A stretch of 46,984 nucleotides of DNA from Candidatus Polarisedimenticolaceae bacterium (GTDB taxonomy: Bacteria; Acidobacteriota; Polarisedimenticolia; Polarisedimenticolales; DASRJG01): assembly GCA_036275915.1 (NCBI GenBank), contig DASUCV010000013.1, positions 1-46,984 of the forward strand, in the 5' to 3' direction. The notes beneath the pieces are model-generated. The model had not been told where the DNA came from and did not search any database. It saw only the letters and a list, made by a program, of their open reading frames with translations. The position numbers were made by a program, and so were the translations under genes. Of the stretch, positions 1-46,984 are shown piece after piece; the first letter of the stretch is position 1, and each line of letters opens with the position of its first letter.

Positions 1-3000
1 GGCGATCTCGTCGAGGCCGCCCGAATACCAGCGGAAGAACTGGTCGAACTGGAGGGTGACGACCGGCGAGCCGGTGAGGTCGAGGGCGGGGGTGATCAGC
101 TCCTCGTCCTGCGTCGCCCCGACGCCGGCGGCGTCGCTGTCGACGATCGCGACCGGCGACTGCAGCGGGGCCGCAAAGACGCGGATGCCGGGGTTCCCCG
201 TCGTCCAGCTCTGGGCCAAGCCGCCGCCGGTCCCGTTGTTGACGACCGTCCACGTGGGCGGGATGCCGGCGTTGAAGTTCTCGTTCAAGACCGTCCCCGT
301 CGCCCCGAGCGGCCGCCCGAGCGGAACGGCGAAGCTGCCGTTCCAGCTTCCGAGGGACGAGCTGATCGTGATCTGGAACGGCACGGTGCCGCCGCACGAC
401 AGGTTCGTCGGAAGCTGCGCCGTGAAGTGAGGTGCCAGCGAGTCGGCCGACCCACCGATCGAGAGGGCCCCGAACGACGCGGTCCCGTTGACCATCGTGA
501 CGCCGGGCATCGGCGAGGTGATCGTCGCGGTGACGCCGGTGAGCTTCGACGTGCCCGTGTTCGTGAGCGTCACCTTGAATTGCACCTGCTCGCCCGCGTC
601 CCAGAAACCGTTCCCGGAACCGGGGCCGCCACCGGGGCAGGTGTCGGCGACGACCGCGCTCGAGGTGTACGACGCGCGCGGCCCGCATGGTGTCGGCGGC
701 ACCGTGATCGTGACCTTCCAGTTGTTGAGTGTCCCGGTCTCGCCGGCGAAGTCGTCCTCGACCTTGAGCTTCCACGCCCCGGCGGAGTTCATGCCGTCGA
801 GCACCGAGAGCGGGAACTCGGGGCGATAGGTGCCGGTGAACGGGGCGAGGCCGGTGCCGATCGAGGACGTCGCTTCGTCGTCCAGGACGGTCGTCGTGAA
901 ATTGTCGCCGCTGCCGCCGCGCTGCACGATGAGCGGGACCTGCGTCCCGTTCGGCGCGATGAGCGTGACGGTGAGATCGCTGTCGTTCGTGTGGGTGATC
1001 GTCAGCGTCACGTTGACGTCGAGGATCGTCGTCGCGTCCGGGACGTTGATCGTGCTGATCACGCCGTTCGAGCTGGCGTCCGGGATCGGGAGCGGCGTGT
1101 CCAGGCTCACGTAGTCCTTCTGTGAGATCTTGCCGGTCGTGAAGCTGTAATACGCGCCGGACGCGGTGTCGGTCGTCGCGTTGCCGACATTGTCGGTCGA
1201 GGCCGCCGAGAAGAAGTACGTCGTGCACTCGGCGAGTCCCGCGATGTCGACGGCGTGGTCGTAAACCTGCGCCGTGTTGCCGAGCGTCGTCGCCGGAGGC
1301 ACGGCCGTGCCGTACTTGACGACGCTCGTCGAGGGCTCGTTGGTCTTCCACGCGACGCGGGCCGAGTCGAAGGAGACCCTCGACGCTTCGACCTTGGACA
1401 GCACCGGGCCAGAGCAATCGGCGAGCGCGGTCGTCTGGCGCGGGAGGTTCGTGCCTCCCTGTCCGTCGTCGGCGTCGATGTAGCTCGCCGTGATGAGGTC
1501 GCCGGTCGTGATCGAGAGCTGGCCGTCGGCGGCGGGGGCGTTCGTCGTCACGGCGATCGTGCCCGCGTAGGTCGAGCCGCCGGCCGGGCTCAACGTGACG
1601 ATCTCGCCGCCCGGCTCCGTCGTCGAGGCGATCGTGACCGTGACGTTCGGCCCGGGGACGTTGCCGTCGACCACGGTGACGGCGATCGTCGCCGTGCAGT
1701 TGTAGGCGCCGGCGTCGAGCTTGATCGACCCCGCGAACGGCTGGGGCGTGATCGCGAGGCAGTTCGAGACCGGGCCGTCGCAAGCCTGGTTCGCCGTCCT
1801 CGCCTGGACCCGGTAGTACTCCGCGAACCCGTTGACGAGGCCGCCGTCGGTGTAGCTCGTCCCCACCGGCGACGCGACGATCGTCGAGCCGGCGGCGCAG
1901 GAGGCGTCGTTCCGCAGCACCGCGTACTTGGTCGCGCCGGGCACCGAGCCCCAGGAGAGCGCGGCGGACGCCGATCCGACAGTCCCCGAGAGCACCGGCG
2001 CCGTGAGCGCCGGGCAGCTCGTGTGGTTCTGGTTCGTCGTATCGGTCGCGAGGCCGCACGCGATCTTGTGCCGGTTGAACGCCGCGTAGATCGCCGCCGC
2101 GTGCGGGGTGCCGTTCGAGAGGTTGCCGTCGTCGTCGTCGGCGAAGCGCAGCTTCTGGAACCACGCCACCGCCGAGCAGCCATCGGAGTTCGGCGGAGCG
2201 CAGTTGAACGAGTTCCCGCCGGAGCCGTTCCGCGACGTGTACCAGATCCTGTCCGCGAGCTGCCACGCGCTCGCCGCGTCGAGGCCCGAGGCCGGCAGGT
2301 CGCGCGTCGCGAGGTCCCACATCGCCTCGCCGGGAACGTACGCCTCGCAGTGCACCTCCCGGCCGCAGGGGCCGCTGCCCGCCGGGCAGAAGCCGGTCGT
2401 GAAGCCGGTCGGCGTCGCCGGCGTCTGGCTCGCGTGGGCGGCCCAATCCATGTCGCGCAGGCCGGTGCACGAGAGGCACTGGTCGCCGTAGCCGCTGCAG
2501 TTCCTGCCCGGCTGAAAGCCGCGGCCGATGCAGGAGTTGTGCGTCGACATCAGCGCGGTGACGTCGGCGTACGCCTCCGACGGATTGTCGAATCCGCCGC
2601 CGTCGTTCTGGTCGAGGCCGTGGCCCCACTCGTGGAGGAAGACGCTGGCGATCTCGCCGGAGTTCGCGCATCCGCCGCCGGACTTGAAGAAGTTGACGCT
2701 GCTGCCGCTCCAGTACGCGTTGCAGGTCTGGTTGAGGTTGACGTTGTCGGTCAGCGTCTGGAAGAGCCACGGGCGGTTCGGCAGCCACGTGCGCGCGTGC
2801 TCGGCGATGCGGTTCAGATGGTAGAAGCTCGTGCGCGCCGCGTGCGTGTCGCCCGACGTCTGGCCCGGAGGCGTAAAGCAGTCGGTGCCGGTGGCCGTCG
2901 TGCCGAAGTCGATGCTCGCATCGCAGGTCGCCGACTGCAGGATGGCGCCGCACGTGTCGTTGACGCGGATGTACTGTCCGGAGAGCGTCGACGACACCGG

Positions 3001-4017
3001 CTGACCCGAGATGCAGGCGTAGAGCCCCATCGCGCTCGAGAATTGCGTCGATTCTCCGATCGTGAAGTCGGCATACGGCATCGGGTAGCCGGGCTGCTCG
3101 GTCCCCTCGGGTCCGATGTGATCGTTCGAGAACGGGTAGACGCCGCCCTTGACCTGCGCGTACTCGTTGTCGTCGAAGAAGGCGCGGACCGTGCCGTCGT
3201 GCGCGTCGACGAAGGCGACCCACGAGCCGGGCTGCCCTTCGATCTTGAGCGCGACGCGCCACACGAGCGCGGATCGGTAGCCGGCGCCGAGCGCTCCGTT
3301 GTACGCCGCCGGCGTCTCGCCCGCTGCGGTGTCCTCGCCGGGAAGCGGGACGATCTGGAGCGCGGGCCGCTCGACTTGCGTCACCGCGTCGTGCGCGTCG
3401 AGGCGCATATACGCCTCCATCCGGTCGAACGCCTCGGCGCCGGTGAGGTCCGGCACGGGGCTCACGTCGACCTTGCTCCACCGCGGCGCGCCGAAGGCGA
3501 CGAGGCTGCCGTGGCCGACGAGGAAGACGTAGCGCTCGCCCGCGACCGGCACGCCCCCGACGGCGCGGTCGAAGACGACCTGCCACGCGTCGGGTGCGAG
3601 CGTCGTCGTGGCGTCCTTGTCGAAGACCAGCTCCGAATCGTCGGCGAGGAGGAGCGCCCTGTTCCCGCCCAGGAAGATCCGCGCCTTGGACGCGAGCGTG
3701 TCGGCCGTCGCCGATCCCGCTTCGACCCATCGGATCCCGCGACCCTGGACGAGGAGCGGCGCTCCCGACCGGCGGTCGAGGTAGACCTGCCAGTCGTTTC
3801 CGTTCCCGCGGCGGAAGCTCTCCCACCCCGCTCGCACCGGATCGGCGGCGGCGAGGCTCTCGACCGGCGTCGTCGCGACCCCGATCGACTCGGTCTTGTC
3901 GTAGAGGACGAGGTCGTCGAAGCGACCCTTCACTTGCGGGATCTGGAGCGCGTAGGCGCTCCCCGCGACGATGATCGCGACCCCGAGAGCCAGCCGCCGG
4001 ACGCACGTCCCCCTCAT
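1..4017 (-). CDS. Secreted M36 (fungalysin)-like zinc metallopeptidase with P-domain, 3' end outside window
   Basis: Read on the minus strand, an open frame runs from ATG at 4017 to the window edge (1,339 codons, no stop), so the C-terminus is missing. A GGAGGG ribosome site lies just upstream of the ATG. A signal peptide (about residues 1-24) is followed by an FTP/PepSY-like propeptide region. The zinc motif HEWGH is at residues 462-466 (bases 2634-2620), followed by NPSEAYAD, whose Glu (about 481) fits the third zinc ligand. After the peptidase domain come fibronectin-III-like segments, a proprotein-convertase P-domain ending in ...GTLNNWKVTI, a CARDB/DUF11-like beta domain and the start of a choice-of-anchor-like domain. 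Family knowledge: M36 enzymes are secreted endopeptidases matured by propeptide removal. Role inferred: extracellular protein degradation. The catalytic-domain call is strong; the exact family could also be a relative within clan MA. Confidence 0.85.
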   Translation of the reverse strand, partial: MRGTCVRRLALGVAIIVAGSAYALQIPQVKGRFDDLVLYDKTESIGVATTPVESLAAADPVRAGWESFRRGNGNDWQVYLDRRSGAPLLVQGRGIRWVEAGSATADTLASKARIFLGGNRALLLADDSELVFDKDATTTLAPDAWQVVFDRAVGGVPVAGERYVFLVGHGSLVAFGAPRWSKVDVSPVPDLTGAEAFDRMEAYMRLDAHDAVTQVERPALQIVPLPGEDTAAGETPAAYNGALGAGYRSALVWRVALKIEGQPGSWVAFVDAHDGTVRAFFDDNEYAQVKGGVYPFSNDHIGPEGTEQPGYPMPYADFTIGESTQFSSAMGLYACISGQPVSSTLSGQYIRVNDTCGAILQSATCDASIDFGTTATGTDCFTPPGQTSGDTHAARTSFYHLNRIAEHARTWLPNRPWLFQTLTDNVNLNQTCNAYWSGSSVNFFKSGGGCANSGEIASVFLHEWGHGLDQNDGGGFDNPSEAYADVTALMSTHNSCIGRGFQPGRNCSGYGDQCLSCTGLRDMDWAAHASQTPATPTGFTTGFCPAGSGPCGREVHCEAYVPGEAMWDLATRDLPASGLDAASAWQLADRIWYTSRNGSGGNSFNCAPPNSDGCSAVAWFQKLRFADDDDGNLSNGTPHAAAIYAAFNRHKIACGLATDTTNQNHTSCPALTAPVLSGTVGSASAALSWGSVPGATKYAVLRNDASCAAGSTIVASPVGTSYTDGGLVNGFAEYYRVQARTANQACDGPVSNCLAITPQPFAGSIKLDAGAYNCTATIAVTVVDGNVPGPNVTVTIASTTEPGGEIVTLSPAGGSTYAGTIAVTTNAPAADGQLSITTGDLITASYIDADDGQGGTNLPRQTTALADCSGPVLSKVEASRVSFDSARVAWKTNEPSTSVVKYGTAVPPATTLGNTAQVYDHAVDIAGLAECTTYFFSAASTDNVGNATTDTASGAYYSFTTGKISQKDYVSLDTPLPIPDASSNGVISTINVPDATTILDVNVTLTITHTNDSDLTVTLIAPNGTQVPLIVQRGGSGDNFTTTVLDDEATSSIGTGLAPFTGTYRPEFPLSVLDGMNSAGAWKLKVEDDFAGETGTLNNWKVTITVPPTPCGPRASYTSSAVVADTCPGGGPGSGNGFWDAGEQVQFKVTLTNTGTSKLTGVTATITSPMPGVTMVNGTASFGALSIGGSADSLAPHFTAQLPTNLSCGGTVPFQITISSSLGSWNGSFAVPLGRPLGATGTVLNENFNAGIPPTWTVVNNGTGGGLAQSWTTGNPGIRVFAAPLQSPVAIVDSDAAGVGATQDEELITPALDLTGSPVVTLQFDQFFRWYSGGLDEIA

Positions 4018-4125
4018 CGATACCCTCCAGGATCCGCGGAAACTTACGGCGATTCCCGCCCCGACCCAACCACCATCGCCACCCGCAGGCCGGAAACCAT
4101 AGCGGAAGTCGGCGCTCTCCGCCCT

Positions 4126-4160
4126 GGAAGAGGGGACAGCTTCCGAAACTCGGCGGGACG
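4126..4160. repeat. Half of a GGGGACAGCTTCCGAA palindromic element
   Basis: The sequence from GGAAG at 4126 through GGGGACAGCTTCCGAA matches one arm of the complete inverted element at 40418-40469. It lies in the 147-bp gap between the peptidase start and the 3' end of the neighbouring membrane-protein gene. Only one arm is recognisable, with a short GGAAG...CTTCC pairing, so it looks like a degenerate or partial copy. Nothing else was seen in this gap. Confidence 0.5.
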
Positions 4161-4164
4161 GCGT

Positions 4165-5661
4165 CTACCGTCCCCGCGTGAGGATCGCGGTCGTCGCGTC
4201 GCCGTAGACGAGGCTGAACCCCATCTTCTCGAGCGCCGCGACGTGCCCCTTGTCCTTCCAGTTCTTGAGATCGAGCGGGCGCGTCACGATCGTGCGGACA
4301 TCGTAGCGGGCGAGGTACGCGACGAGGTCCTCGGGAGGACCGAGCGCCTTGTAGCTGCGGCCGCAGAGGTCGCGGTACTTCAGGTAGTAGCCCTCGCCGT
4401 AAGCGTCGATGCGCGAATCGATGACGACGCGGATCTTCGGGAAGAAGTTGAAGACGAGCTGGTCGCCGTGGCTGAAGGTGTTGAAGACGTTACCGGCGAT
4501 TCCGTGGTCGCGGATGAATGCGATGGCCGCATCGCTCATCGGCGCTTGGTTCGCGAACCCGACGCGGTGGCCGCGCACGTCGCCGCGCGCGAGGACGGTC
4601 GCGATCCCGAGCAGGGCGAGAACGGTGCCGGCCGAGGCGAGCTTGCGTCCCGCAACCCCCGCGAGTGCCTTTCCCATCGCGTACGTCCCCGCGAGCGCGA
4701 GCCACGCGGTGAAGCGGATCGCGTCGGCGGCCATCCAGCCGAAGAGGGCGAGGAGCAGGAGCGCCGTTCCGTCGAGACGGCGCCAGCGGAAGGCGACGAC
4801 CGCGATCAGGATCGCGGCATACGCGACGAAGGCCCAGAAGTACGGCGTGTGCCGCGCCTGCTCGCCAAAGGTCGAGGCGAACTCGACGATGTTGTCGCGG
4901 AGGTAGGCGAGGCGCGAGAACTGCGCGGCGTGGACGAAGAGGCGGACGCCGTATGGGTTGACGAGCGCGGCGAGCGCCATCGCGGTTCCGGTCGCCGCGA
5001 GCGGAAGCTGCACGGTCCTGATCCGGAACGGCCGCTTCGCGCGCAGGTCGTCGATCGCGCTCCCCGCGAGGAAGATCCACGGCAAGAGAAGCCCGAGCGT
5101 GATCGAGGCGTGCGTGTTCGCCCAGACGAGCGCGATCACTGGAAGAGGGGACAGCGAGAGATAAGGGGAATCGGTACCTGTCCCCCTACTCGCTTCCGCG
5201 AAGCGCGTGAGCAGGATCGTCGTGCCGAAGGCGAGGAGGAACGCGAAGATCTCGGGGCGCATCTGGAAGCGGAAGTTCATGACGGTGGCTGCGGCGAGCG
5301 CGATCAGTCCGGCCACCGTGGCGTCCGCGCCGAGTTCGCGCGCCAGGAGGAACGAGAGCAGGACGACGCCGCAGGCGAGCAGGCACTTGAAGACGATCAT
5401 CCCGGCGTAGCCGGCGATCGGGTAGAGCGCGCTCGTCGCGACCGACGGCAGCCACTCGTGCGCCACGAACGGCAAATCGCGCGCCTCGGTGAAGGCGTAC
5501 TCGATCGTCGGCGGGATTCCGTGCGTCGCCGTGATCTCGGCGCCGACTTTGAGCTGGAGCCAGAAGTCGCTCTCGGAGATCGGCGTCAGGTTCGAGAGGA
5601 CGACCAGGAGTACCGCCGCGGCGAGGAAGACGACGGACGGCCGCTCGGAGCTCCGCTTCAC
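4165..5661 (-). CDS. Multi-pass membrane protein, putative GT-C-type glycosyltransferase
   Basis: About 498 residues with roughly ten hydrophobic segments. An early loop reads SESDFWLQLKVG and includes HEWLPS, and an LVNPYG motif lies mid-protein. These are arranged as in bacterial GT-C/dolichyl-phosphate-mannose transferase-like membrane proteins. The C-terminal soluble part contains a VIDSRIDAYGE stretch. The GTG at 5661 is chosen because the longer frame (to 5718) would overlap the divergent gene and adds a charged, non-hydrophobic leader. It is transcribed away from the two GT39-like genes, with only about 26 bp between start codons. A palindromic element is inserted in frame (5141-5197), adding about 17 residues (SRGTGTDSPYLSLSPLP) between helices. 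The substrate is not visible. The membrane topology is secure and the enzymatic role is inferred. Confidence 0.6.
   Translation of the reverse strand: MKRSSERPSVVFLAAAVLLVVLSNLTPISESDFWLQLKVGAEITATHGIPPTIEYAFTEARDLPFVAHEWLPSVATSALYPIAGYAGMIVFKCLLACGVVLLSFLLARELGADATVAGLIALAAATVMNFRFQMRPEIFAFLLAFGTTILLTRFAEASRGTGTDSPYLSLSPLPVIALVWANTHASITLGLLLPWIFLAGSAIDDLRAKRPFRIRTVQLPLAATGTAMALAALVNPYGVRLFVHAAQFSRLAYLRDNIVEFASTFGEQARHTPYFWAFVAYAAILIAVVAFRWRRLDGTALLLLALFGWMAADAIRFTAWLALAGTYAMGKALAGVAGRKLASAGTVLALLGIATVLARGDVRGHRVGFANQAPMSDAAIAFIRDHGIAGNVFNTFSHGDQLVFNFFPKIRVVIDSRIDAYGEGYYLKYRDLCGRSYKALGPPEDLVAYLARYDVRTIVTRPLDLKNWKDKGHVAALEKMGFSLVYGDATTAILTRGR
5141..5197. repeat. Palindromic GGGGACAG element inserted in frame in a coding sequence
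   Basis: Left arm GGAAG-A-GGGGACAG (5141-5154) and right arm CTGTCCCC...CTTCC (5178-5197) are inverted copies around a roughly 23-nt centre. The element lies inside the membrane-protein gene 4165-5661 and is read through without frame disruption. Its arms resemble those at 40418-40469, 22667-22699 and 4126-4160. Confidence 0.65.
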
Positions 5662-5672
5662 GACGACACGTA

Positions 5673-5690
5673 TACACTCCCCGCCGCGTG
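5673..5690 (+). promoter_or_regulatory. Possible -10 box directly upstream of the GTG start (leaderless mRNA)
   Basis: TACACT (5673-5678), inside TATACACT, lies nine bases before the GTG at 5688, and there is no Shine-Dalgarno sequence between them. If used as a -10 box, transcription would start at about the start codon. No convincing -35 was found, so this is a suggestion only. Confidence 0.3.
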
Positions 5691-7217
5691 GGCTCCAAGC
5701 GACCGTTCGTTCCCGCATTGATCTTCCTCGCGGCCGCCGTCGTGCTGGTCGCCGGCGTGCGCCTTCGCCTCCGCACGATGCCTCTCGAGCGCGACGAGGG
5801 GGAGTACGCCTACTTCGGGCAGCTCCTCCTCCACGGCACGGCGCCGTATGCAGAGGCTTACAGCATGAAGCTCCCGGGGATCTTCGTCGCGAACGCGGCG
5901 ATCGAGGGCGTCTTCGGACAGACGCCGGCCGGGATCCGCCTCGGGCTTCTCGCCGTGACGCTCGCGACGACGGCGTTCGTCTTTCTCGCGGGGTGGCGCC
6001 TCGCGGGTGCGGAGGCCGGCGCGATCGCCGCGGCGTCGTCGCTGCTCATGAGCGTGAGCGCTTCGGTCCTCGGATTCGCCGCGCACGCGACGCAGTTCGT
6101 CATCCTCTTCGCGGCGGCGGGGCTCTACGTCCTTCTCGAAGCGATCGAGCGCGAGAAGGCGGCGCTGTTCGCGCTCGCCGGTCTCCTCATGGGGGTCGCG
6201 ATCACGATGAAGCAGCACGGCGCCGTCTTCGCCGCGTTCGGGCTCGTGTGGCTCCTCGTCTCGCGCGCGAGAGCGAAGGCGATCGGATCGTACGTTGCGG
6301 CAGCGATAGCGCCCCTGGTCCTCGTCTTCGCCTGGCTCGCGGTCGCCGGCGTCTTCCCGCGCTTCTGGTTCTGGTGCGTCACCTACGCGGGGAGCTACGC
6401 CACGTCCGACTCGCTCGCGCACCGGCTCGACGTGCTGACGTACCAGCTTCGCGCGACGCTCCCGCTCGCCGGCTTCGGCGTTCTCGCGCTCCTCGGCCCC
6501 CTCTTCGTCCGCGGCCGGGCGTCGCTCTTCGCGTCGCTCCTCGCCGTCTTCGCCGCGGCCGGGGTCGCCGCCGGCTTCTTCTTTCGCGCGCATTACTTCG
6601 TCATGTTGATCCCCGCCGTGGCGCTCCTCGTCGCGCTCGCATCGCAGGCGGCGTCGCGGCGATTTCATCCGGCGCTCGGCGTGGCGCTCGCGCTCGGTGC
6701 CGCCTCCGCGATGATCGTCGTCGAGCGCGCGTACCTCTTCTCGCTCTCGCCGGTCGAGGTCAGCCGCAGCGTTTACGCAGGGAACCCGTTTCCCGAGGCG
6801 GAGGTCGCGGGAAGCTGGCTGGGGGGCCAGATGCGCGACGGCGAGCGCCTGCTCGTGCTCGGCTCCGAGCCGGAGATCAACTTCTACGCGCGCCGCCGCG
6901 GGGCGACCGGCTACGTCTACATGTACGGCCTCATGGAGGAGCAGCCGTACGCCGAGCGGATGCAGCGCGACCTGATCGCGGAGGCGGAGGCCGCGGCGCC
7001 CGCGTACGTCGCGCTCGTCGGCGCGTCGACCTCGTGGCTCCGCGGCCCGCGCTCGAAGGACGACGTGTTCACGTGGGCGAAGCGGTACCTCGCGGTCTCC
7101 TACAACCGCGTCGGCGTCGTCGAGACCGGCGATCCGCCGCGCGCGACGTTCGGTCCCGACGCCGCGCAAGCGACGCCGCGCGCCGACGGCTCGATCCTGA
7201 TCTTCAAGCGCCGATGA
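5688..7217 (+). CDS. GT39/PMT-like membrane glycosyltransferase, first of a tandem pair
   Basis: 509 residues with about a dozen hydrophobic helices. The first periplasmic loop carries PLERDEGEYAY followed by SMKLPGI, the acidic-loop signature of bacterial GT39 (ArnT/PMT-like) enzymes that transfer sugars from polyprenyl-phosphate donors. A soluble C-terminal part carries LGSEPEINFYARR and ATGYVYMYG. The gene overlaps the next by ATGA (7214-7217), and the two proteins are clear paralogues sharing these motifs in the same order. The GTG start leaves almost no leader. Probable location is the inner membrane with the active site facing the periplasm. The acceptor is unknown; lipid A, cell-wall polymer or protein glycosylation are all possible. 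Confidence 0.7.
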   Translation: MGSKRPFVPALIFLAAAVVLVAGVRLRLRTMPLERDEGEYAYFGQLLLHGTAPYAEAYSMKLPGIFVANAAIEGVFGQTPAGIRLGLLAVTLATTAFVFLAGWRLAGAEAGAIAAASSLLMSVSASVLGFAAHATQFVILFAAAGLYVLLEAIEREKAALFALAGLLMGVAITMKQHGAVFAAFGLVWLLVSRARAKAIGSYVAAAIAPLVLVFAWLAVAGVFPRFWFWCVTYAGSYATSDSLAHRLDVLTYQLRATLPLAGFGVLALLGPLFVRGRASLFASLLAVFAAAGVAAGFFFRAHYFVMLIPAVALLVALASQAASRRFHPALGVALALGAASAMIVVERAYLFSLSPVEVSRSVYAGNPFPEAEVAGSWLGGQMRDGERLLVLGSEPEINFYARRRGATGYVYMYGLMEEQPYAERMQRDLIAEAEAAAPAYVALVGASTSWLRGPRSKDDVFTWAKRYLAVSYNRVGVVETGDPPRATFGPDAAQATPRADGSILIFKRR

Positions 7218-8737
7218 AGAAGCAGAGCGCGCGTGAGGCGAAGCCGCTGTGGGCGTGGACCCTTCTCGCGCTGGCGGCGCTGCTCGTCATCGCCGTGCGC
7301 CTGCGCCTCGCATCGTTCCCTCTCGAGCGCGACGAGGGGGAGTACGCCTGGATCGGGAGCGGCCTCCTGAACGGGATCGCTCCCTACCTGCACGCTTACA
7401 CGATGAAGATGCCGGGGATCGACACCGTCTACGCGCTCGCGATGGCCATGGGAGGACGATCGGTGACGGCGATCCGCGTCGCCCTACTCCTGGCCAACCT
7501 CCTCACGATGGGAGCGATCGTCGCCATCGGACGGCGCCTTTGGGATGACGCCGCGGGAGCCGTCGCCGCGGCGGCGTACGGCGTCATGGCGCTCTCGATC
7601 TCCCTCATGGGCTTCGCGGCCCACGCGACGCACTTCGTCGTTCTCTTCGTCGTGGCCGGCTTGCTCCTCTTGCTTCGCGAGCGTTGGTTCACCGCCGGGA
7701 TCCTCTTCGGCGTCGCGATCACGATGAAGCAGCACGGCGCGGCGTTCGCGTTGATGCCGCTCGTCCTCCGGAGAAATGAAAGAAAATGGGGACTGCCCCC
7801 AGTTCTATTCATCGCCGGCGTGCTCACGCCTCTCGCCGTCCTGGCGGTCGCGCTCGCGGCGGCCGGCGCGTTTCCGAAGTTCTGGTTCTGGAACGTCATC
7901 TACGCGTCGTCGTACGCCCGCGGCTCGACGCTCGCCGAAGGGGTCGCCAATCTCGCCTACCAGCTTCGGCTCATGGCCCCGCTCGCCGGGTTCGCGGTCG
8001 TTGCGGCAGGGGGATTCATCGCGTCGCGAAATCGGCTCGTCCTCGCGCTCCTCGCGGCGTCGGTCCTCGCCATCCTGCCCGGCCTCTACTTCCGGAACCA
8101 CTACTTCATCCAGATGCTGCCGGCCGTGGCGCTCGCGGTCGGGATCGGCGTCGCCGTGGCGGCACGGCGATTCGGGTCCGGCGCGGGGGTCGCTCTGTTC
8201 GTCGCGTGCGCCGGCCTGTCGATCGGGCACGACGCGACGCTCCTCTTTTCGGCGTCGCCGGTCGCGTTCTCCCGCACCGTCTACGGGAGCAATCCGTTCC
8301 CCGAGGCGGTCGACGTCGCGGCCTGGATCCGCGCGCACACCGCGCCCACCGACACGATCGCGGTCCTCGGCTCGGAGCCCGAGATCTACTTCTACGCGGG
8401 CCGGCCCGCGGCGACCGGCTATCTCTACATGTACGGCCTCCTCGAAGAGCAGCCGCATGCGCAGGCGATGCAGACGGAGATGACCGCGGAGATCGAGGCC
8501 GCGAAGCCCACGATCATCGTCGCCGTCAACGTTTCGCTCTCGTGGCTCCTCCGCGAGGGCTCGGTCAACAAGATCTTCGCGTGGGCGGAGAACTACATCG
8601 CGCTCGACTACGACGAGGTCGGCCTCGTCGAGATCGGCGAGGGCGCGTCGAAGCCGATCTGGGGCGCCGATGCCGCCGGGACGATCCCCGGCGCCGAGAA
8701 TTACCTCCTCATCTACAGGCGGAAGCCCGGCGTCTGA
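7214..8737 (+). CDS. GT39/PMT-like membrane glycosyltransferase, second of a tandem pair
   Basis: 507 residues, starting at ATG 7214 inside the 4-bp overlap with the preceding gene, which implies co-translation. It repeats the partner's motifs: PLERDEGEYAW, then TMKMPGI, ITMKQHGA, KFWFWN and LGSEPEIYFYAGR. These show a tandem duplication followed by divergence. At about 7775-7805 the coding sequence contains GAAAATGGGGACTGCCCCC; the encoded RNERKWGLPP stretch has no clear counterpart in the paralogue and makes this region three residues longer. That segment may derive from a short palindromic insertion. The enzymatic class is inferred from the acidic first-loop motif and helix pattern. The substrate cannot be read from sequence. 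Confidence 0.7.
   Translation: MKKQSAREAKPLWAWTLLALAALLVIAVRLRLASFPLERDEGEYAWIGSGLLNGIAPYLHAYTMKMPGIDTVYALAMAMGGRSVTAIRVALLLANLLTMGAIVAIGRRLWDDAAGAVAAAAYGVMALSISLMGFAAHATHFVVLFVVAGLLLLLRERWFTAGILFGVAITMKQHGAAFALMPLVLRRNERKWGLPPVLFIAGVLTPLAVLAVALAAAGAFPKFWFWNVIYASSYARGSTLAEGVANLAYQLRLMAPLAGFAVVAAGGFIASRNRLVLALLAASVLAILPGLYFRNHYFIQMLPAVALAVGIGVAVAARRFGSGAGVALFVACAGLSIGHDATLLFSASPVAFSRTVYGSNPFPEAVDVAAWIRAHTAPTDTIAVLGSEPEIYFYAGRPAATGYLYMYGLLEEQPHAQAMQTEMTAEIEAAKPTIIVAVNVSLSWLLREGSVNKIFAWAENYIALDYDEVGLVEIGEGASKPIWGADAAGTIPGAENYLLIYRRKPGV
7781..7803. repeat. Short GGGGACTGCCCC palindrome inside a coding sequence
   Basis: AGAAAATGGGGACTGCCCCCAG forms a small hairpin (GGGG-ACTG-CCCC) in the second GT39-like gene. 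It resembles the cores of the GGGGAC-type palindromes elsewhere in the window but is short, so common origin is uncertain. Confidence 0.35.
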
Positions 8738-8764
8738 GAGGGTGCTAATCTCGATGCCAACACC

Positions 8765-11700
8765 ATGGAATTCGAGGAGACACGCCAGCTCGATCCGGCC
8801 GACGTCCCCCGATTGATCTCGGGCACGACGCTCGCGCGCCGCTACAAGCTCGAGTCGGAGCTGGGGCGCGGCGGCATGGGGATCGTCTTCCGCGCGAGCG
8901 ACCTCACGCTCGAGCGTGAGGTCGCGGTGAAGGTCCTCCCCGAGGCGGCGGTGACGGGAGAGGCGCGCGAGCGGCTCTTCCGCGAGGCGCGCGCGGCGGC
9001 CTCGCTCAACCATCCGGGGATCGTCGCGGTCCACGACGTCGGCGAGCACCTCGGGATCCCGTTCTTCGTCATGGAGCTCGTCGACGGGAAGGACCTCCAT
9101 GCGCAGCCGCCGAAGACCCTTCAGGAGATCGTCGCGCTCGCGGGGCGGATCCTCGACGCGCTCGAGCACGCGCACGCGCACGGCATCGTCCATCGCGACT
9201 TGAAGCCGGAGAACGTCCTCCTCTCGCGCACGGGGGTGAAGCTCGCGGACCTCGGCGTCGCCTTCCGCGCCGACGCGCGGAGGGTCACCGACTCCGGGGC
9301 GATCGTGGGCACCGTGTCCTACATGGCGCCGGAGCAGGCGCTCGGCGAGGCGGTCGACGGCCGCGCCGATCTCTACGCGCTCGGCGTCATGCTGTACGAG
9401 CTGGTCACGGGGCGCCTACCGTTCGCGGGGAGCCGGCCGCTCGAGGTCGTGAGCCAGCACGTCCACGCGCCGGTGATCCCTCCGCGCGCGCTGAAGCCGG
9501 ATCTCCCCGCGGCGCTCGACGCCGCGATCGTGAAGCTCCTCGCGAAGCAGCCGGCGCACCGCTTCGCTTCGGCGGCCGAGGCGAAGGCCGCGCTCGAGCG
9601 GGCGCTCACCGCCGCCCCGGCGCCCGAATCCGAAGCCGCGAACGTCGCGCTCCTCGAGGCGCTGGCGCGAGGCAAGCTCGTCGGCCGCGCCGACGAGCTG
9701 GCGGAGGCGCGCGAGCTCTGGCGGCGTGCTCAGGAAGGATCGGGGCACGCCCTCTTGATCAGCGGCGAGCCGGGGGCGGGAAAGACGCGCCTCGCGCGCG
9801 AGCTCCAGATCCAGGCCGCGCTCGACGGTGCGCTCGTCCTCACCGGCGCGTGCTACGAGTACGAGGCCGCCACCCCGTATCTTCCGTTCACCGAAGCGTT
9901 CCGGCGTCTCGTGCGCGACGAGCCCGATCGGGCGAAGCTCGCCGCCGCCCTCGGCGATTCGGCGCCTCGCCTCGCGAAGCTCGCGCCGGAGATCGAGGCG
10001 CGCCTGGGGCCATTTCCCGAGCTGCCTGCGCTCGCGCCCCACGAAGAGCGGCTCCTCTTCTTCGACGCGGTGGCCGAGGTCCTGCGCCGCGCAGCGCGAT
10101 CGCGTTCGGTCCTCTTCTACATCGACGACCTCCACTGGTCCGACAGCAGCTCGCTCTGGCTCCTCGCCCACCTCCTGCGCCGCCTCAAGGACGAGCGCGT
10201 GCTCTTCGCGGCGTCGTACCGCGAGATCGAGCTGGACCGCTCGCACCCGCTCTCCTCCGCGCTCGTCGACTGGAACCGCGAGCGCCTGACCACGCGCCTC
10301 GCGCTCAAGCGCTTCGGAAAAGACCAGACCAAGGCCCAGCTCGAGGCGCTCCTCTGCGAAAGCGTCACGGGCGAGTTCGCCGACGCGATCTACCACGAGA
10401 CCGAAGGCAATCCGTTCTTCGTCGAGGAGGTCTTGAAGTCCCTGATCGACCAGGGCTCGATCCGTCGCGACGGCGGCGGGTGGCGGCGCGACGACGTCCG
10501 CGACCTCGCGATTCCGCAGAGCGTCAAGGCCGCGATCGGCCATCGCCTCGACAAGGTCCCGCAGGCGGCGAGCGACGTGCTCCGCGCCGCCGCCGTCCTC
10601 GGAAAGTCCTTCGAGTTCCGGGAGCTGATGGCGGTCGCGGGAGAGAAGGGCGAGGACGCGCTCCTGGATGCCGTCGATTCCGCGGTCGCGGCGCAGCTCC
10701 TCATCGCGGGTCGCGACGAGAGCTTCGCGTTCACGCACGACAAGATCCGTGAGGTCCTCTACGAAGAGCTGAACCCGATCCGGCGCCGCCGCCTGCACAA
10801 GCGCACCGCCGAGGGGCTCGAGAAGATCGCCGCCAACCGCCCGATCTGCGCGGAGAAGCTGGCGCACCACTACGTCGAGGCGGGGGAGCACGAGCACGGT
10901 CTCACGTGGGCGAAGCGAGCGGGGGAGGACGCGACGCGCGTCTTCGCCTACGACGAGGCGATCGCCGCCTACCAGCGCGGGATCGAGTGCGCGCAGGTTC
11001 TCGGGCGCGACGACGAGGTCTTGGCGCTCGAGGAGACCGCGGGGCGCACCCAGACGATGGCCGGCAACCTCGTCGCGGGGCTCGCTCACTTCGAGCGCGC
11101 GCTCGCGCTGACGCAAGACCCGATCGTGCGCGCGGGCCTCCAGATCGCCGCCGCCGGCTCGCTCGTCGCCATCGGCGACATGCGCGGCGTCGACTACGTC
11201 CGCCGCGCCCTCGAGGTGCTCGACCCCAAGACGCGTCCGGTCGAGGTCGCGACCGCCCTCATGATCGAAGGGAGGTTCCAGCACCTCGTCGGCCAGCACC
11301 GCGCCGCGGCGGACCTCCTCGAGAAGGCCGCGGCGCTCGCCGTTCCGCCCGAAGACGCCGCGAGCCTCACGCCGCTCCTCGCGACGACGCTGACGCAGAT
11401 CCACCTCTACACGGCAGGCGCGTACCAGCACCTCGGGCTCTTCAACGTCTCCGACACGTGGGCGAGCCGCTGCGTCGCCTACGGCGAGAAGTACAAGGTC
11501 CTCTACGCGCAGGCGGGCGGTTACGAGTTCCTCGGCGAGAACGCGTGGTCGCGCGCCGAGTGGACGAAATGCCTCGAGTACGCCGCGCTCGAGACCGAGA
11601 TCGCGAACCGCCTCCACTCGCGCGAGCGGATGGCATGGATCGCCGCGTACTCGGGTTCGGCGTACGCGGGACTCGGCGATCACCGGCGCGCCGCCGAGGT

Positions 11701-12139
11701 GTTCGCGGACGGAATCGCGCTCGCCGAGATCGTCGGCGATCGCCGCGTCGCGCTGATCATGCACGCCTACCTCGGCCACGCGCAGGCGTCGGCGGGCGAC
11801 ATCGAGCTCGGCGCGGCCACCTCCGAGGCAGCGTTCGCGCGGGCCGAGGAGTCGAAGCTCCTCTACATGCGCACCGAGGCGCACCGCATCCTCGGCGAGA
11901 TCCGGCGCATGCAAGGCCGCGACGAAGACGCCGTCGCCCTCTTCGAGAAGGTGTGGTCGCTCACCGACGGCACCGACGCCAAGGTCAGCCGCCTCTGGAC
12001 CGGCGCTCCGCACGTCGAGGCGCTCCTGGCGCTCGGCCGCCGCGACGAAGCGAAGGCCGTCCACGCACGTTGGGCCGAGATCGTCGCGGCGAGCGAGGGC
12101 GCGCACTTCCAGCGTGCGGTCGATCGCTTGAAGCCCTAA
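8765..12139 (+). CDS. Ser/Thr protein kinase fused to STAND-type ATPase and TPR domain (PknK-like)
   Basis: 1,124 residues. Kinase domain about 27-290: glycine loop GRGGMG, catalytic Lys in VAVKV, HRDLKPEN, and YMAPEQ as the APE motif. The metal-binding triplet is DLG in LADLGVA rather than DFG. It is followed at about 300-600 by an AAA/STAND ATPase with Walker A GEPGAGKT and a Walker B-like IDDLHWSD. From about 690 to the end are helical TPR-like repeats. Such three-part proteins are cytoplasmic signal integrators; the ATPase-TPR part resembles that of LuxR/MalT regulators, but no HTH is seen here. No Shine-Dalgarno is evident before the ATG; TAATCT at 8746-8751 could be a -10 box. The stop lies eight bases from the convergent serine hydrolase gene. 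Targets are unknown. Confidence 0.9.
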   Translation: MEFEETRQLDPADVPRLISGTTLARRYKLESELGRGGMGIVFRASDLTLEREVAVKVLPEAAVTGEARERLFREARAAASLNHPGIVAVHDVGEHLGIPFFVMELVDGKDLHAQPPKTLQEIVALAGRILDALEHAHAHGIVHRDLKPENVLLSRTGVKLADLGVAFRADARRVTDSGAIVGTVSYMAPEQALGEAVDGRADLYALGVMLYELVTGRLPFAGSRPLEVVSQHVHAPVIPPRALKPDLPAALDAAIVKLLAKQPAHRFASAAEAKAALERALTAAPAPESEAANVALLEALARGKLVGRADELAEARELWRRAQEGSGHALLISGEPGAGKTRLARELQIQAALDGALVLTGACYEYEAATPYLPFTEAFRRLVRDEPDRAKLAAALGDSAPRLAKLAPEIEARLGPFPELPALAPHEERLLFFDAVAEVLRRAARSRSVLFYIDDLHWSDSSSLWLLAHLLRRLKDERVLFAASYREIELDRSHPLSSALVDWNRERLTTRLALKRFGKDQTKAQLEALLCESVTGEFADAIYHETEGNPFFVEEVLKSLIDQGSIRRDGGGWRRDDVRDLAIPQSVKAAIGHRLDKVPQAASDVLRAAAVLGKSFEFRELMAVAGEKGEDALLDAVDSAVAAQLLIAGRDESFAFTHDKIREVLYEELNPIRRRRLHKRTAEGLEKIAANRPICAEKLAHHYVEAGEHEHGLTWAKRAGEDATRVFAYDEAIAAYQRGIECAQVLGRDDEVLALEETAGRTQTMAGNLVAGLAHFERALALTQDPIVRAGLQIAAAGSLVAIGDMRGVDYVRRALEVLDPKTRPVEVATALMIEGRFQHLVGQHRAAADLLEKAAALAVPPEDAASLTPLLATTLTQIHLYTAGAYQHLGLFNVSDTWASRCVAYGEKYKVLYAQAGGYEFLGENAWSRAEWTKCLEYAALETEIANRLHSRERMAWIAAYSGSAYAGLGDHRRAAEVFADGIALAEIVGDRRVALIMHAYLGHAQASAGDIELGAATSEAAFARAEESKLLYMRTEAHRILGEIRRMQGRDEDAVALFEKVWSLTDGTDAKVSRLWTGAPHVEALLALGRRDEAKAVHARWAEIVAASEGAHFQRAVDRLKP

Positions 12140-12147
12140 TAAAAGGA

Positions 12148-13989
12148 CTACCGATGGGTCGTCAGCGTGCCGGCGTTCTTGAGCGCGGGCACGATCCCCC
12201 CACCGACGATCTCGTTCCTCCACCGGTTCCAGATCCCGCCCTGCCCGTAATTGCCGCCGGTGAAGACGACGACCATGTCGAGCTCGGGCACGACGATCAA
12301 TAACTGACCGCCGTTGCCGGTGGCCTCGTAGTCGGGGATCACGCGGTCGCCGGCGCGGATGCCGTTCAGGTGCCACGCCAGACCGTCCTGACCCTTGAGG
12401 TAAACCTGGGGGAACGCGTCGGCGGAGAGGCCGGTCGTCTCGGGTGAGATCTCCTGGCGCGCGGCAGTCGAGGTCTTGACCCAGTCGGCGTCGACGATGC
12501 GGTGACCGCGCCACACGCCGCCGGCGAGATAGGCCTGGCCGATCTTCAAGAGGTCGCGCGGGCGCAGGTAGGCGCCGCCACCGAGGTAGCCCTCGCCGTT
12601 CGGCATGAGGTTCCAGTGCCACGCGCCGAACTGGAGCGGGCGCGCGATGGTCTCGTCGAAGAGCTGCGGGAGCCATGTGCCGCTCGCGGTCGTGAGCGCG
12701 GCGCCGACGAGATTGCTGTTCGCTGAGCAGTAGGCGTACCGCGTGCCGGGGTCATGCGCCATCGGGAGGTCGAGCGTGTACCTCCACCAGTTCGGCTCGC
12801 GCGTCTGGCTCTGCATCGTCCCCTCGTTGCCGGGGGAGGCGTCGTCGTTGTCGTCGCAGGCGAGGCCGGCGGTGTGCGTCATGAGGTGGGCGAGCGTGAT
12901 CGAGGACTTCCGCGGGTCCACATTCGCGAACGGCCCCATCGGTGCAAGCAGGTCGTAGAGCTTCGTCTCCGGCGCGATCGCCTTTTTCCGCATCTCGAGC
13001 GCGCCGAGCATGACCGAGCCGAAGGTCTTCCCCGCCGAGCGAACGTCGTGGGGGCGGTCGCAGTCGAAGCCGTAGAAGTACTCCTCGAGGACGAGCTTCC
13101 CCTTGCGCGCGACGAGGAGCGAGTGCATGAGCACCGGGCGCTTTTCGCTCGGGTCGGCGTCGATGATCTTCTGCACGACGGGGACGAGCGCGGCCTCGTC
13201 GATGCCGGCGTCCTTGGCGCGCCCGGTCGTCCAGCCGTCGCCGGTGGCGGGCGGCACCTTGTACACGTACTTCGTTCCCGGCGGGCGCGGGTAGAAGGCG
13301 GTGGCTTCCTCGGCGGTGCAGCGGGTGAAGACGACCGCTCCGCCGGCGTCTTTCCAGTCGAGCTTCAACCGGTCGGGCGAGCCCAGGAACGTCGCCGTAA
13401 TCCTGAGGTCCGGCGTCCTCTCGCCCGTAGAGGCGCTGAAGAGGACGACGTCGGCGGCGCGCGCGACGCGGAACTGTGAGGAGCCTCCGGTCGAGTTCCC
13501 TCCCGGGTTGCGGAAGGCGGCGACGAGCACGCCGTTCTGGTCGCGGAAGATGCGGAGCCACAGCGTGTAGGTGTCGTCGAGCGGACGGACGGTGCCGCGC
13601 CACGTCTTCTCCGAGCGCCTGAGCGTGAGCGGCGTCGCGAAGCCTTGTCCCGTGCGGTCGGCGCCGGTCGGGCCCTGGATCCAGTAGCCGTCGATCGTGC
13701 TCTCGTCCTTCGCGACCTTGCCGCGGAACTCGGCGATCCCTTGGACGAAGGAGAGGCGGATCTCGTCGCCCTTCGCCGGCGCCGTCGTTCCGAAGCCGTC
13801 GACGCTCGCACGCCAGCCATCGGGCGCGCGCTCGACCTTCATGTCGCCGGTGATGGAAGGACCGAACGAAGTCTCGTAATTCCAGATGCCGAGCAGCTCG
13901 TCTTCCGGCGCGGGAGCCGCGTCGTCCGCTCGCGCGCCGAGCGCGACGAGCGCGGCCGTCGCCATCGCGATGAGATGGGCGCTCTTCAC
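12148..13989 (-). CDS. Exported beta-lactamase-family serine hydrolase
   Basis: 613 residues from GTG 13989, chosen because it gives a clean signal peptide (VKSAHLIAMATAALVALGA), lies five bases after the cupin stop and has AGGAG immediately upstream. The N-terminal 250 residues are beta-rich and of unknown role. The C-terminal part is a class C beta-lactamase/esterase-type domain: the nucleophile motif SAGK fits SxxK, and YCSAN supplies the YxN motif. The family includes D-aminopeptidases, esterases and penicillin-binding-protein-like enzymes, so antibiotic resistance should not be assumed. Last gene of the minus-strand operon headed by the histidine kinase. A periplasmic or secreted location is likely. 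Confidence 0.8.
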   Translation of the reverse strand: MKSAHLIAMATAALVALGARADDAAPAPEDELLGIWNYETSFGPSITGDMKVERAPDGWRASVDGFGTTAPAKGDEIRLSFVQGIAEFRGKVAKDESTIDGYWIQGPTGADRTGQGFATPLTLRRSEKTWRGTVRPLDDTYTLWLRIFRDQNGVLVAAFRNPGGNSTGGSSQFRVARAADVVLFSASTGERTPDLRITATFLGSPDRLKLDWKDAGGAVVFTRCTAEEATAFYPRPPGTKYVYKVPPATGDGWTTGRAKDAGIDEAALVPVVQKIIDADPSEKRPVLMHSLLVARKGKLVLEEYFYGFDCDRPHDVRSAGKTFGSVMLGALEMRKKAIAPETKLYDLLAPMGPFANVDPRKSSITLAHLMTHTAGLACDDNDDASPGNEGTMQSQTREPNWWRYTLDLPMAHDPGTRYAYCSANSNLVGAALTTASGTWLPQLFDETIARPLQFGAWHWNLMPNGEGYLGGGAYLRPRDLLKIGQAYLAGGVWRGHRIVDADWVKTSTAARQEISPETTGLSADAFPQVYLKGQDGLAWHLNGIRAGDRVIPDYEATGNGGQLLIVVPELDMVVVFTGGNYGQGGIWNRWRNEIVGGGIVPALKNAGTLTTHR

Positions 13990-13994
13990 CGCTC

Positions 13995-14345
13995 CTAGAT
14001 CACACGGCGCGGCGCCGCGGTCGCCGGATCGCCGGTATTCGGCGTTCCTGTTCTCTCGATGAGCAGCACGTGGACCTCGTCCTCCGCGACAGGGCAATGC
14101 TCGACACCCTTTGGTACCACGAATAGCTCGCCTGGGTTCAACGTGATGTCGCCTTCTCGCAGGCGAATGATGAGGCGTCCCTTGAGGACGAGAAAGAAGT
14201 CGTCAGTGTCGTCATGTTTGTGCCACGTGAAAGTGCCCTTGAGCTTCGCGACCATGAGGTCGTGGCCGTTCAACTGGCCTACGACGCGTGGCTGCCAATG
14301 ATCGGGAAATGTGGAGAGCTTCGCGGCGAGGTTGATGGGGTTCAC
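13995..14345 (-). CDS. Small cupin-domain protein
   Basis: 116 residues: a single cupin barrel with WHKHDDTDDFF (metal-ligand histidines and acidic residue), a Gly-rich turn (LKGRL), and PGELFVVPKGVEHCPVA as the second cupin motif. GAGGAG lies six bases before GTG 14345, which decides the start. It is located between the HabB-like protein (30-bp gap) and the serine hydrolase (5-bp gap), so co-transcription is very likely. Proteins of this subfamily usually bind a divalent metal, but their reactions are mostly unknown. It could be an enzyme or a small-molecule binding protein. Confidence 0.85.
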   Translation of the reverse strand: MNPINLAAKLSTFPDHWQPRVVGQLNGHDLMVAKLKGTFTWHKHDDTDDFFLVLKGRLIIRLREGDITLNPGELFVVPKGVEHCPVAEDEVHVLLIERTGTPNTGDPATAAPRRVI

Positions 14346-14374
14346 GATGGGCTCCTCGAGAGGAGCATCATCGC

Positions 14375-14866
14375 CTACCTCAACCCCCACAGCATCAACC
14401 CGAACGCGACCATCCCCGGCGGCGCCGACGAGTACGCCAGCACCGCGATGAGCGTCTCCTGGAATGCGGTGCCGCGCGCGAGGCCGTGCGGCAGCTCGCC
14501 GACGAGGCGCAGCGTGTCGACGCCGACGCCGAGGATCGCGGCGACCAGGTACGCCGCGAGGATCGCGAGCGTCGCGTAGATCGAGCACCAGAAGGCGAGC
14601 CGCGCGGTCGTGGGTGTGAGGCGAAGGCGCGTCCACGCCAGTCCCTGTGCGAGGAGCAGCACGCCTTCGAACGCGCTCAGCGTGTGGACGGAAAGGCCGA
14701 CGCGCTCGGAGCGCACGACCGGGACCAGGAAGCCGAAGAAGCAGGAGAAGAGGATGAGCACGACGCCGAGCTGGAGCAGGCGGTTCCCCTGGCGCGGGAG
14801 GATCTGGAGCGATTCCCACCGGAGATGGGCCTCGCGCTCGACGACGGCGAGCCCGCGTCGCGTCAC
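14375..14866 (-). CDS. Four-helix membrane protein, hydroxylaminobenzene mutase (HabB)-like
   Basis: 163 residues with four predicted transmembrane helices. Features that recall the Hab mutase family are RQGNRLLQLGVVLILFS early, then RVGLSVHTLSAFEG and a LAWTRLRLTP loop. Those enzymes convert hydroxylaminobenzene to 2-aminophenol, but many relatives are uncharacterised small membrane proteins, so the reaction is not claimed. The start GTG 14866 overlaps the upstream kinase stop by GTGA, showing translational coupling with the sensor kinase. Confidence 0.5.
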   Translation of the reverse strand: MTRRGLAVVEREAHLRWESLQILPRQGNRLLQLGVVLILFSCFFGFLVPVVRSERVGLSVHTLSAFEGVLLLAQGLAWTRLRLTPTTARLAFWCSIYATLAILAAYLVAAILGVGVDTLRLVGELPHGLARGTAFQETLIAVLAYSSAPPGMVAFGLMLWGLR

Positions 14867-17475
14867 GCCGCGCCGGTTCCCTTGAGCGCGTCACGCTCGG
14901 CGAGGATCTTCATGAGCACGACGTAGTCGACCGGCTTGACCATGTGGTAATCGAAGCCGGCGGCCTTCGACTTCCGGCGGTCGGCCTCCTGGCCCCAACC
15001 GGTCAACGCGACGACGGTCATGCCGCGGCCCCACGACTCGGAGCGGATGCGCCGGCACGCCTCGAAGCCGTTCAACTTGGGGAGGCCGATGTCGAGGAGG
15101 ACGACGTGAGGGCGGAACTCGGCGGCCATCGTGACCGCCTCGAGGCCGTCCTTCGCGATCTTCGTCTCGTTGCCGGTCAGGTCGAGCAGCATGCTGAGCG
15201 ACGCCGCGGTGTCGGGGTTGTCGTCGACGACGAGGACGCGACTCGGGCGGGGGATCGGCACCGTGTCCCGCTTCGAGCGGTCGCCCGGCACCACGTCGGC
15301 CTTCGGCAAGCCGGGGAGCGCGGGGAGGCGCACGATGAACTCGCTGCCCTTTCCCGGGCCCTCGCTCGTCGCCTCGATCGTGCCGCCGTGCAGCTCGACG
15401 AGGCGCTTCGCGAGCGTGAGGCCGATGCCGAGGCCGCCTTGCGTACGCTCGGGGCTGCGGTCGACTTGCGAGAACATCTCGAAGATGCGGCCGAGCTGCT
15501 CGCGCGTGAGGCCGACGCCGCTGTCCTTCATGGTGACGACCGCCGTGCCGTCGACGCGCGCCGCGGTGACGGTGATCTCGCCGCCGGGCTCGGTGTACTT
15601 GCACGCGTTGCTGAAGAGGTTCCCGAACACCTGGACGAGACGCAGGGGATCGGCGCTGAGATAGATCGGCTCCGGCGGCAGCGACATCGTGAGCCGGTGG
15701 CGCGCGGCGTCGCAGATCGGACGGCCTTGTTCCATCGCGTGGTGGAGGATCGACGCCAGCTCGACCTCCTCGCGCCGCAGCTCGACCTTGCCGCGGGTGA
15801 TGCGGCTGACGTCGATCAGATCGTCGACGAGGTGGATGAGCTGGCCGAGCTGCCGCTCCATCGTCTCGCGCGGCTGAACGAGCAGACCTTCCTTGTCGGT
15901 GCGCTTCATGACCTCGAGTGAGTTCCTGAGGGGGGCGAGAGGGCCGCGCAGCTCGTGAGCGAGCGTGGCGAGGAACTCGTCCTTGCGGCGGTCGGCGGCG
16001 CGCAGCTCGGCGAGGAGGTCGCCGATCTTCGCCTCGCTCTTCTTCCGCTCGGAGATGTCCCGCGCGATCTTGGACGCGGCGACGATCTTTCCGGTCTCGT
16101 CGCGGATCGGCGAGATCGTCAGCGAGATCGCGACCTCGGAGCCGTCCTTGCGGACGCGGACCGTCTCGAAGTGCTCGACTCGCTCGCCGGCGCGGATGCG
16201 CTCGAGGATCAGGTCTTCCTCGCCGAGGCGGTCGCGCGGGATCAGGATCGTGATCGGCTTGCCGATCACCTCTTCGGCGGGCCAGCCGAAGAGGCGCTCG
16301 GCGCCGGCGTTCCAGGTCTGGATGATGCCTCCGGTCGACTTGCGGACGATCGCGTCGTTCGACGACTCGACGATCGCGGCGAGGAAGCTCGCGCTCGTGA
16401 GGCGCTCGGCCTTCTCGCCCTCGAGACGCCGCCTCTCCGTCACGTCGCGGAAGACGAGCACGCAGCCGAAGATCGTGCCGTCGGCGTGACGGATCGGCGC
16501 CGCGCTGTCGTCGATCCCGCGCTCGCCCCCGTCGCGGTTCAAGAGGACGGTGTGGTTCGCGAGGCCGACGACGACCCCTTCCCGGAGCGCCCGGCTCGCG
16601 GGGTTCTCGACCGGCTGGCGTGTCTCGACGTTCACGATCTTGAAGACCTCGTCGAGGGGCCGGCCCTTCGCCCCGGCGGAGGGCCATCCCGTGAGCGTTT
16701 CGGCGACGCGATTGAGCTCGGTCACGCGCCCGTCTGTGTCGGTCGTGATCACCGCGTCGCCGATGCTCGCCAGGGTCGTGCGCAGCTTTTCGTGCTCCTC
16801 GAACTTCTCGGTCGCCGCGCGGCGGCGGATCGCGACGTTGCGGTTGCTGAGCAGGAGGACGAGCCCCACGAGGACCAGGCCGAGGGCTGTCGCGACGGCG
16901 TTCGTCGCGAGCGCGATCGTCGCGCTCGTGCTCGCGACCGCGTCGCGCTCGGCGAGGAGATCGCGCTCGACGCCCTCCATCGCGGCGACGCGCGTCCGGA
17001 TCGCGCCCATCATCTTCATGCCGCTGTCGCCGCGGACGACTTCGAGGGCGCCCGCGGCGTCGCCGTACTGGTGCATCGCCACCGTGCGCCGGAGCTCGGC
17101 GATCTTGCCGTCGATCTCGTGCGACAGCGCGGCGAGCTGCGCCTGCTGGCGCGCGTCATCGGCGGTGAGCCCGCGGAGATGCTCGACCGTGCCGCTCGTG
17201 CGGCGGAGGGCGTCCTCGTACGGCTCGAGGTACTTCGCGTCGCCGGTCAAGAGGTAGCCGCGCTGGCCCGTCTCCGCGTCGGTCAGCATCGTGAGCAAGC
17301 CTCGCAGCTCGGCCACGACCTCGTAGCTGTGGGACACGCGTCCCTCGGTCGCGGCGAGGCGCGTCATATTCGTGTGCGCGACGATGCCGCCGGCCAGAAC
17401 CACCGCAAGCGCGGTGAGGAATCCGGCCACGACGAGGACGTCACGCGGTGCCGTCTCGCGTCGGGGCACGTTCAA
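14863..17475 (-). CDS. Hybrid sensor histidine kinase (CHASE3-PAS-PAS-HisKA-HATPase-REC)
   Basis: About 870 residues. First transmembrane helix near 12-32, then a CHASE3 extracellular domain with LTDAETGQRGYLLTG, and a second helix around 180-205. Two PAS domains follow (the second with IIQTWNAGAERLFGW). The HisKA motif FLATLAHELRGPL contains the phospho-acceptor His near 510. The ATPase has N-box SNACKYTEPGG, a DSGVGL G1 box and GGLGIGL. The C-terminal receiver has VVDDN, phospho-Asp in LLDIGLP, and KPVD. No DNA-binding output exists, so phosphate probably passes to a separate protein or the receiver acts by contact. Start is uncertain: TTG 17475 or GTG 17469. It heads an operon with the HabB-like, cupin and hydrolase genes and is divergent from tetR with about 200 bp between. 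Confidence 0.9.
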   Translation of the reverse strand: MNVPRRETAPRDVLVVAGFLTALAVVLAGGIVAHTNMTRLAATEGRVSHSYEVVAELRGLLTMLTDAETGQRGYLLTGDAKYLEPYEDALRRTSGTVEHLRGLTADDARQQAQLAALSHEIDGKIAELRRTVAMHQYGDAAGALEVVRGDSGMKMMGAIRTRVAAMEGVERDLLAERDAVASTSATIALATNAVATALGLVLVGLVLLLSNRNVAIRRRAATEKFEEHEKLRTTLASIGDAVITTDTDGRVTELNRVAETLTGWPSAGAKGRPLDEVFKIVNVETRQPVENPASRALREGVVVGLANHTVLLNRDGGERGIDDSAAPIRHADGTIFGCVLVFRDVTERRRLEGEKAERLTSASFLAAIVESSNDAIVRKSTGGIIQTWNAGAERLFGWPAEEVIGKPITILIPRDRLGEEDLILERIRAGERVEHFETVRVRKDGSEVAISLTISPIRDETGKIVAASKIARDISERKKSEAKIGDLLAELRAADRRKDEFLATLAHELRGPLAPLRNSLEVMKRTDKEGLLVQPRETMERQLGQLIHLVDDLIDVSRITRGKVELRREEVELASILHHAMEQGRPICDAARHRLTMSLPPEPIYLSADPLRLVQVFGNLFSNACKYTEPGGEITVTAARVDGTAVVTMKDSGVGLTREQLGRIFEMFSQVDRSPERTQGGLGIGLTLAKRLVELHGGTIEATSEGPGKGSEFIVRLPALPGLPKADVVPGDRSKRDTVPIPRPSRVLVVDDNPDTAASLSMLLDLTGNETKIAKDGLEAVTMAAEFRPHVVLLDIGLPKLNGFEACRRIRSESWGRGMTVVALTGWGQEADRRKSKAAGFDYHMVKPVDYVVLMKILAERDALKGTGAA

Positions 17476-17645
17476 GCTCTCGGGTTCGTAGAAAAGTGTC
17501 GCACGCTCCCACCTTTCTCTTCGGACCGCGTTTCCTCGACCCCTCGGGCAGTGTACGTCGCGCGATTCATCCCGTCTGTCGGGAGAATGCCCGCGTCCGG
17601 GTTGGGCGCTTCCCTACGCCACCGTGAGAATTTCGGCGGCCGCTC

Positions 17646-17674
17646 TTGACAAAGTCCATCCGTTTGTCACCATG
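17646..17674 (+). promoter_or_regulatory. Probable promoter of the TetR-RND operon
   Basis: A perfect -35 hexamer TTGACA is at 17646-17651. About 16-17 bases later CACCAT (17668-17673) is a weak -10. Transcription would start at or near the ATG at 17680, within the operator. Confidence 0.5.
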
Positions 17675-17675
17675 C

Positions 17676-17695
17676 CTGAATGAGTATTCATTCAG
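17676..17695. promoter_or_regulatory. Palindromic TetR operator overlapping the start codon
   Basis: A perfect inverted repeat CTGAATGA-GTAT-TCATTCAG, of the size and type bound by TetR/AcrR repressors of efflux operons. It covers the ATG of the TetR gene (17680-17682) and the likely transcription start. This predicts autorepression of tetR and the downstream pump genes. Confidence 0.7.
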
Positions 17696-18342
17696 TCGGT
17701 CAAGAGCAACCGGTCAACGGCCCCGACCACGCATCGGAAAGAAAGAAGCAGATCGTCCGCGCGGCGATGACCTGCTTCGCCCGGCGCGGGTTCCACGTCA
17801 CGACGATGCACGACATCAGCGCGCAGGCGCAGATCAGCGTCGGGCTCATCTACCGGTACTTCGAGAACAAAGACGCGGTGATCGCGTACATGGCCGGCGA
17901 GCACCTGGCCGGCCTTCGCGAGGTCCTGGAGGAAGCGCGGAAGGCGCCGACGCTCTTCGAGGGCCTCAAGATCATCGCCATCTGCCACTGCGAGGAGGAG
18001 CCGGATCTCCAGCCGGCGTTCGTCGCCGATCTCTTCGCCGAGGCGGCGCGCAACGAGCACGTGCGCCTCATGGTGCGCGACGTCACGCAGTTCTTCATCG
18101 ACGGCCTCGCCGAGCTGATCGCCGGCTCGAAGGAGGCCGAAGCCGCGCGGGTCGATCCGAAGACCGCGGCCGAGATCATCATGGATTCCACGCGCGGCAT
18201 GACGATGCGCGCGATCGTCGATTCGTCGACGCTTTCGGCGAGCCAGATCCGCGAGCGCCAGCTCGCGATGCTGCGCGCGCTGTGGCCCCTTCTCTTCGCG
18301 TCCGCCGCGCCCGCGGCGACGCTCGAGCGGAGTTCAGCATGA
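17680..18342 (+). CDS. TetR/AcrR-family transcriptional repressor of the RND operon
   Basis: 220 residues. N-terminal helix-turn-helix at about 22-70, with ARRGFHVTTMHDISAQA and GLIYRYFENKDAV as the recognition helix. The C-terminal ligand-binding domain is divergent, as usual. ATG 17680 lies inside the operator palindrome and has no Shine-Dalgarno; the next in-frame ATG (17767) would delete part of the HTH, so the start is well supported. The stop overlaps the adaptor gene by ATGA. It is likely induced by pump substrates binding to the C-terminal domain. Confidence 0.92.
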   Translation: MSIHSVGQEQPVNGPDHASERKKQIVRAAMTCFARRGFHVTTMHDISAQAQISVGLIYRYFENKDAVIAYMAGEHLAGLREVLEEARKAPTLFEGLKIIAICHCEEEPDLQPAFVADLFAEAARNEHVRLMVRDVTQFFIDGLAELIAGSKEAEAARVDPKTAAEIIMDSTRGMTMRAIVDSSTLSASQIRERQLAMLRALWPLLFASAAPAATLERSSA

Positions 18343-19469
18343 AGCGGAAGATCCTCATCTCAGTGCTGGCGGTCGTCGCCATCGTTGTCGTGCTCGGCGG
18401 GCTCAAGACGCTCCAGATCATGGCGATGATCAAGAACGGCGCCGCGTTCACGCAGCCCGCGGAGACGGTGACCGCCACCGACGTCAAGCAGGAGACCTGG
18501 GAGTCGCTCCTCCACGCCGTCGGGTCGGTGACGGCGGTCCACGGCGTGGTCCTCAAGGCCGAGCTCGCCGGGACGGTCCTCGACATCGCCTTCGAGTCGG
18601 GCGCGAAGGCCACCAAAGGGCAGGTGCTCGTCAAGCTCGACACCTCGCTCGAGGAGGCGCAGCTCAAGTCCGCCGAGGCGCAGGCGGAGCTCGCGCGCCT
18701 GAACTTCGAGCGCGCGAAGGACCTCAAAAAGCAGGGGGTGATCTCGCAGTCCGACTACGACGCCAGCGAGGCGTCGTTCCGCAGCACCGCAAGCCAGGCC
18801 GACACGATCCGCGCGACGATCGGGAAGAAGACGATCCGCGCGCCGTTCTCGGGGCAGCTCGGGATCCGCTCGGTGAACCTCGGGCAGTACGTCGACGCCG
18901 GCGCCGAGATCGTGAGCCTGAACTCGCTCGATCCGGTCTACGTCGACTTCAATCTCCCGGAGCAGCAGGCGGGCCAGCTCAAGAAGTCGCTCGGGGTCCG
19001 CATCACGGCGGACGCGGCGCCGGGGGCCTCGTTCGAGGGGAAGGTCACGGCCTTCAACCCCGACGTCAACGCTTCGACGCGCAACGTGAAGGTCCAGGCG
19101 ACGGTCCCGAACGCGTCGGGCGCCCTGCGCCCCGGGATGTTCGCGCGCGTGCAGGTCGTCCTGCCCGAGTCGCAGTCGCTCCTCATCATCCCGCAGACGG
19201 CGGTTCTCCACGCGCCGTACGGCGACTCGGTCTTCGTCATCAACGACGTCAAGGACGAGAAGTCGGGGCAGTCGGCCAAACAGGTCCAGATGACGACGGT
19301 GCGTCTCGGGGAGACGCGCGGTGACTTCGTCGCCGTCACCCAGGGGCTCAAGGCCGGCCAGACCGTCGTGAGCTCCGGCGTGTTCAAGCTCCGGAACGGC
19401 GCCACCGTCGCCGTCGACAATTCCCTGGCGCCCGAGGCGCGCACCGCGCCCAAGCCGCCGAACTCCTGA
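18339..19469 (+). CDS. RND efflux periplasmic adaptor (membrane fusion protein)
   Basis: 376 residues from ATG 18339, overlapping the tetR stop by 4 bp. N-terminal membrane anchor (about 5-25), then a lipoyl/biotinyl half (ELAGTVLDIAFESGAKATKGQVLVKLD), a short coiled-coil hairpin (about 105-150), the second lipoyl half with IRAPFSGQLGIRSVNLGQYV, and beta-barrel and membrane-proximal domains with ALRPGMFARVQVVLP. This is the AcrA/MexE type. It bridges the inner-membrane pump to an outer-membrane channel. No TolC-like gene is adjacent, so the channel must be encoded elsewhere. Confidence 0.93.
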   Translation: MKRKILISVLAVVAIVVVLGGLKTLQIMAMIKNGAAFTQPAETVTATDVKQETWESLLHAVGSVTAVHGVVLKAELAGTVLDIAFESGAKATKGQVLVKLDTSLEEAQLKSAEAQAELARLNFERAKDLKKQGVISQSDYDASEASFRSTASQADTIRATIGKKTIRAPFSGQLGIRSVNLGQYVDAGAEIVSLNSLDPVYVDFNLPEQQAGQLKKSLGVRITADAAPGASFEGKVTAFNPDVNASTRNVKVQATVPNASGALRPGMFARVQVVLPESQSLLIIPQTAVLHAPYGDSVFVINDVKDEKSGQSAKQVQMTTVRLGETRGDFVAVTQGLKAGQTVVSSGVFKLRNGATVAVDNSLAPEARTAPKPPNS

Positions 19470-19480
19470 TCGGGGGACAC

Positions 19481-22400
19481 GTGCGCGCCTTCACCGATCT
19501 CTTCATCCGGCGGCCGGTCCTCGCGATCGTCGTCAACGTCCTGATCTTGATCATGGGCGTTCAGGCGATCCGGACGCTCAACGTCCGCCAGTACCCGCGG
19601 AACGAGAACGCGAGCGTCACGGTGACGACGGTCTACGTCGGCGCCTCGGCCGATCTCGTGCGCGGGTTCATCACGGCCCCGCTCGAGCGGTCGATCGCCG
19701 CAGCGGACGGGATCGACTACCTCGAATCCCAGAGCGCCCTCGGTCTCTCGACGATCACCGCGCGCCTGAAGCTCAACACCGACAGCCGCAAGGCGCTCGC
19801 CGAGATCGCGAGCAAGGTCGATCAGGTGCGCGGCGACCTGCCGCCCGAGGCGCAGGTCCCGGTCATCAACATCGAGACCGCCGACTCCCAGTTCGCCTCG
19901 TGCTACCTGAGCTTCAGCTCGCCGGTGCTCCAGCAGAACGAGATCACCGACTACCTCGTCCGCGCGATCCAGCCGCGCCTCTCGGCGATCGACGGCGTGC
20001 AACGCGCCGACATCCTGGGCGGCCGCACCTTCGCCATGCGGATCTGGCTGAAGCCCGAGCGGATGGCGGCGCTGAACGTCAGCCCGCAGCAGGTGCGGCG
20101 CGCCCTCGCCGCGAACAACTACCTCGCCGCGGTCGGGCAGACGAAGGGCTCGCTCATCCAGGTCAACCTGACCGCGAACACCGACCTCCGCTCGGTGCCG
20201 GAGTTCAAGCAGCTCGTCGTCCGCCAGGAGAAGGACTCGCTCGTCCGCCTGGGCGACGTCGCCGACGTCGCGCTCGGCGCCGAGGACTACAACACCGAGG
20301 TCCGCTTCTCGGGCGAGACCGCGGTCTTCATGGGGATCTGGGTCCTCCCGAACGCAAACTCGCTCGACGTGATCCAGGCGGTCCAGAAGGAGGTCACGAA
20401 GATCCAGGCCGACCTCCCGAGCGACATGAAGGCGAAGGTCGCGTACGACGCGACCGGCTACATCCGCGACGCGCTCCGCGAGGTGACGAAGACGCTGATC
20501 GAAACGCTGATCATCGTCATGATCGTGATCTTCCTGTTCCTGGGGTCGTTCCGGTCGGTCCTCATCCCGATCGTCGCGATTCCGGTGTCGCTCATCGGCG
20601 CGGTCTTCCTGATGCAGGTCTTCGGCTTCACCGTCAACCTGCTCACGCTCCTCGCGATCGTCCTCTCGGTCGGCCTCGTCGTCGACGACGCGATCGTCGT
20701 CGTCGAGAACGTCGAGCGGCACATCCGCGAAGGCTTGACACCGATCAAGGCGGCGCTCTCCGGAGCGCGCGAGCTCCTGGGACCGATCATCGCGATGACG
20801 ATCACGCTCGCGACCGTCTACGCGCCGATCGGCCTCCAGGGCGGGTTGACCGGATCGCTCTTCCGCGAGTTCGCCTTCACGCTCGCCGGGGCGGTCGCGA
20901 TCTCGGGGGTCGTGGCGCTCACGCTGTCGCCGGTCATGTCGTCGCGCCTGCTCTCGGCCGAGGCCGAGAACAAGGGCTTTGCCGGCCGCATCAACCGCGA
21001 TTTCGACCGCTTCCGCAACTTCTACGGCCGGATGCTCGACCGGACCCTCGAGGCGCGTCCGGCGGTCTACGTCTTCTGGATCGGCCTCGCCCTCCTCTGC
21101 ATCCCGATGTTCCAGATGTCCCAGAAGGAGCTGGCCCCGACGGAAGACCAGGGGGTCATCTTCGGCATCGTCGAAGCGCCCGCGAACGCGACGATCGACG
21201 ACACGGTCCGCTACGCGAACAAGGCCGACGAGATCTTCCGCGGCGTCCCGGAGACCGCCTACACCTTCCAGCTCACCTTTCCGTCGTCCGGGTTCGGCGG
21301 CGCCGTGCTCAAGCCGTGGGGCGACCGCCCGCGCACCGCGTTCCAGATCCTCCCCGAAGTGCAGGGCAAGCTGTCCAAGATCCCCGGCATCAACATGTTC
21401 CCGATCATGCCGCCTCCGCTCCCCGGCGGCGGCAATTTCCCGTTCGAGGTCGTGATCGGCTCGACCGTCGAGCCGGACCGCATCCTCGAGGTCGCGAAGA
21501 AGCTGCAGGAAGCCGCCGCGACCGCCAAGCCGCCGATGTTCTGGTTCCCCCCGATCATCGACACCAAGCTCGACCAGCCGCAGACCGAGATCGACATCGA
21601 TCGCGACAAGGTCGCCGCGCTCGGCCTCGACCTGACGCAGGTCGGCTCGGACATCTCGGCGATGATCGGCGGCAACTTCGTCAACCGGTTCAACATCGAG
21701 GGACGCAGCTACAAGGTCATCCCGCAGGCGCAGCGCGAATCGCGCCTGACCCCGGACCAGCTCCAGCAGATCTACGTCACCGGGCCCGACAACTCGCTCA
21801 TCCCGCTGAGCACGATCGCGACCCTGAAGAACACGACCCAGCCCCGCACGCTGAACCGCTTCCAGCAGCTGAACGCCGTGAAGCTCTCCGGCGCCCCGGC
21901 CGTGCCGCTCGACAAGGCGCTCAAGTTCATCGAGGACGAGGCGCACAAGATCATGCCCGAGGGGTACGTCCTCGACTACACGGGCGAGTCGCGCCAGCTT
22001 CGCACGGAGGGGAACACCTTCCTTCCGGCGTTCGCGCTGGCGCTGACGCTGATCTTCCTCGTGCTCGCGGCCCAGTTCAACAGCTTCCGCGACCCCTTCA
22101 TCATCCTCGCCGGCTCGGTGCCCCTCGCGATGTTCGGCGCGCTCATCATGACGTTCCTGAAGATCCCCGATCCGAATACGCACTTCTTTACGAACGGCTG
22201 GACGACGACGCTCAACATCTACTCGCAGGTCGGGCTCGTCACGCTGATCGGACTCGTCTCGAAGAACGGGATCCTCGTCGTCGAGTTCGCGAACCAGCTC
22301 CAGCGCCAGGGGATCCCGAAGTTGCAGGCGATCCAGCAGGCGGCCCGCACGCGCCTGCGCCCCGTCATGATGACGACCGTCGCGACGGTCGCCGGCCACT

Positions 22401-22618
22401 TCCCGCTCGTCCTCGTCACCGGCGCCGGCGCCATCGCGCGTAACTCGATCGGTCTCGTCCTCGTCGCCGGCATGTCGATCGGCACGTGCTTCACGCTCTT
22501 TGTCGTACCGTCGCTCTACATGCTCATCGCGCGCGATCACACCAAGGAAGGACGACTCCCCGAGGAAGAGGAAGACACCACCGGACACGGGGAGCATGAG
22601 CTCGCGTTGGGGGCGTGA
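19481..22618 (+). CDS. HAE1-family RND multidrug efflux permease
   Basis: 1,045 residues, the usual AcrB/MexF length. Twelve helices with two large periplasmic loops. The proton-relay aspartate pair is visible in VGLVVDDAIVVVENV (TM4), and the TM10 lysine is in LIGLVSKNGILVVEFAN. It begins RAFTDLFIRRPVLAIVVNV, as is typical. GTG 19481 follows GGGGGA and lies 11 bp after the adaptor stop. It acts as a trimeric proton/drug antiporter in the inner membrane. Substrate range cannot be predicted. A heptad repeat and a hairpin follow the stop. Confidence 0.95.
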   Translation: MRAFTDLFIRRPVLAIVVNVLILIMGVQAIRTLNVRQYPRNENASVTVTTVYVGASADLVRGFITAPLERSIAAADGIDYLESQSALGLSTITARLKLNTDSRKALAEIASKVDQVRGDLPPEAQVPVINIETADSQFASCYLSFSSPVLQQNEITDYLVRAIQPRLSAIDGVQRADILGGRTFAMRIWLKPERMAALNVSPQQVRRALAANNYLAAVGQTKGSLIQVNLTANTDLRSVPEFKQLVVRQEKDSLVRLGDVADVALGAEDYNTEVRFSGETAVFMGIWVLPNANSLDVIQAVQKEVTKIQADLPSDMKAKVAYDATGYIRDALREVTKTLIETLIIVMIVIFLFLGSFRSVLIPIVAIPVSLIGAVFLMQVFGFTVNLLTLLAIVLSVGLVVDDAIVVVENVERHIREGLTPIKAALSGARELLGPIIAMTITLATVYAPIGLQGGLTGSLFREFAFTLAGAVAISGVVALTLSPVMSSRLLSAEAENKGFAGRINRDFDRFRNFYGRMLDRTLEARPAVYVFWIGLALLCIPMFQMSQKELAPTEDQGVIFGIVEAPANATIDDTVRYANKADEIFRGVPETAYTFQLTFPSSGFGGAVLKPWGDRPRTAFQILPEVQGKLSKIPGINMFPIMPPPLPGGGNFPFEVVIGSTVEPDRILEVAKKLQEAAATAKPPMFWFPPIIDTKLDQPQTEIDIDRDKVAALGLDLTQVGSDISAMIGGNFVNRFNIEGRSYKVIPQAQRESRLTPDQLQQIYVTGPDNSLIPLSTIATLKNTTQPRTLNRFQQLNAVKLSGAPAVPLDKALKFIEDEAHKIMPEGYVLDYTGESRQLRTEGNTFLPAFALALTLIFLVLAAQFNSFRDPFIILAGSVPLAMFGALIMTFLKIPDPNTHFFTNGWTTTLNIYSQVGLVTLIGLVSKNGILVVEFANQLQRQGIPKLQAIQQAARTRLRPVMMTTVATVAGHFPLVLVTGAGAIARNSIGLVLVAGMSIGTCFTLFVVPSLYMLIARDHTKEGRLPEEEEDTTGHGEHELALGA

Positions 22619-22623
22619 GGAAG

Positions 22624-22653
22624 TTCACAGTCGACAGTTGACAGTTTTGACAG
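22624..22653. repeat. Heptad repeat (TTCACAG TCGACAG TTGACAG TT TTGACAG)
   Basis: Four 7-bp units of the consensus T-[TC]-[CGA]-ACAG follow the RND permease stop by five bases. The same heptad family occurs at 38954-39033 and 45978-46005, all three between convergent gene ends. Confidence 0.6.
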
Positions 22654-22655
22654 TC

Positions 22656-22708
22656 AAAGACAAAGAGGGGACGGCTTCCGGGAGACGGAAGCCGTCCCCT
22701 TCGTCTTT
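22656..22708. terminator. Strong hairpin between convergent genes (REP-like/bidirectional terminator)
   Basis: A perfect 14-bp stem GGGGACGGCTTCCG (22667-22680) with loop GGAGA pairs with CGGAAGCCGTCCCC (22686-22699). The flanks AAAGAC...GTCTTT extend the symmetry. It ends directly at the stop codon of the Uma2 gene on the other strand. The core resembles the GGGGACAGCTTCC elements seen elsewhere, so it may be a mobile palindrome serving as a terminator. Confidence 0.65.
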
Positions 22709-23248
22709 CTAGAGGTCGGAGAAGAGCGAGGCGAGCGGGACCGAGAAGCCGGGGAGAACGTCTTCGCCTTCGAGCGCGCCGTCGGCGGCGATGAGGCGCG
22801 GGGGGTCGAGAGACCGGTAGGTGGTTGCCAACCTCCTCCTTGGATCGATGACCCACACGAGCCTTCCGTTCGCGTGCAGGTATTCGGCAACCTTGATGAG
22901 AATTTCGCCGCGGCGATTCGTGGGCGAAAGGACCTCGACCGCCAAGTCCGGTGCGCCAGGGATGAACCGAAGAAGATTGTGCCCGGAGAGGCGTTCACCG
23001 CGAACGAACGCGAAATCTGGCCCGCGAACCGTGTCTGGACTGACTGACAGTTTGAAGCCGGTCGCGAAAAAAACCTTTCCCAGTTTGCGAGCCGCGACGA
23101 ATTCGTGGATCCGCAGAAAAAGGCGCTGCCGCACTTGATCGTGCAAAGGCGACGGCAGCGGCTCCGCGACGATGAAACCTGCCACGAGCTCATGACGCTC
23201 ATCGCTGTTCGGGAGCTCGAAGAGATCGTCTTCGGTCTTCAATTCCAT
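22709..23248 (-). CDS. Uma2-family putative endonuclease (second of tandem pair)
   Basis: 179 residues from ATG 23248, four bases after the upstream paralogue's stop; the longer frame upstream is a shadow of that gene. PD-(D/E)XK-type features: RGPDFAFV, the acidic core PDLAVEVLSPTNR, KVAEYL and VWVIDP. The two proteins are equal in length and collinear in motifs, so they are a tandem duplication. Uma2 (DUF820) proteins are often present in many copies in cyanobacteria and other bacteria, and their targets are unknown. No methylase or antitoxin is adjacent. Confidence 0.85.
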   Translation of the reverse strand: MELKTEDDLFELPNSDERHELVAGFIVAEPLPSPLHDQVRQRLFLRIHEFVAARKLGKVFFATGFKLSVSPDTVRGPDFAFVRGERLSGHNLLRFIPGAPDLAVEVLSPTNRRGEILIKVAEYLHANGRLVWVIDPRRRLATTYRSLDPPRLIAADGALEGEDVLPGFSVPLASLFSDL

Positions 23249-23252
23249 CAGC

Positions 23253-23792
23253 TCATATCTCTTCGAAGAGCGAGGCGACACGCACCGAGAATCCCGGAAG
23301 AACGTCCTCGCCTTCCAGCATTCCCTCAGGCGAGATGTGATGTGGCGCGTCGAGCGCGCGATAAGTCGTCGCCGTTCTCTTCTCGGGGTCGATGACCCAG
23401 ACCCAGCGGGCGCCGGCGTCGAGGTAGTCCGCGACTTTCTCCCGGATCTCGCCTGCGCGATTCGAAGGCGAGAGGATCTCGATGGCGAGATCGGGAGCGC
23501 CGCGAAAGAACTGCGTGTCGTCATAGTCGGCGAGCCGCTCGAGAGCGACGAACGACAAGTCCGGGCCGCGAACCGTATCAGGATCGCGCTTGAGCAAGTA
23601 ACCGTGAGCGCCGAAGATTTCTCCCAAGCCCGCGTCCGTCACGAATGGGTCGAGTATCTTCAAGAACCGGCGCATGACGCGATCGTGACGCCCCCTGACT
23701 TGAGGCTCGGCGACGATCAACCCAGAAACGAGCTCATGCCGCATCTCATCGTCTGGGATCATCATCAGATCGCGTTCCGTTTTCACTGTCAC
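23253..23792 (-). CDS. Uma2-family putative endonuclease (first of tandem pair)
   Basis: 179 residues with RGPDLSFV, PDLAIEILSPSNR, KVADYL and VWVIDP, the Uma2 nuclease core. Start is GTG 23792 or GTG 23786. It is co-directional with and four bases from its paralogue, so the two are a bicistronic unit. The 140-bp gap to the divergent kelch-repeat gene holds no other recognisable feature. Biological role unknown; a DNA-cleaving function is inferred only from the fold family. Confidence 0.85.
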   Translation of the reverse strand: MTVKTERDLMMIPDDEMRHELVSGLIVAEPQVRGRHDRVMRRFLKILDPFVTDAGLGEIFGAHGYLLKRDPDTVRGPDLSFVALERLADYDDTQFFRGAPDLAIEILSPSNRAGEIREKVADYLDAGARWVWVIDPEKRTATTYRALDAPHHISPEGMLEGEDVLPGFSVRVASLFEEI

Positions 23793-23932
23793 GACGCGCG
23801 AGCCCTCTATGAAGAACTACCCGACGGAGAGCGACCCGCAATCGAAATCGAAGCTGGAGAGGTTGCAGGCATGCAACGTTTCGCATCGCCTCTTGCTTTT
23901 CGATCGGCGGCTGGACGATATTCCCGCCAGTG

Positions 23933-26900
23933 ATGCGCCGAACGCGGGGATTCGTCGCGCTTCTCGCCGTCGTGTTCGTGTCGGTGGCGGCTTCCCATTC
24001 AGCGTCGCCCCGCACGATCACCATGGAAGATCGCATCTCGGCTCAGCGCGCGATCGAAGAGGTCTACTGGCGGCATCGCATCTGGCCGAAGGAGAACCCG
24101 GGAAAGAAGCCGTCGCTCGATGCGGTGATGCCGGAGAGCATGTTGCGCAGCCGTGTGGATGACTACTTGAAGAAGTCGAATGCGGCCATGTCGATCTGGC
24201 GCCGTCCGATCACGGCAGGGCAACTCCAGGCCGAGCTGAACCGCATGGCGCGCGATTCGCGCGATCCGAAGCTGCTTCAAGAACTGTTCGACGCTCTCAA
24301 CGACGACGCGGAGCTGATCGCCGAGACGCTGGCGCGTCCGATTCTCGCCGACCGGCTGATCCGTAGCTGGTACGCCGGTCGCCACGAGTCCATCGATTTC
24401 GACATCTGGTGGAAGAGCCAGGCACTGCAGTCCGACTTCGCTGCGGCAGCCCATCCCTACGTGCTCCCGCCGCTCGCCGCGACGTGTGCCGGCGGGACTT
24501 GGTCTCCCACGCGGACTGAGGTCCCCGATCCGCGCTACGATCACTTCACCGTCTGGACGGGATCCGAAATGATCGTCTGGGGAGGGCGGAGCCGTCTCGG
24601 TCCGCTCTCGACGGGCGGCCGCTACGACCCGGCGACCGACACGTGGGAGCCCATCTCGTCTGTAGGTTCGTTTCCCACAACTTCCTCCCAATCATCGGTC
24701 GTGTGGACCGGTACCGAGATGATTCTCTGGGGAGGGACGCAGTCGGGCTCGGTTCACACCGTCGATACCGGCGCCCGTTACAACCCGGCCACGGACACCT
24801 GGCGTCCGACCTCGACGGGCGCGAACACGCCGGCCGCTCGCTTCGAGCACACCGCCGTCTGGACCGGAAGCGAGATGATCGTCTGGGGAGGAACGGACTA
24901 CACCTTCCCCGGGCCCGTCGTCGGCGGCCGCTACAACCCGGTGACCGACACCTGGGCGCCGACGTCGACGGGCCCCGGCCTGCCGAGCCCGCGCGTATTC
25001 GCGAGTGCCGTCTGGACCGGCTCGGAGATGATCGTGTGGGGTGGGACGCTCGTCGGCCCCGGCACAGCGACGAATACAGGCGCCAGATACGACCCCAGTG
25101 CCGACACCTGGACCGAGGTGCCCATCGATGACGGTACGCCGTCCCCCCGTCAGAATTCGTCCGCTGTTTGGACCGGCTCCGAGATGATCATCTGGGGAGG
25201 CGAGAACTCGCCTTCGTCGACCAACGCCAACCGCTATGACCCGGTGGCGAATGTGTGGCACGTCACGTCCACCGCACCGCTGCCCGGCCACTCCCGCCTC
25301 GGACAATCCGTAATTTGGACCGGCTCCAAGATGATCGTCTGGGGCGGGGCCGGGTCCGTCCCGGCCGGATGCGCGTACACGCCGTCGACCGATGCGTGGT
25401 CACCGATCGCCTCCGCCCCGTCTCCCACCGCCAGCGGGCAAATGGCGGTCTGGACCGGAACGGAGATGATCGTTTGGGGCGGCGGCTATTACGACGACTA
25501 CAACAATTATGGTGGTCGGTACGACCCGTCGACCGACTCCTGGGTCTCGACCTCGATGAGCCCCGCGGTCCCATCGGCGCGCGAATCGGCGTCGGCCGTC
25601 TGGACCGGGAGCGAGATGATCGTCTGGGGTGGCGTGATCAATCCGTTCCGCTCCAACTCGGCTTATCTCAACACCGGCGGTCGGTACTCTCCTGCAACCG
25701 ACAGCTGGGCGCCGACCTCGCATGGCGCCGACGTTCCGACCCCACGGCGTTATCACACTGCGGTGTGGGACGGCCGCGAGATGATCGTTTGGGGCGGTAC
25801 TCCCGCTCCGACCGTCGGCCTCAACACCGGCGGCCGTTACGATCCAATCAGCGATAGCTGGCGCCCGACTTCCATCGGCGTCGGTGTTCCACCTGCAGGA
25901 CAGTACTTCGTCGTCTGGACCGGACACGAGATGATCCTTGTTTCCACTTCCTGCGCGGGCGGTCGATACGATCCCATCGCCGACGAATGGACGAGCATCG
26001 CAACCGCCAGTGCTCCGTCAGGCTGCGGTTCGGCCGTCTGGTCGGGTAGCGAAGTCATCACGTGGAGCGGACTCAACTCCAGTGGCGGCCGTTACGACCC
26101 CGTTGCGGATCACTGGACCTCGATCGCTTCGACCGGCTCGCTTCTCGGTTACCGCTTCGACTACACGAGCGTGTGGACCGGAAGAGAGATGATCGTGTGG
26201 GGCGGCTTGGGAAACAGCTACTACAACGACGGTGCACGGTACGATCCTTCGACCGACAGCTGGCAGCCGACATCGACGGGAGCCAATGTGCCGTCGGCGC
26301 GCTCTCAGGCGCAGGCCGTTTGGACGGGCTCCGAGATGTTCCTGTGGGGCGGCGCAACGCCCTACCAATCGCCGACGGACATCGGCGCGTTGTACCGTCC
26401 GGACACCGATTCCTGGACTACGGCGCCATTGAACGACGAAACGCCGACGTCGAGAACGACTTTCGCGATGATTTGGACCGGCGCTCAGGCGATCGTTTGG
26501 GGCGGCGACCCGGGGACCGCAACCGGCGCCCTCTACTGCGCTTGCCCGAACGGCTCGATGTTCTATCGCGACGGGGATGGCGATGGGTACGGCAACCCCG
26601 CGATCACGGTGGCGAGCTGCGACGGGACTCCGCCCGCCGGCTACGTCGCCGACGCGACCGATTGCAACGATGCGGCGGCCAGCACACACCCCGGAGCCGC
26701 CGAAGTGTGTGATGGCGTCGACAACAACTGCGACGGTGTCATCGATGAAGGGCCCGGCGGCTTCGACGCCGACGGCGATCTCGTCGCCGGCGCGTGCGAC
26801 AACTGCCCGCTGGTCTTCAATCCTACGCAATCCGACTTCGACCACGACGGCGAAGGCGACGCGTGCGATTTGAACGACGGCGAGATCTGGCAGTGGCGCG

Positions 26901-27169
26901 CTGACAAGACGTCGGTTTCGTGGCAGGCGGAGCAGGGGCCGACGGAGTGGAATGTCTACACCGGCGATCTCGCGGTGCTCCGTGCAATCGGCGTCTACAC
27001 CCAAGGCTCGAACCAGTGCCATCTCGCGTCGACGACGGCGCCCGACACGAGTGATCCGGCGCCGGGGAGCGGGACGTTCACCCTCGTCACCGGCGTCACG
27101 AACGGTGTGGAGGGACCGCTAGGGAACAGCAGCACGGGTCCGAGACCGAATGGGAGTCCGTGTCCATGA
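23933..27169 (+). CDS. Secreted kelch-repeat protein with MopE and thrombospondin-3 motifs, tandem copy 1
   Basis: About 1,078 residues from ATG 23933 (GTG 23930 is one codon upstream). Signal peptide at 1-24. A conserved helical domain at about 30-150 contains AIEEVYWRHRIWPKENPGKK and RPITAGQLQAELNRMARDS, and faintly recalls SurA-type N-termini. There follow 14 repeats of about 49 residues with the core VWTGSEMIVWGG preceded by GGRYDPATDTW; these are kelch-like blades, and 14 fits two seven-bladed propellers. Next is a MopE-type motif (DGDGDGYGNP, DATDCND, VCDGVDNNCDG), a type-3 repeat (CDNCPLVFNPTQSDFDHDG) likely to bind calcium, and a beta domain ending GPRPNGSPCP. Role unknown; surface or secreted binding is inferred. 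Its stop overlaps copy 2 by ATGA. Confidence 0.85.
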   Translation: MRRTRGFVALLAVVFVSVAASHSASPRTITMEDRISAQRAIEEVYWRHRIWPKENPGKKPSLDAVMPESMLRSRVDDYLKKSNAAMSIWRRPITAGQLQAELNRMARDSRDPKLLQELFDALNDDAELIAETLARPILADRLIRSWYAGRHESIDFDIWWKSQALQSDFAAAAHPYVLPPLAATCAGGTWSPTRTEVPDPRYDHFTVWTGSEMIVWGGRSRLGPLSTGGRYDPATDTWEPISSVGSFPTTSSQSSVVWTGTEMILWGGTQSGSVHTVDTGARYNPATDTWRPTSTGANTPAARFEHTAVWTGSEMIVWGGTDYTFPGPVVGGRYNPVTDTWAPTSTGPGLPSPRVFASAVWTGSEMIVWGGTLVGPGTATNTGARYDPSADTWTEVPIDDGTPSPRQNSSAVWTGSEMIIWGGENSPSSTNANRYDPVANVWHVTSTAPLPGHSRLGQSVIWTGSKMIVWGGAGSVPAGCAYTPSTDAWSPIASAPSPTASGQMAVWTGTEMIVWGGGYYDDYNNYGGRYDPSTDSWVSTSMSPAVPSARESASAVWTGSEMIVWGGVINPFRSNSAYLNTGGRYSPATDSWAPTSHGADVPTPRRYHTAVWDGREMIVWGGTPAPTVGLNTGGRYDPISDSWRPTSIGVGVPPAGQYFVVWTGHEMILVSTSCAGGRYDPIADEWTSIATASAPSGCGSAVWSGSEVITWSGLNSSGGRYDPVADHWTSIASTGSLLGYRFDYTSVWTGREMIVWGGLGNSYYNDGARYDPSTDSWQPTSTGANVPSARSQAQAVWTGSEMFLWGGATPYQSPTDIGALYRPDTDSWTTAPLNDETPTSRTTFAMIWTGAQAIVWGGDPGTATGALYCACPNGSMFYRDGDGDGYGNPAITVASCDGTPPAGYVADATDCNDAAASTHPGAAEVCDGVDNNCDGVIDEGPGGFDADGDLVAGACDNCPLVFNPTQSDFDHDGEGDACDLNDGEIWQWRADKTSVSWQAEQGPTEWNVYTGDLAVLRAIGVYTQGSNQCHLASTTAPDTSDPAPGSGTFTLVTGVTNGVEGPLGNSSTGPRPNGSPCP

Positions 27170-30100
27170 AGAAGGCGATCGTGTTCCTGATCGTGTCGAT
27201 AGGAATCTCATGGGTCGTCGCTGCGACGCCACGCACGATCACGATGGACGACCGCATCGTCGCGCAGCGCGCGATCGAAGAGGTCTACTGGCGGCACCGG
27301 ATCTGGCCGAAGGAGAACCCTGGAAAGAAGCCGCCACTCGACGCCGTGATGCCGGCTTCGGCGATCCGCGCGAAGGTCAACGATTACCTCCAGCAGTCGA
27401 ATGCTCTCGATGCCTTGTGGCATCGCCCGATCACTCCGGACCAGCTCCAGGCCGAGCTCGACCGCATAGGTCGCGACTCGCGCGACCGCAACACGCTGCG
27501 CGAAATCGTCGAAGCGCTCGGCAACGATCCGTTCCTCATCGCCGAAACGCTCGCGAGGGAGACGCTGGTCGATCGCTTGATTCGGAGCTGGCACGGCGAG
27601 GGAGGCACGGACCTATCGTTCGAGACCTGGTGGGCTGAGACGAAACACTCGATCCCCATGAACGACGGATTGGCGACGACGACGCGTACCTTCGCACTTC
27701 CAGTTCTCGATCCCGGCGCCTGCACGCCCGACACGTGGAGCCCGACGGCGATGGATGTGCCGGATGGACGGTACGAACACGTCGCCGTGTGGACCGGCGC
27801 CGAGATGATCGTTTGGGGTGGTGAGAACGGAGGGATCGCCGCGATCAACGGCGGACGATACGACCCCGCGACCGATTCGTGGAGGTCGACGTCGCTTGGC
27901 CCGAACGTGCCCGCGCTCGGGCTGTACAGCACCGCCGTCTGGACCGGGACCGAAATGATCGTCTGGGGCGGGCAGTACACGGATCAGGTCGGTACGAGTG
28001 GGATCACCTATGAAGACAAGGGCGCCCGCTACGATCCGGCGACCGACACGTGGCGACCGACGTCGATGGGTGCGAACACACCGGTCGGTAGGATGAACCA
28101 CACAGCGATCTGGACCGGAACCGAGATGGTCATCTGGGGCGGGCGCGCCAAGGTCGGCGGCATTGGAACGGACGTCAACACGGGTGGACGTTACGACCCT
28201 GTTTCCGACAGCTGGATGCCCACGGGAGTCGCTTCCACGACGCCTAAGGCGCGAGAAGGCCACACGGCCGTCTGGACGGGAACCCGGATGATCGTGTGGG
28301 GCGGAAGCGGCATCGACGTCGCGAACTCGGGCGCGATCTACGATCCGGTTGCCGATACCTGGGTTCCGACGTCGACGGGAGTCGGCGCTCCGTCGGCGCG
28401 CTCGGGACATCTCGCCGTCTGGACGGGTAGCTTGATGATCGTTTGGGGCGGCCAAGCGTCGTCGAATTCCGTCAACACGGGCGGTCGTTACGACCCGGCG
28501 ACCGATAGCTGGCAATCGACCTCGATCGGATCTGGGGTTCCAACGGGCGACTCCAGCCGCGTCGCCGTATGGACCGGCTCCAGGATGATCGTCGCGAACG
28601 GAGCCGCTGCAACGTACGACCCGCTGGGCGACACCTGGTCACCGATCGCGACTGGCCCGAGCAATGGGCTCGGTGCGTCGGCGGTCTGGACGGGCACTGA
28701 GATGATCGTGTGGGGCGGCCTGAGGGGCAGCAGCGCGTCCAATACCGGTTTTCGCTATTCCCCGGCCGCGAACTCGTGGATCCCGACACGTACGATGCAG
28801 GCGGCGCCGCCGGCGGCGCGTGGCGCGGCTTCAGTGTGGACCGGCACCGAGATGATCGTGTGGGGCGGCTGGGACAGCACGGGTGGTGGTGGCTACCGTA
28901 ACACCGGCGGCCGCTATCGACCGGCGACCGATAGTTGGATGCCGACCTCCACCGGCGCCGGCGTTCCGCCTCCGCGCGAGCTCGCCACTGGCGTGTGGAC
29001 CGGGAGCGAGATGATCGTGTGGGGCGGCAACGGCAACGGGGGCGGCCGCTACGATCCCACATCCGACGCGTGGGTGCGGACCTCGGATATCGGCGCACCC
29101 TCCAACAGGTGGTTTCACACGGCGGTGTGGACCGGGAGGGAGATGATCGTCTGGGGAGGAAGCGCTTCCAACTCATCCACGAATACCGGCGGCCGTTACG
29201 ATCCCCGCACCGACACATGGCGAGCCACCTCGACCGACGCCAGCGTCCCGGTGCCACGCGCCGACCACGTCGCCGTATGGACCGGCTCACGCATGATCGT
29301 GTGGGGCGGGACCGGTGCGACGAACACAGGCGGGCAGTACGATCCCGCAACGGACTCTTGGGTGGCCACGTCGACCGGACCGAACGTCCCGATCGGACGG
29401 CAGGATGCGTCGGCAGTCTGGACCGGTGAGGAGATGATCGTCTGGGGCGGCTGCTGCACGAAGAATTCCGGCGGACGGTACGACCCGGTGTCGGACACTT
29501 GGCAACCAACCTCGATCGGCGCCGGCGTTCCGACCGCGCGGTCCGTGCCCACGGCGGTGTGGACTGGAAATCGGATGATCGTCTTCGGTGGTTCCGACAC
29601 CTCCCACTATCCGAGGCCGAGCGGCGGCGCGCTCTATGACCCATCACTCGACAGTTGGTCTCCGATGACCGACTGGTCTTACCCGAGCCGGGTGCTGATA
29701 CTCGGCTCCGCTGTATGGACCGGGTCCTCGATGGCTGTTTGGGGCGGCGATCCCTCCACCGCCCAAGGCGCGCTCTACTGCGCGTGCCCAAGTGGTCAGT
29801 TGTTCTACCGCGATGCCGACGGTGACGGCTACGGCGATCCCGGCGTGTCGATGCCGAGCTGCGACGGCACGCCGCCCGCCGGTTACGTCGCCGACGCGAC
29901 CGATTGCAACGATGCGGCGGCCAACACACACCCCGGAGCCGCTGAAGTGTGTGACGGTGTCGACAACAACTGCGACGGCGTCATCGATGAAGGGCCCAGT
30001 GGCTTCGACGCCGACGGCGATCTCGTCGCCGGCGCGTGCGACAACTGCCCGTTCGTCTTCAACCCGACGCAATCCGACTCCGACCACGACGGCGAAGGCG

Positions 30101-30411
30101 ACGCGTGCGATCTCAACGACGGCGAGATCTGGCAGTGGAGAGACGACAAGACGTCGGTGTCGTGGCAGGCGGAGCAGGGGCCGACCGAGTGGAACGTCTA
30201 CACCGGCGACCTCGCGGTGCTCCGCGCGACGGGCGTGTACACGCAGGGCGATCAGCAGTGCCATCTCGAGTCGACGGTCGCAGCCGACACGAACGATCCG
30301 GCGCCCGGGAGCGGGACATTCACGCTCGTGACGGGAGTGACCGGCGGCGTCGAGGGGTCGCTCGGCAACGGCAGCATGGGTCCGAGACCGAATACGAACC
30401 CCTGTCCGTAA
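27166..30411 (+). CDS. Secreted kelch-repeat protein with MopE and thrombospondin-3 motifs, tandem copy 2
   Basis: 1,081 residues from ATG 27166, in a 4-bp ATGA overlap with copy 1; GTG 27160 is possible but less likely. Same order as copy 1: signal peptide, helical domain (IEEVYWRHRIWPKENPGKK, RPITPDQLQAELDRIGRDS), 14 VWTGxxMIVWGG repeats, MopE motif, type-3 calcium repeat, and a C-terminal beta domain ending GPRPNTNPCP. The repeats diverge between copies, while the last 200 or so residues are nearly identical, pointing to selection or gene conversion at the 3' ends. The two are probably made together and may form a heteromeric surface complex (inference). Confidence 0.85.
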   Translation: MKKAIVFLIVSIGISWVVAATPRTITMDDRIVAQRAIEEVYWRHRIWPKENPGKKPPLDAVMPASAIRAKVNDYLQQSNALDALWHRPITPDQLQAELDRIGRDSRDRNTLREIVEALGNDPFLIAETLARETLVDRLIRSWHGEGGTDLSFETWWAETKHSIPMNDGLATTTRTFALPVLDPGACTPDTWSPTAMDVPDGRYEHVAVWTGAEMIVWGGENGGIAAINGGRYDPATDSWRSTSLGPNVPALGLYSTAVWTGTEMIVWGGQYTDQVGTSGITYEDKGARYDPATDTWRPTSMGANTPVGRMNHTAIWTGTEMVIWGGRAKVGGIGTDVNTGGRYDPVSDSWMPTGVASTTPKAREGHTAVWTGTRMIVWGGSGIDVANSGAIYDPVADTWVPTSTGVGAPSARSGHLAVWTGSLMIVWGGQASSNSVNTGGRYDPATDSWQSTSIGSGVPTGDSSRVAVWTGSRMIVANGAAATYDPLGDTWSPIATGPSNGLGASAVWTGTEMIVWGGLRGSSASNTGFRYSPAANSWIPTRTMQAAPPAARGAASVWTGTEMIVWGGWDSTGGGGYRNTGGRYRPATDSWMPTSTGAGVPPPRELATGVWTGSEMIVWGGNGNGGGRYDPTSDAWVRTSDIGAPSNRWFHTAVWTGREMIVWGGSASNSSTNTGGRYDPRTDTWRATSTDASVPVPRADHVAVWTGSRMIVWGGTGATNTGGQYDPATDSWVATSTGPNVPIGRQDASAVWTGEEMIVWGGCCTKNSGGRYDPVSDTWQPTSIGAGVPTARSVPTAVWTGNRMIVFGGSDTSHYPRPSGGALYDPSLDSWSPMTDWSYPSRVLILGSAVWTGSSMAVWGGDPSTAQGALYCACPSGQLFYRDADGDGYGDPGVSMPSCDGTPPAGYVADATDCNDAAANTHPGAAEVCDGVDNNCDGVIDEGPSGFDADGDLVAGACDNCPFVFNPTQSDSDHDGEGDACDLNDGEIWQWRDDKTSVSWQAEQGPTEWNVYTGDLAVLRATGVYTQGDQQCHLESTVAADTNDPAPGSGTFTLVTGVTGGVEGSLGNGSMGPRPNTNPCP

Positions 30412-30420
30412 CGGAGCTAT

Positions 30421-31356
30421 TTGCCGGTCACGGCGGGCGGACCCTATGTTCGTCCCGCCGTGATCCGAACGCCCACGATCGAGGAAGCCGGGACTGCTGC
30501 GGTCGAACGCCCTTCGGTGGACCGCTGCATCCAAGCGTATGTAACGCGCTGTCGAGAGCGCATCCCCTCATTCGTCGAGAGCCATTTCTCCCTCGAGCAG
30601 ACGTGGCGCCTTCAGCGACCCACGTTGGGACGCGATCTCCTCTACGCTCCTCTCAACTCGGCCTGGGCGCTGCCGTATCTCGCCCTCCGCAAAGCGGCCG
30701 AGGTGCTCGAGAAGGTCGGCTATCTGCGCCCCGCGCAGTGGGTGAAGCATCTGCCGTCGGGAGTGAAGACCGGCTACCAGATCCGGATCGAGCGGCTCAT
30801 CACGGAAGATCTTCTCGAGTGGGACCGGGAGCGATCGACGCTTCCTCAAGGATTCCTGAAGGAGCTGACGGACGCTCCATCGCTGAGGACGAACTTAGAA
30901 CGGCATGCGTCCGCCCGCACCGGCGCGGGCACGCTCCCGGAGCTCATCCGTGAGTTCTCGTCGGGACGCGCGATCGTGTCGGACCTCTCCGGGACGCTAC
31001 TCACGCTGCTTCTGAGCTGGCTGCTCCTCGGGAGCACGTCTCTGAGCCTGAACGGCATCGCCCACGGCGTGGCGAAGCGTGACGCCCACGACCGCGCGGC
31101 CTCGCACTTCTTCCTGGGAAGGAAGATCGGCTCGCGCTTCTACGACGTCTTCCCGCCGGCGGTCCACGAGAGCAAGGTCTGGACGATCCTCGTCGTCCTG
31201 TTCATCGCCCTCACGGCCGGGGCCCTGGCCTGCACGATCCTGAGCGACCCCCTCCGCAAGATGCTGGGATTCCACCGGAACCGCCTGGGGATCTTGCTCG
31301 ACGGCGTCGAGACGGAGCTGATCGTCCTCGCGCACAAGGCGAACACGAAGAACTGA
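30421..31356 (+). CDS. Conserved membrane protein of unknown function (possibly DUF6635-like)
   Basis: About 311 residues from TTG 30421 (GGAG four bases before), or 298 from GTG 30460. It has a soluble N-terminal half with RERIPSFVESHFSLEQTWRL and GRDLLYAPLNSAWALPYL. Two hydrophobic segments follow (about 200-220 and 250-272), and the tail is soluble. The motif arrangement resembles the uncharacterised DUF6635 family from memory, not checked. It starts ten bases after the kelch copy 2 stop, so it may be co-transcribed. I do not recognise a function. Confidence 0.6.
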   Translation: MPVTAGGPYVRPAVIRTPTIEEAGTAAVERPSVDRCIQAYVTRCRERIPSFVESHFSLEQTWRLQRPTLGRDLLYAPLNSAWALPYLALRKAAEVLEKVGYLRPAQWVKHLPSGVKTGYQIRIERLITEDLLEWDRERSTLPQGFLKELTDAPSLRTNLERHASARTGAGTLPELIREFSSGRAIVSDLSGTLLTLLLSWLLLGSTSLSLNGIAHGVAKRDAHDRAASHFFLGRKIGSRFYDVFPPAVHESKVWTILVVLFIALTAGALACTILSDPLRKMLGFHRNRLGILLDGVETELIVLAHKANTKN

Positions 31357-31391
31357 GCCCCTGCCGCGCCGACCGGAGATACCATGCGGGC

Positions 31392-31991
31392 ATGACGCAT
31401 GCGATGTCCCGTCTCGCGCTCGCAGTTCTGGCCTTGTCCCTCGTGGGGACGCCGGCGCCGGCCGGTGAGGACGCCGCGAAGCCGGCTCCCGCGCGCAAGG
31501 TTCTCGTCGTCGCGAAGGTCAAGGAGGAGGCGAAGCGCCGCGCCCTCGAGGACGCCGCGGCGGCGGAGCTCAAGAAGCGGGGCGTCGAGCCGACGCTGGG
31601 CTCGGACGTCCTGACCGAAGCCGACTTCGCGAGCGAAGAGGTCATACGCCACAAGGTCGAGAGCCTCGGCGTCGACGGAGTCATCGGGTACGTCCCGCTG
31701 TCCGTCGACGAGACCGTCCGGACGTCTTCCGCGCACGTCAGCATCGGCATCGGGGGAGGCGGCGGCGGGATGGGGATGTTCGTCGGCGCGAGCGCTCCGA
31801 TCGGCGGCTCGACGACGGTGCTGCGCAAGGTCAAGCTGCGCGCCCGCTACTTCGCGCGGCCTTTCGGGGCGCCTCTGTGGGAGAAGACCTACATCGAGAC
31901 GCTCAAGGACGACGTCAGCGGGCTCGTCAAGTCCGTCGCGAGCGACACGGTGAACACACTCAAGAAGAAGAAGTTCATTCCCGCCAAGTAG
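31392..31991 (+). CDS. Exported protein of unknown function
   Basis: 199 residues from ATG 31392 (ATG 31404 is an alternative). A signal peptide of about 27 residues ends at APAGEDA. The mature domain is alpha/beta with KVLVVAKVKEEAKRRALED, LGVDGVIGYVPLSVDETV and a glycine-rich loop SIGIGGGGGGMGMF, and ends with a basic KKKKF tail. The topology recalls small periplasmic DUF4136-like or GNA1162-like proteins, but I cannot assign it. TACCAT at 31380-31385 is a candidate -10 box. The APC permease starts 19 bp downstream on the same strand. Confidence 0.6.
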   Translation: MTHAMSRLALAVLALSLVGTPAPAGEDAAKPAPARKVLVVAKVKEEAKRRALEDAAAAELKKRGVEPTLGSDVLTEADFASEEVIRHKVESLGVDGVIGYVPLSVDETVRTSSAHVSIGIGGGGGGMGMFVGASAPIGGSTTVLRKVKLRARYFARPFGAPLWEKTYIETLKDDVSGLVKSVASDTVNTLKKKKFIPAK

Positions 31992-32010
31992 GGGCTCGGA
32001 CTCCCGCACC

Positions 32011-33348
32011 ATGCCCGAGCGCGCGCACGCGAAGCCGCCAACGGCGCTCCGATTGGGCGCGCTCGTCGCGGTCATGTACTTCATCGTGTCGGGCGGGCCG
32101 TTCGGGCTCGAGGGACTCGTCGGCTCGGTGGGGCCGGGGCTCGCGCTCGTCATCCTCGTCGCGACACCGCTCCTCTACAGCCTGCCGGAGGCGCTGCTCG
32201 TCGGCGAGCTTGCGTCGATGCTGCCGCTCGAGGGAGGGTACTACCAGTGGGTGAAGAGGGCGTTCGGGCCGTTCTGGGGGTTCTGGAACGGCTGGCTCTC
32301 GTGGGTGTACTCGCTCGTCGACATGGCGATCTACCCGGTGCTGCTCATCCAGTACCTCGGGTTCTTCGTGCCGGAGCTCGGGCGCGTCGAGTCGTGGGCG
32401 ATCGCCGTCGCGATGATCTGGATCGCGACGCTCCTCAACCTCCGCGGCACGCGCGCGGTGGGGCAAGCGTCGGGGTGGTTCGTCGCGATCGTGCTGGCGC
32501 CGTTCGCGGCGATCGTCGCGTTCGCGGTCGTGAAGCTGCTCGGCTCGAACCCGCCGTCCGCCGGGCTCAGCCCGTTCCACGCGACGGGGAAGACGTTCCT
32601 GGGAGCCGTCGGCATCGGCGTGTCGCAGGCGATCTGGAACTACTCGGGGTGGGACAACGCGTCGACGATCTCGGGCGAGATCGAGGACGCGTCCCGGAGC
32701 TACCCGCGGGCGATCGCGCGCGCGCTGCCGTTCGTGACGATCGTCTATCTGGCGGCGACGGTGCCGGTCCTGCTCGTGACCGATTGGACGACGTGGACCG
32801 ACGGCGCGTGGCCGGCGCTGGCGACGGCGGTCGCCGGGCGGTGGCTCGGCGCGTGGATGGCGATCGCGGGGATGGTGAGCGCCTTCGCTCTGTTCAACGC
32901 CCTCCTGCTCGCGTACTCGCGGATCCCGCTCGTCTTGGCGCAGGACGGCCTGTTGCCCGCGTCCCTCGGCGAGGTCGACGACCGCGGCGTTCCACGGAAC
33001 GCGGTGATCGTCTCGGCGATCGGCTACTCGGTGTGCGCGGTGATCCCGTTCGGCGGTTTGCTCGCCGGCGATGTCCTGCTCTACACCGCGGCGCTCGCAA
33101 TGGAGTTCGCGGCGCTCCTGCAGCTTCGGAGGGCCGAGCCGGAGCTGCGCGGGGCGTTCCGGGTGCCGCTCGGCGTGCCCGGCCTTGCAGTCCTCGCCGC
33201 GCTTCCGATGCTGCTGATCGGCGGCGCGGTCGTCCTCGAAATCCAGAGCCACGAGATCGGCTTGCCAGGCGTCGTCGGCGCGATCGTGCTCGCCCTCATC
33301 GGGCCGGTCTGGTATCGGTTGGCGGCGCGCCGAGACGCGTCAGGGTGA
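32011..33348 (+). CDS. APC-superfamily amino acid/polyamine permease
   Basis: 445 residues with about 12 hydrophobic helices. TM1 has the characteristic unwound region (MYFIVSGGPFGLEG), followed by PEALLVGELASMLPLEGGYYQWV, matching the APC signature of a glycine-rich TM1 and a conserved E in TM2. The helix order and length fit the family well. It is most like polyamine or amino-acid cation symporters, though the substrate is uncertain. The stop overlaps the convergent gene's stop by nine bases, so transcription termination must occur inside the neighbour. Confidence 0.85.
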   Translation: MPERAHAKPPTALRLGALVAVMYFIVSGGPFGLEGLVGSVGPGLALVILVATPLLYSLPEALLVGELASMLPLEGGYYQWVKRAFGPFWGFWNGWLSWVYSLVDMAIYPVLLIQYLGFFVPELGRVESWAIAVAMIWIATLLNLRGTRAVGQASGWFVAIVLAPFAAIVAFAVVKLLGSNPPSAGLSPFHATGKTFLGAVGIGVSQAIWNYSGWDNASTISGEIEDASRSYPRAIARALPFVTIVYLAATVPVLLVTDWTTWTDGAWPALATAVAGRWLGAWMAIAGMVSAFALFNALLLAYSRIPLVLAQDGLLPASLGEVDDRGVPRNAVIVSAIGYSVCAVIPFGGLLAGDVLLYTAALAMEFAALLQLRRAEPELRGAFRVPLGVPGLAVLAALPMLLIGGAVVLEIQSHEIGLPGVVGAIVLALIGPVWYRLAARRDASG

Positions 33349-34368
33349 CGATGCGGATACGTACGAGAACGGTCTCGATTCGAAGATCTCGGCGTCCACC
33401 GGAACTCCCCCGCACGTCAGCGGCCGGCAGCGCCACGACTCGAGATACCGAATGAGCTCGCCGTCGGCCTCGAAGTTGAGAGAATCGACGACGACGATGT
33501 CGTGGACGCGTCCATCGCGGGCCAGCACGGCCCTAACCGACGCCGTCCCGGAGGACCTGGTCCCGGGAAACTGAGGGGTGTCCAGGGGCATTTCGGGGCC
33601 GATGTCGCACGAGAGCTCGGCCGCGAGTTCCTCGTCGGTGCAGATCGGACGGTTCGTGGCTCCATCGGGTCGGGACCACCGCGCAGCGTCGCTATCCAGA
33701 TCTTCGAGCTCCATGACTCGGATCTCGAGGACCGTCTTCGACGCGTCTCGGCGACGGATCAGGGCGGGGAAGCTCCGCTCGTGCCACGGCCGATAGTTCT
33801 CGTACTCGATCGTCGTTCGGAAGCGCTGCATGGCCGATGCCGACGGCCCCGTCTCGTGGCGGATCGGTGCTCCGATCTGGGCGTCGATGATGATCTCAGA
33901 CCAAGGGAAGCGTCCGTGCTGGCGCAAGCGAATCTTCGTTCCCGCTCGATGAGATTCCTTCACGCTCTCGATCGTGCCGCCGGCCGGAAGCTTCGCGCTG
34001 GCGGCGACATCGATCGCGTTGACGACGTCGAAGATCCTCAGACTCTGATACGGGGCGTCCGTCAAGATCCAGGCGCGCTCCCCATCCTGACCGGCAATCT
34101 GATGTCGCCCGGGATAGTCGATCTCTTCGCGCCAGGAGCTGGGTGCGCGCCACCAGATCTCGTAGCGCCCCTCTTTCCCGTCCTGCTTGGCCTCGGCGAT
34201 CCAGAGCGACGCTCGCAGATGGAACGGCGGAGCGCCCTCGGACTTGATGTTCGTGACCTCGCGCGCGTGGGCGAGGGCGGTCGCCGCGTCGATCGTGCCC
34301 GGCTTGGATGCGGCGAGCGCACCCGTCACCGCGAGCACGAGAGTCAGGACCTTCGGTACTTCTCTCAT
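33340..34368 (-). CDS. Exported protein with LolA-like region and TonB-type C-terminal domain
   Basis: 342 residues. N-terminal signal peptide (MREVPKVLTLVLAVTGALAA). A region at about 25-230 resembles outer-membrane lipoprotein-sorting or DUF2092-type beta folds: RYEIWWRAPSSWREEI, ERAWILTDAPYQSLRIFD. The C-terminal 80 residues (GTASVRAVLARDGRVHDIVVV...YLESWRCRPLTCGGVPV) look like an energy-transducer TonB C-terminal domain. It lacks the usual Pro-rich linker and membrane anchor, so it is not a classical TonB. It is divergent from the kinase gene at 34470 and could share regulation with it. Function unknown. Confidence 0.65.
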   Translation of the reverse strand: MREVPKVLTLVLAVTGALAASKPGTIDAATALAHAREVTNIKSEGAPPFHLRASLWIAEAKQDGKEGRYEIWWRAPSSWREEIDYPGRHQIAGQDGERAWILTDAPYQSLRIFDVVNAIDVAASAKLPAGGTIESVKESHRAGTKIRLRQHGRFPWSEIIIDAQIGAPIRHETGPSASAMQRFRTTIEYENYRPWHERSFPALIRRRDASKTVLEIRVMELEDLDSDAARWSRPDGATNRPICTDEELAAELSCDIGPEMPLDTPQFPGTRSSGTASVRAVLARDGRVHDIVVVDSLNFEADGELIRYLESWRCRPLTCGGVPVDAEIFESRPFSYVSASSP

Positions 34369-34457
34369 GGCTGCCCCATCAACCGGTTACCGCACATTCT
34401 GCCCGTATCTCGTGTCGACCGGAGCATCTAAAATTCGGTCGCCGTCCTCCCAGCCCT

Positions 34458-34472
34458 TACAATCCGCCGATG
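34458..34472 (+). promoter_or_regulatory. Candidate -10 box adjoining the kinase start (leaderless)
   Basis: TACAAT (34458-34463) lies six bases before the ATG at 34470 with no ribosome site between. A second candidate, TAAAAT (34429-34434), is further upstream. No clear -35 was found for either. Confidence 0.35.
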
Positions 34473-37103
34473 CCGCTGAACACCGGAGCACGACTGGGGC
34501 CGTTCGAGATCACCGGAGCCCTCGGCGCGGGCGGGATGGGCGAGGTCTACCGCGCGCGCGATACGCGCCTGGGGCGTGAAGTCGCGGTGAAGGTCCTGCC
34601 GCCGGACGTCGCAGCGTCCTCGGGATCGCGCGAGCGGTTCGAGCGCGAAGCGCAGGTCGTCTCGTCGCTCCAGCACCGGAACATCTGCACCCTTCACGAC
34701 GTCGGACGGGAAGGGGAGACCGACTTCCTCGTCATGGAGCTGCTCGACGGCGAGACGCTCGCGGCGCGTCTCGATCGTGGGCCGATGAAGCTCGACGAGG
34801 CGCTCGCGGTGGGGACGGAGATCGCGTCGGCGCTCGACGCGGCGCACCGCGCCGGCGTCGTCCACCGTGACCTCAAGCCCGGGAACGTCATGCTCACGCG
34901 CGGCGGCGCGAAGGTACTCGACTTCGGGATCGCGAAGCTCACCGAGCCCGAGGGCACGATGCCGGGGCGCCTGCCGACGATGACGCCGACACGCACGACG
35001 CCGCTCACGTCGGCGGGAGCGCTCGTCGGCACGTTGAACTACATGGCGCCGGAGCAGCTCGAGGGGCGCGGGGTCGACGCGCGCTCCGACATCTTCGCGT
35101 TCGGCGCCGTGCTCTACGAGATGCTCACGGGCCGGCGCGCCTTCGACGGCGCGAGCCAGGCGAGCGTCATCGCGGCGATCCTCGAGCGCGATCCGGCGCC
35201 GTTGTCGTCGCTCGCGCCGATCGTTCCACCGGCGCTCGACCGGCTGGTTCGCGCCTGTCTTGCGAAGAACCCCGACGCCCGCCGGCAGAGTGCGCACGAC
35301 GTCGCCGCGGAGCTCTCCGGGATTCGCGAGTCGCCGCTGCCGAGGACCGGTGAGATCACAGCACCGGCGCGGCGCGGGTGGCGGATCCCTTGGCCGGTGT
35401 CGGTGATCGCGATCATCGCCGTCGCGACCGTGGCGGCGCTGCTCCTGAGACGATCGCCGGAGGCTCCTGCGCGCGTCGTCGAGATCGGCGTCGCGACGCG
35501 GTCGGGGACGACGTCCAACTTCCGGACCTTGGCGCTCTCTCCGGACGGCACGACGCTCGCGTTCGTCGATGCGCCGGAGGGCGCCGGGGCTTGGCAGATC
35601 CGCGTGCGACGCATCGACGAAGCGCGATCGAGGCTCCTCGAAGGGACCGAATCCGGGCAGTGCCCGTTCTTCAGCCCCGACGGGAAGGAGATCGCGTTCT
35701 TCGCGCAGGGCAAGCTGAAGGCAGTCCCGGTCGCGGGCGGCCGCGTCCGCGACCTGTGCGACGCGTCGTACGGGGTCGGCGGGACGTGGGGAAAGTACGG
35801 CATTGTCTACTCGCAGTCGTTCAATGAAGGCATCCGTCACGTCGAGACCATGGGCGGCCGCCCGGAGATGGTGACGACGCTCGACGGATCGCGACACGAG
35901 TCCGGTCACGTCTGGCCCGTGCTGCTCCCGGACGGCCGGCACTTCCTCTTCGTGTCGCGCACCACCGCCGACGAACCCTCGCGCATCGAGATCGGCTCGC
36001 TCGACAAGGAGCCAAGAAAAGTCGTCGTGGCGGCCGACGCGCTGGTCGGGTACGAGGCGCCGTGGCTCCTCTACGTGCGCGGCGGTGCGATCTACCGGCA
36101 GCCGTTCGATCCCGGAAACGGCACGGTGTCCGGGGAGCCTGCCGTCGTCATCGACGACTCGCACTACAGCGAAGTCTGGGGGTCGGCGGGCGCCACGGTC
36201 GCCGGCGACACGCTCGCGTGGGTTCCTCATCATCCGGAGAAGATCTCGGCCGACTGGTACGCGCCGAACGGTGCTCTGGTCGGTCATGCGTTCGACGGGG
36301 AGGATCTCACCGCGGCGCGGCTCTCGCCCGACGGGACGCGGGTCGCGCTCTCCAAGTTCGACCGATCACGCGGCGCAAAAGACATCTGGGTCCTCGAGCT
36401 GGCGCGGGGACTCATGACGCGGCTCACCAAGACCAACGCGGACGACGGGCTGGGCGGCTGGTTTCCCGACGGAACCCAGATCGCGTTCCAGTCCGACCAG
36501 CGCGGCGCGATCGGCATCTACCGCATTGCCGCCGACGGCTCCGGCGCTCCGGTCGTCGTTGCCTCGGATCCGGATCACGACGAGCTCCTCGGCAGCGTCT
36601 CTCCCGACGGGCGTACGGTCTACTTCGAACGGGAAGGCGGCCCGACCGGCCCCGACCTCTGGAGGGTGCCGGTGGGAGAGCCGGCGAAGAGCGCGCCATG
36701 GATTGCGACACCGGACAGCGAGGATGGGCCGCAGGTCTCACCCGACGGAAGGTGGGTCGCGTTCGTGTCTACCAAGTCGGGCTCGCGCGAGGTCTACGTC
36801 CGCGGTGTCGAAGGCGGACCGGTCGTGCAGGTCTCCCTCGACGGTGGCAGCGGCGCTCTTTGGGAGCGGGACGGGAAGGCGCTTCGCTGCCTGGGCACCG
36901 ACTTTCGGATCCGGCGAGTGCCGATCAGCTTCTCGGGGGATCGCCCGATCCCCGGCGCGCCGGACCGAAGCGCCGACATGGTGGTCGATCGCGCTGTCGA
37001 TGCATCGATCGGGCCCGACGGTCGCATCCTCCTGCTCCGCAACGTCTCGCCGCCGGAGGATGCGATCGTGATGCGTCTGGGATGGAAGTCGCGGCTTCGT
37101 TGA
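34470..37103 (+). CDS. Receptor-type Ser/Thr protein kinase with TolB/WD40-like beta-propeller
   Basis: 877 residues from ATG 34470; the longer open frame upstream has no coding support. Kinase domain about 10-280: GAGGMGEVY, VAVKVLP, HRDLKPGN, DFG in VLDFGIAKL, YMAPEQ. One transmembrane helix (about 311-330) then leads to a C-terminal set of PD40/TolB-type blades with LSPDGTTLAF, FSPDGKEIAF, LLPDGRHFLF, LSPDGTRVAL and VSPDGRTVYF. All catalytic residues are present, unlike the DLG variant at 8765. The propeller probably faces the periplasm and senses a ligand, although the substrate is unknown. The stop codon is part of a terminator stem. Confidence 0.92.
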   Translation: MPLNTGARLGPFEITGALGAGGMGEVYRARDTRLGREVAVKVLPPDVAASSGSRERFEREAQVVSSLQHRNICTLHDVGREGETDFLVMELLDGETLAARLDRGPMKLDEALAVGTEIASALDAAHRAGVVHRDLKPGNVMLTRGGAKVLDFGIAKLTEPEGTMPGRLPTMTPTRTTPLTSAGALVGTLNYMAPEQLEGRGVDARSDIFAFGAVLYEMLTGRRAFDGASQASVIAAILERDPAPLSSLAPIVPPALDRLVRACLAKNPDARRQSAHDVAAELSGIRESPLPRTGEITAPARRGWRIPWPVSVIAIIAVATVAALLLRRSPEAPARVVEIGVATRSGTTSNFRTLALSPDGTTLAFVDAPEGAGAWQIRVRRIDEARSRLLEGTESGQCPFFSPDGKEIAFFAQGKLKAVPVAGGRVRDLCDASYGVGGTWGKYGIVYSQSFNEGIRHVETMGGRPEMVTTLDGSRHESGHVWPVLLPDGRHFLFVSRTTADEPSRIEIGSLDKEPRKVVVAADALVGYEAPWLLYVRGGAIYRQPFDPGNGTVSGEPAVVIDDSHYSEVWGSAGATVAGDTLAWVPHHPEKISADWYAPNGALVGHAFDGEDLTAARLSPDGTRVALSKFDRSRGAKDIWVLELARGLMTRLTKTNADDGLGGWFPDGTQIAFQSDQRGAIGIYRIAADGSGAPVVVASDPDHDELLGSVSPDGRTVYFEREGGPTGPDLWRVPVGEPAKSAPWIATPDSEDGPQVSPDGRWVAFVSTKSGSREVYVRGVEGGPVVQVSLDGGSGALWERDGKALRCLGTDFRIRRVPISFSGDRPIPGAPDRSADMVVDRAVDASIGPDGRILLLRNVSPPEDAIVMRLGWKSRLR

Positions 37104-37130
37104 AGCGTCCCGCCCCCACGGGACGCTTCA
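37101..37130. terminator. Perfect 12-bp terminator hairpin overlapping the kinase stop codon
   Basis: TGAAGCGTCCCG (37101-37112), loop CCCCCA, CGGGACGCTTCA (37119-37130). The stem begins with the stop codon itself. It has no U-tract and lies between convergent genes, so it may serve both strands. Confidence 0.7.
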
Positions 37131-37143
37131 TGGCCGAAGGCTA

Positions 37144-37365
37144 GATCTGACCGCTGGGAACGCAGCCGGTCGCGTGGGCGCAGCTCGCGACGCAGCCGTT
37201 CGAGTACGTCACACCGTTCGAGCAGGTGACCGGCGCGTAGATGTCGGGACAGATGCAGCCGCCACCGCCGAACCGCGCGTGGGCCGGGGCGGACAGCGCG
37301 AAGACGCCCAGGACGAAGGTGGTGGAGAGGATCGAGCCGACCGCGAACTTGACGAAACGACGCAT
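37144..37365 (-). CDS. Small secreted Kazal-like cysteine-rich protein
   Basis: 73 residues. Signal peptide about 1-30 ending APAHA. The mature part has six cysteines in a Kazal-like pattern: CICPDIYAPV, TCSNGVTYSNGC and ASCAHATGC. Kazal domains usually inhibit serine proteases; PVxCxxGxTYxNxCxAxC is the recognisable consensus here. A near-perfect AAGGAGG sits five bases before ATG 37365, implying strong translation. It may protect the cell from its own or foreign proteases (inference; the M36 enzyme at 1-4017 is a metallopeptidase, not a usual Kazal target). Confidence 0.7.
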
Positions 37366-37483
37366 GGAAACCTCCTTGGGGGAAAAAAACGGCGGCGATT
37401 CTAACCCGATTCGACGTAGGTTGAGGCTGGCCGGAACCCGTGAGCCGCCTTCGGCGTAGGATGATGCGGAACAAGGGGGGGTC

Positions 37484-37732
37484 ATGCGTACGCTCCGCTC
37501 GTTGAAATTCCTCTTCACCGCACCGTTCATCCTCGTCCTCTTGGTCGTCATCAACTGGATAACTTCGCCCGGCCACTGGTGGGTCCAGTGGGCGGCGCTC
37601 GGTCTCGGTATCGCGTGGGTCATCGCGCTCTTCCGGGTGATGCGGGCGCTGGTCCTCGTCGGCGGGCTCGCTGCGCTCGCCGCGTGGCTCGCGAACCGCG
37701 GCAAGACCAGCGGCACCGGACCGCTCGCCTAG
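37484..37732 (+). CDS. Small two-helix membrane protein
   Basis: 82 residues. A basic N-terminus (MRTLRSLKF) is followed by two or three hydrophobic stretches, with ITSPGHWWVQWAALGLGIAW recalling '2TM' domains. GGGGGG lies three bases before the ATG, and TAGGAT (37457-37462) could be a -10 box. The stop overlaps the AGGAGG ribosome site of the selenoprotein candidate, so the two genes are coupled. Function unknown. Confidence 0.65.
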   Translation: MRTLRSLKFLFTAPFILVLLVVINWITSPGHWWVQWAALGLGIAWVIALFRVMRALVLVGGLAALAAWLANRGKTSGTGPLA

Positions 37733-37740
37733 GAGGCGCC

Positions 37741-38952
37741 ATGAAGAAGATGCTCCTCGCCGCAACGATTGTCCTCGCCGCCTGCGGCACGCACCCGACG
37801 GCCCCCTTGAAGGGCGGGATCGCGCTTCCCTTCATCGAGAACGACTATGCCGGCGCGCTCACCAAGGCGCGCGAGGCGAAGCTGCCGATCTTCGTCGAGG
37901 TCTGGGCCCCGTGGTGACATAGCTGCCGCTACATGCGCGCCACGGTCCTCACCGACCAGGCGCTCGTGAAGCAGGCCGGGCGGTTCGTCTGGCTCTCGAT
38001 CGATACCGAAGACGCGAAGAACGCACCCTACCTCGAGAAGTTCCCGTGGGAAGCGGTTCCGACCTTCCAGGTCATCAACCCCGCCGCCGAGACCGTCGCC
38101 TTTCAGTGGGTCGGCGCGTGCGACGCGAACGAGCTGGTCAAGCGCTTCGACGAAGGGGAGAAGGCCTTCCACGAGGCGAGCGCGAAGCCGGCCGCGCCGA
38201 CAGGGGCCGACAGCGAGCTGAACGCGCTCGCGATGGCGGACAAGAACCAGGAGTGCGCGGAGAAGGCGCTGGCGTTGGCGCCGACCCTTCCGCCCGGCGC
38301 GATGAAGGCGAACGTCGTCTCGACCGGGCTCGACTGCGCTCTCGGCGCGAAGCCCGAGGAATCGCCGTGGCGCCCGGCGGCGCTCACGACCCTCGAGGCG
38401 GCGACGAAGGAGGCGCTCACGTACCCGGGCCTCCTCGACGACGACCGCTCGGCGCTCTACGGCGAGCTGGTCGACGCCCGCGACCGCCAGGACGACAAGG
38501 ACGGCGGCAAGGCCGCGGCCGGTGCCTGGCTCGACTGGCTCGATCAGCAAGCGAAGAGCGCGCCGAGCTCCGAAGCCCGCGCCGCCCTCGACGGCTACCG
38601 GGTGAGCGCGGCGATCCGCGCGGCGGCGCCCGAGCGCGTGCTCGCCTCGATTCAGGCGTCGGAGCGCGAGCTGCCGAACGATTACAACCCGCCCGCTCGC
38701 CTCGCTTTGGTCTACCGCGAGATGGGGAAGTACGACGATGCGCTCGCGGCCTCCGACCGGGCGCTGGCCAAGGTCTACGGCCCACGCAAGATGACGATCC
38801 TGGACGCCCGCGCGACGATCTACGAGAAGAAGGGGGACGCCGCGAAGGCGAAGGCGACGCTCCAGGAGGCGCTCGACTACGCGAAGACCCTGCCCGCGCC
38901 GCAGCAGCCGAAGGGGATGATCAAGCGGATCGAGAAGAAGCTGAACGGGTGA
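37741..38952 (+). CDS. Probable selenocysteine-containing thioredoxin-fold lipoprotein with TPR-like repeats
   Basis: 403 residues if TGA 37915-37917 is read as Sec (codon 59). Start ATG 37741 has AGGAGG four bases before it. Lipobox TIVLAACG gives a lipoprotein signal (Cys 15). The thioredoxin-like core has VEVWAPW-U-HSCRYM, where the UGA replaces the first Cys of CxxC, then VWLSIDTEDA and a cis-Pro segment WEAVPTFQVI. The C-terminal half is helical and TPR-like (YNPPARLALVYREMGKYDDALA). The frame remains open for 344 codons past the UGA and stays homologous in character to the thioredoxin fold, so an ordinary stop is unlikely. A gene caller would start it at ATG 37933, removing the signal and redox site. 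Alternative: a Cys-to-stop mutation or sequencing error. It probably acts as a periplasmic or outer-membrane thiol oxidoreductase. Confidence 0.8.
37937..37963 (+). promoter_or_regulatory. SECIS-like hairpin downstream of the in-frame UGA
   Basis: GCGCC (37937-37941) pairs with GGCGC (37959-37963), and GGTC (37944-37947) with GACC (37954-37957). There is a small AC/A internal loop and a CTCACC apical loop about 30 nt after the UGA. The position fits a bacterial SECIS, but the loop lacks the usual G in its first two positions, so the assignment is tentative. Confidence 0.4.
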
Positions 38953-38953
38953 A

Positions 38954-39033
38954 TCGACAGAGTCAACAGTCAACAGTCGACAGTTGACAGCCCCCCAGCT
39001 GTCAACTGTCAACCGTCAACTGTGAACTGTCGA
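38954..39033. repeat. Palindrome built of heptads: five direct, 8-nt spacer, five inverted
   Basis: Direct units TCGACAG, (AG), TCAACAG, TCAACAG, TCGACAG, TTGACAG (38954-38990). The spacer CCCCCCAG comes next, followed by inverted units CTGTCAA, CTGTCAA, CCGTCAA, CTGTGAA, CTGTCGA (38999-39033). It fills the gap between the convergent selenoprotein and small Cys-rich genes and should fold into a long hairpin, so it likely terminates transcription from both sides. Confidence 0.75.
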
Positions 39034-39040
39034 CTTCCCG

Positions 39041-39286
39041 TCAATTCGGGCAGATCTGGTCGGTGCAGTAGATCGTCTGGCAGACCTTGTAAGACGAGGT
39101 CACACCCCAGTTGATCACCGAGCCACAGCAGCCGGTGCCGCGCGCGCCGACCGCTTTCTTGTGCGTGGCGTCGCTGTAGTAGGTGCAGACCGAGGTGCCG
39201 GCCTGCGAGCCGGGAAGCGTCGTCACGAACGCGACGATCCCGATGCCGAGCGCAACGGCAGCAATGAGCGAGCGAGTCCCTTTCAT
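39041..39286 (-). CDS. Small exported cysteine-rich protein (DUF6289-like)
   Basis: 81 residues with a signal peptide (about 1-29, ending GSQAG). The mature domain has Tyr-Tyr-Ser-Asp and six cysteines: VCTYYSDATHK, GTGCCGSVINWG, VCQTIYCTDQICPN. The pattern matches my memory of DUF6289, which is uncharacterised. AGGAGG lies nine bases before ATG 39286. It could be a secreted structural or bioactive peptide; no processing or modification enzymes are adjacent. Confidence 0.65.
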   Translation of the reverse strand: MKGTRSLIAAVALGIGIVAFVTTLPGSQAGTSVCTYYSDATHKKAVGARGTGCCGSVINWGVTSSYKVCQTIYCTDQICPN

Positions 39287-39369
39287 CGTGCGGATCCTCC
39301 TGTGAGAAAAAGCGTGTGCGGGAGGCTAACGTGCTCCGCCTTCCGGAGTCCAGCCGAATTCGCGATACC

Positions 39370-41061
39370 ATGCGGCGTGCGGACGGTCGCCGGAACGAAC
39401 GCGTGAAGACCGTTCAACGCGCGGCCGCGGCGTCAGCCGCCGCCACCGCTCTCCTCGTCGTATGCATCGTGGCCCCGCCGGAGGTGTACGGCCTCGGCCT
39501 CGCCGCGTCCGGCATCCTCGTCGCGATCGCGGCGGCGACGTCGTCGGCACGGAGCGCGGTCTCCGCGTCATCGCCGTGGGTCTGGGCCGGGCTCGTCGCG
39601 GCCGCCTTCGCCGTGCGCATCGCGATCGCGCCCGGAGCGGCGGTCGAGCCGGTGGTCGTTATGCTGCTGGCAGCGATGGCGGGAATCGCGGCTGCGGCGG
39701 CACCGGTGCCGCTCGACCGCGCCGGTGGCGCGATCGCCGCCGCCGTCGCGCTCGTCGGCGCGCGCGCTCTCTACGAAGCAGCGGTGGGGCTCTCGGCGTC
39801 GGCCGGCGTCGAGAGCGATGCCGCGATCGCGAACCGGCTCTCGCAGGGCCGGCCCTACGCGGGGTTCGTGACGCCCGCCGCGCTCGGATGCTTCCTGGTC
39901 ATGGCGCTGCCGTGCGTCGTCCTCTGGGCGCGCGAGCGGCGGGGTCTCATGCGGATCGCGGGGACGGTTTCGGCGATCGCGGGAACGGCGGCGCTCCTCG
40001 CGACGCGATCGGTGACGGCCATGGCGGCGCTCGGCGGCGCCGTCGCGCTCGCCGCGGTGTCGCGGCGCGTGTCCACGCGTCTCGTCGTCGTCGCGGGCAT
40101 CGTGCTCGGCCTCGGGATCGGTGCCGCCGCGCTCGTGCGCCCGGACGCCGTCACCGCCCCGTTCCGCGCCGACAGTCCGTGGCGCCTCCGCGCGGGAAAC
40201 GTGCGCATCGCCCTCGAGATCGCGCGCGACCACCCGCTCCTCGGCGCCGGGCCCGCCGGCTACGGCGAGGCGTTCCCCGCCTACCGGCAGCCCGGCGACA
40301 ACGAGTCGCAGCACGCGCACGATCTCCCGGCGGAGCTGATCGCGGACTTCGGAATCCCCGCGGGGCTCGTGATGAGCGCGGTGTTCTTCATACTCTTCCT
40401 CGGGCCGCTCCTGAGAAGAGGGAACAGCTTCCGAAGCTCCGGGGAGGGAGTTTCGGAAGCTGTCCCCTCCGGGTTCGCGGTCGGGCTCGCCGCGTTCGCG
40501 CTCCACAACCTCGCCGACTTCACGGCGTTCATGCCGTCCTTGCTCCTCATCGCGGCGGTCGCGCGCGGGTGGCTCGCCGAGCCTCGCGCCGAGGGCGAGG
40601 AAGCGGCGCCGGCGGGCCGCCTCGCGTGGAGCGTGCTGGCGGTCGTGCTCGCCGCGGTCGCGGCGGGCGCCGGTCTCTCGCGCGAGGCGCTTCACGACGC
40701 GCGGCAGGCGGCGATCGCGGGGGACCGGCCCGCGGCGGCCGCCGGCGCTGCTCGAGCGGAGAAGCTCGCGCCCTGGGATCCCGACCCGGCGCAGTTCTCC
40801 GCGGAGGCGGCGCTCGCGTCGCAGCCCCCCGACGCGGCGGCCGCGCTCGCGGTAGCCGAGCGCGCGGTCGGCCTCGCACCGCAGCGCGCGTCGGTACGGC
40901 GGACGCGGGCCCACGCGCTCGCGGCGTCGGGCGATACGGCGGGCGCCTACGCCGATCTCGTCGAAGCTTCGCGCCTCTACCCGATGCAGCCGGCCTACGC
41001 GACCGAGCGCGACGGCCTCGGCGTCTCGCTTCAGAGCGCCGCCCGGGGAGCGTCGCATTGA
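39370..41061 (+). CDS. O-antigen ligase/polymerase-like membrane protein (Wzy_C family)
   Basis: About 563 residues from ATG 39370, or 552 from GTG 39403; TACCAT (39366-39371) may be a -10 box, which would favour the GTG. About 11 helices. The periplasmic loop has the Wzy_C signature GNVRIALEIARDHPLLGAGP, then QHAHDLPAELIADFGIPAGL. The C-terminal part is helical and TPR-like. These proteins ligate or polymerise polyprenyl-linked glycans at the periplasmic face. A palindromic element is inserted in frame at 40418-40469, giving about 19 extra residues (RGNSFRSSGEGVSEAVPSG) between helices. First gene of a five-gene operon. Confidence 0.8.
   Translation: MRRADGRRNERVKTVQRAAAASAAATALLVVCIVAPPEVYGLGLAASGILVAIAAATSSARSAVSASSPWVWAGLVAAAFAVRIAIAPGAAVEPVVVMLLAAMAGIAAAAAPVPLDRAGGAIAAAVALVGARALYEAAVGLSASAGVESDAAIANRLSQGRPYAGFVTPAALGCFLVMALPCVVLWARERRGLMRIAGTVSAIAGTAALLATRSVTAMAALGGAVALAAVSRRVSTRLVVVAGIVLGLGIGAAALVRPDAVTAPFRADSPWRLRAGNVRIALEIARDHPLLGAGPAGYGEAFPAYRQPGDNESQHAHDLPAELIADFGIPAGLVMSAVFFILFLGPLLRRGNSFRSSGEGVSEAVPSGFAVGLAAFALHNLADFTAFMPSLLLIAAVARGWLAEPRAEGEEAAPAGRLAWSVLAVVLAAVAAGAGLSREALHDARQAAIAGDRPAAAAGAARAEKLAPWDPDPAQFSAEAALASQPPDAAAALAVAERAVGLAPQRASVRRTRAHALAASGDTAGAYADLVEASRLYPMQPAYATERDGLGVSLQSAARGASH
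40418..40469. repeat. Complete palindromic element inserted in frame inside the ligase gene
   Basis: Left arm GAGGGAACAGCTTCCGAA (40418-40435), 16-nt centre, right arm TTCGGAAGCTGTCCCCTC (40452-40469). The arms are inverted with one mismatch over 18 bases. The reading frame is kept through it. The left arm matches 4131-4146. Confidence 0.75.
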
Positions 41062-42944
41062 GCGGCGTGTTGCGGATGGCGGCGGTCGCGCTCGTCATCG
41101 CGGTCGCCACGCTCGGCGAGGGCGGGGCGTCGGCCGCGTCGCTCGTCGTTCAACACGTCCTGATCGCGGCCTTCGCCGTCGGCGCGGTCCTCGTCCGGCG
41201 TGAGGCGCGGTTCCACGTGTCGCCTCGCGTTGCCGCCGCGTGGCTCGTATTCGCAGCGCTCGTCGCGGCCGGCGCGCTCGCCGCACCCTACGCCTACGGT
41301 GCGTGGCTCGTCGTCGTCGAGATCGGCGCGTTCGGCACGCTTGTCTCTCTCGCCGCCGCCGATCCGCAGGCGTGGGCGCGCGTCGTCCCCCCTGCCGTCG
41401 CCGCGCTCGGCGCGCTCCACGGCATCGTCGCGATCTTCGAGAAGGTGAGAGGCGACGCGCGGCCGGCGTCGACGTTCCTCAACACGAACCACCTCGGCGC
41501 GTGGCTCTCGGCGGCGTTCCTCGTCGCCGCCGGCACGGCGGTGGCGCACCGCGCGGCGCGGCGCCTCGCCGGGGCGTATGCGGCCGCGGCGATCGTGGCG
41601 CTCGCCGGCGTCGTCGTCACCGGCTCGCGCGGAGCGGCCCTCGGCCTCGCCGTCGGGGCCGCGGCGCTCGGGGCGTCGTTGTGGCCGTCGCTCTCGGGGC
41701 GCGCACGGCGTGCCACGATCGCGGCCGGCGCCGCCGTCGTGCTCGCCGCCGCCGGCGGTGTCGTCCTCCGGTTCCGCAGCGACGACGACCCGTACCGCTT
41801 CTACCGCGTGCGGATCTGGACCGCGTCGGTGCACGCGCTCGCGGCGTCGCCGTGGGCCGGCACCGGGCCCGGCCAGTTCGCCGCCGCCGCGGCGAACTTC
41901 AACTTCCCCGCGGATGGGACGCCGCTCCGGTTCGAGCGCAGCTTCCGCACGCCTCACTCCGACCTCCTGCGCGCGTTCGTCGAGTTCGGCGCACCGGCCG
42001 GGGTCGCCGCGCTCGTCGCGCTTGCTCTCCTCGTGGAGGAGACGACGCGGCGCCGGCGTGACCGGAGCGCCACGATCGCTCCGGCGGCCGCCGCGCTCGT
42101 CGCCCTCGGCGCGCAGGCGCTCGTCGACGATCTCACGAGCCGTCCCGCGCTGGCGCTCCTCGCGGCCGCGCTCGCAGGCCCGCTCCTCGCCCGGGAGCGC
42201 TCCGCGCCTCCTGCGGCCTGGCGCATTCCGGCGGCGCGGCTCGCGGCGGTCCTCGTCTTCGCCGCGCTCGGTCCCGCCGAGATCGCCGGCTACCTCGCCT
42301 GGAAGGACGTAGCGGTTCTCCCGCGCGGGCCGCTCTCGCCTCCGGGGCTGGCTCGACTCGAGCAAGCGATCGCCTGGAATCGCTGGGCGGCGGATCCATG
42401 GGCGCGCCTCGCCGCGCACCACGCCGGCGATGGAAAGACATGGACCCTGGACGCGTACGCGGCGGCGCGCGAAGCCGCGGGGCACGCGGCGCGCCTCCAG
42501 CCGCGGGACGCCTTCTACGCCCGCGAGGCGGCGCGCGTCGAGGCGCGGGCCTGTCTCACGATCCTCCCGTTCGCCTCCGTCCGCGACGGCGCGATCGCGC
42601 TCTACGAGAACGCGGCATCGCTCGCGCGGACCGACGCGACGATCCCGCTCGAGCAGGCGCGCTTCCTCCTCCGCGCGGGCGATCCTGCCGGCGCGAGGCG
42701 CGCCGCGGAGAGCGCGCTCAAGCTCGAGCCGGGGGCCGCGGCGGGGCACCTCTGCCTCGCCGAGGCGCTTGCGGCCGCCGGTCAGGCGAGCGCCGGAGAG
42801 GCGCGGCGCCAGCTCGACGAGGCGGTCCGGCTCGCGCTTCCCGGCGGTGCGGTGCCGTCGTCGCCTTACGGCGCTTCGATGCGGACGGTCGATCCGGCGG
42901 AAGCCGACTCCCTCAGAAGGATCCTGGAAGGAGGAATGCCCTGA
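41058..42944 (+). CDS. O-antigen ligase-like membrane protein with C-terminal TPR region
   Basis: 628 residues from TTG 41058, which overlaps the previous stop (TTGA) and has GGGGAG seven bases upstream; GTG 41067 and ATG 41076 are alternatives. About ten helices. The Wzy_C-type loop is FRSDDDPYRFYRVRIWTASV and SPWAGTGPGQF with PHSDLLRAFVEFGAPAG. A TPR-like C-terminus (ARFLLRAGDPAGARRAAESAL) follows. It is a distant relative of the preceding gene. Two ligase-like proteins in one operon suggests that one polymerises and the other ligates the glycan (inference). Confidence 0.8.
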   Translation: MSGVLRMAAVALVIAVATLGEGGASAASLVVQHVLIAAFAVGAVLVRREARFHVSPRVAAAWLVFAALVAAGALAAPYAYGAWLVVVEIGAFGTLVSLAAADPQAWARVVPPAVAALGALHGIVAIFEKVRGDARPASTFLNTNHLGAWLSAAFLVAAGTAVAHRAARRLAGAYAAAAIVALAGVVVTGSRGAALGLAVGAAALGASLWPSLSGRARRATIAAGAAVVLAAAGGVVLRFRSDDDPYRFYRVRIWTASVHALAASPWAGTGPGQFAAAAANFNFPADGTPLRFERSFRTPHSDLLRAFVEFGAPAGVAALVALALLVEETTRRRRDRSATIAPAAAALVALGAQALVDDLTSRPALALLAAALAGPLLARERSAPPAAWRIPAARLAAVLVFAALGPAEIAGYLAWKDVAVLPRGPLSPPGLARLEQAIAWNRWAADPWARLAAHHAGDGKTWTLDAYAAAREAAGHAARLQPRDAFYAREAARVEARACLTILPFASVRDGAIALYENAASLARTDATIPLEQARFLLRAGDPAGARRAAESALKLEPGAAAGHLCLAEALAAAGQASAGEARRQLDEAVRLALPGGAVPSSPYGASMRTVDPAEADSLRRILEGGMP

Positions 42945-43870
42945 GCCTGCGCATCTCGGTCCTCACGGCGACCTACAACCGCGCCTCGACTCTGCCGCGT
43001 GTGTGGGAGAGCCTGCGCGCGCAGACCTGGCGGGAGTTCGAGTGGATCGTCATCGACGACGGATCGACGGACGGGACGCGGGCATTGATCGAGGAGTACG
43101 CGGCGCGCGCGGAGTTCCCGGTCTACTACGAGCGGCAGGAGAATCGCGGGAAGCACGTCGCGATCAACCGCGCGGCAGCCGTCGCGCGCGGGGAGCTGGC
43201 GGCGATCCTCGATTCCGACGACGCCTGCGTCCCCAAGGCACTCGAGCGGTTCGCCTACTACTGGACGACGATCCCGGAGGAGCGGCGGCCCCTCTTCTAC
43301 GCGATCGTCTGCCACTGCGCCGACCCGTCGGGGCGGCGCATCGGAGGGTCGTTCCCCTGGGAGATCGTCGACGCACGCGGCCTCGACGCGCGGTACGTGT
43401 GGAAGGTCCCCGGGGAGAAGTGGGGCGCGGTCCGGACCGATCTCCTCCGGTCGCACCCGTTCCCGGAGGATCGCGACCGCACGCTCGTTCCTGAAAGCCT
43501 GGTGTGGGACCGCCTCGCGCAGAGGTACCTCGCCCGCTTCGTCAACGAGGATCTGCGCATCTATCATCTGACCCCCGGCGCGACGTCGCTCGGCTCGTCG
43601 GGCGATCCCGCGAGCCATCCCTGGGGGCGCATGGAGCAGCACCGCCTGGTCATCGACGAGCAGCTCGAGTACTTCCGCCAGGCCCCGCTCGCCTTCGCGG
43701 CCGCGGCGGCCCACTACGTCCGCTTCGCGCGCCACGCGGGCCTGTCGGGGCGCGAGCAGCGCAAGGCGCTCGCGCACCGGGGGGCGAAGCTGCTCCGCTT
43801 CGCCGCGGCGCCGTTCGGCCTCGCGGCGTTCCTCTACGACCGAGGGCGGCGGTGGATGCGCCGCTCGTGA
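42941..43870 (+). CDS. Family 2 glycosyltransferase with apparent CTG start
   Basis: 309 residues. The fold begins at once with LRISVLTATYNRASTLPRVW, then VIDDGSTDGT and the DxD-type motif ILDSDDACV, so the N-terminus must be near 42941. No ATG, GTG or TTG exists in this frame near that position. CTG 42941 has a perfect AGGAGG (42929-42934) six bases upstream and sits in a CTGA overlap with the upstream stop. ATG 42936 belongs to the previous frame (ATG-CCC-TGA). It is a cytoplasmic inverting GT-A enzyme that probably adds a sugar to the polyprenyl-linked glycan. A sequencing error at the start cannot be excluded. Confidence 0.88.
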   Translation: MSLRISVLTATYNRASTLPRVWESLRAQTWREFEWIVIDDGSTDGTRALIEEYAARAEFPVYYERQENRGKHVAINRAAAVARGELAAILDSDDACVPKALERFAYYWTTIPEERRPLFYAIVCHCADPSGRRIGGSFPWEIVDARGLDARYVWKVPGEKWGAVRTDLLRSHPFPEDRDRTLVPESLVWDRLAQRYLARFVNEDLRIYHLTPGATSLGSSGDPASHPWGRMEQHRLVIDEQLEYFRQAPLAFAAAAAHYVRFARHAGLSGREQRKALAHRGAKLLRFAAAPFGLAAFLYDRGRRWMRRS

Positions 43871-44640
43871 TCTTGCGGGCGATCACGACACGTCTCCCGA
43901 GGATTCGCGGCGCCGGGATCGTCGGGAACTGGGCGCGCGACTTCTACGCGCGCCGGCCGCGGCCGCGTGTCGTCGCCGACGTCCTCGGGCTGCGCATGAC
44001 GCTCGATCCGATGGAGAACGTCGACGGCTCGCTCCTCTTCTTCCCGCACCTCTACGACCATCGCGAGATCGCGGCGCTTCTCGACGCGCTCCCGAAGGAC
44101 GGCGTCTTCGTCGACGTCGGCGCTCACATCGGGTTCTACGCGCTCCAGGCCGCGCGCCGCATCGGCGCCGGAGGCCGGGTCGTCGCGATCGAGGCCGATC
44201 CCAAGACCGCCACGCATCTCGCCGAGAACGTGGGCCTGAACCCGGGACTCCCGGTGACGGTCGTTGCGGTCGCGGTGTCCGACGAAGAGGGGACGGCGCG
44301 CCTCGGCCTGAACACCGCCGGAAACCGCGGCGGCAACTCGCTCCTCGCCACCGGCAGCCGGGCGATCGACGTTCCATGCCGTCCGCTTGCCGCGATCCTC
44401 GCCGACGCGGGGTTGACCCACGTCGACGGGATGAAGCTCGACGTCGAGGGGATGGAGTTCCGTGTCCTGCGCCGCTTCCTCGCCGATGCCACGGAGGCGA
44501 TGAAGCCACGCATCGTCGTGCTCGAGCATCAGAGCCATTTCGTGGACGCCGGGGGCGGCGACGCGAACGCGCTCCTCGAGAGCGCCGGGTACCGGTGCGC
44601 GCTGAGGACGAGCATCAACCGGGTCCTGGTGCGCCCTTGA
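43867..44640 (+). CDS. FkbM-family methyltransferase
   Basis: 257 residues from GTG 43867, overlapping the previous stop by GTGA (GTG 43852 is an alternative). SAM-binding motif FVDVGAHIGFYALQAAR, then VVAIEADPKTATHLAENV, GMKLDVEGMEFRVLR and IVVLEHQ, characteristic of FkbM proteins. They O-methylate sugars or other hydroxyls. Here the gene lies between a glycosyltransferase and a flippase, so methylation of a surface glycan is the likely job. Confidence 0.88.
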   Translation: MILRAITTRLPRIRGAGIVGNWARDFYARRPRPRVVADVLGLRMTLDPMENVDGSLLFFPHLYDHREIAALLDALPKDGVFVDVGAHIGFYALQAARRIGAGGRVVAIEADPKTATHLAENVGLNPGLPVTVVAVAVSDEEGTARLGLNTAGNRGGNSLLATGSRAIDVPCRPLAAILADAGLTHVDGMKLDVEGMEFRVLRRFLADATEAMKPRIVVLEHQSHFVDAGGGDANALLESAGYRCALRTSINRVLVRP

Positions 44641-45995
44641 CCGAAGGCTGGCGCGACAAGCTGGTCCGCCGCGCGGGAGGCGGCCTTCTGCCCGCGATCG
44701 CGATGGTCGCTGCCAGCGCCGCGGCGACGCGGGTGGCGGCGACGATCAAGGACCTCGTCGTCGCGCGGCGCTTCGGCACGTCCGACGCCCTCGACGCGTT
44801 CCTGATCGCTTTCGCGCTGCCGGTCTTCTTCGCGGGGACCTTCCGGAGCGCGTTCTACTCCGCCTTCGTCCCGCGCTTCCTGGAGGTGCGTGCGCGGCGC
44901 GGACCCGACGCGGGGACCGCGCTCCTCGCCGAGGCGGCGACACCGCACCTCTTGATCCTGGCGGGGCTCGCCGGAAGTCTCGCGCTCTTCGCCTCGCCGA
45001 TCATCGCGGTCGTGGCGCACGGATTCTCCGATGAGAAGCGCGCGCTCGCGCGGGCGCTCCTCGTGGCGCTCGCGCCGTTCGTCGTCCTCGACGGCGCGTC
45101 GGGGATCTACACCGCGGCGCTCAACGCACGCGGCCGTGTCGTCGCGGCGGCCCTCCTCGCGACGATTCCGCCGCTCGTCACGCTCGGCACCGTGGCGGTG
45201 CTCGCCTCTCGCGCGGGGGCGTACGCGCTGGTCCTGGGGAGCCTGGCCGGCGCCGTGCTCGAAGCGACGGCCGCGATGGCGGCGGTGCGGGCCACCGGGG
45301 TCGGCGTCCTCCCCGCGCTCTCTCGCCCCGGGCCCGAGGCCGCGGGCGTGCTGCGCGGCTTTACGATCCTCGCGGGAGGCGGCCTCCTCATGTCCGCGAA
45401 CGCTGTGATCGATCAAGCGATGGCGGCGACCGCGGGGCCGGGGAGCGTCGCCGCGATCGGCTTCGGCGCGAAGGTCCCGGCGGCGCTCGTCGGCCTCGCG
45501 GGCCTGGCGCTCGCGACGACGACCCTTCCGCACTACGCCTCGCTCGCCAGCGAGCGGCGCTTCGACGAGATGGCGTCGGGATTGAAGCGCCACGCGACCC
45601 GCATCGCGCTCGTTTCGGCCGCGGGCGCCGCGGCGCTCGCTCTCATTTCCCGGCCTCTCGTGCGCCTGCTCTTCGAGCACGGCTCGTTCACCGCCGCCGA
45701 CACCGCCCGCGTCGCCGCGATCCAATCGCTGTACGCTCTCCAGCTCCCCGGCTACCTCGTCGGAATCGTCGCCGCGCGGCAGCTGAACGCGCTCGGGCGC
45801 GATCGCGCCATCCTCGTGGTCGCCGCAACGAACTTCGTGCTCAACGCGGCGGGCAATTGGGTCTTCCTCCACTGGATCGGCGTACCCGGGATCGCGCTCT
45901 CGACGTCGCTCTTCTACTCCATCGGTGCGGTCGTGCTGCTTCTGACGTGCCGGAAGGCGTTGCGCGAGAAAAGACGGTCGATCGTCGACAGTTGA
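44637..45995 (+). CDS. MurJ/Wzx-like MOP-superfamily lipid flippase
   Basis: 452 residues from TTG 44637 in a TTGA overlap. Roughly 12-14 helices. MurJ-type features: KDLVVARRFGTSDALDAFLIAFALP, FRSAFYSAFVP, TLPHYASLASERRFDEM and VRLLFEHGSFT. In a polysaccharide operon it more likely flips the glycan-lipid intermediate than peptidoglycan lipid II, though sequence alone cannot distinguish them. The stop codon TGA lies inside a heptad repeat that also ends the convergent AsnB-like gene. Confidence 0.85.
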   Translation: MTEGWRDKLVRRAGGGLLPAIAMVAASAAATRVAATIKDLVVARRFGTSDALDAFLIAFALPVFFAGTFRSAFYSAFVPRFLEVRARRGPDAGTALLAEAATPHLLILAGLAGSLALFASPIIAVVAHGFSDEKRALARALLVALAPFVVLDGASGIYTAALNARGRVVAAALLATIPPLVTLGTVAVLASRAGAYALVLGSLAGAVLEATAAMAAVRATGVGVLPALSRPGPEAAGVLRGFTILAGGGLLMSANAVIDQAMAATAGPGSVAAIGFGAKVPAALVGLAGLALATTTLPHYASLASERRFDEMASGLKRHATRIALVSAAGAAALALISRPLVRLLFEHGSFTAADTARVAAIQSLYALQLPGYLVGIVAARQLNALGRDRAILVVAATNFVLNAAGNWVFLHWIGVPGIALSTSLFYSIGAVVLLLTCRKALREKRRSIVDS

Positions 45996-46005
45996 CGGTC
46001 GACGA
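45978..46005. repeat. Degenerate heptad repeat with an 8-bp inverted core
   Basis: Units TCGATCG, TCGACAG, TTGACGG, TCGACGA. TCGTCGAC (45982-45989) pairs with GTCGACGA (45998-46005) around AGTTGACG. It lies at the convergent junction between the flippase and AsnB-like genes and covers the flippase stop codon. Confidence 0.55.
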
Positions 46006-46011
46006 CCCGCT

Positions 46012-46984
46012 TCACACGCGGTGCGCCTCGCGCCACGACTGGAGCATGAGGACGTCCCACAGGTAGTAGTGCCACTGCCGGCCGCCGCCGAGGTGCTCGC
46101 GCCACTTCGCGCGGATCGGGGCGGGGTCGAGCATCCCGTCACGGAGGCGTGTCTCGCCGAGGAGCGATTCGGCCCAGTCGCGAAGGGGTCCGCGCAGCCA
46201 CTGATCGATCGGGAGGCCGAACCCCATCTTCGGCCGGTCGATGAGATCGGCCGGCAGGTAGCGCTCGAGGACACGGCGCAGCGCCCATTTCGTCTCGCCG
46301 CTGCGCGCCTTGAGCGCCAAGGGCATCCGCCACGCCAGCTCGAGGATGCGGTGATCGAGGAGCGGCACGCGAGCCTCGAGGCCGAGGCTCATGCTCGTGC
46401 GATCGACCTTCACCAGGATGTCGTCGGGGAGATACGCGAGCGCGTCGTCGAGCATGAGCGGGTGGATCGCGTCCTTGAACGCCGGGACGGGGAACTCGTC
46501 GGCGAGGCGGGAGAGCGGCCGCGCGCCTTCGACCATCGCCTCGGCGTTCTTCCAGTGCGACATGAGGTCGAGGTAGAGCGCCTTGTCGCCGGAGAGCGCC
46601 ACGAGCTCCGCCGCCTTGTGGATCTTGTCGCCGGCGGCGCCGCCGCTGCCATAACGCTTGAGCCAGGGGTCGGCGAAGCCGAGAAGGCGGTTCGCGGCGC
46701 CGACGGGAACCGCACGGAGGAGCCCGGCGACCGCGGGGCGGGCGATCCGCGGCACGCGTCCGAACGTTCGCCGGAGATCGCCGTGGAGCGCATAGCGCCG
46801 GTACCCGGCGAACGTCTCGTCGCCGCCGTCGCCCGACAGGGCGACGGTGACGTGACGGCGCGCCAGCTCGCACACGAGGAGCGTCGGCACCTGGGACGAA
46901 TCGGAGAACGGCTCGTCGAAGATCGAGGCGATGCGCGGCACCGCGGCGAGGCAATCGGCGGCGCTGACCACCGCTTCGGTGTGC
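46012..46984 (-). CDS. Asparagine synthetase-like amidotransferase, C-terminal part (5' end outside window)
   Basis: At least 323 residues, continuing past the right edge; the Met near 46971 is internal to the family's fold, so the true start lies beyond. It is the AsnB synthetase domain: ATP pyrophosphatase motif ALSGDGGDETFAGY, then KVDRTSMSLGLEARVPLLDH and PKMGFGLPIDQWL. The glutaminase N-terminus is not in the window. Such proteins in surface-polysaccharide loci (for example the exosortase-associated type) probably amidate sugar acids rather than make asparagine. Convergent with the flippase operon. Confidence 0.9.
   Translation of the reverse strand, partial: HTEAVVSAADCLAAVPRIASIFDEPFSDSSQVPTLLVCELARRHVTVALSGDGGDETFAGYRRYALHGDLRRTFGRVPRIARPAVAGLLRAVPVGAANRLLGFADPWLKRYGSGGAAGDKIHKAAELVALSGDKALYLDLMSHWKNAEAMVEGARPLSRLADEFPVPAFKDAIHPLMLDDALAYLPDDILVKVDRTSMSLGLEARVPLLDHRILELAWRMPLALKARSGETKWALRRVLERYLPADLIDRPKMGFGLPIDQWLRGPLRDWAESLLGETRLRDGMLDPAPIRAKWREHLGGGRQWHYYLWDVLMLQSWREAHRV

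Follow-up and report, generated by a model that had tools for sequence, protein, structure and literature searches.

A May 2026 inventory counts 119 prokaryotic selenoprotein families and subfamilies (PMC13188914 Table 1), including UxxC thioredoxins, thiol:disulfide interchange proteins and Trx7/PDZ proteins. An earlier sequence-only reading of the DNA analyzed here stated that UxxC thioredoxin-fold selenoproteins are established in bacteria. The bacterial SECIS rule calls for a stable stem-loop right after the UGA codon, with its apical loop 16-37 nt away, and the standard bSECIS model wants a G in the first two apical-loop positions (PMC13188914).

The locus described here lies in a stretch of 46,984 nucleotides from Candidatus Polarisedimenticolaceae bacterium, analyzed as a whole and called the window below. 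At 37741-38952 on the forward strand it carries a gene that, judged from its sequence and its homologues, almost certainly encodes a selenoprotein, and very probably one with the domain anatomy set out below: an exported thioredoxin-TPR protein of 403 residues when UGA is read as selenocysteine (Sec). The inventory does not contain a thioredoxin-TPR architecture, and the terms TPR, tetratricopeptide, lipoprotein, Acidobacteri- and Myxococc- are absent from its text (PMC13188914). A search of the open literature on the motif, the domain pair, and selenoproteins of Thermoanaerobaculia and Myxococcus found no report of a thioredoxin-TPR family. Some members may be covered unnoticed by a general label such as 'thiol:disulfide interchange protein'. 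The earlier impression that the lipoprotein-TPR arrangement was unfamiliar holds, since the protein passes the cut-off of no NCBIfam model (June 2026) and the arrangement is not in the 2026 inventory.

A reading frame with one internal UGA

The frame opens at ATG 37741, with a Shine-Dalgarno-like AGGAGG (37731-37736, forward strand) ending 4 nt before it. It contains only two TGA codons, one internal (37915-37917) and one terminal (38950-38952), and is otherwise open. Translation with TGA as U places U59 within W-A-P-W-U-H-S-C (FVEVWAPW-U-HSCRYMRA), so the internal TGA falls at codon 59, where Cys is expected in W-A-P-W-C-x-x-C, exactly as first proposed. The AGGAGG and the lipobox named for the start of the frame are both present, the latter as LAAC ending at residue 15. 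The 344 codons originally given are correct for the stretch after the TGA and wrong for the whole frame, which has 403. Three residues after the Sec, the resolving Cys62 of U-H-S-C (37924-37926, forward strand) is invariant in a nine-sequence alignment.

Standard annotation would split this gene. As anticipated, the mechanical list of open reading frames offers a headless 339-residue product from an internal ATG (37933-38952), and in genes of this kind automatic annotation would lose the active site and the signal peptide. The existence of this frame, together with the partial termination that is normal at Sec codons, leaves some room for the UGA being a true stop that yields a 58-residue N-terminal peptide, a headless TPR protein re-initiated at ATG 37933, or both. 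That interpretation is highly improbable. A headless product would have neither the signal peptide nor the first part of the thioredoxin domain. The motif W-x-x-W-U-H-x-C across the UGA and the thioredoxin fold flanking it are conserved together as a single domain. In addition, homologues without the TGA all have Cys at this place in one continuous frame.

Selenocysteine or cysteine at residue 59

The case for a selenoprotein rests largely on the homologues. Among 100 related genomes searched for the first homologue set, the nearest homologue (64% identity, same taxonomic family) has one TGA, six further homologues have one each, and one has none. Eight aligned sequences, including that of the window, share the motif W[AV][PS]WUH[ST]C, and the ninth reads WAPWCHSC; invariant residues of this alignment include W55, W58, U/C59, H60, C62 and P107. 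Scanning 84,980 species genomes recovered 80 loci from Acidobacteriota, Myxococcota and Eisenbacteria, in which the residue-59 codon is TGA in 31, TGC in 36 and TGT in 13 (49 Cys) and nothing else, an absence partly favored by the search because one of its two patterns contained the Cys/Sec column. This distribution confirms that the TGA at codon 59 is not a chance occurrence. An independent whole-genome profile search in the window's own phylum, for which the Cys/Sec column was not required, found matches in 18 of 396 genomes; the residue is encoded by TGA in 15 of these and is Cys in 3. The alignment thus sets the in-frame UGA against the conserved Cys of homologues, the pattern by which a bacterial selenoprotein is recognized, and the objection that homologues might lack Cys at residue 59 falls away, as only Cys or U occurs there.

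Dozens of soil and sediment bacteria carry the Sec or the Cys form at this residue, and the cultured Myxococcus, Corallococcus, Pyxidicoccus and Archangium all have the Cys form. A maximum-likelihood tree of 83 rows requires at least 8 changes between Sec and Cys, all 8 of them forced by well-supported branches, against 26.5 expected from shuffled labels. The state is therefore inherited yet repeatedly switching. Repeated switching is the usual behavior of Sec/Cys pairs.

These comparisons also bear on the idea that the UGA arose through faulty sequencing or assembly, or through a recent nonsense mutation, in which case the locus would encode a normal Cys protein or be a gene in decay. Cys homologues do exist and the assembly is a draft, which would suit such an account. 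Against it, the same codon is TGA in 34 other genomes from several phyla, which makes sequencing error untenable; the frame is intact after the TGA, and the nearest relative has TGA as well. An artifact or a decaying gene is accordingly a very remote prospect.

Selenocysteine machinery

The genome (G000; 4.53 Mb, 98% complete, draft assembly of 24 contigs) encodes a tRNA-Sec with anticodon UCA (72.4 bits), SelA (518 bits), SelB (314 bits over its frame) and SelD (361 bits). With selA, selB, selC and selD all found, the possible objection of a missing selB or selC is removed, and this machinery, taken with homologues that have only Cys or U at residue 59, supports the initial reading of an unannotated selenoprotein. 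The SelD of the same genome (L018, G000:C11:265241-266182) has an in-frame TGA of its own near the N-terminus, in SYAACAGUASKMGP. SelD with an in-frame UGA is a known type of selenoprotein, so the genome would have at least two.

Across the family, SelA is present in 33 of the 35 distinct genomes with the TGA form. The remaining two (G023 and the genome of locus L118) each carry a 70-bit tRNA-Sec, and their missing SelA is therefore most likely an assembly gap. None of the 35 has the TGA form while lacking every part of the Sec pathway. SelA occurs in 14 of 19 sampled Cys-form genomes and is absent from the other 5, which indicates that the Cys form can live without it.

Reading of the UGA as Trp or another amino acid, through a reassigned code or a suppressor tRNA, has a practically negligible probability. 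No point in its favor was found, and three stand against it: the gene itself ends in TGA, so this codon keeps its stop meaning here and is not reassigned genome-wide; the aligned homologues show Cys codons only, never Trp; and a Sec-type tRNA with a UCA anticodon is present alongside SelA, SelB and SelD. For the codon as Sec, we infer insertion in the cell from the gene and this machinery.

A SECIS-like hairpin after the UGA

Folding places a SECIS-like hairpin directly 3' of the UGA (37923-37979, forward strand), with its apical loop at nt 34-39 from the U of UGA; the placement was compared with the bSECIS model in PMC13188914. The region after codon 59 aligns without gaps across homologues. 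Each distinct segment (nt 4-60) was folded against 300 synonymous resamplings with the gene's own codon usage, giving a mean z of -2.57 for 34 distinct Sec forms and -0.23 for 46 Cys forms (Mann-Whitney p 1.4e-12, which overstates independence because the sequences are related). Inheritance alone explains this difference poorly, because Sec forms and Cys forms are intermingled across the tree. A strong hairpin limited to TGA forms also argues against a sequencing error or nonsense mutation.

A single hairpin forms in all 34 Sec forms, with a loop that opens 28-31 nt past the codon (nt 32-35 when counting begins at the U of UGA), and in 30 of 46 Cys forms, with more scattered loop positions. 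The Sec-form hairpins fall within the 16-37 nt spacing of PMC13188914. The minimum-energy apical loop of the window, CUCACC, departs from the standard bSECIS model in having no G in the first two positions unless the top pairs are opened; the conserved GU is found 2-3 nt earlier, within the top stem.

Consensus folding suggests that the exact pairing drifts between clades, since RNAalifold, given all 34 Sec segments in a single register, returned no consensus structure and no pairs; on 8 sequences it did find a consensus structure. Pairs of a hand-set helix form at 80% in Sec forms versus 62% in Cys forms, and slid registers reach 34-48%. Covariation in the hairpin appears real but modest, because shuffling the arms lowers pairing only to 77%, while none of 2000 shuffles is as high as observed. 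An Rfam scan of the window gave no match, which is unsurprising because bacterial SECIS elements vary from gene to gene.

Domains, structure and export

The N-terminus, MKKMLLAATIVLAAC, reads as a signal peptide with the lipobox LAAC (37741-37788, forward strand), and Cys15 is predicted to be lipidated. The window copy is thus a predicted lipoprotein; other family members have either a lipobox or an ordinary signal-like N-terminus.

A thioredoxin-fold domain of Thioredoxin_7, thioredoxin and DsbD-gamma-like character follows at residues 33-135 (37837-38145, forward strand), as indicated by Pfam, NCBIfam, a PDB profile search, AlphaFold2 and Foldseek. Pfam matches Thioredoxin_7 at residues 33-114 (9.8e-10), across the TGA, and TPR_12 at residues 320-382 (1.5e-8), the latter within an alpha-helical TPR-like tail that AlphaFold2 and Foldseek extend over residues 156-403 (38206-38949, forward strand). 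The AlphaFold2 model (mean pLDDT 89.7, pTM 0.85) shows a thioredoxin fold and then an all-helical TPR-like tail, and residue 59 opens the active-site helix. Its thioredoxin domain resembles 2kuc (TM 0.74 by target) and DsbD-gamma (TM 0.61-0.70), and its tail resembles TPR superhelices. In alignment, the invariant Pro107 (38059-38061, forward strand) stands at the place of the thioredoxin cis-Pro, a role presumed from what is established for the fold. As modeled, the protein therefore combines the hallmarks of the thioredoxin superfamily: the fold, a (C/U)xxC opening the active-site helix, and a Pro before a later strand at the cis-Pro place. The coherent thioredoxin core and TPR-like tail first read from the letters thus reappear in both the Pfam matches and the model.

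Gene surroundings

An 82-residue ORF (37484-37732, forward strand), with weak 2TM/DUF6320 matches below cut-off, ends 8 nt before the selenoprotein start and is possibly co-transcribed with it. On the reverse strand, an ORF at 37141-37716 carries in its C-terminal part a Kazal-type protease-inhibitor domain that narrowly passes the Pfam cut-off, and 39041-39286 encodes a small exported Cys-rich protein of family DUF6289. Further upstream, a Ser/Thr protein kinase is fused to a PD40 beta-propeller (34308-37103, forward strand). Just after the gene, 38955-39040 holds several copies of GTCAACTGTCAAC / ACAGTTGACAG in both orientations, forming a palindromic repeat block. A long antisense ORF (37729-39012, reverse strand) was taken as a high-G+C shadow.

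Clustering of gene neighborhoods found no partner conserved family-wide; shared ones occur only in Myxococcaceae and small acidobacterial groups. In seven acidobacterial loci (L051, L054, L064, L069, L081, L084 and L090) a recurring gene lies just upstream, the commonest neighbor in that clade, and in L026 it reads like a prolyl-oligopeptidase-type hydrolase. Elsewhere, at L057:2970-6245 (genome of L024/G091), a Cys form occupies the last part of an open frame of 1092 codons, in frame with 650 upstream codons that resemble an HExxH metallopeptidase (HEMGH). The arrangement could reflect a fused peptidase-thioredoxin-TPR protein, or just two genes that share a frame.

Proposed activity

In the proposed mechanism, SelB with Sec-tRNA(Sec), recruited by the in-frame hairpin just after the UGA, would read 37915-37917 as selenocysteine. 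The 403-residue product would be exported and, in the source species, is predicted to be lipid-anchored. Beside the cis-Pro loop (Pro107), Sec59 would then serve as the nucleophile and Cys62 as the resolving residue of a thiol-disulfide exchange located in the cell envelope. A thiol-disulfide oxidoreductase fits both the resolving Cys and the invariant His next to the nucleophile. Most likely, the reductase would be recharged through a CcdA/DsbD-type membrane electron conduit, and the TPR tail would bind a client or partner protein. The redox direction, the electron source and the role of the tail are what we infer from these features. An envelope reductase is proposed because export through a signal peptide or lipobox, a DsbD-gamma-like domain, and CcdA/DsbD_TM proteins encoded in the genome coincide; on balance, the evidence leans toward a thiol-disulfide reductase of the envelope whose TPR tail binds clients.

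The selenoprotein might instead be an envelope peroxidase, an oxidase/isomerase or a metal-handling protein, an option of appreciable but minority weight. Thioredoxin-fold selenoproteins span several such activities (PMC13188914), and no genetic context fixes the substrate. However, the closest domain matches are reductase-type modules, namely DsbD-gamma and thioredoxin, and a resolving Cys within U-x-x-C is a typical feature of thiol-disulfide exchange.

The protein would probably represent an undescribed selenoprotein family found in Acidobacteriota, Myxococcota and Eisenbacteria, namely an envelope redox enzyme that depends on Sec and selects its clients through a TPR docking arm of its own, with at least eight Sec/Cys switches, including in Myxococcaceae. 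If so, naturally occurring Sec/Cys pairs of a single protein would allow the benefit of selenium to be tested. The closely related Sec and Cys forms, each otherwise continuous, offer a clean natural experiment, and Myxococcus and Corallococcus provide culturable Cys-form hosts. The gene also adds a well-supported family to the selenoproteins known from bacteria, in groups where few of them have been described.

Comparison with known systems

The Sec-containing thioredoxin (PF00085, UxxC), an experimentally verified family (PMC13188914), shares the thioredoxin fold, the Sec placed first in UxxC and the cis-Pro position. Unlike this small protein, the window protein is exported, belongs to a family whose members are often lipoproteins, bears a 250-residue TPR-like tail and scores 28 bits to PF00085. 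Thiol:disulfide interchange selenoproteins (PF13098, Thioredoxin_2) likewise have a thioredoxin-like domain with UxxC, but here the PF13098 match is secondary (28.5 bits, with Thioredoxin_7 better) and a TPR tail is added, of which the inventory makes no mention. The Trx7/PDZ domain-containing (seleno)protein NF041199 is similar in being a selenoprotein with a Thioredoxin_7-type domain, yet it combines CxxU with PDZ, whereas the window protein combines UxxC with TPR, shows no PDZ and reaches 16.6 bits against a cut-off of 300.

The best NCBIfam match is the rhodanese/DsbD fusion-like selenoprotein TsoB (NF045694), through the DsbD-gamma-like C-terminus of TsoB. This 572-position model has rhodanese- and DsbD-like parts, and the window protein covers only model positions 464-557, at 28.8 bits against a cut-off of 805. 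DsbD itself has a membrane domain between two periplasmic domains, while the window protein matches the gamma-like domain only and has no DsbD_TM match. In all nine aligned members, matches to these TsoB and DsbD models are confined to the gamma-like domain and have modest E-values. The nearest solved thioredoxin domain, 2kuc (a putative disulphide-isomerase of Bacteroides thetaiotaomicron; profile E 2.3e-18), is a single domain of about 130 residues without the TPR tail. Set against these systems, the protein is a new family within the thioredoxin-fold UxxC selenoproteins, not a new mechanism.
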